This document shows, piece after piece, positions 1 to 64,000 of a stretch of 64,000 nt of DNA. The notes under the pieces were generated by a model that ran no database searches, had not been told where the DNA came from, and saw nothing but the letters and a program-made list of their open reading frames with translations. The DNA is taken from NCBI GenBank assembly GCA_000697665.1, contig KL197710.1, forward strand, positions 604,078 to 668,077, read 5' to 3'. The position numbers and the translations under genes are program-made. The stretch comes from Jaapia argillacea MUCL 33604 (Eukaryota > Basidiomycota > Agaricomycetes > Jaapiales > Jaapiaceae). Positions within the stretch are counted from its first letter, which is position 1, and each line of letters begins with the position of its first letter.

Positions 1-3000
1 ACTTCTTCATCCTACGGTGCACCTTCGCCAATTAACTTATCAACTTCACCTATTTCCCTCTTCCCGGACCCTCACCAACACTTATTACGCCGTTCACCAA
101 CACCTTCCGCTGCATCTACCTCTTATACTACTTATTCGTCCACACCGACTCCTCAGTCAAAGTTTCTGCTCCACGTCGTACCTCCACTACATTTACCCCA
201 CGACTCGACTGACAATGAGAATGGAAACGACTTCGGTGATCTAGCACCTCCGCCCTCGAGTGCGAGCGGGTACCATACTCAGTTTCGAAGGGGTACATTG
301 GTCCCAGTTTGTCCCACTCTTCAAGCTCAACTAGGTGTCATCGCCAAAGAATACGCTCTACCAAGTACAGCCGGTATGATTCTCTACCTCGTCTCATCCA
401 CCCCGAGCCCATCACCAGGAGCCCTGACGCCCAAAGACCCGTCCGACGGATTCGACGAACCCGGTCCTCGGATATCAGAAGAGATTTGGAGTATCGTTTG
501 GGCGAGGGTACTCAGAGCTGAACGTGAGGAAAATGCGAGAAGCTATGCTTCTGGAGGGAACGGTACACCGCCAGGTGGTTCGTCATCAAATTTACGACCG
601 CTGATGACACCATTACGGGTCGAAACACCTCAGCCCGCCTTTCCTTACCCACCTACACCATCACCATCGACACCATCATCCGCTTCAGACCCCCGGAGCA
701 AATCATCGTTGGCGAATGGCAATACGCCCTCTTCCAACACGTCCCGTTCATACTCACTTAATGAGCCCGATACACCTGCTTCCTCGATCCCAACAGACCG
801 AGATTCTCCTTCGTTGGACTTGGCACTACCTGGTCTGACCTCACCGAGTCTAATACCAATTTTGGCAAAGGTTGAGTTCGACATCGATAGGAGGAAGGCT
901 GCAGGGTGGTATGATGCTTGGGTTAGGAGTAGGAGGGCGAACAAGGGTTGGAGGAGTGGCAGTGAGGCTGAAGTGACGAATGGGAGTGGAGGAAGAGAAT
1001 TGGAGTTGGTGAGGAAGGAGATTAGGAGGGGAGCTAGTCCTGCTTTCCTCATTGAGGATGAAGACAAGGAAAGGGAGAAGCAGAGGTTGTTATTGGAAGC
1101 CGAGGCGGAGCTGGAGAGAGTGCTTGGATTGGACGTTGAAATTGCTCTCGAGCCCGAACCCGAGCCCGAGCATGGGCTAGAGGATGAATTCGACCACGAC
1201 AACGAGGATGAACAAGACGAAGAAGCAACCGATGGTGCTTTGGGCGTTGGGGATGGCTATGCTCCCTTATCCGAATCAGAGGAGCCTTCTGGTGGCCATG
1301 ACGAGGGGGAAGAAGAGCCCGGGTCATCCTTCGAAGATGAACTCGACCAGTTCGATCCTGAAGAGTTTGACGAGCCAACTGCTCGTTTATCCTATTCTTC
1401 TCCTGCTTTGGCGGAAACAAAGGACCCTCTCCAAGACGTTTTTGGATCAGACGGTGAAGCATGGGCTGACATTCATGCTGAACTGCAGGCCTCGGCTCCT
1501 TCCCCTCATGTACCCTCCAATCCCAATATCGTCGAACTATCGTTGGATGCTGCAGCGTTGTCATCTCACCCCGACGATTTACACCTCGATGAAGAAGAGT
1601 TGATGACACCCGGTGATGATGTGCAAGATGTCGAACAACTATGGGATCAACACATGCGACCCCGCTTATCTGTGGCGATCCCCACTTCGCCTCCATCAAC
1701 CTCCTCTGCTGGTAGAAGAACGTCATCGCCCAGGACCGCAGGCACAATCAGGAGACATATTCCTCCCCCTCTTCAGATCCCTCCCATCCCCTCTGGCTCA
1801 GGAGCGGACCTGAGCATCCCCATCACCACTCCATTGCCCACTGCGGATAGTACACGACTGGCATACTTGTACAGTGATGGGACACCTACTCCGTCCACTG
1901 AGGATCCTGGATCTAGTGGGAGTTCCAAAGAGGGGTCTAGGGAACCGTCAAGGGAAAGAGGCGTTGAGGTTGGGAACGAGTCTGCGGAGTTTGCTAGGAT
2001 GAGAAGCCCGGCCGATGAGAAGAGGGAGGGAGTTGTTTATGAAGATCTAGAGCTTGGATTAGACCTGAGTGAGTTGGATGGTGGTGACGAAGAGGTAAGT
2101 TTCGATTCGCTATCTTTGAGGCACCATCCTGATTGGGAGAACGCGACTTCTTTCTTATCCCTGCATCGTGACATTTTGGACACGAAGTATGATGAGAACG
2201 ACCCTAACGATCGGCGGAGAAGCCAGTACTTGATGAAAGCTAAGCTTGATGAAATTGAAAAGGTATGCTTCTGCTTCCCTTCATGATCTACGCGTTTCTG
2301 TTAGGGCGTTTGTGTTGATTCGTGGACCTCCAGGCTTTGGCCTCGTTATCTCCCAGGCGATTGCCAAGTGAGTTGGCCGAGGATACCTATGATCCTCCCG
2401 AGCGTTCGTCGTCCTTAACGGCCAGGTCGGTCAGCCTTGCCCCTCCTGGGGGTCTGAGTCCGCCCCGACTTGGCAGGGATAGATCTCAAACTGTGACTGC
2501 GTACGCTCTTCCCTTCGTTATCGTCCGTAACTCTCCTGATTTACCGCATGTCACAGCCCAACCGAAGCAGCCCCAGGAGCTCAATGGCCTGCCGTTCCCT
2601 TCTCGGCTATATCGACTCACGACGGTTCAGCGCCGTCTTCAGCGCCACCAACCTCCGGATCGAGCTCAGAGCCTTCGGTCCCTCGCTTGACCGTCAATGG
2701 TATTTCAAGAGATCTTCCCACGTCGCCCTATAGTCCTCCAACACGACCCCCTGGCATGTCTGAATCCCAACTTCGGAAACGAGAACTTGACGAACAAGGA
2801 GTCGCCTATCACGTGGGCCCACCTCCTTCCATACCTGCACAGCGGAATGATGATGGCTCGCCTATCCTTCCGCTTTCGCCAGATCCGTTTGGAAGATACC
2901 CGTCTGCTGAGAGTGTGGCGATCGTCGGACATCGTTACTCGGAAGATCGTCAGTCACTGGCTTCTTCTAATAGCCAATATAGTACGGAGCGCGAGGGATC

Positions 3001-4165
3001 GCCGTTTGACCCGACTCGACGAACTCCGTCAAGTCGTTTCTCGGCCGATTCTACTACCATTCACGAAAAGCAGCCAGTGGAAGAGAAGAAGATCCCACCG
3101 AAAGTCACTACTGCTCCGTTGGTCAGCGTCAAGGGTCTGAAGAAATTGTGGAGAAAGACCAACAAGACATCAATTTCGCAACAACAGCAGGCCCCGCCGC
3201 CGCAAATACCACAACCACAGCAGCAACAGTCTCGGCAGCAGTACCAACAGCAGCAACATGAACGGTCGGCCTCTACCTCTGGTTCAGGGAGGATATCTCC
3301 TCAGCCTCCGCTGAATAGCTCGCAACACCCACCACCAGCACCACCAACTCGGACTACCAGTCTTTCTCCACCGCCGCACCCAACTCCGGCCGGCCAAGCT
3401 CATCATCAGCCTCACCAGCACCACCAACACCATCACAGGCAGGAAGCGTCCCTAGCTAACCTCCACTTCGACCAGGAATCTCCATACCCCTTCCGACGTG
3501 CTTCACCGATCCCCCCACCTCCCTCTCGCCCACCGCCCATTCCGCCTCCCACAACGTCATCGCCTGTTCATCCCTCACCGCCGTTACCGTCGGCGACTCT
3601 TCCTCCTGAGAAGGGAGGTACTCGCAAGTCGATACTCAAATCTTGGAAGTCCAATTCCAACGTTTCGCAAAATGGATCAAACTCGAATGGGGACTCCGCG
3701 ACTGCGGGTGACGCTGGGCGTAAACGGAGACCGAGCGTCCTTGGCCTTGCAGCTGGACTTATCCGAGGGTCGACAGATATACCACCGAGTCCCATTCTGC
3801 CTGATCATCTCGCCAATGCTAATCGTGGCAATCGACAATCTCAAGCATCAGCCGCTGTGAATGGATCAAGACCGAGCCTGTCACAACCTCGGCAATCGTA
3901 CGACCGAAGTGGAAGACCATCGTATGATACTTCCGGCCGACCGTCGTATGACACTTCTGGACGACCATCGTATGAGACGTCAGGAAGACCTTCACACGAG
4001 ACGACGGCATCGTCGTCGAGTTATAGGCCGTCAGGATCTGAGGACGAGGACCACGACGGACAAAGCTTTGATACATCAGAGTTTGAAATGGTCTCTCCTG
4101 AGATGGGGCCCACGGGTTTGAGGTATCCTTACACCGATATGGATCACCAGGAGCGACCCCTTTGA
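1..4165 (+). CDS. Conserved fungal disordered protein, 5' partial
   Basis: The reading frame is already open at base 1, so the start codon lies upstream of the window. Exons are about 1-2262, 2334-2500 and 2557-4165, ending in TGA. The N-terminal visible part holds the only ordered-looking block: KFLLHVVPPLHLPHD, then RRGTLVPVCPTLQAQLG, AKEYALPSTAGMILYLV and GPRISEEIWSIVWARVL. I recognise this as a pattern found in uncharacterised fungal proteins; no function follows from it. The remainder is low complexity: an acidic Glu/Asp stretch (about 1060-1390), Ser/Pro-rich tracts, a Gln/Pro/His-rich stretch (about 3175-3450) and an 8-residue tandem repeat near the end. A short segment around 3125-3160 (VSVKGLKKLWRKTNK) is basic. 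Such architecture suggests a scaffold or cortical protein, but that is only inference. Confidence 0.75.
3896..3991 (+). repeat. Tandem 24 bp repeat coding SYDTSGRP units
   Basis: Four consecutive 24-base units inside the last exon of the first gene encode SYDRSGRP, SYDTSGRP, SYDTSGRP and SYETSGRP, followed by a broken SHET unit. Third-codon positions differ among the units, so the protein repeat looks kept while the DNA has drifted. Confidence 0.85.
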
Positions 4166-4508
4166 TAGGCGTACTTCTCTCGTTCCAACTTTTACGCAGG
4201 ACATGACACATTTCGTTCTATCTTCTCAGTATTTCATGGATTGGTGCTGTACTTTAATCATTCCTTTATATATCCTCTATATCCCCTCACTGTCTTTCCG
4301 ACATTAGATTGAGGATCTTGATTATAACCCTCATCTTGCTCAACACATCTTCATTTGTACTTCTGATCTGTAATGCTAATGGCCTGCTTCGCAACTCGGC
4401 TTGGTTGCGACGAAAAGATCTTCCGTGCGCATAGAGGAGGTATATTGTTGGTGGAGCCAGCAAGAAACATGATACTGTGTGGTAAACTATGTGCCCGTTG
4501 CCAAAATG
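4166..4508. other. Convergent 3' flanks
   Basis: AT-richer spacer between two convergent stop codons (the first gene and DOP1). It holds TATA-like and pyrimidine runs near 4260-4290, compatible with shared 3' UTR and polyadenylation signals. No other gene is visible. Confidence 0.5.
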
Positions 4509-7500
4509 TCATCGTCCGTCAAACATATCCTCCAACAGCCCCCGCTCTATGGATTCCCAATCGATGTTGCCACCGCTGGCATAAATACTCTCGTAGGTGG
4601 CGATACTTACGTGCGACAAGAAGGGGGCTAGATCCCGTATTGTCTCAACGTGATGCACAGCGTTGAGCATCGGCCGCCGCATAGGACGCGACCCAGCAAG
4701 AGGAGTTGCGTCGTAACTCTGGGTTGCGGATTGCACGCTCGAGGAGCCATCCTACACAAAATTTACGCTCCGGAAGGGAGAAAAGAGTAATAATCTCACC
4801 TCAGGAATGGGTAAACTTCCCACAACATCTGACAGCAAGTCTAACATCGCTTCTGGTGACCAGCTCTCCGGTCGATACACGGCATCCACGGTATCGGTTA
4901 TGAAGATCCATTGATGTCTGGCTGTGATATTAGTTGTCTGGTTAAGAAAAGAACGTGGACGACGGTTTACATTTGAAACTCTTCGGTTTGGAGGACGAGC
5001 AGGAGATCCAAGACTTTGCAGGCGGCGAGCACCACCGCAAGGTCCTCAGACCCATCCGATGGTAAGGTCGTCATGATTTGATCAAACACCCGATACTGGA
5101 ACAAACCATATTAGCCTCAACACAAGTTCCTAATCGCGAAAACCTGCCATCTCGTTCAGGACCACTGGCCAGAAACTGGTCAAGTTGTGGGGAGAGAGAC
5201 GACAAAGTAAGACTCGGACGGAGAGAAAAACCTCGCTCTGCAAAATCGGGGCAGGTGAATTTCGTAAGATGTCCACAAGCTTCTCCTGTATAGCAGGTAG
5301 CTGAGTCAAAAAATGGTTCTTGTCGGATACAAAGATGGCGTATGAGAGGCGCCTCAAGTTCAGGGAGCGCAATAAGCTTTCGTATTCTCTATTGGTGAAG
5401 ATCGTGCCAGAGGGAGCAGTCGTGACTTTATCTAAGAAGTCAGGATGAGTAAAATTCGTTGAAGGAGGGGAATTCAATCATACTCAGCAATTCGCCAACT
5501 GAGGCTCTGTCAACGTCAAACAAAGCGCGGATGATGGGCCGGAACTTTTGGGCAGACTGGGAGGTAGAGTTGAAAAATCGATTATCGTTCAAAACGTCGG
5601 TGACGGGACCACGCCATGCTTTCAAGGCCGCGGGTATTTTCGTCATTTCACGCACAAGGTCGAGGACAGTCGGGTCAACATCCAAAGGTCTGACAAGTGA
5701 GGAGTGAGTTCGGGACGGCGCCAAAAATCAATGACAATACCTTGATTTCCCCTTCAATCCGGGAGTTATGATGTAATAAACGACATTACTGCATGCCGCA
5801 GCGACTTTATCACTCTCGACAAAGAATCTGCGCATATTGGGCAGGGCCTTTTCGACTAAAAACCGGTTGACCTGTTGCCTATCAGTCAGGCAATGCAATA
5901 ACCTCGGTGACAGAGAAAACTGGCCTGTTCGATAGAGTCAGAGCCCCACGGCTTTGTGCCTTCTTGGATAGAGGGGGAGTTCGCTGCCATCTTTTCGTCC
6001 AACTTGGAGTCCGAAGGGACTAAACTGAAGATTTAACAACATCTCAAGATTACCAGCGAGCAATCGTACCGCGAGGGATGGGGGAATCTCTGCCATTCGG
6101 GGCAAGTGTATCTTTTGCGCTGCGACGGATCCAGTTGTTTTGGTCAAACGACCGTCCAGCCATCGACACCGTTGCATCGAGTAGCTTCCCGAAAATATCC
6201 TAGATAGGATTGGGTCCTGGACTGGGACTTAGACTGTGAACATCGACAAACCTGGAAATCCTTTCGAAGGCGACGTTCTTCTACTGCCGTCGTCTGCGTC
6301 ACCTTCTCCCCCAAGACGGTGATACATCTAGAAGACTGGTGAATGCCGCACAGAAGAGAGTAGAGGGAAGAAATACCTCAGCATCGGGAATACTTGAGCT
6401 CTTTGCTCCTTGAGGTTCCCTACGATCTCCTTGGCCATTTGTAATACGCGACCCCACACTTGCAGAGCCAGTGGCCCTTCCAGTTGCGATAAGTATCCCT
6501 CGAGAAATTGGAACAAGACGGCGTCTGATCTGCGGGAAACGAAGGTTAACGTGACGTCCAACTTGTGGAAAATACTACATACAAGTTAAAGTTGATGGCT
6601 TGCTTCTTGGTTCTTTCTGAAACTCCCAGAAGGCGACATGATACACTTTCGCATGTCAGGTGTACCACATTTTGCGCACTATTACAGAGAATATCCACGA
6701 TTTCAAAGGTTGCATTGTCGTCCCTTCCCTCCTGTTGGTACTCAGTAGCATATCAGTTGAGACAACATGGCCTCGTACAATTGGTTCCCGGCTCCAGCAC
6801 TCGATGATCGATTCAAGGACTTCTGACGAGTGGGCACGGAAAAGGTGCTCCAGGACCCGACGGCAACGATTGCGACTGCGGCTATAAATCATGGCCAACG
6901 AATCATCGAGGGGACTCCATGCGGGTGGAAATTTCCAAACGAAAGCCACCCAGATTGAATACAACACACGGACGCCGGCGTGTAAAGCCTGGTAACCAGG
7001 AGACCGAGCCTGGGGAACCGAGTCATAAGACTATACAATAGGAAATGGTCAAGAACCCACCGTGAGCTGCTCTCCACTAGGAGCAACGTTGTCGGAGCTA
7101 AACACATTGGATACGTAGCCCAAGAGCCCACTGGATTCTTGACCCGTTTTGTCCAGTAACGCTGGGTCATCATCGTATTGATTGGAACCTAGTGTATTAG
7201 CCAGACTGATGAGGACCAGTCGTTCCAGGACGTTCAGAAACATCAGGAACTCTGCGTCTGTGGTGGAGGACGGGACGTCATTGCCGAGTTTTCGTTCCGC
7301 TCTTGCCGCCTTGAGCACATCAGAGAGGGCAAGACGTAGTTGTCGGCATACACAATCGTTTAATGGAGAGACTGCAACCTCCAGGGCGTACTGAAATTGC
7401 GGTATGGCGGTCGTAATGAAATCGAGCCAATGCTGGAGTACAGGCCTGTTGGCCGGCGCGCTGATGCCATCGATCAGGGTTTGCACCAAAAGCGGGTTCA

Positions 7501-10500
7501 TGGTCGACATGGGCCTCGTCCGATCGACGTCTCGAGACCCCTGTATATCTGATGCATCCCTTGGGGGAAGAGGTTTGGATGGTTCGAACTCTGCAGAGAA
7601 AGCAGAGATGACGGAGTGGAGCAGATGAAGGAGCTTGTTCTGGAGATCAAGGCGAGCCACCTGAACGGTGAAGTACAGTTTACCGATGACGATAGCCTCG
7701 ATAGTCCGGATTGCGACTGGGTCAACTTCACCCCGAGCAACTACTGCCTGAACAAGGTCAATGGCTGTGGATTGTATACGAGTATTGCAAGGTTGCATTG
7801 TGTTCCCCCAACGTGGCTTAGGTTCTGATTGGATAAATCTAAGAAACGTCGGTGGGTGCAGCCCATCTACGAATATGATAAAAATTGCTCACCGAAGGAG
7901 GATCTCAACCAAAACGTCAAGGTACGATGCATCAGGACGAGCAGCGACAACTGTTTCAAATATCTTATCATTATCCGAAGGCAAAAAGAAGGGATACGTA
8001 CTGAGCTCCGCTCGTTCCACGAGACCCGTATGCTGAGCTCGAGATATCAGATTTCCTCTGGCAGTTTTAACGAAGCCTTGGCCACCAAAACGGGCGACGG
8101 CAAGCAAGATTTCGAGGACATGGTTCACGTAGGATTGATCGAAAGGGCAGTCGTAGCAGAAAGACTGTAATTCTCTTCCATTCACTTTGATAACAGTTGG
8201 GGTAAGGCGAATGTTGGGATCCAGCAAATCAAAAAGTAAAGGATCTAGGATCCTATCATGACTTCAGTGATCAGTTGCAGCTAGAAAATGGACCATACCG
8301 CAGGTAGGATTTCAAATTACAACGCATCCATGTTTCGCCAAGGCGATGCAGTCGAGGATCTTCACTTTTCAGAGTGTTCAAAATGATCATCAAGGGACAT
8401 TTCCATTTGAAACCTGGCATCAAGTGGTCCTCTATATGCCTACCGCGTCAGGGAAAAGATTCCGACGATTATTTCAAACGGCCGACCTGTCAATCTCCAT
8501 AACACACCGAACGCTTCAAAGGAGTCCTCCACGTCTGGAAACGTATCCTCCGCCAGCTTCTGTGAAATGATTGACTCCACATATGGTCGAGATATCGCGT
8601 TCTGCACTTCCCAGATGAGGTTTGACGCTCGGACGTGATACCCAGCACGATCAGAGCGTAGATACTCGAAAAGCTGCAAGGTGTCAGCGGATTGGGAAAC
8701 AGTGATAGCAAATGCGCACCTTGTTCACAATCCTGAATACAACTGAGCTGTCCTCCATAGACAGGGATGGTTCGAAGCTTGCACTGTGGTGGAATGCGAC
8801 GATAATGGAGATAGTCCGGTCAAGAAGGCTGAAAGTTACGACCTATGAAGTAACGTGAGTGAACGTAGCTTAACGATTCGGGTTGGCTGACCTCCGAAGT
8901 TACAGCACTGAGCATCGTGGACAGCCACGCAACAGGATCCCAGTCAATCAACAGCGACTTCTCGAGCTTCAGATCCGCCTGCTTGACGAGGTCATTTAAG
9001 ACCAACAGACAATGCTCGAGAAAATCTCGTCCGCCAGCCCCTTCTCCTGCAATCAAACCTTGGGCAGACATTGCGCTGGCTTTCAGCACGTCTTCGAATA
9101 CCATTGCAAGGGGAGTGACCAATCGTCGGCTGTCTAGGGCGCTGATGAATGCGGGCTGAATGCCATAGAAAGTGGTCGCAAATTCAACAGTGTTCCTAAC
9201 GGGACTGGCAGTTTGGGCACGTTCGGGAAGTGCGGGGAATCGCAATAACGCCACCAGGGGTATGCACTTCAACATCTCGACTTGGAGAAGGATCGCTTTC
9301 ACCATACTTTGCGACATAGCGCACCTGGAATCCATTTGGAGACGATTCTAAGCCTTCCTCAGTGATCCGGCGCGTACTCACTGGGTGATAACTCACCCTA
9401 AGAACTTCCATGACAGCACAAAACACCATTGGAAGATGGATAGTCTGGATCTCTTCATCGTGTCGGAAAGTAACGAGAATGAACTTGGCCATGCCGATGG
9501 CCTGTATCGTTTAGATTCAGCTGGGTCTCCGAAACTGCGATCGAATCACCAACCTCCGTACCGCTGCCATCCCAGAGTTCCGACAGAACAGAAGATAAGA
9601 CTTGCCTCCAAAGGCAATGGGGTTCTACGGCTTCATATAACGAACTTGCGGACAGGAGCATCTTCGACCTATCAGCGGAAGAGCCAATTTACTGAAACGT
9701 GCAACATACCTCTTCACCAGAATCCATGTGAGACTCCAAAGAATTTCTCAGGGCCTTGAAGGCATCGTAGACAAGCCCTTCGGTCAGCGACGCACCAATC
9801 TCCCACTTATCCAGTAGAGATATGAATATTTTGAAAGGTCTTGACTCTGGGTATTCCATGGAAGGGGAAAACATTTCTTCCTGGATGAGATACTCAGTTC
9901 GTCACACAGTTCGTTCGGAACACAAATATACTCACTCGCAATGTAGACTTGAGTAGATCGAGGGAGTTTGCCTTGAAAAAATCGAGCTGATGTTGAGTAT
10001 CTTCTTCAGGACCAAGCAACCAAGTATAGAGTCGACGATTCAAAGACAGATCACGACGCAAAACGACTCCCGCCGCGGCACGCATCAGAATTGTGCGATC
10101 AGCGGCCTGAGCTTTCTTCACAGCAGTGCTGTCAATCCGCAATGACTGCAATAACAAATCCAAACCTCCTCTTCGGACGAGAAGATTCTCGTCCTCGAGA
10201 GCAGCAGCAAAAGCCCGAATCATCAGACCAACGTCCCGCCCAACTATTGGCGATATGTCTTTGGGTTGAAATCAGAATATCGGCCGTAGGGAACGCTGAG
10301 ATGAGACACCTACCTTCGTCAGCGCGCAGAGGCGGCAAGCGGCGAGATAAGAAGTTCAAAGAAGTGCCTCGCGCAGAAGGGGTCGTCAGCATGACCAGCC
10401 ACATGTTTTGGAAGAAGAACGCAGGTGAAACAGTGCTTGATAGCTTGTCTAGGAGCCCGAGGACCTGACGAAAGGGTCGTTGAGTATGGAACTGATCAGC

Positions 10501-11305
10501 GAGGAGGTCCCACCCTCACCTTGTCGAAAAATTCTCCAGTCTCCTCTTCTAATCCAGGAAGGAGGGCAAGAACGAATGATTTGGTAATCGGGCGAAGAGT
10601 ACCTTCCAATGGTAGGTAATGGGTGTCGTACAGGTTGAGGAGAATGGGCTGGAGCGCGTCATTTCGAGCTCTGTAATAATGCGTAGACACCACTCACCTT
10701 CACAGAGGTTGCCGCATACTCAAAGAAGGGAAACAGACCGGATGACCAGAGTGGTAAATCACGCTTTAAACCATCAGACTAACCGCCCCCGATGAACAAT
10801 GTGAGAAGCTGGGTCGCCAAGATGATCAGGGACCCACCCCAATTACTGCCAGAATATGTGCGTAAACATCGAGGGCCCGCTGGTGCACTCCAGTCGGTAG
10901 GGCGGGGTTCAAGCATTGGGACAGGCGCTTTGCAACGACCAACTTCCGAGGAATTTCTTTGAATTGCTGATAGGATTGAAATGTCTGTCGAAGATGAACT
11001 CAACAACCAGGTTTCGTCACATAACAAGTTATCCTGCTCACTTTTAGCAACTGCTTCAAGAATGCTATGAAGTCCGCCCATTCATGAACACTGTCAAACG
11101 TTCCTAGACATTTCTCCACTTGGGCGATGTACTTCTTGAACTTCGGATCAGAGGCATATGTCTGCAGCAGAGATACTGCCCTTCCCTCAATTACTTAGGT
11201 CCAACTGCGAATTGCGACAAACTAACCACGCTCGCTAATTTTCGTTCCAGTAAGTTCCTTCGTTGCAGCGAACCCAGAAGTGAGAGGTTGCACGGACGCT
11301 GCCAT
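4509..11305 (-). CDS. DOP1: DOP1/Dopey family membrane-trafficking protein
   Basis: Very large leucine-rich alpha-solenoid protein split by many short introns. The N-terminal Dopey domain is clear: DPKFKKYIAQVEKCL and SVHEWADFIAFLKQLLK (about 11030-11155), then ALQPILLNLYDTHYLPLEG, QNMWLVMLTTPSARG, LNFLSRRLPPL and RRGGLDLLLQSLRID (about 10690-10140). The C-terminal part keeps HQWIFITDTVDAVY followed by RPESWSPEAMLDLLSD (about 4910-4800), and the protein ends in GLLEDMFDGR. I place the start at 11305: a first exon beginning MAASVQPLTSG joins through a GTTAGT donor to SLLQTYASDPK in the conserved frame. Dopey proteins act with Mon2 and the Neo1-type flippase on Golgi and endosome membranes; that role is family knowledge. 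Internal exon borders were not all resolved, and the length is near the 1,700-1,900 residues usual for fungal members. Confidence 0.9.
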
Positions 11306-11432
11306 CCAAGGATCAGCTCAGCTATACCGTCAGTGTCGTGTTCGCGGTCGAAAGCAAGAGGTTGTGACGGGTCACGGAAGTCACACGATGATACAATAAA
11401 TGGGGCAATATTATCCAAGCACATAGATGTGT

Positions 11433-13041
11433 CTACACATGCGAGGAGAGTCCATCCACTTCCATACGTGCAGTATCCGAGGGACTTCCTTCGCGAGACT
11501 CAGCCGCCACTGTCGTTCGCATCTTCGTAGGTGCCCGTGGAAGGTGCTTCTCAGGGACTACTGACCCGGGTCGAGACATGCTAAGTGCTGAAATGGAGGT
11601 TGGATATTCATTGACACCGATCTTGGGCTTCACTAAAGGCTTCCCCAGCGGCGGTGCAGAGATCGAGAGGGGCGGTAACGAAGGGATAGTTACAGCTGGC
11701 GCTGCTTTATCGCCTGGCGTCATGGCTTGGCTTGCTGCTTGCTTCTCCGCAATCGCTGCGGCTGTGCTAGCCGCATAATCTGACTCCTTATCTCCGACCC
11801 AAGAGTGCACAAACCACCGGCCACCCGCGATCCCTCTGATTTCGCGATTCGCCAGACGCCAATGCCGCACCTTCTTCCCGGTTTTGTCGAGAGGGAGGAC
11901 AGGTGCAAAGCCTGAGCCTATCTTAACCGGAGGTTGTACAGGGAACGGTTTCGAAGGCAGAGGGTAAATTGGTAGAGGCACGTTCTCAAAGGCGAATTCT
12001 TCCACTGAAGGGGCTGGAGGGGCTGACGGTCCAACACTTTCTAGCTCGTCATCGTGGTGATGTACTGGCGACGATGCTCCAGTCCCAGGTTCTGCTGCAA
12101 CCCGCAGTGTCAGTGAAAAGCGGTGAAAGAGGCCTGGTTACAACTACCTTCGCTTAGGTTCTCGGTGTCGAAGGTGTGGGAGACAGGTAACTTCTTCACG
12201 ACTCTGCGGCGAAGATGGTCATCAATAAGCTTGGAAATTGGTCAATGATTTCGACGCACGGGAGGCCATGCGATTTTGCCTGTAATTCCACTTGTTGAGG
12301 ATGACTCCGCACAACTGCTGTGCGGGTTGTCCCTTGTCCCTTCTTGCGTCGCGCTGGTGTCGGAGGATTTAAGCTGGCTATTTCTTGCTCGCTAGCGTGA
12401 ACATGTTGACCGGGGTCGACCCCTGTAATTCTGTTGTCAGAACCAGGCGTCATTGAATATGGCGACGATGCGAGTTCACCTGGCCCTGTCAGCTTGTCAG
12501 GCACCTGCTTCTCTGCGAGTCCCTTGGTCCGCTTGTGATCAACTGGAGCCTTCTCTTTTTTTGGTTTTTTCGGTGCAGATTTTCGCTTTGGAATACCCTT
12601 TACAGGCGAGTTGGCGGAGACCGGTGCATGGGATGGATTGAGCAATAATTCGTCGTCATCGTCAATTAGCTGGTCCTCCTCCTCTTCCTCTTCTTCCTCC
12701 TCCTCTTCACTCTCAACTCCACTCTTAGCAGGAGATGACGACGGTCCGGGACGTTTGTTGACCAAGAGTTTAACACGGAACTTGGATGTGCGAACACTGG
12801 CAGGTGTGGATTCTGGAGCAGGGCTATCTTCCTCGCGGAGGGTTGAAATCAAGGGAGCGTCCATATCGATATCATCGTCCATAGTGTCGGAGCCCTGTCG
12901 ACTAGTCTCTGGCTGTTGTTCGTCGTTCCTGCTCGGGTCGTAGCTGATCCAGGGAGAAACTCGAAACATGATGTGCTTCCCCAACTTCGCGCCACCTGTT
13001 TGGACCACATCGGTGGCAGTGACTGGATTCTCACTGCGCCA
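11433..13041 (-). CDS. Acidic, Lys-rich probable nuclear protein (possibly INO80 Ies4-like)
   Basis: At least three exons (about 13041-12230, 12214-12160 and 12090-11433). The N-terminal part carries KLGKHIMFRVSPWISYD, the segment KFRVKLLVNKRPG, a run of Glu (about 12665-12710) leading into DQLIDDDDELLL, and basic KRKSAPKKPKKEK, which reads as a nuclear localisation signal. The C-terminal part has KKVRHWRLANREIRGIAGG followed by RWFVHSWVGDKESDYA. This charged W-x-GDKES block resembles the arrangement I associate with INO80 subunit Ies4 in fungi, but I am unsure. The start is unresolved: the frame is open only to 13041, has no good ATG there, and probably continues into an upstream exon near 13190. 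Confidence 0.5.
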
Positions 13042-13288
13042 TCAGTTCGCGAAGATACATGCTCTTGACTTTCCGCTACTTTTACTTCGTAAACCCTGTA
13101 ATTATTATCGGGTACGGATGTTCCGCCGTATCCTGTTGTTGAGAATGGGAGCGGCCTCGGATTCCAGAACCACCTTCCGCCGTCAGTTGACATGCTGAAA
13201 GCACACCCATGAAAATCAGTGCTGCAGTCCACTGGGAACCCCTTTCGTTACCATCTTCCTATCGAAGTCACTCCCTGCCTATAGTTCC

Positions 13289-13993
13289 TCACCCCAAACG
13301 TGGTATTATCCTATCGCGCTCGCTTTGGCCAGCCTCGCCACCTCGATTGTGATACTTTTCGTACAGAGCCCACTTCACAGGAGACCAAGCCGTGAATGTT
13401 TCGGGCTGGAGCAAGCTCCAAGCTCTGAGACAGTGCTGCCCCCAAGTATCTGGGCTACATGTTGACTCCGATTGGGGGGGGAGGGGTGGACGAGTGATCC
13501 CCCAGGAATGCATTTGCTCCAGATAAGCAAACGTCCTGTCCCGTCTCGCCAACTTGGCTTTCGCAATGGTACAATTATTAATTTGGGAATTCGAAGGAGC
13601 TTGTGACCATTCCCGCGATGTGCTGCGATGGTCCCCAAGATTGTCCAACCAACGCTGCACGGGGAACCCGACGGTACACCCACTTGGCATGAGATGAACA
13701 CCCCCGGCATCCTCCCAAACAGCTCTTCGCAAGAACCCAAGACTGCGGTGGTGTGAATGAGTTACTAGGAGTCCTATCATGCAATGGGACTTCGGTTTTT
13801 CGTGAGCAATTCGACGATCAAGAGATTCCTGGTACATAATACAACCCTGACAGTGACATATTCGCGTTTGTGTCCGAGCATTCGTGGTACAAAGAGAGCT
13901 CCTCAAAGCCCCAAAACGATTCGGCGGAGAGGCAAGCTCGCGTTGATCGATAATCATTCGACTCTCCGCGACAACTGTTCGTATCCCTCCCAT
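13289..13993 (-). CDS. Doubtful 234-codon open frame
   Basis: A 234-codon open frame whose 5' end overlaps the last 40 bases of the GFA-like gene on the same strand in another frame. It shows no domain I recognise, no low-complexity bias typical of neighbouring exons and no intron pattern. Residues such as CHCQGC near its start are antisense-frame coincidences with no metal-site context. It may be chance openness in GC-rich DNA, or a terminal exon of an unresolved gene between 13042 and 13953. Without it, that interval holds nothing else I can identify. Confidence 0.2.
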   Translation of the reverse strand: MGGIRTVVAESRMIIDQRELASPPNRFGALRSSLCTTNARTQTRICHCQGCIMYQESLDRRIAHEKPKSHCMIGLLVTHSHHRSLGFLRRAVWEDAGGVHLMPSGCTVGFPVQRWLDNLGDHRSTSREWSQAPSNSQINNCTIAKAKLARRDRTFAYLEQMHSWGITRPPLPPQSESTCSPDTWGQHCLRAWSLLQPETFTAWSPVKWALYEKYHNRGGEAGQSERDRIIPRLG

Positions 13994-14507
13994 TTCCCTA
14001 GATTGTCGTTGATATCAAGCATTCGAGTGCCATAGAAAACGTGCGCCGTAGGCTGGACCAACTCGAAGCACCTAACTTGACCATCTTCATCTCTATCCAG
14101 CTGGGCACCCCAAACGCTCCATCGGTTGGAATTGGAATTGAATGAAGCGACCGTCGTTCCGCACTGTTTGCATCTCCAGCGTGTTTTCCAAGGCTTGTTG
14201 GAAACGGTGTAGCCGTCCAGTTGGGCTTGGTGACAGCCAGGGTCAGCCCAGGAAAACGCTGAAGCCTCGAAGTGTATCGTGTGAACGAATGGGCAACCTA
14301 TTTGACGACATGTTATACTGGAACGATGTCAAAAATATTGTGATGATCCATACCCGTCAACCTTTGGCAGTTTGTGCAATGGCAATAGGCGGACATAACC
14401 GGTATGCCATTCACTGAATAGCGGACATTTCCGCAGAAACAGCCCCCAGTGAGAGTCATGGCAGTGGTTGCGGGAACTTGCACTCCGGGCTTCAAATTCT
14501 CTCGCAT
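13954..14507 (-). CDS. GFA/CENP-V-type zinc-binding protein
   Basis: Two exons (14507-14354 and 14297-13954) split by a 56 bp intron GTATGG...AAATAG. The protein reads TLTGGCFCGNVRYSV then SAYCHCTNCQRLTG, and after the intron CPFVHTIHFEASAF, with a closing zinc pair in WRCKQCGTTVASF. This is the GFA fold: CxC, CxxC and CxxC zinc ligands, about 170 residues. The family was named for glutathione-dependent formaldehyde activation, but most fungal members have no tested substrate, so I call only the fold. The start is ambiguous: ATG at 14507 (MRENLKPG) gives a natural length, and ATG at 14459 (MTLTGGC) also works. The frame stays open upstream to 14750 without family similarity. Confidence 0.85.
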
Positions 14508-15114
14508 GTATTTGAGGGTGTTTGGAAGCTTGTGATTGAGCGCCGGAGTTCCGAGGGGAAGTTGAGAACCGTTTACTGAAGAAACGCCTCCAAATGAGCT
14601 CAGAGGCCGGGAGGGGGCGTCACTAGAGAACAGGTCGTAACAGCAAGCGTTGACATTGAGATGCCGGAAACCAATCTCAGGCTCGGAGGTCCTGAGTCGG
14701 CCACGCAGAAACAGCAAGTTTTCATAGCAAAAGCTAGGATGGCAGAGCAATAAGATTCAGCGGTGACAAACATCATAGCGAGTACTAGCTTGGTGGGAGT
14801 ACAGAGTGGATATGTGACCCGTCACCCAGGAGGGTCGTTTAGAGGCTTTGAGAGGAGGTCGCCACGTCGGGTTGGTCAACCAAAGAAACTGCTTACGTCA
14901 GCTCATCTGCCGACAAGTCCCGATTCAGGCAGTTGAACCGTACCCAAGATTTCTTCCTGCCAATTTACTGGTGAGTTACGACCAACTTTTTCATTCTTTC
15001 TGTAGGGTATTTGACATTCGAACTTGTGTTAACTGTGCTCGTGCTTGGACAGGTCGTAGTGCCATCCCCATATTTGACTCGTGACTTGACGCGCACCGGC
15101 CGGGAACGCATATC
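14508..15114. promoter_or_regulatory. Divergent intergenic region
   Basis: 607 bases between the GFA-like gene (-) and ATP synthase subunit e (+). It must hold both promoters. I see no clear TATA box, repeat or additional gene; the open frames in it have no recognisable content. Confidence 0.4.
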
Positions 15115-15588
15115 ATGGTCTCTTCAACAGTCAATGTACGTCTCTCGAGACTATCTTGCTCGCAGCGCACCATTGACCCGGCGCATATACCTCCAGGTCG
15201 TTCGTTACTCAGCTCTACTGACTGGTGTGTTCTATGGCATCCTGCATAGGCGGACGTTGCAAAAAGCCCACGACGAGGATAAGCGGCATCACGCATTGCA
15301 TGAGAGAGAGAGCTTAATTGCAGAGGCGAAGGAAGCTTGGAAGAGGCAAAAGGATTCCCGAAAGGACGACGGTGCGTTTCTATCCTACTGTTGCTCAATT
15401 TGTGGAGAGCACCACCGGCGCGATACGACGACGTGCTGTGCTCCGCGGTTTTCGGTCTTCTTCGTTTCCTTATCCTGGAGCCATGGAAATTGATACTTGT
15501 TTATCCAATCACAGTTATTGCCGACCCCGACGATCCCAAATTTGACCTCGAGAAACTGCTGGCGAAGTGGGAAAAGGAATACCAATAG
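15115..15588 (+). CDS. ATP21: Mitochondrial F1Fo-ATP synthase subunit e
   Basis: Three exons: 15115-15135 (only MVSSTVN), 15197-15371 and 15515-15588. The spliced protein starts MVSSTVNVVRYSALLTGV, continues YGILHRRTLQKAHDEDKR, then ESLIAEAKEAWKRQKD, and ends DLEKLLAKWEKEYQ. It is about 90 residues, the usual size. The single N-terminal membrane helix contains GVFYG, the GxxxG motif that the family uses for dimerisation of ATP synthase in the inner membrane. The 21 bp first exon decides the start: without it the helix would have an unrelated leader. Intron 2 (15372-15514, 143 bp) is long for this window. Confidence 0.92.
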
Positions 15589-16058
15589 TGTTCAATTACT
15601 CTGCCAATATAGATTCCTCTGCTGTTGCTTTGCTTCACATGTGGAGATGGCCAACGGCGAAGATGGGTTTTGGGGAGCGAAGTTTCATATTTGCACGCCA
15701 TGATATGTGTATGGAAGTACTCCGCAGATAAGTATGAGAACATCATGTGGTTGGCCTCCCGTACGAAACTGTCGTCGTTGAAGTACACGCTCGTTCGCCC
15801 CATCATGAAATTCTCTTGAGGTCTTTGAGGTGCATGTCGTTTCCGCCTCGGGCTCCATCCGATGGTTACAAGCCACGAAAAGTTGTCCATTCGAGGGCGG
15901 GACCCCGGGAACCTCCATTATACAATGCACTCCCATATTCCCGCAGCTGCAAGTATTTCCCCATTCCTCACGTTCTACTGACGGCGGACCAGAAATCACC
16001 ACCACCTTAGGCGCCCTTCGAAGCTCCTCATTTTCGAACGTCCCTCTAGGAGTTAGAT
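15589..16058. other. Intergenic spacer
   Basis: 470 bases between ATP synthase subunit e and IST1, both on the + strand. It should contain the 3' UTR of the first and the promoter of the second. No gene or repeat is seen. Confidence 0.4.
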
Positions 16059-17296
16059 ATGCCTCCTCTCTGGAATGCCGCCAAAGCGAAGGTTAGGACC
16101 TCTTCGCTATCACGCTACATGAACCTCCCCATCGATCGTCTTCTTCGATAGGTGCAACTGCGGTAATATGTCCACCCTATGCAGAAGCGCTCATCCCTGA
16201 ATGTTTCTGTTCAGATTATCTGTTCAGCGGCTTCGAACACTACAAGAGAAGAAGGAAGCTCAGGCCAAGTCTACACGCCGTGATATTGCAACATTATTAG
16301 AGAGGGGCAAGATCGAGACTGCGCGAATTAAAGTTGAGAACAGTATGTTTATGGTGTGAATCAGGCTCTCCGAACACGGACCTTGAGCTGACCCTTATAT
16401 TCAATATAATTCAGTCATCAATGAAGACATTTACCTCGAGTTGCTGGAATTGATGGAACTCTATTGTGAATTGCTGATAGCACGATTCGGTATCCTTGAC
16501 CAGCCGTGAGCTTCCCTGCATTCTCCTTATCTGTAGCTTTCTGACCACAGATCAGGACTCGAGAACCCGATGCTGCTGTTCGCGAAGGGGTTTGCAGTAT
16601 TATACATGCTGCACCACGGACGGAGCTGAAAGGTGCGCGAATGATCAAAAGCCAATGATGGACTGCCATTGATGTCGTCCCGCAACAGAGTTGCAAATCC
16701 TCCGCGAATTGTTGATGCATAAATATGGCCGAGAGTTCTCTCTCGCCGCCATAGAGAACCGCGACTCCTGCGTCACCGAACGAGTAAGTGCCCATTTATC
16801 CACCTCGAAAATTTCTGGTTTTTTTTTTGAACCAACCTACCTCCCCAAAGGTGACCAAGAAACTTGTTGTGGCCACTCCATCACCTGAACTGGTCAACGC
16901 CTACTTGTCGGAGATAGCGAAGGGCTATTCCATTGCCTGGTCGCCGCCCCAGAACAATATCGATGAGAGCTCCGGCGGAGGTGTCAAGGTCAGTAGCAAT
17001 GAATTACCAATTGTCGCAAAAACAGGGACCTAACACCTCGTGAACGCCAGGAGGCCGTTGGAGAAGCTGGAGTCTCAACGACACAGCCTCTGCCGGCTGA
17101 TTCGTCCGTGAGCCATTCTGGAGTCGATTCGGAAAAGGGTGGTAACGCATTCGAGAAGGAACTTAAGTTACCGGGCCTTCCGCCGACTGAAGATAGTGCT
17201 GGAACTTCTGCGGACAACGTGGCGGCAAAGCCCAAACCCCCAGAGGACGATTTCGCCGTTTTAGCGAAGCGGTTCGAGGTTTTGAAAAAGCGATAA
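16059..17296 (+). CDS. IST1: IST1-like regulator of Vps4/ESCRT-III
   Basis: Eight exons, the second only 11 bp (16152-16162). Others lie at 16059-16091, 16215-16342, 16415-16505, 16556-16632, 16689-16783, 16861-16988 and 17051-17296. The N-terminal IST1 core is clear: RLRTLQEKKEAQAKSTRR, IATLLERGKIETARIKVEN, LELLELMELYCELLIARFG, CSIIHAAPRTELKEL and ILRELLMHKYGREF. IST1 folds like ESCRT-III subunits and controls Vps4 recruitment during multivesicular-body formation and abscission. The C terminus, DFAVLAKRFEVLKKR, matches the MIM1 pattern (LxxRxxxLK) that binds the Vps4 MIT domain. A disordered Ser/Pro/Glu linker joins core and MIM. Length is about 270 residues, typical for fungi. Confidence 0.93.
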
Positions 17297-18655
17297 TTGA
17301 TGCTCTAGCTGCAGCCGATAGCCTTCCTGCACTCATCCGCGTCGGTGTGCCCTTTCACTCTATTCGGAACCTTGATTGTATTTTGCTGTGTATCATCAAT
17401 TCATTTCTGCACTGGCCCAGTTCAGTGACATTGTATGAGCACCTGGTCCTCCTTGGGGCGGTGGGTAATTCATTGATGTAACAACAGGCATGTTCACACT
17501 TTGGTGGAAACCTTCCATACAATTTATATCCGCTGAGCTACTCCAGCGGCGGATAGACGAGGTCCGCCGTTCTGAGATCGGCAGTGCCTACCCTCAGTCC
17601 CTCTTGGATGGAAGTTCTCGTTCCTTCTCTTGTTGCGTTACGCTCTAACCTTTCACGCACCAGGTCAGAATCAAGCTTTGTCTGAGACGAAGTGGGTCCT
17701 TACCATTTACGCAGGACCAGTCGTGTTTTCTGACTGCCGTAAGCCACTGTGTGCAGATTCGGGAACATCTTAGATGTTTCTGTGTCTGAGCAGAAGGCCA
17801 GATGCGCGCACGAGAAGATGGAGTCGGCGGAGCGCCTTTTTTGCAAACACTAAGGGTGTACACAGTCTAAGGGAAAGAGGATGAATCTTGACGAAGCCCC
17901 TTGTTTTCGTAAACTGACTTGAGTACACATACCGGATACAAGCCTGAGAAATATTGTGGATAACGCTGTGGGTCCCACGGAATTTTGGTGCATGAGAAAG
18001 GTTTCAAGTTTTTGACCCGACACGCATTGGGGTTTTTATTTGGCGAATATTGTGGCCATCACCGACTCCGCATGCTAGAGAAAATAGCAGCTGATGGAAA
18101 GGTCTATCGCGGCTGACGATCGCTGCACAGTGGACTGTGGGGAGCAGGCCAGGGAATCGAATCCGGGCGGGAAAGTTTCAAAGCGTCGGTATATTTTTTC
18201 GCAGAAAGAATTCACGTCGAACAACCGAAGCGACAGCAATCTGAGCCATACCTAAGATAATAAGCGATCACAGATGTAGGTAGGTCCCGGGGTGGAAACA
18301 GAAGGTTGCTCACGGGGTGTTCGTTATCCAGCAATGGACAATAATTGCGACTCGTGCATTGTGCACTGCAACAGCTTATACGACAGGGTCATGTATGTTC
18401 AATACCAATACTGATGCTGTAAGTAAGAACGAGGATAAGGTTGACACGGTTGGCTCAGTGGATCTGAACGGCGGCGAACGGTTGCAACTAATCGCCACGT
18501 GTAGTTCCCTATTCCGTGTAAGGGAATAAGCTGCTTCTCCGATTCCATCTTAGTGCGATTTCAGCGGGTAGGTAAATCCGCCGACCATCCCATCCGTCAT
18601 TTGAAGAACAGCGAGGCTCTTATTTAAATATATATGTACCCGAGTCTCGTCCTAT
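17297..18655. other. Gene-free interval
   Basis: 1.36 kb with only short open frames of no recognisable content. A TATA-like run (TATTTAAATATATATG, about 18621-18636) sits 20 bases before the methyltransferase start and probably belongs to its promoter. A degenerate pol III-like pair of boxes on the minus strand near 18160-18240 does not fold as a tRNA (see rejected items). Confidence 0.4.
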
Positions 18656-20152
18656 ATGATGGCCACCCTCGCTATGCCATTTGCCGTGCCTCTGCCCATG
18701 CGTAGATCTGATTTCGACAGTGACAACGAGAGCGACCTCTTTTCCGACAGCTCTGCCTCTTTTTCAACCATGAGTTCCCATACATCCTATGGTAGCGAGC
18801 TTCGGGCCCCCTCTCCAACCCCCTCTGTTTGGTCTATGACTAGCTCCATGAGGGAGGCCATATTCCGGCAAGAATATGGTCGAAACCTCAACAACTACTC
18901 AGAGGTCTACCGCTTACCCGCTGATGAGGAAGAATTGGACAGACTCAGTACGTTCACTTGCCGGTGGAATCAAGGACTCTGCTAACACTTCACAGACAAG
19001 CAGCATGAGATGTTCAAGGAAATGATGGGCAGGTATCCTCCACCGATGGAGGAAGTCATGGCGGAGGATGATTCGCCCGGAGAAGAAAGGAAAGCTGTGT
19101 TGGACCTTGGTTGTGGAAGTGGATGTTGGCAAGTTGTTTCATTTGGAATGTCGCTCTTAGATTTTAGGCTCATGGACCTAAAAGGATAACGGACGTCGCT
19201 CTCGATTTCCCCCACTGTAGCGCGGTTGCCGTTGACCTCGTCCCCATGCAATCCTTGTGAGAGTGATGCTGCTTCCGTTCCGTTCCTCCCGCTGATCCCA
19301 CATATCAATGACAGAACCATGCCTCCGAATCTCAGGCGAGAGCTCATGCTGTTCGCGTCAACTTATCGATACTGACTGTTCTGGGCAGGAGTGAGGTGGA
19401 TGATATCAACCTCGGTCTCGAGCATTTCTACAACGATTTCAATGTTGTGCATGTTCGGCTAATCTCCTCCGGAGTGAGTAGTGGTGGTTAGCCTTAGATC
19501 TGAGGATCTTCCGGATCTCTCCAGCTTCCCAGTCACTGACGTGATTGCCTTTTATATCCACATCAATCTCAGATCAGGGACTATGCCGGACTTGTCGATC
19601 AAATTACCCGAGTCCTCCGGCCGGGAGGCATGCTTGACCTGCTCGAGTTTGACTTTCGTGTGTATGGCGGCGACAGAAAGCCCATCATCGTCAGGCCCTC
19701 CGTTATGGAGGGTCCCTGGTTGCCAAGATGGATGTATATGTGCCAGATGGCTGTCCGCCAGCGCGGTGGCCACGTAGATGCAGCGAATTTGTTGCGGAGA
19801 TGGGTTTCAGACCATCGGTGTATGGAAGACGTGGTGTATCGTGAGTTTTGGGCGCAGACCGCGCCATGGAATCCAGGCAAGGATGCACATTCAATGTGGC
19901 TCAATGAAATGGGCGCCATTATGAGGGACGATATCAAGGTGGGTTGGGGGTTTTCGATCCCTTCTGCTTTGGCTTACACAAACTTTATCGTTACAGGCTT
20001 TCCTTAGATCAGGACGACCCCTCCTTCTGGGGAGCGGATTGCCACAAGAATTTGTCGATGACTTGGAAGCAAGGGCTGTCAAGGAGTTGGATGAGGGCCG
20101 GACACCGACTCTCATCCGTCTTGAAAACGTTTACGCGCGCAAGCGCCGGTGA
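18656..20152 (+). CDS. LaeA-like SAM-dependent methyltransferase
   Basis: Exon 1 (18656-18947) encodes a Ser/Asp-rich disordered leader and IFRQEYGRNLNNYSEVYRL. Then come VLDLGCGSGCW (SAM motif I, about 19102-19128), ITDVALDFPHCSAVAVDLVP (motif II) and DINLGLEHFYNDFNVVHVRL. After that follow RDYAGLVDQITRVLRPGG (motif post-I/III) and MLDLLEFDFRVYG. The end is RLENVYARKRR. This order is that of fungal LaeA-related class I methyltransferases common in Agaricomycetes. The substrate is unknown, and the family name does not prove a role in secondary metabolism; no biosynthetic cluster is adjacent. Two introns, 19129-19184 and 19336-19388, appear to use GC donors (GCAAGT and GCGAGA). ATGs at 18656 and 18659 are both possible starts. 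Confidence 0.88.
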
Positions 20153-20571
20153 AGATTTTAGTTTTTCCTTCCATATTCTTATGATAGCAGCAATCATTCT
20201 CGCATAATCGCATATGTACTACCCTCATACATTTTCTGCATATTACCCACTGCAACCACACTTTCACAACTTGTCGTATATATGGATCGGAAAGACTTTC
20301 AGATGGATGGTGAAAACATTTTTATACATGATAAACAGTACGGTGCGATTAAGGAGAGACAACCATACGAAGGAGGTACCGGTACAGAATGGACAACAAG
20401 ACGACAATGGCGAGAAAACGTCGTCAAGACGGGGCGACGAAGCGATCTCAACCATGAATAGAAACATGCTCAGCCACTGCGACGAAGACAAAATTAAATA
20501 CCCGCGACATCCCACGACATCCCAGCCTATAAGTCCACATTTGCGAACTTGATCCACTCGATGTGGAACAT
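20153..20571. other. Convergent 3' flanks
   Basis: 419 bases between the convergent methyltransferase and RRM-protein stops. AT-rich, with motifs such as TATATGG and ACATTTTTATAC near 20275-20330 that fit 3' UTR sequence. No gene seen. Confidence 0.4.
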
Positions 20572-21540
20572 TCACTCTCCCACAGCCAAACTCGCCATGA
20601 CTCTCTGAACTTCCTTCATCGCAGCAGTATCGGCCACGCCACCTGGGACTCCTGCACCATGTCCGTTCAGAATGCGTGGGCCCAACCCTGGATGTCTGAC
20701 TCCCAAAGCATGACCCAACATCCTCTTCCCAGGATCGCCAATCCTGGGCGGAACACCGTCTGGGTGCAAGCTTGTCGCAAGAATGGCTGGGTCCATGGGA
20801 GGATTCTCTGCAGCAGATGAAATGGACTCCCCAATCAGAGCGCTGAGAGTCGGGTGAGAGGGAATGCTAGGCAGTGTCGGAGATGGTTCACGGTCACGGT
20901 CGCGTCCGTTTGTGAGAATATCCGTTGTGTTCATCTGTACGGGGCCTACGGTGCCGTTTCGTGCATGGTGGTGGTGGGCATGACCGTTGGTGCTGATGGA
21001 GGGTCGAGAGTGATGGGAAGGTATGGAGACAGAGGACGCTCGGACGTTATGTCCCCGTCCGTTGGTGTGTCGTGAGTTGACGGTTTGTATGATATTCTGT
21101 GCATCAGGGCCGTCGTATGGTTTGATGATGGCGACTTGGTCGGAGTTTGGTGGACAAATGCTCGGGGGCGGGAATGCAAGGGTGTTTAGATATGCACGTT
21201 TTGCTATGATAAAAAAAGGATCAGCGCTGAAATCAACAGGATAAACACCACAACGATCCAGGCACCGGAGACATGCTTGCCGGCTCATCATGACGGATGG
21301 TGGACAGGTGCCTAGCAACAATGAATTTACCGGAAGAAAGGCGAACTCACCAGCAGTGGGGTCCGCAAATACCAAGAGCAAGCTCGTATCGTCGACCCAT
21401 TTTATCTTAAACCCTCCACTGACAGTCTCCCATTCAGAGAACGTAGCCTGAATATCCTTCGTCTTCAACTCCTTCGGGAAGCCAGTCAACGAAAGAATGC
21501 GGGTGACGGAAGCAGAGAGTGCTGAAAGTGATGCTGCCAT
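20572..21540 (-). CDS. R3HCC1-like RRM-fold protein
   Basis: The start at 21540 gives MAASLSALSASVTRILSLTG, then FPKELKTKDIQATFSEWE, GGFKIKWVDDTSLLLVFADP and, after an intron, AAKRAYLNTLAFPPP. This one-domain pattern (GFP-x-KTxD, then KWVDDT) is that of the C-terminal RRM-like domain of R3HCC1/R3HCC1L and its fungal relatives; binding partners in fungi are not established. The intron (about 21205-21365) splits the domain between FADPTA and AKRAYL. The rest is disordered, with a His-rich tract HAHHHHARN (about 20965) and a conserved-looking end KEVQRVMASLAVGE. It is divergent from the SIKE/SCI1-like gene. Confidence 0.75.
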   Translation of the reverse strand: MAASLSALSASVTRILSLTGFPKELKTKDIQATFSEWETVSGGFKIKWVDDTSLLLVFADPTAGEFAFLPVNSLLLGTCPPSVMMSRQACLRCLDRCGVYPVDFSADPFFIIAKRAYLNTLAFPPPSICPPNSDQVAIIKPYDGPDAQNIIQTVNSRHTNGRGHNVRASSVSIPSHHSRPSISTNGHAHHHHARNGTVGPVQMNTTDILTNGRDRDREPSPTLPSIPSHPTLSALIGESISSAAENPPMDPAILATSLHPDGVPPRIGDPGKRMLGHALGVRHPGLGPRILNGHGAGVPGGVADTAAMKEVQRVMASLAVGE

Positions 21541-22125
21541 AACGACTCTCGAGGAGAATTAGACTTGCAAAATAGGGCGTGAAGTCGAGGGCTGTGGGTT
21601 GACTCCCTGCAAATGATGGTGGTGAAAACGATGCAATTAGTCGAGAGAGGTGAGGCTATTGGTGTTGGAAGGGTAGCGTAGTGAAAGCGAGTGGGGTTTT
21701 GTTGATATACAGCAGGGCGGTGAGGAAAATCGACCAACAGAGGAAGAGGAGATAAAAGACGTGAGCGTTGAGGAAAGATAGCAAATGATTGGCAAATGAT
21801 GAATAAAATGCCTTTGTCGCGAGGTGGTCCGTGGACCTGGACCCCTGCGACCTTGCTATCCTGAGTGCATCCGTTCGGATGGCATTCCATTTGGTTGAGT
21901 TCAGACACATAACTGATCAGTTCCACTGCCACTTGGACATCCATTCTGCAGAAAATTGAACAGAAAATTTCTTGCAGTTCCTTGCAGGTGGAGGAACAGG
22001 CGGGTTCGTCCCATCACGCGGCGACTCGTGGTGAGCCAAAAAAAGTAATCATGACCCTTCGACATTGCCACCTTTCAGGCGTCGCCCTGCCCTGTCTTGA
22101 ATCTGCGTAAGTGCTTGGCAAGCAA
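21541..22125. promoter_or_regulatory. Divergent intergenic region
   Basis: 585 bases between two divergent start codons (the RRM-fold protein and the SIKE-like protein), so it carries both promoters and both 5' UTRs. CT-rich tracts on either side resemble fungal core promoters. No repeat or extra gene stands out. Confidence 0.4.
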
Positions 22126-23495
22126 ATGGACAACGATTTCTTGCGGATATGGCAGCTCGTGCACGAGCTGAGCGAGCAGAATGCCCATAACCAAAAGGTC
22201 ACCGCCAACTTGTTGGCCCAAGTTGGAGGTATCAAGGTGCGTGTCCGTACATATTTATCGAGACACAACCATTGATGGCGGTCGACATTGTGCTTTAGGA
22301 GCAGGCTTCACATGTTGGAAACGGATTTTCATTGCGTCGAGTGAACACAGACATTACGAAAGGTGCACGATTTCCTCCTGCAGTGTGGTCTTGATCTCAT
22401 CGGGTTGGATTACCTCAATAGAAACGTTTGAATCAGAGCTGGAACGTCTGAACGCGCAGATTATCATCGAGAATCAGACTCTCGTACATGAAAACAAGCA
22501 GCTTAGTCTGCTGTTGAAGGAGTACGAACAGACCATGGAAACCATAATGTCGAAATTCCGAGGCCATGCTGTATGTTACCTTCAATCTGGAAAGTTTCCT
22601 TTTCTGATTGGTTCAATGCCATCAGTTTGCTGCACAGCAACACGAGATCACACTGGCGCGACACTACGAAATCCTCCTGATGTCTCGGGAGTCACATTCC
22701 GCGGAGACGGACCTTGTATCCAATACCTCAACAGCAATGTCCCTCCAACGACTCTCTCACCACCTACGATCACTCATTCGTTCACTAAACGGTGAAGACC
22801 CGTATTCTTCTCAGGATCGCGAGGATAGTCACGATGAGGACAGTACCATATCTGATGGCGAGGACCGGTGCGGTTGGGACTGGGCGCTTGAGCGGGAAGC
22901 TGAGATTGAAAGGTTGTCGAAGGAAAATGAGGAATTGAGGAAGGTATTGGGCATCGATCAAGCCACTGCCGAACTCCGCGGTATCAAGTCGTCGGTGGAC
23001 GAGGAGTTGGAGCGGGTGGATACTCTCATGCGATATACCCCATCCTTCGCCGCCCCACCTCCATCCGGCGGTTCAGGCTTGTATGGGAGCGGAGGTGGAA
23101 CGGATCAGTTTGGACGACCACAACACGGAGTCATGGTGTCGTCGGGTCCAACCCCCACCCCCAACTATGTGCCGCCTTGGCTTCAAGGCGGAAATGGAGG
23201 CGGCATGCAGCAACAGCAACAGCAGCAACAGCAACTACAACAGCAGCAGCAGCAGCAACAACAACAACAACAACAACATATGCAACAGTCCCAACCTCCA
23301 ATACCACGAAATGCGGAGTTCCAGCCAGGGATGAGGAATCAAACCCGAAGACCGGCCATGTTTGGGCAAAGGGGCAGGGGAGGTGCTCCTGGGTTGCCTT
23401 GGGGTGGTGGCCAACCCTTGCCTCCGACAATGCAGATGGAGAGGCCGTGGCAAGGTCATGGTCAGGGTGGGCCCCCTCTGGATCTTAGTCGATGA
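22126..23495 (+). CDS. SIKE/FGFR1OP2-type coiled-coil protein, probable STRIPAK subunit
   Basis: Four exons (22126-22236, 22299-22361, 22422-22570 and 22626-23495). Exon 3 holds the diagnostic coiled coil: [19 protein letters not shown] then [19 protein letters not shown]. Exon 4 adds [14 protein letters not shown], followed by a second short coiled coil around [18 protein letters not shown]. This matches the SIKE/FGFR1OP2 family, whose fungal member (SCI1 in Sordaria) belongs to the STRIPAK kinase-phosphatase complex and affects hyphal fusion and fruiting. The assignment is by family, not test. The C-terminal half is disordered: Gly/Pro-rich, a long Gln tract (about 23208-23295), then an Arg/Gly region [15 protein letters not shown]. 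Confidence 0.85.
23208..23295 (+). repeat. CAG/CAA polyglutamine tract
   Basis: A run of about 25 Gln codons, broken by a Leu and a His-Met, within the last exon of the SIKE-like gene. CAG and CAA are mixed in the first half and CAA dominates the second, so the tract is an imperfect trinucleotide repeat likely to vary in length among strains. Confidence 0.85.
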
Positions 23496-23729
23496 TTGAT
23501 CCGTTACCTTTGCTTTCTTTTGTATCGCTTTTCAGTATTGTTATATTATTGTTTCCTTAAACTCTGAGCTTCCGCCTCCCAAAACGAAAGAGACGTCCTC
23601 CAGCAAATGCATTCAATGGTATGCACAATCACGAAGTAGATACGGGGCTGCTGTGAAGCAAACGTGCCGTCGAACTGACGCGACAAGAAGTAGACTAACG
23701 AAAAATAAACAATATGCGAACAACAATGC

Positions 23730-25157
23730 TCAGAAATCGCCCCAACTCCGACGGAATTTGTACTGCATACGACCCTATGAGTCAATGCTCCAGCTTGCGA
23801 AGAGTTATGGCAACTAGGAAACTTTACCTTGTATGGGAGATTTTTCCTATTACACCAAAGTCAGGGACATGCGACGATGTGAAGATGATGAAAGACAAAC
23901 CGCATTCTCTCGGCAGGCGATTTAGGAGTCTTGTAGCCTCCTTCACCAGCACCCCATTCTTCTTGACTAGAAGGTTCACGGTCGGCATCGCGATATCGCA
24001 CCTCGGGGTCTAGCTTCTCTGGAGGGACAACGCGGGTAACCTTTGGATTTCTGGCAGTCTGGGGCTCGGACGGACGACCCGTATCCTCCAGCTGGTCATC
24101 GTGGGGGTGCTGCACTCCCTCTCTCGCACCAGGGATCTGGGGCTGACCGTGACCGGGAGGAGCAATAGGGTGTTGACCGCCGTCAGCAGGTTGTTCGACC
24201 TTGGCAGGAGGATTGACTTCTGGATCGTGTTGGGCTAGAGCCTCATCGACAGTGATGCCTTGAAACTTGGCTTCCTTCTCAGCCTCGACCCGTTCAATCT
24301 GTTCGTGCTGGGCAAAGTGTTCAATGTCTTCCGGGTGATTGTATGATTCATCCGTCTGGGTCTCAGGAGTTGAGTGGTACATCTCTAAGATGGAAGTTCA
24401 ATCTGCTGCTTTTCCCGAAATGAAAAGACACACCTTCATGATGAAGGAAGAACTCTGCTCATAGATGTCAGTCCAGGGGGCTATAGGACCATGGGGCAAG
24501 ACACCTCACCGCTCTCCACGTCGTAATGATGCCCTTCGACGCCCAAATCATCGAAGTTGGGCAATCCCTCCAATCCAACGGCAGCAAACTCTTCCTGCGA
24601 GACCTTTTCATCGCCGTTCTTGTCGAGCAGTTTCAATACCGTGTTGACAATATGATCGGCTTTCTTCTGATGTTCAACTTCGTCCTGGGCAGAGAAAATA
24701 CTGAGGGGACGGGTCAAATTAAGTAAATTGGGTGGACGTACTTTGGATTTCTTCTGAGAGTACACATGGTGAACCCCGTAAACGGCTTCGATCTCTTCTC
24801 GGTCCCAGAGCCCGTCGCTGGACATATGGTCAGCTGAAGTCATGGCGACGGAGGGATGGACAAACCGGTCCAAATCATGAAGTTGGAAGAAACTCTTGAG
24901 GTCGAAAGAGTCGCTACCAATTTCATTCATAGTTAGGTGAGTGGGCGTAGAGAGTATGATAGAATACTACATGTGATGCTCATTGGCCATCTAGAGTAAG
25001 AGAATTAGCGACCCTGATAGTAGGAGGTGAATCTATAACATACGTGTCTTTGGGCATATTGTTGGACAGTTTCTCCCTTCGCGGGCTCATCGTGACCTGC
25101 ATGGGCGCGGGCCGCCTGGAGACAGCAAAGGAGTGATAAGCAGGCAAGAGCCTTCAT
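23730..25157 (-). CDS. Secretory-pathway EF-hand protein (SSP120/nucleobindin-like)
   Basis: The start at 25157 gives a signal peptide, MKALACLSLLCCLQAARAHA. EF-hand 1 is FFQLHDLDRDGLWDREEI, split by an intron inside the loop, and EF-hand 2 is LLDKNGDEKVSQEEF; both keep loop positions 1, 3, 5 and 12. A Glu/Gln/Pro/His-rich region follows (HPEDIEHFAQHEQIERVEAE, about 24310), then KTPKSPAERMRKNLPYK across a 50 bp intron. The last exon gives YKFRRSWGDF, with stop at 23730-23732. This order (signal, two EF-hands, acidic tail, terminal NLPYK) fits yeast Ssp120 and the nucleobindin group, which bind calcium in the Golgi/ER lumen and work with cargo receptors. The splice to the last exon is the least certain part. 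Confidence 0.85.
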
Positions 25158-25725
25158 ACTAAAGGTGATAAGCACAGCGGCGACCGTTCTCTCGACACCA
25201 GTCAAGAAACAGCCGTGACGTGTCACCGTAACCCATCGGACTCTGTCTCGTTTTGGCGTTCAATTTACCATTCCGTGTATAACCTCCTGATGCTCGCTGT
25301 CTTTTATAACCTCCCCGGGCAGTTTGAAGCCCAATTTTGGATCGTTGAGGGAAACGGTCAGCGTCGGATTCATGAACAGAAGCGAATCTAACGTTGATGC
25401 GCTCGGTGACTCTTCGTCGCATCGCTGAATCTGACTGATTCTCTGTTGTCACTATCCCCATCATCGCGGTGAATGCATAAGCTTGGCTCCAGGCCTATCT
25501 CCCAAGTTTCCAAATGTTTTCTCGCGAAAACCTGACAATAACCGAGACAACGGACTTCAGAGATGCTGTATAAGCTAACTTGTCCGACTTTCGCACTAGG
25601 GAATCACCCTGACGCTTTCTAAGCAGGGTTGACAAACAGCAGGCGATCTAGTGAGGACGGAGTTATAAAGGGTTCACTTATGCTTTCCTTGCGTTTCCTT
25701 TGCCCTTCCCACTCTTTAGGCGGCT
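25158..25725. promoter_or_regulatory. Divergent intergenic region
   Basis: 568 bases between the EF-hand gene (-) and the first ABC transporter (+). No pleiotropic drug response element of the yeast TCCGYGGA type was found by eye. A CT-rich patch directly upstream of 25726 (TTTCCTTTGCCCTTCCC) is typical of a fungal transcription start region. Confidence 0.4.
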
Positions 25726-28700
25726 ATGGGTGACAATACCCCAGATTCTGTAACTACTCTTCATGATGACGTGCAAACTTATGGTCTTTCCGATGTTCAT
25801 CACGTTGACGTGTCTGGCGCCGAAGCGGTTTTTGATCAACTCTCTCGTCAGTTAAGTCGAGCTTCTTTTGTTGCCCCAAAGCTAGGGTCGGAGGACGTCG
25901 AGAAGGGTCGTGGGGATGCTGCGTTCGATCTCAGAGAGTACCTCACATCATCGAACGATGCCCATCAGCGTGCTGGGATTAGGCATAAACATGTCGGTAT
26001 AACATGGGAAGACTTGCAGGTGGAGGTCATGGGGGGAATCGACCACAAGGTTAGCATCAGCTTTCTTGTTTTCCCGCGAGACTTCGTTGAAACACGACGC
26101 GATACACAGATCTACGTAGGGACATTTGGCAGTGAGTAGAGTGAGCGATACTACGCAGTTTGACGTGCTAAACCCGTCCGCAGAGGCTATTCTGGATTTC
26201 TTCCTCGGACCCATCTGGTTCTTATGGGGATTGATTGTATCGATGCTCCCCATTCGAAGGCGGGACCTACCCACTCGGACAATCCTTCACAAGTGAGCCC
26301 TCTTCTCAATTCGAAACTCAATTTCCTTTTCAGACTGTTTATAGATCATCTGGAGTATTGAAGCCGCGTGAAATGTGCTTGGTGTTAGGGTGTCCCGGTT
26401 CTGGTTGTACAACGTTCCTTAAGATGATGGCCAATCAAAGAAGTGAGTACGCGAGAGTTTCGGGAGAGGTGCAATATGCTGGCATCGACGCTGTGGAGAT
26501 GGCAAAAATGTATAAAGGAGAAGTGGTATATAATGAAGAAGGTGATTCTTTCCAGATCTCTCATCACACACTTACCCATTTCCTTGAATTAGATGACATC
26601 CACATCTCAACATTGACCGTAGCACAAACTCTTGCGTTCGCACTGGCCACAAAAACTCCTGGTCCGAATGGGCGACTTCCCGGAATTTCGAGAAAGGAAT
26701 TCGATAGAACGGTCATGGACAGTCTTTTGAAAATGCTCAATATCTCTCATACTGCTCAGACTCTGGTGGGCGACGAATTTGTTCGAGGAGTTTCAGGAGG
26801 GGAGCGGAAACGGGTCAGTATCGCGGAAATGATGGCTACCCGTGCACGTGTACAGGCCTGGGACAACAGCACGCGAGGCTTGGATGCTTCTACAGCTCTC
26901 GACTTCGTGAAGAGTCTCAGGATTATGACCGACGTCCTTGGACAAACCACATTCGTGACATTGTGGGTTTACCTTCACGACGAAGTCGTAGTTGAGCATG
27001 CCTGACCTACCTTTGGACAGATATCAAGCCGGAGAGGGCATCTACGAGCTCTTCGATAAAGTCTTGGTGCTCAACGAGGGTCGGCAAGTGTACTTTGGAC
27101 CCCCTTCAGAAGCTAGGGCGTACTTTGAAAACCTTGGCTACAAGTCTCTCCCTCGCCAGAGCACTGCTGACTATCTTACCGGTTGTACCGATCCCAACGA
27201 GCAGCAATTTGAACTCAGTCGCTCTGAACGGGACGTTCCTTCTACCCCTCAAGCTCTGGAGCAAGCGTATCTCTCGTCAAAACATGGTCGAGATATGGAT
27301 GACTCTCTCGCGAAGTACAAGATTCTTATGGAAACTGAGAAGGCTGACCAGGAGGCCTTTCGTGCTGCCGTTGCTGCCGACAAGAAGCGTGGAGTATCGA
27401 AGAAGAGTCCATACACAGTGGGCTTCATGGGTCAAGTTCGGGCACTGTTTTGGCGACGTTTTCAGATGAGGCTGCAAGATAAATTCCAGCTTGTGACCAG
27501 TTTCACTTTGTCATTGGTATGCTCCTGCTCAGAAACTCATGTTTCAACGGCTCACACTGCTCACAAGGTTTTGGCCATTGTTATTGGTGCTGCATTTATC
27601 AATCAACCACCAACGTCCGCTGGAGCTTTCACCCGTGGAAGCGTCATATTTGCGGCCATGCTGACTGCCTGCCTGGAAAACTTTGGGGAGGTCCGTACCT
27701 CCCTCCCTGAATCTCATTCCAAAGACTGATGTCTACGTTTTAGATGCCCATGCAAATGTTAGGTCGCCCCATCCTCAAAAAGCAGGTGGGTAGTCTGGTT
27801 AGTCATGCTAGTTTGAGCGATCCTGAGCATTTCCGCAGACTAGTTACAGTTTGTATCGACCCGCTGCCATTGCAGTTGCCAACACCCTTGCCGATATACC
27901 TTTCTCTGGTATCAGAGTCCTCCTCTACGACATCATCATCTACTTCATGTCAGGCTTAAGCCGAACTGCCGGAGGCTTCTTCACATTCCACCTCTTCAAT
28001 TACCTCGCTTTCCTCGCCATGCAGGGCTTCTTCCGGACATTTGGATTGTTGTGCTCGAACTTCGACAGTGCCTTCCGCTTGGCAGTTTTCTTTGTACCGA
28101 ATATGATCGAGTACGCAGGATACATGATTCCCGTATTCCAGATGAAGCGATGGTTGTTCTGGATCGTAAGTCCCTTATCTCGTTTAGTTCATTTCCTACT
28201 GACGCTTGCTCCGAACAGTACTACATCAATCCGTTATCTTATGGTAAGCCCACTTCCTCCTCGCATCCATACATGCCAGTGTAACCATTGGGCCTTTAGC
28301 ATTCGCCGGTTGCATCGAGAACGAATTCATGCGTATCTCAGTCAGTGGATCCGTCTCGTCTCCTAAACTGGAATTAATAGGTCGTCGATGTCAGTTAACT
28401 TGCGATGGCAACTACATTATTCCTCGAAATCCTCCTGGCGTTACGAAGTACCCGTAAGTCTCATCATTCTCTTCTTTCGCGGCTTTCTGAGACTAGGTCT
28501 TAGAAACGGCCTTGGTGCGAACCAAGTTTGCACCCTGTTTGGTTCAACAGGAGGACGAGATCAAATTCCTGGTCGCTCATACCTTGATATCGGCTACGGA
28601 ATGATGGTCACAGATATCTGGCGACGCAATCTGCTTGTTTTGATTGGTTTCTTAATTTTCTTCCAGGTCACCCAAATCCTCGCTCTGGAATATTGGCCGG

Positions 28701-31567
28701 TGAGTAGTATGTGACCACCGTTAATGAGGATCCTAATTCCCCATCCCAGCAATTGGGAAGTGGCACCGCCATTCGAATCTATGCTAAGGAGGACTCCGAT
28801 ACTGTGAAGCGGAATGAAGCCCTCCGGGAGCGGAAACTGCAGCACTCTGAGAAATCTCAAGCTATGGACCAGAAGCTATACAACCCACGAAGGTTCGTAC
28901 GGGTGCCACTAACTTGAACCAATGCCGCTCAACCATGTACAGCTCGACTTCCGTTGCCCCTCATCGTAGAACATTCACTTGGGAGCGACTAAATTACCAC
29001 GTGCCAGTCGCTGGTGGGACCCGCCGCTTACTCCATGATGTTTACGGCTACGTGAAGCCTGGCACACTGACCGCTCTCATGGGGGCATCAGGAGCAGGTT
29101 CGTGTGATTTCTCCATCTCTAAGTTCGGGGATGTTTACGAGGATCGATCTACTAGGGAAAACCACCTGCTTGGATGTCTTGGCTCAGAGGAAGAATATTG
29201 GCGTCGTCTCTGGAGATGTCCTGGTTGACGGTCGACCCCTGGACTCGGAATTTGCGCGCGGTACCGCCTACGGTGTGTGACCCTTTGGCTATCTCGTCAC
29301 GATTCTTTCGCTCACATTCACTCAGCGGAGCAGCTGGACGTTCACGAGGGAACTGCTACCGTTCGGGAAGCCATGCGTTTCTCTGCATACCTCCGACAGC
29401 CAGCTAGTGTTCCTCGCGAAGAGAAGGACGCCTATGTTGAAGAAATGATTGAATTACTCGAGCTCCAAGATCTCGCCGACGCCCTTGTCTTCAGTCTCAA
29501 CGTCGAAGCGAGAAAGCGCCTGACCATCGGAGTGGAGCTCGCTAGTAAGCCCGAGCTGCTCTTATTCCTGGACGAGCCCACCTCTGGGTTGGACGGTCAG
29601 AGCGCTTGGAACCTAGTACGCTTCTTGCGTCGATTAGCCGAGTCTGGACAAAGCATCCTTTGCACGATCCACCAACCCTCGTCGCTACTCTTCGAAAGCT
29701 TCGATCGTTTGCTTCTCCTAGAATCCGGAGGGGAGACAGTTTACTTCGGTGAAATCGGTCAAGATGCTGCTGTCGTCCGTGACTACTACGCCCGACATGG
29801 TGCAGTTTGTCCTCCCAACGTCAATATGGCTGAATACATGTTGGAGGCTATCGGGGCTGGGGTTACACCTCGCATTGGAGATAGAGATTGGGCCGATATT
29901 TGGAAGGAATCACCCGAGTGCAAGAGAGTCCAGCAAGAGATCGAGGAGATGAAAGGAGAAGCGCTCTCAAAGCCCGCTCCTGACCGTAAGAAGCAGACTA
30001 CATGTGAGTATTCAACCGTTGTCGACGCTTCTGGCTCTCATTATTTGATTACATGTAGATGCGACACCTTTCCTGTATCAACTCCAGGTCGTTGTTAAGC
30101 GTAATTCGATGGCACTGTGGAGATCGCCAGACTATGTTTTCAGCCGTCTCTTTGTGCACGCCTTCATCTCCCTGTTTGTTTCCCTCTCGTTCCTACAGCT
30201 GGGGCATAGTGTTCGCGCTCTCCAATATCGTGTGTTCGCTATGTAAGTCGCTTTCCGACTCGTTTGCCCTGTGGATTCTGATCCTCACTTGTCGTAGCTT
30301 CTGGTGCAGCATCCTTCCTGCGATCGTCATGTCTCAATTGGAACCGATGTTCATATTCAATCGACGTACGTTTACTCACCGTCTCCACTGAATTATCTTC
30401 AATGAGATGTGCGACTTGCAGGGATATTTATCAGGGGTGTGTAACTTCTTAGATACAATGTTGTTACTCTCTCTAACTCGTTGGGCGCAGAGTCATCAAG
30501 CCGGATCTACAGGTGCGTTTCGTGGCGCGCGTCGATCTGTGAAAATGCTGAGTACCTCATAGCCCCTACGTCTTTGCTCTTGGCCAGCTCCTCGGGGAAA
30601 TCCCATACTCGGTGTTGTGTGGCATCGTTTATTGGGCTCTTATGGTCAGTCGAAACACACATATGTTACGCTCGCGGTCTCATACTCGTAACAGGTGTAT
30701 CCCATCGGGTTTGGCCAAGGAGCCGCCGGGATTCCCGGCACTGGCTTCCAGCTCCTCGTCATCATCTTCTTGGAACTCTTCGGCGTGACGCTTGGACAGG
30801 CCATAGGTGCTCTATCGCCGAGTATTCAGGTTGGTTGTGACTCCCCTGCGCTGACATCGGAGTTAATTTGTCACCATAGGTCGCTGTCTTATTCAATCCA
30901 TTCTTGGCTGTCACCCTCGGGACATTTTGCGGAGTCACCATCCCTTATCCCGCGATGGCTAAGTTCTGGAGATCATGGCTCTATCAACTTGATCCCTACA
31001 CCCGAGTGCTGAGCGCGATGCTATCTACTGAATTACAGTACGAAAATTCAACCTAATTAGTCCGGGGCTAACCGTTGCTGACCCATACTATAGCGGGCTC
31101 ACCATTCAGTGCCAGAGCGATGAGTTCGCTGTGTTTAATCCTCCCGTAAGTCAGACGTGTCTGACCTGGGCGAATGAATTCGTTGCCGGCTTTGGAGGAT
31201 ATATCGACAATCCAAATGACACTCAAGCTTGCCGATATTGTCAATACAAGGTGAGTCTTCATCCGACTTAGGACGTGGTAGCTACTGCATGCTGAACGCC
31301 ATCAGGTTGGCGACGAGTTTTTCGTACCACTTAATATCCAGTACAGCAACAGATGGAGAGATGTCTGGATATTGTTCGCTTTCTTCGGTGAGTGTTCTGT
31401 GACCATCCTTGACATTCCAAGACTAGGCTAACGTTCTCCCTATGTTAGTCTTCAATCTCATTGCTACAATCAGTGAGTGTTTCAGTTTCGCATAGATTCC
31501 AAGGACTTGTATCTAATCCAATCTCTTGGCAGTGGCTTCTCGGTTCTTGCGTTACGCTAGGCGTTAA
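25726..31567 (+). CDS. PDR-type full-size ABC transporter, copy 1
   Basis: ABCG full transporter, (NBD-TMD)x2, with about 20 short introns. NBD1 has Walker [13 protein letters not shown], signature [10 protein letters not shown], Walker B replaced by [12 protein letters not shown], and TLYQA at the H-loop. TMD1 includes [20 protein letters not shown] and [21 protein letters not shown]2 has [19 protein letters not shown] split by an intron after GAGAGC-like GASGAG, Walker [19 protein letters not shown], and H-loop TIHQPSS. TMD2 ends [15 protein letters not shown]1 therefore has the degenerate Walker A Cys and Walker B Asn that mark fungal PDR proteins, leaving one canonical composite ATPase site. 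Family members export drugs, sterols or lipids across the plasma membrane. Microexons of about 15 and 22 bp near 30421-30511 encode IFIRE and SSSRIYS. No frame break was found. Confidence 0.92.
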
Positions 31568-31722
31568 CCAGCGGTAGAGTTTGCACGTCAGAGTCACAAG
31601 CATAGACCTACTTATCGACATACCCCCCTGTACGGGGTGCCTTTGATACTATACGAGACTTTATTTTGTCAGCGGCATTGGCAGATGAGAATCACTGACA
31701 CAAGTGCTCTCGTCTGGGAAGG

Positions 31723-31729
31723 GATTACT
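31723..31729 (+). repeat. Target-site duplication, left copy
   Basis: GATTACT directly abuts the left end of the inverted-repeat element. The same heptamer follows the right end at 32527-32533. Confidence 0.7.
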
Positions 31730-32075
31730 CTCAGTAAAAACGAAAAGTCACGGGAAGTCACCCTTAAGTCAGGAGAACGAACATTCACCTATTTTCGTGA
31801 CTAAAATATCGGTGAGATAGTCAACGGAAGTCTCGGAATGTATCCCGATATGGGAAGAAATGATGGCGGAAAAAGAAGAAGACGAGACAAAAAAGGAGGA
31901 GACAAAGAAAAGGATGTTTAAGCCGGGAATCGAACCAAGACAGATAGAACAGCAGCCGAAGCAAATAGCAACAACAGATGCAGCAGACATCAAAGACAGC
32001 TAAGCCACAAAGGCATAGAAAGGGTGGTGATGCGGTAATATATGATGGTGTTGTCCACGGCACCTCGAGGACCCC
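31730..32075 (-). repeat. Left inverted arm
   Basis: Reverse-complement partner of 32182-32526. Its B box reads GGTTCGATTCC on the minus strand (31926-31936) and its A box TGGCTTAGCTGT (31996-32007), so transcription would run outward toward copy 1 of the ABC transporter. Confidence 0.8.
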
Positions 32076-32248
32076 CCCTCCTCCCCTTCCATTCCACGCA
32101 AAAGCCACGAAGGTGCAATTCAAAATGCTGACACCTTCAACCTGGAAATGCAGAATAGAGGAGGGGATGGGGGATGGGGAAAGTCCTAGCGGATGCTGTT
32201 GATAACACCATGATATACTACCACATCACTACCCTTTCTATGCATTTG

Positions 32249-32260
32249 TGGCTTAGCTGT
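32249..32260 (+). promoter_or_regulatory. Pol III A box in right arm
   Basis: TGGCTTAGCTGT matches the tRNA A-box consensus TRGCNNARYNGG at 11 of 12 positions, failing only at the last base. Confidence 0.6.
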
Positions 32261-32319
32261 CTCTGATGTCTGCTGTATCTGTTGTTGCTGTTTGCTTCGG
32301 CTGCTGTTCTATCTGTCTT

Positions 32320-32330
32320 GGTTCGATTCC
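32320..32330 (+). promoter_or_regulatory. Pol III B box in right arm
   Basis: GGTTCGATTCC is a perfect match to the B-box consensus GGTTCGANTCC. It starts 71 bases after the A box starts, more than in a plain tRNA but within the range pol III tolerates. The T-arm around it pairs only partly (about four of five), so this is tRNA-derived rather than a working tRNA. Confidence 0.7.
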
Positions 32331-32526
32331 CGGCTTAACCATCCGTTTCTTTTTCTCCTCCTTTTTTGTCTCGTCTTCTTCTTTTTCAGCCATCATTTCT
32401 TCCCATATCGGGATACATTCCGAGACTTCCGTTGACCATCTCACTGATATTTTAGTCACGAAAATAGGTGAATGTTCGTTCTCCTGACTTAAGGGTGACT
32501 TCCCGTGACTTTTCGTTTTTACTGAG

Positions 32527-33378
32527 GATTACTTGAGAACCGCTTCCTCACGAAAATGGCAACATGGCTATCCCCAAAGAAATTGCTGATATTGGGTGGT
32601 GGGCCGCCGTGGGCATGGGATGACAGCGGTACGTATGGGGTGTCCAAAGGACGGACTTCTTACATGACAACATTAGTCAACGGTCGATGGTGTTGACTCG
32701 CCATTGGATCACGATCACGCTGCTCACAACCGGAAGGGACTGCATGAGTAATTGCAGTTAGATCCTTCGTCTCCAAGTCGCTTCAACCACCGTTTGAAGC
32801 AAGTCCACGCAGTGCTTTGATGACTGGCTCCACCCAGCGCATGCAACATGATGCGTCTTTTGAATACAAATTCTCCGTATTTCGACAGAGGAATCGGGAG
32901 TGAATGTAGTGATTTACGATTAAACAGTGTAAGTAGCTAGTCGTTTTGAATTTAGCAGTGAAGCTGTCCTGTCGAACTTCTTTACTCATTGGTGGCTGTG
33001 TTTTTCTTGGCAGGTTTGCTTCCGGGCCGGTTCTCAACTCAATCTCTTGAGTGGTTGATAGGATCTTGCCTGACAGGTCTCATACCACTCTGCTTGCCAC
33101 TCTGCCTCAGCTCCGACTTCCTCGCAAGACCTGAAGGTCTGATGAATCGCGTCTTGACCCAGTCATGCATTCTGCGCATCCGTATCGCTCCCTGCTTAGT
33201 GTACATTGGTTGCTAAGTTTGACGGTGACTGGTGTCGCGGGGCCGCCACTGCACATGCGAAAGAAGCATCCCTCCAATCCGGCAAAAAAAGATCTAAGTA
33301 TAAATATGCGCTCTACCACATGCGGTTTCTATATTCCTGCGCTATCCAGGGCACTGGGCGACCACACACGACTCCGTG
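32527..33378. other. Spacer upstream of ABC copy 2
   Basis: About 850 bases containing the right target-site copy (32527-32533) and the presumed promoter of the second transporter. No gene is recognisable; the open frames here lack domain content. A-rich sequence (CCGGCAAAAAAAGATCTAAG, about 33280) lies shortly upstream of the start. Confidence 0.4.
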
Positions 33379-36300
33379 ATGACCTCTCATGACGATATCC
33401 CCACATCTAGTCACTTCGATGGTGGCCATGTCGATGTTTCTCGCGCAGAGGTCGCCTTTGATCAGTTATCACGCCAACTTAGTCGACCATCTGTTCCTCA
33501 ACCAAAAACACTTGGTCAAGACGAAGATATCGAGAATGGACCAGCCGACTCCGAGGCGGCATTTGATCTCAAGGAATATCTCTCTTCCTCGAACGATGCC
33601 CACCAGCGTGCAGGGATCCGACACAAGCATGTCGGTGTCATATGGGAGGATCTCCATGTGGATGTAGTCGGAGGGGCGGGCCACAAAGTAAGGTCATTCA
33701 ATTTTCGTCCGTGCGTTGCACCCATTCACTATAATTCATAGATATACGTCGAAACTTTCGAGAGTAGGTGAATTTATGTCAGGCTAGTTCTTACTACTCA
33801 CCCCAAACATTTACAGTGGCCATCCTTAATTTCTTTGCCTCCCCTTTGTCATTCGGGTGGGAGGCTCTGACCTCGGCGTTCCCCATGAGCCAACGCCGAA
33901 AACAAGATTTAGAGCTACGTACAATAATTCAAAGGTTCTTCTCTCTTTATTCAATTGAAATCGTGGATACTCATGATTCTCTCATAGATCTTCAGGCTTC
34001 CTGAAGCCTGGCGAGATGTGCCTGGTTTTGGGCCGCCCTGGATCTGGTTGCACTACCTTCTTGAAGAGTATCGCCAATCGTCGAGGCGAATACGCCAGAG
34101 TTGGCGGTCAAGTCAAATATGCAGGCATTGATGCCACTGAAATGGCCAAAATGTACAAAGGAGAAGTCGTCTACAATGAAGAAGGCAAGTTGGACATCGA
34201 CCCTTCGAATTTCCTTCCCTCCTAACGCCTCCAATATCTTGGTTTAGATGACATCCACATACCAACACTCACGGTTGCACAAACACTTGCCTTCGCGCTA
34301 GCCACCAAGACCCCTGGACCAAACGGACGACTCCCCGGTATCTCGCGCACCGAATTTGATCAAACGGTTATGGATAGCCTCTTGAAGATGCTGAACATCT
34401 CTCATACGTCTCAGACTCTCGTCGGTGATGCGTTTGTGCGAGGCGTATCTGGGGGCGAGCGTAAGCGCGTTAGTATTGCCGAGATGATGGCCACTCGCGC
34501 TCGTGTTCAGACCTGGGATAACAGTACACGAGGTTTGGATGCCTCTACCGCTCTTGACTTCGTTCGTAGTCTGAGAATTATGACGGATGTCCTTGGGCAA
34601 ACCACATTCGTCACATTGTCAGTACACCATGATCTTTGGCTCGTTAACATATGCTTGACTTCGTCTCTTACAGATATCAAGCTGGAGAGAGCATCTATGA
34701 ACTATTTGACAAAGTATTGGTTCTGGACGAAGGCCGACAAGTCTACTTTGGACCTCCTTCATCAGCGAGGGCATATTTCGAACAGTTGGGGTACAAACCT
34801 CTCCCTCGCCAAAGCACCCCCGATTACATCACCGGTTGCACCGATCCAAACGAGCGGCAATTTCAAACTGGACGGTCTGCAAAGGACGTACCCTCTACCC
34901 CTGAGTCTCTGGAAAACGCATACCTATCGTCCCAATTTGGTCGAGACATGTTTGATTCACTTGAAAAATACAAGCTATTGATGGAAACGGAGAAAGCTGA
35001 CCAGGAGGCATTTCGTGCCGCCGTAGCTGCAGACAAGAAACGAGGAGTATCCAAGAAGAGTCCCTATACTGTGGGGTTCATGGGCCAAGTACGGGCGTTA
35101 TTCTGGCGACGTTTCCAGATGAAATTGCAGGATCGATTTCAAATGGTGACGAGCTTTTCTATGTCCCTAGTGCGTTGCTTCTACTGCTAGTATTTATTCT
35201 CGACCGTTGGATACTCAAACAAATGCGCATAGATCCTTGCACTGGTTATTGGGTCCGCATATATTCAACTTCCTCTCACATCGGCTGGCGCATTCACTCG
35301 TGGAAGCGTTTTGTTCGTTGCTATGTTGACTGCTTGCCTAGAAAACTTTGGGGAGGTAGGTCTTAACTCTCTAGCTCAGAGACATCAACTTAACTGCTTC
35401 CCCCCAGATGCCGGCTATGATGTTTGGTCGACCAGTGCTCAAGAAGCAGGTATGACTGATGTTCCCACTCAGACACAACACCTCGGCTGACACTTAGATC
35501 TCGTAGACAGGATACAGCTTTTACCGACCCGCAGCGGTTGCGGTTGCAAACACTCTTGCCGACCTGCCGTTCTCCGCGATTCGAGTGCTCATCTACGATA
35601 TCATCGTCTACTTTATGTCAGGCCTAAACCGGTCAGCAGGAGGGTTCTTCACGTTCCACCTGTTTAATTACCTCACATTCCTGACCATGCAAGGGTTCTT
35701 TCGGACACTCGGTTTATTGAGTTCTACCGTTAGCGGGGCCTTCCGCTGGGCGAATATCTTTGTGCCGAACATGATCGAGTATACTGGGTATATGATTCCA
35801 GTGTTTAACATGAAAAGAGCTCTGTTTTGGATTGTGAGTAAAATATATTGTGTTTGCCGCTGTGAAAGCTGACGTTCTTCAGTACTACATCAATCCGCTG
35901 TCGTACGGTGGGTCTCTCTTCCATCTTAACCATAACCTAGACTAATTGAGCCATGCAGCTTTCGCTGGTTGCATCGAGAATGAGTTTATGCGTATCGTGG
36001 TAATTTGTCGCACTGGTAGCTGAGCCTAAGAGCGCTTCTCTGAAACCCTATTTCACTCTAGCTCACATGTGACGGCAACTACATCGTACCCAGGAATCCT
36101 CCTGGTGTTTCTAAATACCCGTATGCCTCATTTCCCCTCTGATCTATTCGATGTTCAATCTTGGCTCCCCTCTGATTTAGAACTGGTCTTGGCGTCAACC
36201 AGGTCTGCACCCTATTTGGAGCATCAGGAGGCCAAGATTTAATTGCCGGTCGCTCATATCTGGATATCGGCTATGGGATGATTGTCTCTGATATTTGGCG

Positions 36301-39194
36301 CCGTAACCTACTGGTCCTGATCGCTTTCTTGATATTCTTCCAATTTACCCAAATCCTTGCGTTGGAGTTCTTCCCAGTATGTGCAACTTCATTCCCCTTC
36401 GGCTGATTCTCACCCCCCAACTAGCAATACGGGTGGGGAACGTCGACTCGTGTATACGCCAAACCGAATTCCGAAACCGAGCAGCTTAATACGGTACTAA
36501 AAGAAAAGAAAAATCGGACGACTCCACGCAACTCGGATGTGCAAATTTCCGAAAAATTTGCCAACGGACAAAGGTGACCGTTATGCACTTATGAAGTCTA
36601 TTGTGCTGATTACAGTATAGCTCACAACAGACAGCTGGGGGAAGGGTGTTTACGTGGGAGAATCTGAACTACTATGTCCCCGTGGCAGGCGGTACACGCA
36701 GGTTGCTTAACGACGTATCCGGTTATGTCAAACCAGGAACATTGACAGCCCTGATGGGTGCATCGGGTGCAGGTGAGTCTTCCGAATTCCATGTTTGCTC
36801 GATACTGATGGATTATTAGGGAAAACCACTTGTTTGGATGTCCTTGCTCAAAGAAAGAATATCGGAGTTATTTCAGGAGACCTCCTCGTCGATGGACGCC
36901 CCTTAGATGCTGGATTTGCCCGAGGTACTGCCTACGGTAGGTATCCGCTTTGAACAATTGATCCCCTTACTAATCGTAGCGCGAAGCTGAACAAATGGAT
37001 GTTCACGAGGGCACCGCAACGGTGCGAGAAGCCATGCGCTTCTCTGCGTACCTTCGCCAGCCGGCTTCTGTTCCAATCAGTGAGAAGAATGCATACGTGG
37101 AGGAGATGATCGAGCTCCTCGAACTTCAAGATTTGTCGGAGGCCCTCATTTTCAGCCTCGACATGGAGGCTCGCAAACGTTTGACCATCGGGGTCGAACT
37201 TGCTAGCAAACCTGATCTCCTTTTGTTTTTGGATGAACCTACCTCCGGCTTGGATGGCCAAAGTGCATGGAACGTCGTACGTTTCCTGCGCAAACTCGCG
37301 CAGAACGGCCAGTGTATTCTCGTCACGATCCACCAACCCTCGTCTTTGCTATTTGAGAGTTTCGATCGGATTCTCCTCCTCGAAGCTGGTGGCAAGACCG
37401 TGTACTTTGGCGACATTGGTACAGACTCATGTGTCGTCCGGGATTATTTCGGCCGTCATGGAGCTCAATGCCCCCCCAATGTTAACATGGCCGAGTTTAT
37501 GCTGGAGGCCATCGGTGCTGGCGTGACCCCTCGCATTGGAGACCGAGACTGGGGGGATATATGGCGTGACTCGCCTGAGTGTCGGGCAGTCCATGAAGAA
37601 ATCCAAGCCCTTAAATCAGAAGGATTATCACGTCCGGTGGCTGATCATGGAGTGCAAACCACGTGTAAGTTTTCATCGAGCTGATGTGGTTTTCGAATGG
37701 TGTTGACACCCTTGCAGACGCCACCTCGTTTTTGTACCAGCTTCGAATCGTGACGAAACGGAACTTCGTTGCGCTCTGGAGATCTGCCGATTATGTTTTT
37801 AGTCGGTTATTCACTCACGCTTGCATTTCGCTATGGGTTTCCTTGTCATTCCTGCAACTTGGACACACCGTCCGTGATCTTCAGTATCGTGTCTTCGGAA
37901 TGTATGTCCATTTCTTCCAAGCTGCTGGCAATGTCTGACGAATTTTGAATTCAGCTTCTGGTGCTCGATTCTTCCTGTCATCGTTATGAATCAGGTTGAG
38001 CCCATGTTTATATTTAATCGAAGTACGCGTTGTTTCCTCTCTCCTCCCTACAGTCGTTAACCCTTTCACCAGGCATCTTCATTCGAGGTCAGTAATGAAC
38101 TTATCTCGTCGTGTTCGCGATCTGACACTCCTAAACAGAATCGTCCAGTCGTATATACAGGTGTGTTCTTGATCTGATCACGTTCTTCAGCATGTTGGTG
38201 ACGGTATGTTCAGCCCATATGTGTTTGCTATCGGTCAACTGGTTGGCGAGATACCGTACTCGATATTGTGCGGGATCGTGTACTGGGCACTCATGGTAAG
38301 TTCACCAACATATGTGACTCCCCCGAGAACTGACATCCGCCAAGGTATACCCAATGGGATACGGCCAAGGAGCAGCAGGTCTTCCGGGAACTGGCTTTCA
38401 ACTACTCCTCATTGTCTTTCTTGAATTGTTCGGTGTCTCATTAGGGCAACTTATCGGAGCGTTGTCACCCAGCATTCAGGTACGCGTCGTTCACACTCCA
38501 TGAGAGCAACGAGAAGTAATGTATTACCCAGGTGGCCGTGCTATTCAATCCCTTCATTGCCGTGACCCTAAGTACCTTCTGTGGAGTAACAATCCCATAT
38601 CCAACTATGGCCAAATTCTGGAAGGATTGGCTGTACCAGCTTGATCCTTACACGCACATGTTGAGTGCAATGCTATCAACTGAGCTTCAGTGAGGACTTT
38701 CCTTCACCTGTCCATTGTGCTCGTTAATGACCTGGTAACAGCGGCCTGTCAATACAGTGCCAGAGCGATGAGTTCTCTGTCTTCAACCCCCCATCAGGCC
38801 AGACCTGCCAGACGTGGGCAAGCGACTTTGTTGCTGGCTTTGGGGGATATCTAGACAATCCCAATGACACTGAAGGTTGTCGATACTGTCAATATAAGGT
38901 CTGTTTTCAGTCACTTACCCAAGAATTACGAACAATTCTGACTGCCCGTAGGTTGGCGATGAATTTTTCCTGCCCTTGAATATCCGTTACTCTGATCGAT
39001 GGTGGAACGCTTCACTTCTGCTCGCATTCTTCGGTTCGTGCTCATGCGATTCCATTGACCCATTCGCTTACCGTTGGAATAGCTTTCAATGTTGTCGCAA
39101 CGATTCGTGAGTGGCATTTTCGTCCTTTCAAAAATGACGCGAATTCATATGGCGGACAGTTGCTTCACGTTACCTTCGTTTCGCCCGGCGATGA
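33379..39194 (+). CDS. PDR-type full-size ABC transporter, copy 2
   Basis: Tandem paralogue of copy 1, same strand, with the same exon layout. The start ATG at 33379 gives [23 protein letters not shown]1 Walker A is [12 protein letters not shown] (the usual fungal Arg where copy 1 has Cys), followed by [10 protein letters not shown], then [15 protein letters not shown]1 keeps [20 protein letters not shown] and [19 protein letters not shown]2 has [37 protein letters not shown] and TIHQPSS. The final exons encode [11 protein letters not shown], with TGA at 39192-39194. Silent positions differ widely from copy 1 while protein blocks are nearly identical, so the duplication is old and both copies look functional. 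Divergence is largest in the N-terminal leader, the linker before NBD2 (about 36430-36650) and the introns, which could reflect different substrates or regulation. Confidence 0.92.
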
Positions 39195-39375
39195 GGTTTG
39201 CAGGTCGGGTCTGTATCTCGGAACTGGATGGACTGGAGTAGATCTGCAACGTTATTAGGATTGCCTAACATAACGAATGTGATCTGGAGTGGCTGTATAC
39301 AAGTTGGGATTCTTATTGGCGAGGCAGAAATGCTGAGCACACTGGATTCGTTAAGAAGATATCGCTGGGGGGTGA

Positions 39376-39958
39376 CTAGTTTTGTGGTGCAGATTGGAAC
39401 TGGGGAATCTGATGAGAAACAAGAAAGACAGATACCGTAGGAGAGGCTCACAATGTCACGAAGTTGGCCTTGGGCGTCATTGAATTGCTTTTCAAGATAC
39501 TTTGACTGGGGGACTGGTAAGAAGCGAACCAGACTGCGACATAATACCCTCTGTACCTTCTTGTTCAAGCCATTGATGTCGTCAGTCAACTCCTTCTCCT
39601 GATTCTTCAGAGTTCGCTCCATCTCTGGTCGAGGGACCATCATAAACCTACAGTCGCCGGCGTTGTGACTTCCGCCATAGCACAACGAGAAGCGAAGGAC
39701 TCACATCTTCCCGACTCCTTGGTAAAGTTTCGTGTCATTTTTCAAAGCACCAATCTCGTCGATGGTCAGTTGTAGAATACGTCTCTCTCTTTCCTTTCCA
39801 GCAGTTTGTTGTCTTGTCTGAGTCAGGGCGCGCTGTGACTGCACAGCTGTTTGTTGGATTTGGACGAGAATCTGGCGGTGGCTTCTTCAGCAACCTAGAT
39901 GGGATGAAAGCAGCATTCTCGAGACCTTTCTGAGCATGTCATCGGAGAGGCTGGCCAT
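39376..39958 (-). CDS. PFD1: Prefoldin subunit 1
   Basis: The start at 39958 gives MASLSDDMLRK. Then follow ILVQIQQTAVQSQRALTQTR, RRILQLTIDEIGALKNDTK, LYQGVGKM and, after an intron, FMMVPRPEMERTLKNQEKEL. The last part is DDINGLNKKVKYLEKQFND then AQGQLRDI. Donor GTGAGC and acceptor CCCCAG join this to FQSAPQN and a TAG at 39376-39378, giving about 120 residues, the family's normal size. The two long helices form the coiled-coil tentacle of a beta-type prefoldin subunit, which hands actin and tubulin to the chaperonin CCT. It converges with ABC copy 2, leaving 181 bp between stops. Confidence 0.9.
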
Positions 39959-40232
39959 GGTGCGAGATGGGCGAGGGGGTCAGGCAAAGATTAGAGGGAG
40001 AAGGCAACATTCCGACAAATCCAAAGCTGGAAGGATGATTGATCGGTTCGAATTTTTGGCTGCATTCGACGCGCACACTCAAGAACACTCGCGTGTCATC
40101 CTCTGTTCCAAGTACCTCATCGTCGAATCCAGGACAGGTCGCCTGCGGCGTTCTCTTTTGCCACTTGCTTTAGACCGCAAACTCTGCTCTGTGATTTTAC
40201 TTGAGACCTCTCCGCGCAGCTGAACCAGTACA

Positions 40233-43200
40233 ATGGCCTCGTTCGAAGATTATGATGAGTTCGGCAATTACATTGGCGCGGACTTGGAGTCTGATGAAGA
40301 GGAGGAGATTCATCAGAGTGGGTTTGGTGGGATGGAAGAAGAGCGGCCCCCACAACCTCTGGAGGGCTTCGAAGAGGAAGGGAATGATGACTTGGCGCTA
40401 ATGGAGGTTGACTCTGGTGTGTCTGATTTCGCATAAGTTTGTGACCACGGCCACCTATTCGATCACACAGAACCGACACACAAGGCGGTCGTCCTCCACG
40501 AAGACAAACAGTACTATCCGTCCGCTGAAGAGGTGTACGGACAAGACGTAGAGACACTCGTGCAGGAGGAGGATACCCAACCTCTGACGGAGCCCATCAT
40601 TGCTCCAGTCAAGGTTCGAAAATGGGCTGTCGAGGAGAAAGATATGCCACAGACGCGTTTCGACAAAGGGTGAGTCGTTGAAGGTCATCAATCTTCCTGG
40701 TGCTGATAGCCTCCTAAGCTTCCTCCTAAACATGATGTCGTTCCCGGAATTCATTCGCAACGTAGCTGTTGTTGGGCACCTGCATCATGGCAAGACATCA
40801 CTGTTGGATATGCTGATATTCGAAACACATCAACTTGTCTGGGACGCAGATAAGCCAGTCAGTCCCCCACTTAACACTTCAGAACCAAGAAAATAATGTG
40901 CTTTGTTCAGTTACGGTATACAGACACCCATCATTTGTCGCGGGAACGAGAAATCTCTATCAAATCTTCCCCCATGTCCCTCATCTTGTCAAACAGTGCG
41001 GGCAAATCACACTTGGTTCATCTTGTGGACACTCCAGGACATGTCAATCTCGTGGATGAAGTTGCTTCCGCCATCCGGTTGGTCGATGGCATTATACTTG
41101 TTGTCGATGTCGTGGAAGGAGTACGTTGCTTCAATTCGCAGTCATTGAACATACACGATAACTATCGCCCAGGTTATGGTTAATACAGAGGCCGTGCTTC
41201 GCCACGCCATCCAAGAAGGTGTCGCAATTACACTTGTTGTAAACAAGATTGACCGTCTCATTCTGGAGCTCCGCATACCCCCCGCCGACGCTTTCTACAA
41301 AATCAAGCACACTATTGAGGAGATTAATACTTTCATCAGGTTTGCCTCTCTTTCGTACTCCCTTTCGTCAGCTCTGAGGTCTTTTGTAGTGCCATCAATC
41401 CCGACCCTGATCTTCGTCTAAGCCCGGAGAACGGCAACGTTGCTTTTGCAAGTACTGACCTTCATTGGTGTTTCACCCTTCGATCGTTCGCACAAATGTA
41501 TTCTAACGCCTATGGTAAGCTTCAACGGCCAATTCATCAGTAGACATATTGACCTCGGTTCCCTAGGGCCCCTGGATGTACGGTCCTTCGCTGATCGGCT
41601 TTGGGGAGACATTTACTTCAATGGGGAGACGCGTAAGTTCACTCGCAAACAAGCAGACCCCGAAGCCAAGCGGACTTTCGTGCATTTCATCCTGGAGCCC
41701 TTGTACAAGTTATATAGCCAAGTGCTGAGCGAAGACACGGAGACCCTGAAGGGCACCCTTGGTGAATTGGGAATACAGTTGAAATCAGTGATGTACAAGA
41801 TGGATGTTCGCCCTTTGCTGAAGGCCGTGTTGGACCAATTCTTTGGGCCTGCGACCGGGTTAGTGGATATGATTGTGGAGAAGATCCCATCGCCATTGGA
41901 AGGAGCTGCCGATAAGGTAACTCTTCACCTTGTTGTCTCCGAAGTAAAATTTGATTGTCCTTATGTTTTTAGATCACACGAACATACACAGGCCCTCAGA
42001 GTTCCGACCTGGTAGCTTCAATGAAGGCCTGTGACCCAGAGGCGCCTGTAATGGTCCAGATTACCAAACTGTACCACACCACGGATGCACAATCCTTCAG
42101 GGCATTTGGACGAATCTTGAGCGGCACTCTCCGCAAGGGAATGGAAGTCAAGGTCCTTGGCGAGGGATACTCGCCAGAGGACGAGGAGGACATGCTGAGG
42201 ACGCACGTGGAGGACATCTGGCTGAGTGAATCACGGTAAGCGCAGTATTGAGTTTGCGAACTCCACATTGATGTTTGTGGCCCCTAGATACTTCATTCCA
42301 GCCGAGGAGGCTCCCGCCGGAAACCTTATTCTTCTAGGTGGAGTCGATGCTTCAATAACGAAAACTGCGACTATTGCAGCTGCCGACATTGATGATGATC
42401 TCTACATCTTCCAACCCATCAAACACATGACGCAGTCGGTCCTCAAGATAGCAATCGAGCCTGTCGCTCCATCAGAATTACCGAAGATGTTGTCAGGTCT
42501 GCGGAGCATAAACAAATCGTACCCTCTGGTGTCCACCAAGGTTGAAGAAAGCGGCGAACACGTAGTGATTGGGACAGGCGAGTTGTACCTGGATTGCGTG
42601 ATGCATGACCTTCGGAGGTTGTTCTCTGAGATTGAGATCAAGGTGTCGGATCCTGTCACCAAGTTCTGCGAGACGGTGTTGGAGACGAGTGCGCTGAAGT
42701 GTTATGCTGATACGCCAAATAAGAAGTGAGATCCCACGTCGTCATAGTGCACTCCCGTGTCTGGCCATCTGACCACCCCTCTGTAGAAATCGTCTTACAA
42801 TGATTGCCGAACCCCTTGAAAAAGGCATTGCAGAGGACATTGAGACCGGCCGAGTTACTATGCGGATGACTGCCAAGGAACGCGGGACTTTCTTCCAGGA
42901 GAAGCACCAGTGGGATCTCCTCGCTTCGCGATCCATTTGGGCCTTTGGTCCTGATGATAGTGGTGCCAATGTCTTGTTGGATGACACTCTACCATCACAG
43001 GTCTGTGAGCAGACTACCCGTACAGAGTCGCCACCCTGACCGCTTCCCAGGTCGATAAGAAGATGCTTGGCACCGTAAGGGAACATATCAAGCAAGGTTT
43101 CCAATGGGGTGCTCGAGAAGGACCTCTATGTGACGAACGTGAGCAGCACGCAGGGTGTCCGCCTTACTACCCGTGAAACTGATCCTATGCACATTAGCGA

Positions 43201-43881
43201 TGCGAAATGTCAAGTTCCGTATCCTTGACGCTAGTTTGGCCCAAGAACCAATTTTCCGCGGTGGAGGACAGATAGTCCCTACTGCACGTCGAGTCTGTTA
43301 CTCCTCGTTCCTGATGGTGAGGACCTTACCACTCGACCAAATCTTTGTCGCTGAAAATCTTCACCCACAGGCCGCTCCTCGATTAATGGAACCAATCTAC
43401 TATGTTGAGGTACAAGCCCCGGCAGATTGCATCTCAGCCGTATATACAGTTCTTGCCCGAAGACGTGGACACGTCACACAAGACATTCCGAGAGCCGGCT
43501 CGCCATTGTACACCGTCAAAGCGCTGATTCCGGTCATGGACGCTAACGGTTTTGAGACCGACCTGAGAACGGCGACACAAGGTCAGGCGTTCTGTCTTCA
43601 AGTGTTCGACCATTGGTCCATCGTACCAGGTTTGTGCTTCTTGCTTCACGTCATGCGAGAATTATACCTGATGTCGTGGCGGCCCCAAAGGTGATCCCAC
43701 GGATAACAGCCTGAAGCTTCGACCATTGGAACCGGCATCCGGCCAGTCGCTGGCGAGAGACTTCGTTCTGAAAACCCGTCGGCGTAAAGGTCTTGGAGAC
43801 CAGATTGCCGTCTCAAAGTATCTCGACGATGAGTTTGTGCTGGCCCTATCAGCGTCTGGCCACGCCGATTTGCTCGGTTAG
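40233..43881 (+). CDS. SNU114: U5 snRNP GTPase Snu114 (EFTUD2)
   Basis: An EF-G/EF-2-like spliceosomal GTPase. The N-terminal acidic domain starts [20 protein letters not shown] and continues [23 protein letters not shown]-binding motifs in order: G1 [10 protein letters not shown]3 [12 protein letters not shown]4 [12 protein letters not shown]. Domain II and later blocks include [67 protein letters not shown] and [17 protein letters not shown]. The end is [20 protein letters not shown], with TAG at 43879-43881. Snu114 controls Brr2 activity, and so U4/U6 unwinding and spliceosome release. The acidic exon 1 joins through donor GTGTGT to [14 protein letters not shown]. About a dozen introns; no key residue is missing. 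Slightly unlike most orthologues, the G1-to-G3 segment reads [18 protein letters not shown]. Confidence 0.94.
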
Positions 43882-44017
43882 GATGTACTTGTCGCGTATA
43901 TGTCGGATGTAGATTACTGCAATAAGTATGCTATGTTGTTTGTTCGCGGAGGGATCAAGGGAGTGTTTGTTCGCATGATCATAAGCGGGAGTGTGGGAAA
44001 TGGTAATTGCTAGAACG

Positions 44018-44025
44018 TGACGTGG
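44018..44025 (+). promoter_or_regulatory. Unfolded-protein-response element (UPRE)
   Basis: TGACGTGG followed by CA, about 120 bases upstream of the calnexin start, matches the metazoan/fungal UPRE core TGACGTGG bound by Hac1/XBP1-type bZIP factors. A second, weaker ACGTG (44055) lies nearer the gene. Binding is inferred from sequence only. Confidence 0.55.
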
Positions 44026-44145
44026 CACATCGTGGCGTGGAGAATATAGAGCGACGTGTCTGACCGTCTTTCACTCACTGCACCTCTCTCCTTTTCCTTT
44101 CTCATTCTCCAGTTTTTATCCCCCGTCACGGTCCTTCGTATCACA

Positions 44146-46217
44146 ATGCGAAGAGTAGCGCTCTCCGCTCTCCTTGCCTTCGCGGTTGTCGCCGTGTCTG
44201 CATCAGAGGACAAACCCCTCTTCCACGTAGGCCCTCATTCTCTCATATTTTTGCCACACAACAGACTCAACCGTATCAATTTCATAGCCAACTGAAATCA
44301 AGGCACCCTTCATCGAGCAATTCACAGAGGGATGGGAGTCACGGTGGACGCCATCTGAGGCGACCAAGAAGACTCCTGTTGGCAGCGAAACCTTCAGTTA
44401 TGTCGGTCAGTGGGCGATCGAGGACCCCTCCGTCGTCTTCATCGAAGGCGACAAGGGCCTCGTCGCCAAGTCAAAGGCCGCTCATCATGCCATCTCTGCT
44501 CCCTTCTCCAAACCCGTTGACTTCAGCAAGGAGCCTTTAGTGGTTCAGTATGAAGTCAAGTATCAGAAGGGTGGCAACTGTGGTGGTGGATACGTGAAGC
44601 TTCTGCAAGATGGTTTCCAGACTAGCGGGAAGGAATTCGATGATAAGACACCTTGGGTTGTCATGTTCGGTCCCGATTTGACTTGCCCTGGCACCAAGGT
44701 TCGTGGCTATATGCCCAATGTCTGACATGTTTTGACCCTATCTTTGTATAGTTACACTTCATCTTCCGTCACAAGAACCCGAAGACCGGCGAATACGAGG
44801 AGAAGCACCTTAAAGTACCACCCAAGCCTTCAATTGAGAAATTGACTAATCTTTATACGCTCGTTCTTAAGTGAGTTGTCTCGACTCTCGAGTCTAACGA
44901 CGTACTGATTTGACCTTGCTTGTAGCCCTGACAACACGTATGATGTCTTATTCAACGGCGAAAGCGTCAGTCACGGAAGCGTCCTTGAAGACTTCGATCC
45001 CGCTGTCAACCCTCCAAAGGAAATCGACGATCCTGAGGACAAGAAGCCTTCAACGTGGGTTGATGAGAAGAGGATTGCCGACCCCGAGGCCACCAAAGTG
45101 AGTCTGAGTTTACTTGTTGCTGAAGTATATCTGATTTCTGCTCATAGCCCGAGGACTGGGATGAGGAGGCTCCTTACGAGATTCTCGACGAGGAAGCTGA
45201 GAAGCCCGATGGTTGGCTAGATGATGAGCCAGAGATGGTTCCTGATCCTGGTGAGCCCCTTTATTTTTCCAGCTGGCGTTGACGATGCTCATTCCTCCCG
45301 ACAGACTCCGAGAAACCTGAAGAGTGGGATGATGAGGAAGATGGAGAATGGATTGCGCCCACTATCCGCAACTCCAAGTGTGACGAAGCTCCTGGCTGTG
45401 GCGAGTGGAAGCGGTACGAATTTGCTCACTATTGTTTCGACACCTTCCTGATTTCCATTTTCACAGACCCTACAAGGCTAACCCTGCCTACAAAGGCAAA
45501 TGGTATGCCCCCATGATCGATAACCCCGCTTACATTGGCGAGTGGTCCCCGCGAAAGATCCCCAACCCTGGTTACTTTGAGGACTCTACTCCCGTCAAGA
45601 GCCTTGACAAGATTGTGAGACCTATTGCTCGACAGCACCTTCTGTTCTTGTCTGACCTTACTTTGTCTAGGGCGGTGTTGGTATCGAACTTTGGACCATG
45701 ACTGAAGACATCCTCTTTGATAACATCTATGTCGGCCATTCGCTCGAAGATGCCAAGGCCTTGGCTGCTGAGACTTACGAGGTTAAGAAGCCTCTCGAAG
45801 AGGCCGAGTCCAAGGTCGCTGAGAAGGTCGAGGAAGAGGAGGGAGCTATCTCCTTCCAGGATGATCCCCTCGCCTTCATTCGCCAGAAAGCCATCGCTTT
45901 CATTGAGCTCGCCCAACTTGATCCCATGCTTGCCGTCCGCACTCACCCTGATGCTGCTGCGGCTCTATCTGTCGCACTCCTCACCTTCTTTGGTATGGTT
46001 GGTGCTCTTTTCGGACTCGTCGGCGCTTCGCAGAAACCCATTACGAAGGTGAGCTTTGCATCTTTATGATAAACCATCCTTTGCTAAGATTGCCTTACAG
46101 TCGCACAAGAAGACTGATGCTCCTACACCGGATGATAAACAAAAGGCTGAGACTGCTCCTGTAGCGCCCGCTGGTGGTGAGGGGAAGGAAGATGGACCTG
46201 TTAAGAAGCGTAAATAG
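44146..46217 (+). CDS. CNE1: Calnexin, ER lectin chaperone
   Basis: The signal peptide [20 protein letters not shown] is followed by the lectin domain: [55 protein letters not shown] and [17 protein letters not shown]. The P-domain has tandem type-1 repeats ([42 protein letters not shown]). Type-2 repeats follow ([29 protein letters not shown]). After the second lectin strand [18 protein letters not shown] comes a helix, [17 protein letters not shown], as the single membrane anchor, then a cytosolic tail ending GPVKKRK. It folds monoglucosylated glycoproteins in the ER lumen with an ERp57-type partner. The upstream UPRE fits its regulation by ER stress. Length about 550 residues, as expected. 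Confidence 0.95.
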
Positions 46218-46428
46218 GCTATCGTTGTAATGGGCTTTTCTTCTGTGCCTTGCTTTTTCTTTGCTTGACAGCTTTAAAATGACACTTGGTATTTAAAGAG
46301 CAATCTTTTCTGGGTGATGTGAGATTCGAATGTTCGGAAACAAGTGTCAATGCCTGTTCGAGGATGGATGCAGGAACGTCGCCGTGATCTATTGGAGAGC
46401 CAAAAGTCCAGCGGTCAACAGTAACTAA

Positions 46429-47959
46429 CTAGGAGGTCCGTTTGACAACTTTCTCAGTCAGAACTTCCAGTGCGGTTTTTGCGTCGCTGTCGGGCAGCAG
46501 TTTCAGCACGTCCCTGGCGCCGTCTGCATGTGCTTGAGCAAGCTCCCGAGTGCGTTCGACTCCCGAAGATCTTCGAACGAGGTCTCGTGCCTAATATTGT
46601 TTGAGGAATCTATAAATGGACGAATAAATTGATTCAATCTCACCAGTTCCACATCACCCTCCTTCTCAAACTTGCGTTCTACCAGAGGGCCCATCTCCGG
46701 ATGCTCTTCCCAGGCATAAAGAGCAGGACCCGTCGCCAGTCCGAGCTGCAAATCTGCTCCTCCCGGCTTGCCCATCGCAGCCTCTCCGGATTCATAGTCG
46801 AGGACGTCATCAACGAGCTAGAACTCGAAGTTAGCACTCTGCAGATTTGGAAGAGGGATATTATAAACGAAGGTACCTGGAAGGCAATGCCGAGATTGCG
46901 ACCGTACGCATAGGCAACTTCTTTCCATATCTCACCCTCCCTGCATCCCCCAAGCACAACGGCAGCCCTTGTACCCTTCGCCATCAAACTCGCCGTCTTG
47001 AGGTACGATCGTTTGAGGTAGATATTCCAATTCTCCTGGCCTACCCGAGGTGAAGGTCCACCGACCAAACCCAGTTCCTCCCCATGTACATCCTTCATCT
47101 GAAGAATTTCACCCTCTACGAGATTGGCTATCACACTAGAGATGAGCTCGACCACTTCGCTGTCTCCAAGACGGGAAAGAGCAGCACTAGCTCGGCCTAG
47201 GAGGAAGTCTCCTGCAAGGACGGAGAGCTTGTTGCCGAATGCTGCTGGTGCTGAAGGTGCTCCGCGGCGAAGTGGTGAATTATCAATCACGTCGTCATGT
47301 AGGAGGGAGGCGACATGGATCATCTCTACTATCTGGGCGAGGCGTAATTGTGCCGGGAGAAGAAGGGAGGGCGAGGAGTGCGATGAAGGTGAGAATTCTG
47401 AGAAAGATGGAGGTTGTGGGGGCTGTCGGGGTAGAGAGGGAGGCGGGATGGAGAACACTGAGGAGAAGGATGCCGTGTGGTCTGGCATGTTAGGGTTCCA
47501 ATCGTTTAACACGTCCGGACGCGACAGTGGTCGGTCCAATTCCTCAGCTCTACCACCTGCTCCTTCACAGTCCGCAGCCCATCTTTTCAAGTCCCATTTC
47601 CCACCCAGACCATTCGTGGCACATGAGAAGAGCAAGACAAGAAGGGGTCTGACTTGTTTTGAAGGGTGAAGGAAGTAATATTCCGCAATGTCAGTTAGAC
47701 CGGGATGTGATGACCCCAGGAGGTTCAGCAATGTCTTGCGCAGGTGTGCAATCTGAGGGGCAAGGAGAGAGAAGGGATCAGGGCGAGGGGAAAGCGGAGA
47801 GAGGTTGTCTTGTGGGCGAGGTTGTTTCTCTGTGCGGGGATGGACCTGCTGCTGGGCAAGTTGTGCGACATAGCGCGGTCGCGTCGGTGATGTCAGTCGC
47901 GTGACGATGATCGAGGACCTTTTGAGAACGGGCCGAGTAGACCCAAGCCATTGTCGCAT
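46429..47959 (-). CDS. COQ1: Mitochondrial trans-polyprenyl diphosphate synthase (COQ1 type)
   Basis: The start at 47959 gives an Arg/Ser-rich mitochondrial presequence, MRQWLGSTRPVLKRSSIIVT. Class-E prenyltransferase blocks follow: YYFLHPSKQVRPLLVLLFS, the first Asp-rich motif SLLHDDVIDNSPLRRG, AGDFLLGRASAALSRLGD, EGEILQMKDVHG and YLKRSYLKTASLMAKG. After an intron come the second Asp motif QLVDDVLDYESGEAAMG and KPGGADLQLGLATGPALYA. It ends with VLKLLPDSDAKTALEVLTEK. These two DDxxD-type motifs bind the Mg-diphosphates. The product is the long isoprenoid tail of ubiquinone; the tail length (probably 9-10 units in basidiomycetes) cannot be read from the sequence. A Pro/Ser-rich insert (about 47360-47500) lies before the first Asp motif. 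Confidence 0.92.
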
Positions 47960-48447
47960 AGTCTAGAGCCGAAGTCTTGAACGACGTCCTCAACAGCGAG
48001 CGGTATACGTTGCGCAACGTCGGCAACAGCGAGCACCCCTGCGGTCGCAAAAATACGGAGATAAATTTCCCGGTAACTGACAGAATGATGCTCATCACGT
48101 GAATAACTGACATAGTATTCCAAATTCCACGAGTAATTCTAAGAAGTGAGAATCATGCCATAAGCAGCAGGCTACGTCTACAACTGAAGGCAATTTACGT
48201 GACATTGCAGATTGGAAAGCAACGAGGCACCCCATGAGGTCGAGCTGGGGCCATCTTGTTCATGAAACACCCCAAGGACATGGTGAAATGACGCAGCGGG
48301 GAAGGGTCGTGTCGTCGAAGGCTGGCTTTAAATATACACTGAGTCCGATATCACGACGATAACGAAACATTCACGGCTCACTATGACTGCGGCGGTGGTA
48401 TGGGCGCTACGATTCAGCACGCCAGCCGGAAATGAAACTGTTGGGGT
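47960..48447. promoter_or_regulatory. Upstream region of COQ1-type gene
   Basis: 488 bases between the COQ1-type start and the Roadblock-protein stop, both minus strand. It should carry the promoter of the first and the 3' UTR of the second. A TATA-like TTTAAATATAC lies at about 48328. Nothing else is evident. Confidence 0.35.
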
Positions 48448-49017
48448 TCACCGAGCTGACCGTGTGCCTTGGACACCATTGGCAGGAGATACAGGAGCTG
48501 ATAGTCGGTCACGATATTGGTTGATAGGGCCGGCCAAGTGATTCGCAAGTTCCCTGGCCTGGAACAACATTGTCAATATCGGAGGAAACTGATGGAATCG
48601 CGCAACGGACCCTTGTTTCAAGCTCGGTGGATTCGACGCTTTCCAAAGCGTTGATTGCCAACAACATTAGGGGCTCTGAAAGCTCTTCATCTTCTCGAGA
48701 GCCAGCTGGTTGGTCAAGCGTCTTCTCGATGGGCACAACAATGATTCGCCCGAACTTTAGTGTGAGATGAGAAACTCCCCAAAGATGATAGACAATATGC
48801 GTACCTCTCCGTCTACCATGTGAAAGCCTCGATCTCGAGTTTCTTGCCATACCTCTGAGCTCAAGCCAGCAACAACTCGAACCCCATCCTTGCCACGACT
48901 GGGGTCCGACGCACAAGATATAAGTTGACCCGATGGTGTCAACAACACAGCAGTGTGGATCTCTGGTAGATGGAGCACTTGGGACAGCAGATTATGTATC
49001 GAAGAGAGAATGAGCAT
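48448..49017 (-). CDS. Roadblock/LC7 protein, LAMTOR2-like
   Basis: Three exons. The first encodes MLILSSIHNLLSQVLHLPEI, then HTAVLLTPSGQLISCAS, VVAGLSSEVWQETRDRGF and HMVDGE. The second starts FGRIIVVPIEKTLDQ and ends PLMLLAINALESVESTELET. The third, joined by donor GTCCGT and acceptor TTCCAG, gives ARELANHLAGPINQYRD and stops at 48448. The alpha-beta-alpha-beta pattern and the C-terminal helix match Roadblock/LC7 proteins, and LAMTOR2 (p14) is the best fit in length and order. LAMTOR2 belongs to the Ragulator complex, which tethers Rag GTPases to the lysosome or vacuole for TORC1 signalling. The insert QPAGSREDEELSE in the middle is unusual. Confidence 0.7.
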
Positions 49018-49189
49018 GACGATGTACTGCGACCAAATAAAAAGGAGGAGGACTGGCGAACGGATGTGACAGTAACTGGTACATATGTCACGGTAGCGGA
49101 AAGTCTTTTGGAAACACGCAAGGGTAAGTTACTTGTTTACGATAAAATTCAGATCAAGGCTCCATCTTCGTAAGAAGACTCAGTCATTG

Positions 49190-52006
49190 TCATGTTCGTT
49201 TGGGTGGGCCTTGCTGTTGCTGAAGGGTTCATCAGAAAAGAGCGATCCAAGATTAGGTTTTTACTTACGAATAAAGCCATCAACTGCTGATAATTAGGTT
49301 GACCAGGGGCGCCCCCAGGTCCCGGAGGAGGCATTTGTTGGGGAGGCATACCATACTGCCCGGGTGCCGGTGGCATGGGCGGTGGCTGACCCGGTGCTTG
49401 TTGTTGAGCAGACTGAATGAGAGCAAGTATATTTGGCGGTAAATTTGGCATCCCAGGCTGGGGTGTTGATGGTTGAGGCATGGGGGCATAACCACCGGCT
49501 GAAGGCGGCGGCGGCGGCGGCGGACCCGGATAGGGGTGCGATTGCTGTTGTGGAGGAGGCGCGTAGTAAGGTGGGTTGGTTGGAGGGAATGGCGGCATGC
49601 CAGGCATCGGTGGCGGGGGTGGCGGTCCTTGCTGGCCCGGGTTTGGAGTTCCACCCGCTTGAGGTTGCTTCAAAGCGGCAAGCAACTGAAGAAGAATGAG
49701 GGGCTGCTCTATATCTAAAACAGTGGGTACCTACCTGTTGAACTTTGCGAGCTTGTTCAAGGCGATCGTCTACAGGCTGCGAGAACGTAAGCGAATTTGG
49801 GCATTTACATTACAAGTCAGAAGTCTTACCGGTTGGGGAGGGGGAGGCGGTGGATTGTAAGGACTGGGGCCAAGGCCACCGCCGTAGCTGGCAGGGCCTG
49901 TAGGAGGTGGAGGTCCAGAATTATAGCCACCGCCACCTCCTCGATTATCGTAGCGATCGTTGTAACCACCTCTCCCTCCGCCTCCTCCGCCAGCTCCGCC
50001 TCCCCGAGGATAGTCTCCGCCTCCTCGAGGATAGTCATCGTCAAACCTTCGTGGGGGTGGTCGCTCACGATCTCTCTCCCAATCGCGGCGGTCCCAATCG
50101 TCATTGTATCCTCCTCTGCCTCTACCTCCACCCCTACCACGGCCGCCTCTTCCTCCACGGCCACGGCCTCCACGGGGAGGCTCGTCAAAATCACGCTCAA
50201 AGCGGTCATCTCGGCTGGGAAGAATAAGTTTGGGAGCCGAACAAAAGAGTGGCTGCGACGTACCGGGGACGGGGTGATCTGTCAATATCCCAACCCAGAA
50301 CGATGTCCATGACACCATCTTGCAGACTTTGATGACGAAGTCTGTCATACGCTTCTTCCGCTGCCTAGAAGAAAAGTTAGTAAAATCTCACCCACGCGCA
50401 AACACGGAAACTCAGACAAACCCTGGTGTCATAAAATTCAACATAACGTTGACTGCTTGAAAAGCCAGAATTGTATCAGTTCTCAAGTGGAGAGATTTAT
50501 TTACATACTCATTACGGCCGCTCTCCAGTGGTACGACGGCCTTTACGTCGCCGAATTGTTGGAATTTGCGCCTGACTTCACCATCATCGATGGGCTGACC
50601 AGATGCAGAATTACGGAGAGTCACAACTAAAGTGCCCTGCATTTCTTGCTGAATACGGAGTCAGGATTTTATTGCAGTTTAGTTCCTTCCCAAATAGACA
50701 AGATACTTACTTGGCTTTTGTCGCTGTCCTTTCCCCCTTGGTCATCCCGTGGCAGGGAGTAATGGACGTCGATCTATCAGGAACATGCATTAGGCGTGTT
50801 GAATGTTGAAAGACTCTTTCAGGACTTACAGGTCGACCACTGATTTCTGACCCTTGCAGACGCTCCCGAGCTCTTTCTGCGGCACGTAGATCGAACTGAA
50901 GCAAAAGAATTCCTTGAACTCAAGTGCCACTGTTACCGGCGAATTGGAACCCACATATGTAACGAAAACCATGCCGCGATTGGATATCAGGTCAAAGAAA
51001 GTCTTGATATCTCCGTGCTCTTCGAAGCGACGACGAACATCGGCGCTGTCCGTTTCGTACTGTAGCAGATTGATAGTTAATCAGTTCAGTTGACTTCCAC
51101 ACCGCGTCGCTCATGTCACATCGTGTACTCGCCTTAATGTTTCGAATAAATAACGTCCGGCATGGGCGCTCGCGTTGGATACGCTCTTCGATGATAGAAT
51201 CGTGAAGCTTGTCATCTCTTTCACGTCGTTGGCGTTTGGGAGGACGAGCGCCAAACGCTTCTTGACCGAAACCTGAAGCTGGACCGTCTGACGAAGTAAC
51301 TCAAGTGAGAATGATGTCTTCGCATCCAACTTAATTAAAAGATCGAGGAAGGGACGTAGCACAATGGAAGGGTAACGGCGAAATAGCCACGAACTAGCTC
51401 AGCTCATTGGGCAGGCAGGCCAAGCTCAAATTGAAAGTGACTGATGTTCTCGTCCCACCAGTAGACGGCCATTGACCAAGCTCAGAAAGTGGCACTCTCT
51501 AACAATAGCTCAGGCCAGATGAACGGCACCAAGGGGAAAGTGGCCAGCACGATTTAGGAGAAACGCATTTCGTGTCTTAGTTCACCATGCAGAAAATATA
51601 GGGCGAACAACTGTGATCACGGTTAATTTAGCTCGTTGAGCGCACCTTCATAGTTTCCGTATCCTTCATCGTATCCCTCTGTAGGGCCCGAAGGTGCGCC
51701 AAATTGACCAGGGGCTCCATAGTTGCCGTTTTGGTAGTAATCTTGACCGGGGCCAGATTCATAATTATTGAAGCTACCCATATCGCCTTGAGGGGGGCCT
51801 TGATCATAGGCTGCTGGCCCTCCACTTGAATCGTAACCGCCATAATTGCCACCGCCACCGACTCCTCCACGACCACGACCGAAACCTCTGCCACGAGGAG
51901 CACCTCCTCTGTCAAATCGGTTGTTTCTGTCTGGACCGGGACCTGAGGGTGATCCTCCACCCCTGCGGTTCGTGTCGTAGCCTCCGTACGGGTGGTGTCG
52001 ATTCAT
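49190..52006 (-). CDS. Mei2-like tandem-RRM protein with RGG and proline-rich tails
   Basis: Exon 1 (52006-51637) is Gly/Arg-rich: NRRGGGSPSGPGPDRNN, then FGRGRGGVGGGGNYGGY. After a long intron comes FGARPPKRQRRERDDK (a likely nuclear signal). RRM1 is CRTLFIRNIKYETD, VRRRFEEHGDIKTFFDLI, NRGMVFVTYFDLRAAERA and LQGSEISGRPIDVHYSLPR. RRM2 is LVVTLRNSASGQPIDDGEV, KFQQFGDVKAVVPLESG and RYVEFYDTRAAEEAYDRL. This RRM1-RRM2 pair with FFDLI and RPIDVHYS is that of Mei2-family RNA-binding proteins. The typical third Mei2 RRM is absent; instead there is an RGG region (about 50100-49930) and a Pro-rich tail (about 49850-49310). A good donor, GTAAGT, near 49265 joins to QQQGPPKRT, placing the stop at 49190; reading through would end at 49149. 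Confidence 0.8.
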
Positions 52007-52392
52007 TTCAAAGCTTATGTGCTCGCTGTTGGTGATCCTGGCTCAATGACGTGGCTGCCTGTAGGTAGTTGCACGGGCTCGAAGACTGAGGAGAACTCGC
52101 AGAACAGGTTCAGATGAGAAGTAAAAGGCCGCTCAAATTCGGTGCACGCTAGTCGAAGGGGATAGTCTGCACGGTTTTCGACGACAGCGATGGTGGTGGT
52201 TGAGAGGCAAGGCGTTGGTATCGAAATTTATTCCGAGTCTCTCCTCGTGTGAGTGACTCCGGACGACTCCCTGTTATGGAAAGACCGGCACAATCTTCCG
52301 CCGTGCACCGCCCGTATTCTGCTGGATCAGGCGGTTGTGCTGGGCGCACTGCGCAACTCCACATTACACTGCTCATCTCTGTTGCCTCTACA
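52007..52392. promoter_or_regulatory. Divergent intergenic region
   Basis: 386 bases between the start codons of the Mei2-like gene (-) and the Rab5 gene (+). It serves as promoter for both. No TATA box or repeat is obvious. Confidence 0.4.
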
Positions 52393-53384
52393 ATGTCGAA
52401 ACAATATCAGTTTAAACTTGTGCTCCTGGGTCAGTCTTCACTGGTTTTCCTGACTTTGGTCTGTCCAATGACCTAATTTACAACAGGAGAGTCTGCGGTT
52501 GGAAAGTCCAGGTGCGCCACGAGTATCTGCAATGCTTTGGATCTTCACTGACCCAGTTCTTCCAGTTTGGTTCTGAGATTCGTCAAGGATCAGTTTGACG
52601 ATTACCGGGAAAGCACCATTGGAGGTCTGTTTCACCGTCCACCTCCGTATCTCAGCGCTATCTCAACGTTCCACAGCCGCGTTTTTGACTCAAACCGTTA
52701 CCCTCGAGGATCAAACATCCGTAAAGTTCGAGATATGGTGCGAGGATAATCTTATCCTCCAATTCAACTCCTCACCGTGTATCCAGGGATACTGCAGGCC
52801 AAGAGCGATACAAGGTAGGTTCCGCATCGAAGCTCTTCTCATGTTACTGACTGCCGCTTTCTCTAGTCCCTCGTACGCACCCTTCTTTCCAGTCCCATTC
52901 ACATACTCAAAGATAATTAGGCGCCTATGTATTACCGTAACGCAAATTGTGCGGTTGTGGTCTACGACATCACACAGTCGGCCTCGCTGGAGAAGGCTCG
53001 CACGTGGATCCGTGAGCTTCAACGACAAGCAGATCCAAACATTGTCATTGCACTCTGTGGGAACAAGACTGATTTAGCTGCTCGACGTCAAGTTACGCAG
53101 GAAGAGGCGAAGAAGTATGCCGAGGAAGAAGGTTTGATGTGGGGCGAGACCAGTGCGAAGACTGGCGAGGGTGTCAATGATATTTTCACTGCTATTGGTG
53201 AGTGCATTCGTAGGACTGGTTTCCTCTTCACTGATCACGAGACTGTCCAATAGCTAAGAAGCTGCCACTTATCGCCCCACCTTCGGCTCGCGGTGCCACT
53301 CGTGGTGCGGCTGGTGCTCCTGCACGAACAGGTGTGGATCTGAACAAGCAACCAGTTGCTCAGAACGAGCCATGCAATTGTTGA
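52393..53384 (+). CDS. YPT5: Rab5-type small GTPase (Ypt5/Vps21)
   Basis: Short exons spell [20 protein letters not shown] (P-loop), [20 protein letters not shown] (switch I with its Thr), [20 protein letters not shown], then [18 protein letters not shown] (switch II). Next come [27 protein letters not shown] (NKxD) and [10 protein letters not shown]. The C-terminal tail [12 protein letters not shown] ends CNC, a CxC double-geranylgeranylation signal. [15 protein letters not shown] and AFLTQTV are Rab5 subfamily features. Rab5 directs early-endosome fusion, upstream of the ESCRT steps that IST1 acts in. Length about 210 residues, as expected. The residue after the P-loop and the Gln of DTAGQE are intact, so GTP hydrolysis should be normal. 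Confidence 0.95.
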
Positions 53385-53840
53385 TCTCTCCACACCCACC
53401 GCTGTTTCATTCTTTCATCTCTAATACCTATGCATGGAAACGGCTATCACTTTCCCCCTCCACTTATGGATACTTTCCAGTATGTAGCTTACTATTCACT
53501 CTCATCCCTTGTCTCTCGTTATGACGTTTGCCCGTGATATATTCATGTTCTGTAACTAGATCGGAGTCTAATTGTTCTTGCTACGAGTTTCCGAAGGTTG
53601 TGTAAATATGATGATGCTTCTTGATGTTAGAAATCTATTAGGATTAGACCAGGCAGAGGTATAGATTGGTACGTGTAAGATGATGAGCAAGCAAATGGTA
53701 AGAATACAAGTGGTATGTATATGCGCAACTGAAAGCAGACGGTATCAACGAGTCCAAAGAGGGGGTAACAGATAGATACAACCCGATAACAAATACAATC
53801 TTGACTTCCAACGAACATAACCGAGAAGAACCCCGGGCGA
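53385..53840. other. Convergent 3' flanks
   Basis: 456 bases between the Rab5 stop and the RasGEF stop. AT-rich, with TTGTGTAAATATGATGATGC and similar 3' UTR-like sequence near 53597. No additional gene is seen. Confidence 0.4.
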
Positions 53841-56555
53841 TCAGGACAACGCAGCTGCCTCCAACGCCCTTCTGATGTCTGCATGCGCACGCTCCAATCG
53901 CTGAACCTCCTGACTCTTCGCCCAAAATGACCCTGGGTCCCTGCCTGACGCTTCCGTCAAATGATCCTCGATATAGCTCATCATCCCCTTATCTTCGGCA
54001 AAAGGATACGGCTTCGACTGGAATTTCAGGATTGACGAAACGACGTCGTACAGCCGTTGTCGTTTGGAGAAACATATCAAGGGGGTAGGGGAGTGTGGAA
54101 AGGTGACAGTGTCGGGTCGATCGCTGACGTGTACCACGTCGATGAGGTACATCCCAACGAAGGGAACGCAGGGCCCGTCGACAGATTGAAGGATTGAGCG
54201 ATAAGCAGCGAAATGACCGGAGGGCTCGTTGAGTTTCGAGAGTGGCTCGATATGGGAGCTTCGTCCCACATGGCTCCAGGTCAGGTTCAGCCGCGAGATG
54301 ACCGTGCTGGTAAGGGCAGTCGTAATGGCGCTCAGTGAAGACAGGTTGTGTAGTCCTCGACATTTCTGAACCATACAAATCAGCAATTTGTGACGGAAGC
54401 AGTAACAGAACTCTCACCTCGGCCACTTTGATCCAAAAGTCGACGATGTGCGCCCTCTTGCCTAGAACCTCCATATCGAGGATACTCATTTTGACCCAGG
54501 TGGCCAGCTTGTCATGAAGGGAGCAAAATGCCGACAAATTTGCGACTGAAGGACCTTTCTGTGTCTTTGCCCACTGAAGACATTCGCGAGGTAATATCTT
54601 GGAGTAGAGGTGGTGTTCGTAGAGACAAAGATGTTGAGCCATGTCCGAAGGATCCATTCGTCCGAGCTCTCGGTGGATTTTAGACTTGCGCCGTTTATGA
54701 GGAGTATTCGGAATCATGGCGATGGGAGATTGAGAACGAGTCTGAGAAAGTTTCAGCTAAGGTCAGACCTGCAATCACTATGTTTGTACTCACCAGTCGA
54801 TCAAATGACTGCGCCATTAGTTTAGCTGTCAGGGCAAAAGGTGGCGGCGTGACAATCAGAGCCAGGAACTCTTGCAATTTTTCTCCAATGTGAGGCTCCT
54901 CCGTCAGCATTGCGTGATCCTCTAACCACATCGTAAACACTGTCAACACTCGCTTTTGCGTCGGACGCAGTTTCTTCAACTTCCACTCCTCAAATTCCTC
55001 CGTGCTAATTCCCTTCGGATCATCCATTTGGTATAGGTCGACAAGTTTGTCGAAGAGGTCGTCAGATGTCATAAACGTCTTGTAGGTCGTTAAAAAGGCG
55101 TGCTGGTATGAAGTCTCTTGCGTTGATTCTAGATTTTCACGTAAGGGTAATGCGCGCCACACAGAGGGATGAAGAAAGGCTTACTCTGAAAGCCGACTGT
55201 CAACCTTTCCACTAACGCCGCCGCAGTGCCAGCCTTCACATTTCCTTCGTGGTCCAACTTCAACTGGTCGGACTCGTCGTCATATGTTGGTCGTATATAC
55301 CAAGGTATTCTCGTCAAATCGAGCACTGCGTGATGATAATCTCTTGAACCAGAATCATCATCTGCAATATAATGCCTCGATCGTTCCGACTTTCGGGTTC
55401 GGAAAAGAGTATCAAGATGGAAACCACTATCTGGACTTCCAATAATCATCTCGTCGCCAGTATCATCACCTCCATGAGAGTATGACTCCGCGAGGGACGA
55501 CAGCCTGTGAGGGGAGCTCCTATCGTCAAGATGTACCGGTCTTCGTCTTAGCGCTCGACTCGCGAATGACTCCAATGTCGTATGTCGTGGTGGCGAAATC
55601 GCAACGCTGGGTGAAATATCTGCATTGGGGACAGAGTATATTCTTTTGGGACCTATCGGGGTAGGTGTGGGTTTGGAGTGGATAGCGATGCTCGGGCTTC
55701 GATTGAGGAAGGGAGGGTGCGGCATTGGTCCTGTGGGAGAAGGGGGTGGGCGCATTTTCAAACTATTTGATCCATCAGCTGAAGGTGACGGTTGGGAGTC
55801 TGAAAAATCCGCCAGATAACCATCATGAGGCGAGTTGCTACGCCGGATGGATGGGCGAGCGTATGCTGGTGAAGTGGCGGTGGTATCCAATGTAAGACCT
55901 TTGCGCGGGGTAAAATCGTTTGAGGGGTGTCGATGATGACCGGAGTGAGACGACTGGGTATGAAACCTCGCAAGTAAGTCCTGGGAGGATACAATGGACA
56001 AGGGTAACGGAGTCGTTATATGCGTACCTGGTCGTCTCTTCTTCCCGGTAACCACTCTTCTTCATCGCCATCCGGGCTGGGAGCACAAAGAGGCGTGGTA
56101 TTCGGCGTGCGAGGAGAGTGATACAATCTCGCATCTGCGTCATACTCGAACAGCCTCAAATCCTCTCTCACAGTCCGCAATTTTTCCGCCATCTCCTCTG
56201 ATAAGGGCAACACAAATGCACTCGGTATCCACCCAATCTTGCTCGCATTTCTCCTGGCAGCAGCCCACCACCCGGTATTCTCCTCCTTCACAATATCCAA
56301 AATCTCATTTTTTCGAAAACTGAGGTGGTCGGCGTCATCCGAAGAAAAATCGTACAAGCAGAGAACGGAAAGAATCTTCCATTCTGCGTAACCGCTGCTG
56401 GGGGTGGCGATTGAGGTCGCTATACTGGCTCGCGAGGATGAGGGGGAAGGGGAATCGAATGAAGGGGAAGAACTATCTTCCCTAGGAGGGTTGGGGTCGA
56501 TAGATAGGTGTAGTGTGCGCAACAAAGCCTGAGTACGCCGTCCGTGCATGTGCAT
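53841..56555 (-). CDS. SH3-domain Ras guanine-nucleotide exchange factor (Cdc25-type)
   Basis: An N-terminal leader is followed by an SH3 domain: VLCLYDFSSDDADHLSFRKN, EILDIVKEENTGWWAAAR, GWIPSAFVLPL. Then comes a long disordered Ser/Pro region (about 56050-55480). A REM (RasGEF_N) domain follows: TYKTFMTSDDLFDKLVDLYQ, RVLTVFTMWLEDHAMLTEEP. The catalytic domain has MDPSDMAQHLCLYEHHLYSK, ECLQWAKTQKGPSVANLSAF, HIVDFWIKVAEKCRGLHN, NLSSLSAITTALTSTVISRL and GMYLIDVVHVSDRPD. The C terminus is VQRLERAHADIRRALEAAAL. Domain order SH3-REM-Cdc25 matches fungal Cdc25/Ste6 activators that load Ras with GTP for cAMP-PKA or MAPK signalling, so it likely acts at the plasma membrane. The start at 56555 gives MHMHGRRTQALL; an earlier start cannot be excluded. 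Confidence 0.9.
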
Positions 56556-59500
56556 GGCAGATTAGGCTTGACCCCTAAGAGGATAAAAAAATAAACCAAG
56601 AACAACCGAGGAGTGGGAGAGCATCCAACAACCGCTGAGGAAAATACAAAGGCACGCCGTTTCGGAATCGATCCATAGAGTAATTTCTGTCAGGGCGTTT
56701 ACGGGGGTGTAAGCTAAAAGCTGTGCATTATTCTGATCGGTCGCAAGCCTTGTGATCGACCTCCCGGCATTTACCACTATTTACTTCCGTTGGAACATTT
56801 GAACGATTTCATACAGCTGGCGTGTATGTAAACATTACAGGCTCGCCATGAGGCCAGGTATCCAAACGCCCCAATCTACTTGCCGACGCAGTCCCCAGGA
56901 CAGCGAATTGCCAGCGTTCCACCGTACCTGGCAATCACAAACCCACGACAATATACACCAGAGCGACGATACGGATCACAGTCATTATTGACTCCATGCA
57001 CTTGCTGATAGAGGTGCCTTTGATCCAAGCAGATCCAAGCCAATGGAATTTCGAATTCAAACTTTTTGGCTCTGGTATCGCAAATCAGCACCTCGACCTC
57101 GACGCTCGCTTGTGTGAAACTGGTCTAAAACGTGGTCGAGACTTGTGATGGTCGGGGTATCTGGCGAAAGAAGCTCCCGACAAGACAGATGTATCCACAA
57201 AACTCGCGAAAAATACGATGAATGGCGCGCATGTTGGCCAGTCAAAATGATAGGCTGGGTTTCGGCATGGTGTCCAATAATAACGAGCGTCTCAGGATGA
57301 GAGGCGTAGTGTGGACAGGTCGGGTATCTTCACGGTGGGTGGCCGGCGGTCTGGCTCTGATGAAATGGAATGGGGAACCAGGGGAAGAAGCAATCGGAAT
57401 ATGGTTGTGGTCACCGTGCGTTGCGCAGGTCGGGACGACCAGGCTTGTGATAAGCACAGACACTAATAGTTGACCCACTTAGTGGCAGTGGCACGCCCAG
57501 CTGCAGCGCCAACAGCCTGAAGCCAAGATGGATTGCGTGAAATGGGACCTAGGAATCCACGTCCGAAAGCACACATCGAACGGTAGTTCAGCGGAGGGCT
57601 GGCAAACAGATTCACATGAGATAAGCGGTCGAGCTGACGAAGATCTTGTACCTACTGGACAGACCAAGCACAATGAGTTCTGACAAGAAAAATTCCCGGG
57701 AGGCTGGGTACCGCCAAGAAGCCCGCCTCGAAAGGAATGGAACACGATGAGCCGTTGTATCGAGGGAGCGATGGCAAGTCAGCACATATCAGAACCCTCA
57801 ATAATCACTCTCGGTTCCGAGTCGTGTGGTCGGATCCCACAATCCTAAAGCCGTTGAAGACTCACAGTGCAGATCTTGGTGTCTGAGGCGAGGCCCCGAG
57901 AACTTGTGAAGCCTACGAGAGAACACGGCAGCCTGCTGTAAGGACTAAGAGAGAACATGCCGCGTAACAAGGCGAACGACATCCTATGTCGGGGAGAATC
58001 AGTACCATACGCCGGCACATTGTTTAAGAAAGCACAATCGAGAGGAACACGTACGTAGGGGAGTCGGAACAAGTATAAGAAGTGGAATATTGAATAACTA
58101 CGAGGTGCGATGCGAATCTGAAGCGCAGGACAAGAGCTCCGCTACAAGCTCGCCGTGGGATTTCAAACTCCAGGAAATGCAGGAAGGCCATAATCCTGGT
58201 CCCTCCAGGAATTCGGAAGAGAGTAAAGAAGCTAGGGTAGTCTTCAAAACAATCGCTGAGATGGGGGCAAAATGGGAGTGGGGAAATATCCAAAGAGGAA
58301 AGATGAGAAATGGAGGCGTAAGTTTGGGAGTCAGAGCCCAATCAGTCACAGTGACATCCGTGACTGTTCGGTTTGTAGGGGATCAACAAGGAGGCATTTT
58401 GCGGCTTTGCCAGTCTGTGCGGGGCACATTTGCCTCTAGTTCTTCAGAGGCTCCTCCCAGGGACATCTTGTCAGCTCTCGGACTTCTGTCGGTCTGATAT
58501 GCATTCCGTCTTGCTGTGAATCTGTTCAATGGCGGACTCTTCAGTTCGTATCGCCAGATGTCGGATCACCACAGGGGGAAGAGTCGAATAATATTCGATG
58601 AGAGTCTTTGCTTCGGAGCGTTCCTAGCTCAGCCGAGCTCCCCAAGGGAGTGCATCCGATCTGTGACATCGTGCAAGTACTCTCCGCCTTTCTCAAGAAC
58701 TGTACACCCCCAGAGTCGGATTGGGGGACAGGGGTCTCCGACAGTATTTTTGGATGCCCGTGTCTGGGCGTGCCGAGCAACTCAAGCAGTCTACGGTATC
58801 ATCGGAAAGTTGAGTTTTTGTTTGACCAGAAGCTCGAGCTCCTTGTTGCTCATCAGAAGGCAGTCGTACAATATATCAACGCGGCCCTGTTGTTATTTTC
58901 ATCAAGTACAAATCTCCCGGACATTGGCATGCCACAGCACAGAAGATCTCTCGTGGATGGTAGCGGTGATGCTCCTCGTCCACCCCATCCCGTGGTGTTG
59001 CCCTCCCGATAATAGGAGCCTCAGGAAACTATCTTTGGATTTATTGTCTAGAGCGTACGACGATCAAGAAGCCAGCGAGGATCAGGGCGCAGAAGCCAAA
59101 GCAAATCAGATGCTTGTTCGTTTGCCCTCAATCATCTCCCGAAGCGGAAACTCGACTTCCGAACTGGGAGGCTGACGTCGAGGAAGAACAGAAGCCTTTG
59201 TCGATCCTTGTTCTTCACATGCCCGATGATCCCGTACGTGCAATTATCACGCATTTACTGGTGGCTGACCCTCGTTCGAGTCGGACTTTCAATTGCGCTG
59301 GAGGGATACTTAAACCCTCCCCTTTCACCTATGTTCGACATCCTGCTTTCTTCCCCCCTCTGCTTTCTACATTTCCATCTCCTCAAGACCTCGCCCTTCT
59401 CATGCGCTCAAGAGTCTCATAGGTTTGTCGGCCGTTTCATTTCTTTCATTTCTCTCTCCCCTCCCCCATGACACGAGTATGGTCCGGCCCTTCTTTATGG

Positions 59501-60893
59501 GCTGAGCGGCTTAAGTGTCGCGACCTGCTACCACCCGAGGAGGAAAGGGAGTCCTGAGGAGTACTCAGCTCCCGCAGTGTCGATCGTCCGCCCCTCGTGT
59601 CCGAGCCAGGTGCGGTGGTTCCGTGCGTGTACACCCATGCCATGCGACATAAGAGTCGCGTCCCTGTTTGTAGTTGGCGAGGGACCTTTTTTACAGGTCC
59701 CGCAGGGCGACCACCAGTTTTTATTCCGAGCTAGGTTTTGGTCCAAAGTGACCTGGCGGCGCAAGATCCGCGTCTCTGGATGACGGCGAAGATGAGGATC
59801 TGACCGGAGGTTGGACTCGAGCCTGACAGAGCGACCCGCTCGTTTGGGCCAAGGACCGCCGTGGCAAAGTCTGCGGTTGGTGTCTTTCCTTGTGCTCGCT
59901 TCTCCGCCTGGCTCATATCATATCATAACCGTACCCTCACCTCATTATTACCCTTGTTACTTCTTTCTCTCTTTCCGGGTTGATGTGCGGTTGCCCTTTG
60001 GTTGTGTGTTGTTGTGTTTCACTTTACTGTTGACCTTTCTGCCCGAGGTCGCCATGGCCCACACTTGTCGGTATCCTTTCCTGGTGAGTCTTCCTTTTGT
60101 CTCTTTTGCTGCCGGCGTTGGATGAGGTTGTTTTCTTTCTACCGCCCCCTTAGCGGGGCCCCTTTCCCCCTCATGGTGCATGCCTCTTCGTGGCGAGGGG
60201 GATGAGTAGGTGTTCGCACCGAAACAAAAATGCACCGTCTAGACCCTCCATCTGTTTTGGTCATCCGACATAACTGTTGTGTGTTTCTCTTGAGCCGGAC
60301 TTACACTCTGACTCAACCACTGTTCAGGTACAATGCATCTTTGCGTCTTGAAGCACAGTTCTTTCCCTCTTTCGAATTTTTCGCTGGCAAGTCCTCCCCT
60401 CCTTCTCGACACATGTATTTCTGTGACGAAGGGGACAAATAATCCCCCCAAAACCAAATGCGCCTCAGATTGTTAGTGCCCTTGTCATTCTCTCTCTAAG
60501 ATTGTCGGCGCCAGGGCAGGACAGGGCAGAGTGCTGATATTAATTAAAGTACTCCGTTGTATCCTTTCTTACAAGTTTCCCCTTGACTCTTTATTTACAT
60601 ACCCGCCTGAAGCGGGTAATATATGAATCGAGATGAACCATACCCTCTAATGCGCTTCGTTCGAAGATAAGTAGCGGGATGCTCTAGTGTTTGGACTTAT
60701 ACCTTGCCTCGCACAGCCACAGGAAAAGAATGATTGATGGTCGCGACAGACGGTTTCAATTTCAATTCTGTTTCCGCCTTTATTCCACCCTTTCCAAGAG
60801 TTCATTGGTATCCGTCGCCGTGCACTGTGTGCCGCACGAATATTTGACTTATCGCCCATTCATCCCGTCTAAGTGATACTGGTATCCGCACAA
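56556..60893. other. 4.3 kb gene-poor interval
   Basis: The longest stretch without a convincing gene. The first 600 bases upstream of the RasGEF start must hold its promoter. From about 59430 to 60880 the plus strand is markedly CT-rich and could be an extended 5' region of the copper transporter gene. Several open frames up to 219 codons (58516-59175, +) show no domain, no splice-supported extension and no biased codon use I could see. A 78-codon frame with a signal-like start lies at 57242-57478 (-). No inverted or direct repeat of note was found by eye. Confidence 0.4.
57242..57478 (-). CDS. Candidate small secreted peptide (weak)
   Basis: A 78-codon frame starting MGQLLVSVLITSLVVPTCA, which looks like a signal peptide with a small-residue cleavage context, followed by THGDHNHIPIASSPGSP and a basic, Pro-rich tail. 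No family is recognised. The opposite strand is also open here, which lowers the weight of the frame. It stands in a gene-poor interval about 760 bases upstream of the RasGEF start, on the same strand. Confidence 0.2.
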   Translation of the reverse strand: MGQLLVSVLITSLVVPTCATHGDHNHIPIASSPGSPFHFIRARPPATHREDTRPVHTTPLILRRSLLLDTMPKPSLSF

Positions 60894-61942
60894 ATGGACG
60901 GTGGTTGGCAGGACCGCTTGCATCTTAGTTTCCTTGGCGAACATGTCTTGCTGGGTTCATTACGCCTTGATTCCTTCTGGCACTTCATCGTCGCGTCCCT
61001 CCTTACATTCTCAATCTGCTTGACCGAGAGGTATCGACGAATTTTATTCATCTTCCGACGTCCGATGCTAAGCAGCTGCCACCAGGGCGTTGACCTTCGC
61101 TCTGACGAAAAACTGGGTACCATTCGCTTCACTTCGCCGATCCAGATTTCGAAGCGCATTATGGAGGACCGTGTTGTATTGGGTCGTGACTTTCGAGAGA
61201 TTGTAAGCTGCTTCTTGACTACCACAGCTGATGTTCTCACCGCGGGTTCCTCAGATTGTACATGCTGATTGCCATGACATTTCACATTGGGTACGTCTCC
61301 TCAAGTTACGCCTAGTTCTTCTGCTCAACCTGCATCAGATTACTGGTGGTGACAGTAAGTCTACATCGCGTCTCTAACTTGACCCAAAGTTGAAAGCTGC
61401 ACTTCTCTGGCCTAGGTGACAACTCTGGCTCTGGGCCAATTCATCATCGAATACTACGAGATCCCTCAACAATCACAAGCACAATCACGAGAGTGCGTCG
61501 ATATCAATCTTATGCAGTGGCAGCGTCTGACAGCCACCATATGGGCAGGTCATTCCGACTGAAAGAACCCCTCCTCAACTCCCCAACATTCGCTTCAGAC
61601 CCATCCAACAACCCGGTCAGTGTCACAACCCGTCCCCGTTCAAAGTCAAAGCCGGATGCGATCTTTATCCATCCTGCTCAATCAAACCTAGCCCGAGCTG
61701 ACGCAGCTGCTATGGAGATGGGGATCGCGGGCGACACGGATCGCGTTAAAGGCAACCAGTATTCCATCGAGGACGACGCGTGGCAAACTGGGAAGGGGAA
61801 GGAAGTTGCTCGAGCTTTGTTACATGGCTCAAATGCGACAGCTGGACGTCGACAGCAATCCGCTCAACACGTCCGGCGGGAATCAGAACAGCGGTTGTTC
61901 CAGCTTGGGGAAGATACCTCCGATGATGAGCAGGACTCTTAG
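60894..61942 (+). CDS. Ctr-family copper transporter (SLC31)
   Basis: Spliced protein: MDGGWQDRLHLSFLGEHVLL, then TM1 SFWHFIVASLLTFSICLTER. After an intron come ALTKNWVPFASLRRSRFRSA and LWRTVLYWVVTFERL. TM2 is LYMLIAMTFHIG, carrying the MxxxM copper-selectivity motif (MLIAM). TM3 is VVTVTTLALGQFIIEYYE. The gene then continues with QSQAQSRD, splices a 39 bp intron (about 61493-61531) and reads HHMGRSFRLKEPLLN, ending in a 130-residue hydrophilic tail with stop at 61940-61942. Three TM helices and MxxxM define Ctr proteins, which form trimers that pass Cu(I). Two points are unusual: the N-terminal ectodomain has no Met-rich motif, and TM3 lacks the usual GxxxG. Both occur in intracellular or diverged Ctr members, so a vacuolar or low-affinity role is possible. 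Confidence 0.85.
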
Positions 61943-62099
61943 AAGATTACGTGCGTGAATTCCTGTACTCATCCCACACTCTTGTCCATTTCTTGTTCCT
62001 TCCGTAAATAATATATACGAGGGTGTTCACCCTACATCAAGCAAAATACATATCCGTCGTAACGTATCATCAATGTAACATCTGCCATAGACTGTATAT

Positions 62100-64000
62100 C
62101 TACTGTCCTTTGCCACTCCCTACCATGCCCGTACGTCTTGCAGGAAGCCCTCCTCGCTTCGCTTGCTGACTAGCCGAGCTACTCGCTCTCTCTGGCTCTG
62201 CCGTTCTCCGCTGCCATTGATCAATGAGCTTCCCAACACCCTGATATGGCCTCTCCGGCGAGGGAGATCGAAGGATAGGATCCTCCGGGGGTGCTAATGT
62301 TGGCTTCCTTTCAGGGAAGGTGGGTGTGCGAACGGTCTCTGTAACTGCAGCTTCGCTTTGCGGGAAGGCCGACGTCCGAGTAGGAGGCGCGTTGTCCGAC
62401 AGGACTTGCTCTGGTTTGGCGGGGTTCAATGGGAGCTCATTAGACGTCGCAGGCCGGGATGGGGTGGCGCCTGATAAGAAGTTTCTTTGCATCTCCGACA
62501 CATATGCAGATTCCTTTGGAGGAGGCATTGCGGAAGTAGCGCCGGTCCCAGTTCCAGTTGTAGATATTCTAGTCGGCGAAACTCTGTAGAACCGTGTGTT
62601 TGCACTTCCAGTCCCCGTCGTATCCTGAGTAGCCACCTTCAAACCCGCTGGTTTGACAGGTGGCACCATCGGTGAAACCGTAGGACCTTGACCCGTCACA
62701 TTCCCTCCGATAGACTCGAACCGTTGCACCATATTCGAGATCGAAGTTCGACGGTGAGATGGTCGAACCTTCGGGTTATCAGGCGGTGCTAAGCCAAGAC
62801 CTGCAGCCGAAGAAATAGGCTTGTTACCGCTTGGTTCTGCGCTCGTCTTCGAAGTAGGGAAGATGAACATGGAATGGGGACGGGATCTGCCCGGTGCTGG
62901 GGATGGTGCGGGAACAGGTGTTGGACTGACAACCGGAACGACAGAGGGTTGTTTACGATGCGACCTGGAAGATGGTCGTTTAGGGGACCGATCCCGAGGA
63001 ACAGGTTCATCCTTCTGTGTAGGGGGAGGCTGAGGTTCAGGAGAAGGCGTCGGCTTAGATGACGATAATGTTGGCGACCTTCGAACTTTGAATCTTGCGT
63101 CCGTACCAGCTCCAGAAGGCAGTGCAAGACTGTCGCCAACAGCTCCAAATTTCTCCTTCACTGGACTCTGACTCAGCCCTCCTCCCCACAAATCAACCAA
63201 ATCATGGACAGAACTCTGCCTGCCTTTAGATCTGGTCTTCCGTTTCTTGTCGTCCACCTTCACCACCTCCCTTGACTTTGCAACAGATCCATTGACGTCC
63301 TCCGGGCCAACTTCAGATCCACTCGATGACGAGGAAGGATCTGCGATCTTCGCATCTCTATGCGCCACGGGACTCCAGTTATCCGACAATGCAGTGTCTT
63401 TCCGAACATCGGTCTTGACTGGCGAAGGCCTACGTGCAGTAGCCGAAGGTATGCGACCTCTGTATGTCGGAGGTTTCAAGGGGGTGGGAGTATGAATCGG
63501 ACTGGGAGGCGTGATTTCGTTGGCCTGCGTAACAGCTTCCTGAGGAGATCTGATATTCAGGTTACTCTTCTCGATTACTGAGGCTCGTTTACTTGGCGAA
63601 TCGCGGAGGACTGGTGTGCTGAGTGCTGGGACGGCAGGTGTGGAACTCGGCGCGGGCACCAAGGAAGATTCATCATCCCCTCCCGTCAACCAATCCCGTT
63701 GCTGTTGAGCAAATGACCCAACAGCTTCCAAAGGTGATGTAGGGTCCGCGCTAGTGATGTCGATCAAGTCAAAGTTCGATCGAGTGGGTGTATGCTTAAT
63801 TGAAACCGAGCTACGATGTTTCCTCGATAACGTTGGCCGCCTCGGTGTCTTGAGCAAACCCTTGTCCTCCTCTGGTTCACCAAATCGCCTATTCTTGGAA
63901 TCACGCATAGCAATTCCCGTAACCTGCTGAGACCGAACCCCATCGTAATTGTGAGCAGGGAAACCAGCCCCGCCTCCAACCTTCTCCTTGTCTTTCGACG
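62100..64000 (-). CDS. Large disordered Ser/Pro-rich protein, 5' part beyond the window
   Basis: The frame is open to base 64000 and continues past the window, so this is the C-terminal part only (stop at 62100). It begins with KEKVGGGAGFPAHNYDGVRS and runs through long Ser/Pro/Thr-rich sequence. Islands stand out: MRDSKNRRFGEPEEDKG, SNFDLIDITSADPTSPLEAV, VHDLVDLWGGGLSQSPVKE, RRTSISNMVQRFESIGG and, near the end, GVGKLIDQWQRRTAEPE. Short conserved islands in disorder suggest binding motifs. The LIDQWQ and VDLWGGG islands remind me of C-terminal tails of fungal Ark/Prk (NAK-family) actin-regulating kinases, but no kinase domain is visible, so this is only a guess. Confidence 0.6.
   Translation of the reverse strand, partial: SKDKEKVGGGAGFPAHNYDGVRSQQVTGIAMRDSKNRRFGEPEEDKGLLKTPRRPTLSRKHRSSVSIKHTPTRSNFDLIDITSADPTSPLEAVGSFAQQQRDWLTGGDDESSLVPAPSSTPAVPALSTPVLRDSPSKRASVIEKSNLNIRSPQEAVTQANEITPPSPIHTPTPLKPPTYRGRIPSATARRPSPVKTDVRKDTALSDNWSPVAHRDAKIADPSSSSSGSEVGPEDVNGSVAKSREVVKVDDKKRKTRSKGRQSSVHDLVDLWGGGLSQSPVKEKFGAVGDSLALPSGAGTDARFKVRRSPTLSSSKPTPSPEPQPPPTQKDEPVPRDRSPKRPSSRSHRKQPSVVPVVSPTPVPAPSPAPGRSRPHSMFIFPTSKTSAEPSGNKPISSAAGLGLAPPDNPKVRPSHRRTSISNMVQRFESIGGNVTGQGPTVSPMVPPVKPAGLKVATQDTTGTGSANTRFYRVSPTRISTTGTGTGATSAMPPPKESAYVSEMQRNFLSGATPSRPATSNELPLNPAKPEQVLSDNAPPTRTSAFPQSEAAVTETVRTPTFPERKPTLAPPEDPILRSPSPERPYQGVGKLIDQWQRRTAEPERASSSASQQAKRGGLPARRTGMVGSGKGQ

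Follow-up and report, generated by a model that had tools for sequence, protein, structure and literature searches.

A foldback element family of Jaapia argillacea with predicted type-2 Pol III promoters, one reading outward in each inverted arm

The locus described here raises the question of why an element made of two mirror-image arms would carry, in each arm, the outward-reading boxes of a tRNA-type RNA polymerase III (Pol III) promoter, and by which route such an element would spread. It lies in the window, by which we mean the whole stretch of 64,000 nucleotides that was analysed, part of contig C2 in a genome of 43.7 Mb and 95 contigs.

The element in the window

The complete foldback element and its flanking duplications are located in Table 1. 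An inverted-repeat search returned arms of 333 nt each that were 95% complementary; compared over 345 positions, the arms differed by 26 mismatches, 17 of these in the first 333, and the outermost 81 nt were the same in both. These results bear out the original prediction of an inverted repeat with arms about 95% alike, perfect outer termini and a 7-bp flanking duplication. Long inverted repeats extended to the exact ends in this and the other complete copies; at C50 the BLAST inverted match ended 12 nt before the left end, though the left end itself was present.

An A box and a perfect B box reading outward had also been claimed for each arm, and both were found. The B box GGTTCGATTCC was exact in both arms and the A box TGGCTTAGCTG, 71 nt upstream, matched TRGYNNARNNG, which, like the B-box pattern used, we take to be the consensus. 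The first run of at least four T residues began 14 nt (left arm) or 19 nt (right arm) past the B box. Among 2000 dinucleotide shuffles of the right arm, one equalled the B box and none equalled the set of A box, B box and T-run, while the inward strand offered no B-box match with fewer than four mismatches. No tRNA was reported in the window by ARAGORN at default settings, nor at 31600-32650 by Rfam cmscan up to E=10.

Other features of the window were noted in passing. The right arm contains an open frame of 90 codons in which a GIEP stretch corresponds to the B box on the opposite strand. On either side of the element is a set of ABC-transporter coding pieces; the two sets resemble each other in translation and are probably tandem duplicates. 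Their PDR-like appearance, the reading frames interrupted as though by introns and the size of the genome are in keeping with a fungal source. Further along is a reading frame for a polyprenyl synthetase (Pfam PF00348, E 1.7e-41).

Table 1. Positions of features in the window and on other contigs
Feature	Position	Strand	Remarks
Foldback element, complete	31730..32526		797 bp; self-complementary along full length, 88% with gaps
Left target-site duplication GATTACT	31723..31729		7 bp; fits NNTNANN
Right target-site duplication GATTACT	32527..32533		7 bp
Left arm	31730..32062	-	ends CTCAGTAAAAACGAAAAGTCA; subterminal AAGTCA motifs
Right arm	32194..32526	+	mirrors left arm; 95% complementary
Centre between ungapped arms	32063..32193		131 nt
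Left-arm A box TGGCTTAGCTG	31997..32007	-	reads outward
Left-arm B box GGTTCGATTCC	31926..31936	-	71 nt after A box
Left-arm first T-run (TTTT on minus strand)	31908..31911	-	candidate Pol III terminator
Right-arm A box TGGCTTAGCTG	32249..32259	+	reads outward
Right-arm B box GGTTCGATTCC	32320..32330	+	71 nt after A box
Right-arm first T-run (TTTTT)	32350..32354	+	candidate Pol III terminator
ABC-transporter coding pieces, two sets	26.2-30.1 kb and 34.2-37.7 kb		probable tandem duplicates, 26235-37681
Polyprenyl synthetase reading frame	46679-47956	-
C39 copy, four collinear pieces	C39: 34351-34387, 52978-53200, 53887-53925, 79073-79587
C39 nested repeat block	C39:34351-79587
Small foldback of another kind	about 160-587 of C8:1471000-1471900		just past the A box of the C8 copy
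C83 hairpin	about 453-517 of fetched C83 piece L055		B-box-like sequence on inward strand

Copies, ends and insertion sites

At least 14 insertions with the end CTCAGTAAAAAYR were noted in the genome, that at C47 with one mismatch. Genome-wide, the 21-nt end at up to three mismatches matched 15 termini as opposed to three for the reversed control, and an 18-nt end pattern combined with a TNA flank matched 32 places at up to one mismatch (22 of them exactly) as opposed to seven at up to one mismatch for the control. Although the TNA motif formed part of some search patterns, all of the 14 insertions compared below except C18 were found without it. This set leaves out the exact terminal matches at C9:1311439 and C29:266220, as well as one-mismatch matches other than C18 and C47; the C9 match showed no inverted repeat and no similarity to the five elements compared.

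Seven unbroken complete elements of about 0.8 kb each were identified (C1, 843 bp; C2, 797 bp; C3, 785 bp; C18, 777 bp; C35, 774 bp; C40, 814 bp; C50, 783 bp). A search with the whole window element returned one near copy, on contig C39, with outer flanks AATTATA and AATTATT and in four pieces; we take these for the parts of a single element into which three insertions went later. Later insertion has also split the C37 copy, by about 11 kb, the C8 copy is interrupted and has lost its B box, and at C10 two arm-like pieces adjoin a gap. The element is therefore not single copy in its own genome, given the near copy on C39 and the further copies recovered by their ends, and the prediction of a multi-copy mobile foldback family is upheld by shared termini and 7-bp duplications. 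In what follows, E3 is C3, E4 is C1, E5 is C40, E6 is C50, E7 is C37, E12 is C35 and E15 is C18. Searches with the end sequence, in which the boxes played no part, yielded E3 to E7 and E15, whereas E12, C10 and C8 were recovered by BLAST with E4, E3 and E5, queries that included the box region.

Every flank that was read fitted NNTNANN in 13 of 14 insertions (21 of 22 flanks); in these, the third of the 7 bp adjoining the end was T and the fifth was A. The exception was C18, where the left flank fits and the right flank does so only when two more bases are assigned to the element. Exact matches between the 7-bp flanks were noted in six complete copies (C1, C2, C3, C35, C40 and C50); the C39 duplication matched at six of seven positions and that of C18 was exact only with two extra bases allowed. 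A DDE transposase is known to leave this footprint: inverted ends, duplications of one length and a target whose core is symmetric. By their fixed length, the 7-bp duplications point to transposition by a transposase of the DDE type as opposed to SINE retroposition.

The same observations bear on the head-to-head SINE dimer put forward with the original prediction, here taken as one spread by LINE machinery. The tRNA-type promoter boxes, together with an A-to-B spacing within the range of intron-bearing tRNA genes, would suit such a dimer, but fixed 7-bp duplications with a TNA core, conserved inverted ends and predicted transcripts that terminate within the arm would not. Moreover, a single arm standing free was recognised at none of the places examined, the pair of pieces at C10 and the lone ends at C28, C43, C83 and C47 being set aside here. 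We consider this idea extremely improbable and do not retain it.

A search for an autonomous partner at the C43 and C47 ends found no transposase. Next to the C43 end lie at least 10 kb of N, the C28 and C83 ends run off their contigs, and the 4 kb to the left of C47 contain one short-end match with two mismatches, inside a reading frame and without the flank. The ends at C28, C43, C83 and C47 have little in common beyond the terminus and AGTC motifs. Those at C28:1-451 and C43:188271-188699, which are 99% identical to each other, carry the family terminus and the AGTC motifs with no boxes in place, and this end type may belong to longer partner elements, perhaps autonomous ones.

Two neighbouring repeats were recorded during this work. 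In the nested repeat block on C39, the copy holds an 18.6-kb insertion with CACCAC..GTGGTG borders, a solo-LTR-like TG..CA unit of about 685 bp with an apparent GCAGA duplication, and an insertion of about 25 kb with inverted AATGTACAACCGAC common to its borders; of the first 100,000 bases of this contig, 46,574 are N. The small foldback beside the C8 copy is of a different kind, with CAGCTGGTTGCAAAACAGTAG.. ends and an apparent TA or TTA duplication.

Promoter boxes in divergent arms

An A box, a B box and a T-run were present at the corresponding place in E3, E4, E5, E6, E7 and E15, with zero to three mismatches per box except in the right arm of E7, where the B box is disrupted. The A boxes were TGGTGTAGTAG in C3, TGGCTCAGTGG in C1 and TGGCTCAGGTG in C40, C37 and C50, with TGGCTCAGATG in one C50 arm. 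At the aligned position C18 and C35 had TTGCGTAGTGG or TTGCTCAGTGG, one off the consensus, and for E15 two A-box picks scored equally, one 79 nt before the B box and the other 71 nt before it at the aligned position. The B box was perfect in both arms of C2 and C18 and in the right arm of C35, and differed by one mismatch in both arms of C1, the right arms of C3 and C39, the left arm of C35 and C10a. Two or three mismatches were seen in the left arms of C3 and C37, in C40, C50 and C10b; within the E5/E6/E7 group this applied to five of six arms, the sixth being the disrupted right arm of C37. Across arms the A-to-B spacing was about 56-75 nt, the B box lay about 200 nt inside each element end and the T-run followed it by 12-29 nt (12-14 nt in 15 of 18 arms). 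Thus tRNA-like boxes, predicted for one element, are a family feature insofar as type-2 Pol III boxes can be read from sequence, and they are kept in divergent subfamilies.

A perfect B box is by itself weak evidence because the exact consensus GGTTCGANTCC had 176 matches in the genome as opposed to 97 for the reversed control pattern. These control matches, the low complexity around the boxes and the T-runs common there would be expected if the boxes were an artefact of chance or of the composition of T-rich, CAG-rich arms. Shuffles that kept dinucleotide content (2000 per arm) nevertheless rarely matched the joint set of A box, B box and T-run, which was reached by none in E1, E3, E4, E12, E15 and C10a, by one in E7_L and by 14 in E5; for the B box alone, the corresponding figures in E7_L and E5 were 278 and 1516. 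Inward strands of the tested arms had at least three B-box mismatches at best. Given also that the boxes recur in subfamilies recovered by ends only, an origin by chance appears very improbable.

Identity between arms of different elements was low, at about 47-55% for E3 versus the rest and for E4/E12/E15 versus E1/E2/E5/E6/E7, 63-66% for E4 versus E12/E15 and 61-67% for E1/E2 versus E5/E6/E7. In contrast, the two arms of one element were 90-96% alike. Since left-right identity mostly equalled or exceeded copy-to-copy identity, the sequences suggest that the arms of one element have been homogenised or rebuilt together; the exception was the E7 right arm, which is nearer to that of E5 (93-94%) than to its own left arm (90%).

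Conservation scored in 11-nt blocks over arms of five subfamilies (E1, E3, E4, E5 and E15) was highest at the end (1.0), followed by the B box (0.84), the A-box edge (0.80; the first three letters of the A box with the 8 nt that precede them), a GTTGAC block in subterminal position (0.78) and the T-run (0.73). Outside the boxes and terminal 35 nt, the blocks scored 0.44 on average. The B-box window scored above all 248 outside windows, whereas the strict 11-nt A-box window (0.68) was equalled by 12 of them.

These scores bear on whether the family is an ordinary MITE or foldback family in which the A and B boxes are the passive relic of a single tRNA or SINE capture, with no present function. 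Decay of the boxes is indeed seen in E5/E6 and the C39 copy, often by C to T at the CpG of the box, and some relatives share the end yet have no boxes at this place. A relic would be expected to drift together with its surroundings, and the relic reading is disfavoured for this reason, since in arms only about 50% identical the B box, A-box edge and T-run still rank with the best conserved internal blocks and the T-run stays 12-14 nt past the B box in most arms. We therefore regard a relic as unlikely, though clearly less so than chance.

The relatives without boxes at the expected place share the terminus and fall into three types of end (C28/C43, C83 and C47). At C47 an A-plus-B pair with three mismatches, equal to the E5 score, was noted inside a subterminal motif by the end, and at C83 a B box with one mismatch on the inward strand. 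The latter region contains a hairpin, GGAAGTGCAAG..CTTGCACTTCC with the B-box-like CGTTCGATTCC, about 86 nt from the family terminus, which is not a tRNA according to Rfam. As to the decay of the boxes, C-to-T change at the B-box CpG was frequent among arms (L025, L029, L040, L063 and L065 among them), and because many B boxes differ in this way, past cytosine methylation of the family is suggested.

For comparison, 20 of the 60 tRNA matches in the genome were fetched. In these same-genome tRNA genes the A-to-B distance was 42-73 nt (one pick of 21 being a mis-assigned box), with 57-73 nt in the five of 20 that ARAGORN read with introns, and a T-run was found 12-36 nt past the B box in 18 of 20, the mis-assigned one left out. 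As the spacings overlap, the arms match tRNA genes with introns in their geometry. Nevertheless, covariance models gave no Rfam tRNA hit in family arms up to E=10, and no fold common to six predicted transcripts was found (RNAalifold -0.4 kcal/mol); what points to a tRNA origin is thus the boxes by themselves. A real or pseudo tRNA gene was rejected on the absence of a covariance-model hit, ARAGORN having reported candidates only at lowered thresholds with introns of 70-164 nt. Rfam matches to microRNAs and other families were likewise set aside as all fell under curated thresholds, those to microRNAs following the near-perfect hairpin. With no tRNA, no common fold and no transposase found, it looks as though the promoter, rather than an RNA shape, is under selection.

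Predicted Pol III activity and relation to known elements

In our judgment the family is likely to consist of non-autonomous foldback DNA transposons that keep two divergent, predicted type-2 Pol III promoters. A transposase acting in trans would recognise the end of about 20 bp, CTCAGTAAAAAYRAWAAGTC, and perhaps the subterminal AGTC motifs, and would insert the element at NNTNANN with the observed 7-bp duplication. Each arm would carry an outward promoter composed of an A box, a B box about 56-75 nt further on and a T-run, and selection may have kept this promoter while the remaining arm drifted. Most likely, either TFIIIC and Pol III would bind both arms and give rise to two divergent RNAs of about 100-125 nt, a predicted length counted from 10 nt upstream of the A box to the first T-run, or TFIIIC binding alone would keep the element open, insulated and accessible to transposase.

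Because the predicted transcripts end inside the arm, they would provide no full-length template for copying, which sets the family apart from SINEs, Helenus and Cassandra. For the same reason, RNA-templated movement appears to us less probable than an effect of bound TFIIIC, or of Pol III acting locally, by which the element may be kept open or insulated; tRNA genes are known to keep chromatin open or to insulate. More broadly, and with somewhat less than even confidence, we propose a class of TIR DNA transposons that use the Pol III machinery without an RNA template, in which paired outward promoters would recruit TFIIIC and the arms would stay open or insulated for the transposase.

The original prediction had also considered a hairpin RNA, and read-through of the whole unit could indeed yield a long double strand feeding RNA interference. 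This is compatible with the promoter reading, and the self-complementarity of the element is near-complete; such potential is, however, common to any foldback, no comparable boxes occur on the inward strand and each predicted Pol III unit reaches a T-run before the outer arm. T-runs so close to the B box argue against routine Pol III read-through, and a hairpin source appears improbable as the explanation of the family.

Returning to the promoter reading, the family can be set beside known foldback elements. FB, Galileo and MITEs are non-autonomous, with long inverted arms and a short non-coding centre, and the present family resembles them in long inverted arms, short centre and non-autonomy; to our knowledge, descriptions of those elements include no Pol III promoters in the arms. 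Among fungal DNA transposons, 7-bp target-site duplications are described for hAT7 and Kyakuja, the latter having 5'-CA..TG-3' ends and no TIR (PMC12730594). The family has its duplication length in common with hAT7 and differs from Kyakuja (KDZ) in its CTCAGT..ACTGAG ends and long TIR; no transposase could be assigned to these ends.

SINEs have an internal tRNA-type promoter at one end of the retroposon. The family shares A and B boxes with tRNA-derived SINEs, which have duplications of variable length, a 3' tail and a promoter at the 5' end of the unit; it departs from them in its fixed 7-bp duplications, its inverted ends and a B box about 200 nt inside each end. AfuSINE2, a tRNA-derived fungal SINE, has duplications of 4-14 bp (PMC5063351). 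It too is a tRNA-related element of a fungal genome, in contrast with which the foldback family has a fixed 7-bp duplication with a motif, inverted ends and two promoters.

Closest in promoter placement are two elements with terminal repeats, Helenus and Cassandra. Helenus (TRIMp3), a short non-coding mobile element with fungi among its hosts, carries a Pol III promoter of the tRNA type in each terminal repeat; its A and B boxes were marked by the author, and a functional tRNA is unlikely. Its LTRs are direct, its duplications measure 4-5 bp, a primer-binding site and a polypurine tract are present, and copying proceeds through RNA (PMC10886601). The foldback family is similar in the tRNA-like Pol III promoter of its terminal repeats, predicted here from the boxes. 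It differs in having inverted repeats, which take up the whole element, a 7-bp duplication and a predicted transcript shorter than the element. Cassandra, with a Pol III promoter in its TRIM LTRs (PMC10886601), is alike in promoter location and differs in its 5S type, direct repeats and LTR retrotransposition. By analogy, we read the foldback family as an inverted-repeat counterpart of Cassandra and Helenus. In the literature searched, which lay outside most subscription papers and Repbase, no precedent was found for a DNA element whose inverted arms have conserved A and B boxes, which argues only weakly that none exists. The pairing of mobile DNA with tRNA-style promoters is known from RNA-copying elements, and for outward promoters in mirror-image DNA elements we have found no printed precedent.

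The usual explanation for a Pol III promoter in a mobile element is that an RNA template is needed. In this family, the boxes occur in an element that appears to move as DNA, to judge from its ends and duplications, and they outlast most of the arm. If the proposal is true, retrotransposition cannot be the reason for Pol III promoters in this family, which would represent a third union of mobile DNA with such promoters beside SINEs (non-LTR) and TRIMp3 (LTR). The family allows a direct test of whether TFIIIC or Pol III binding itself aids a transposon, and adds a source of predicted tRNA-like promoters dispersed over a genome.
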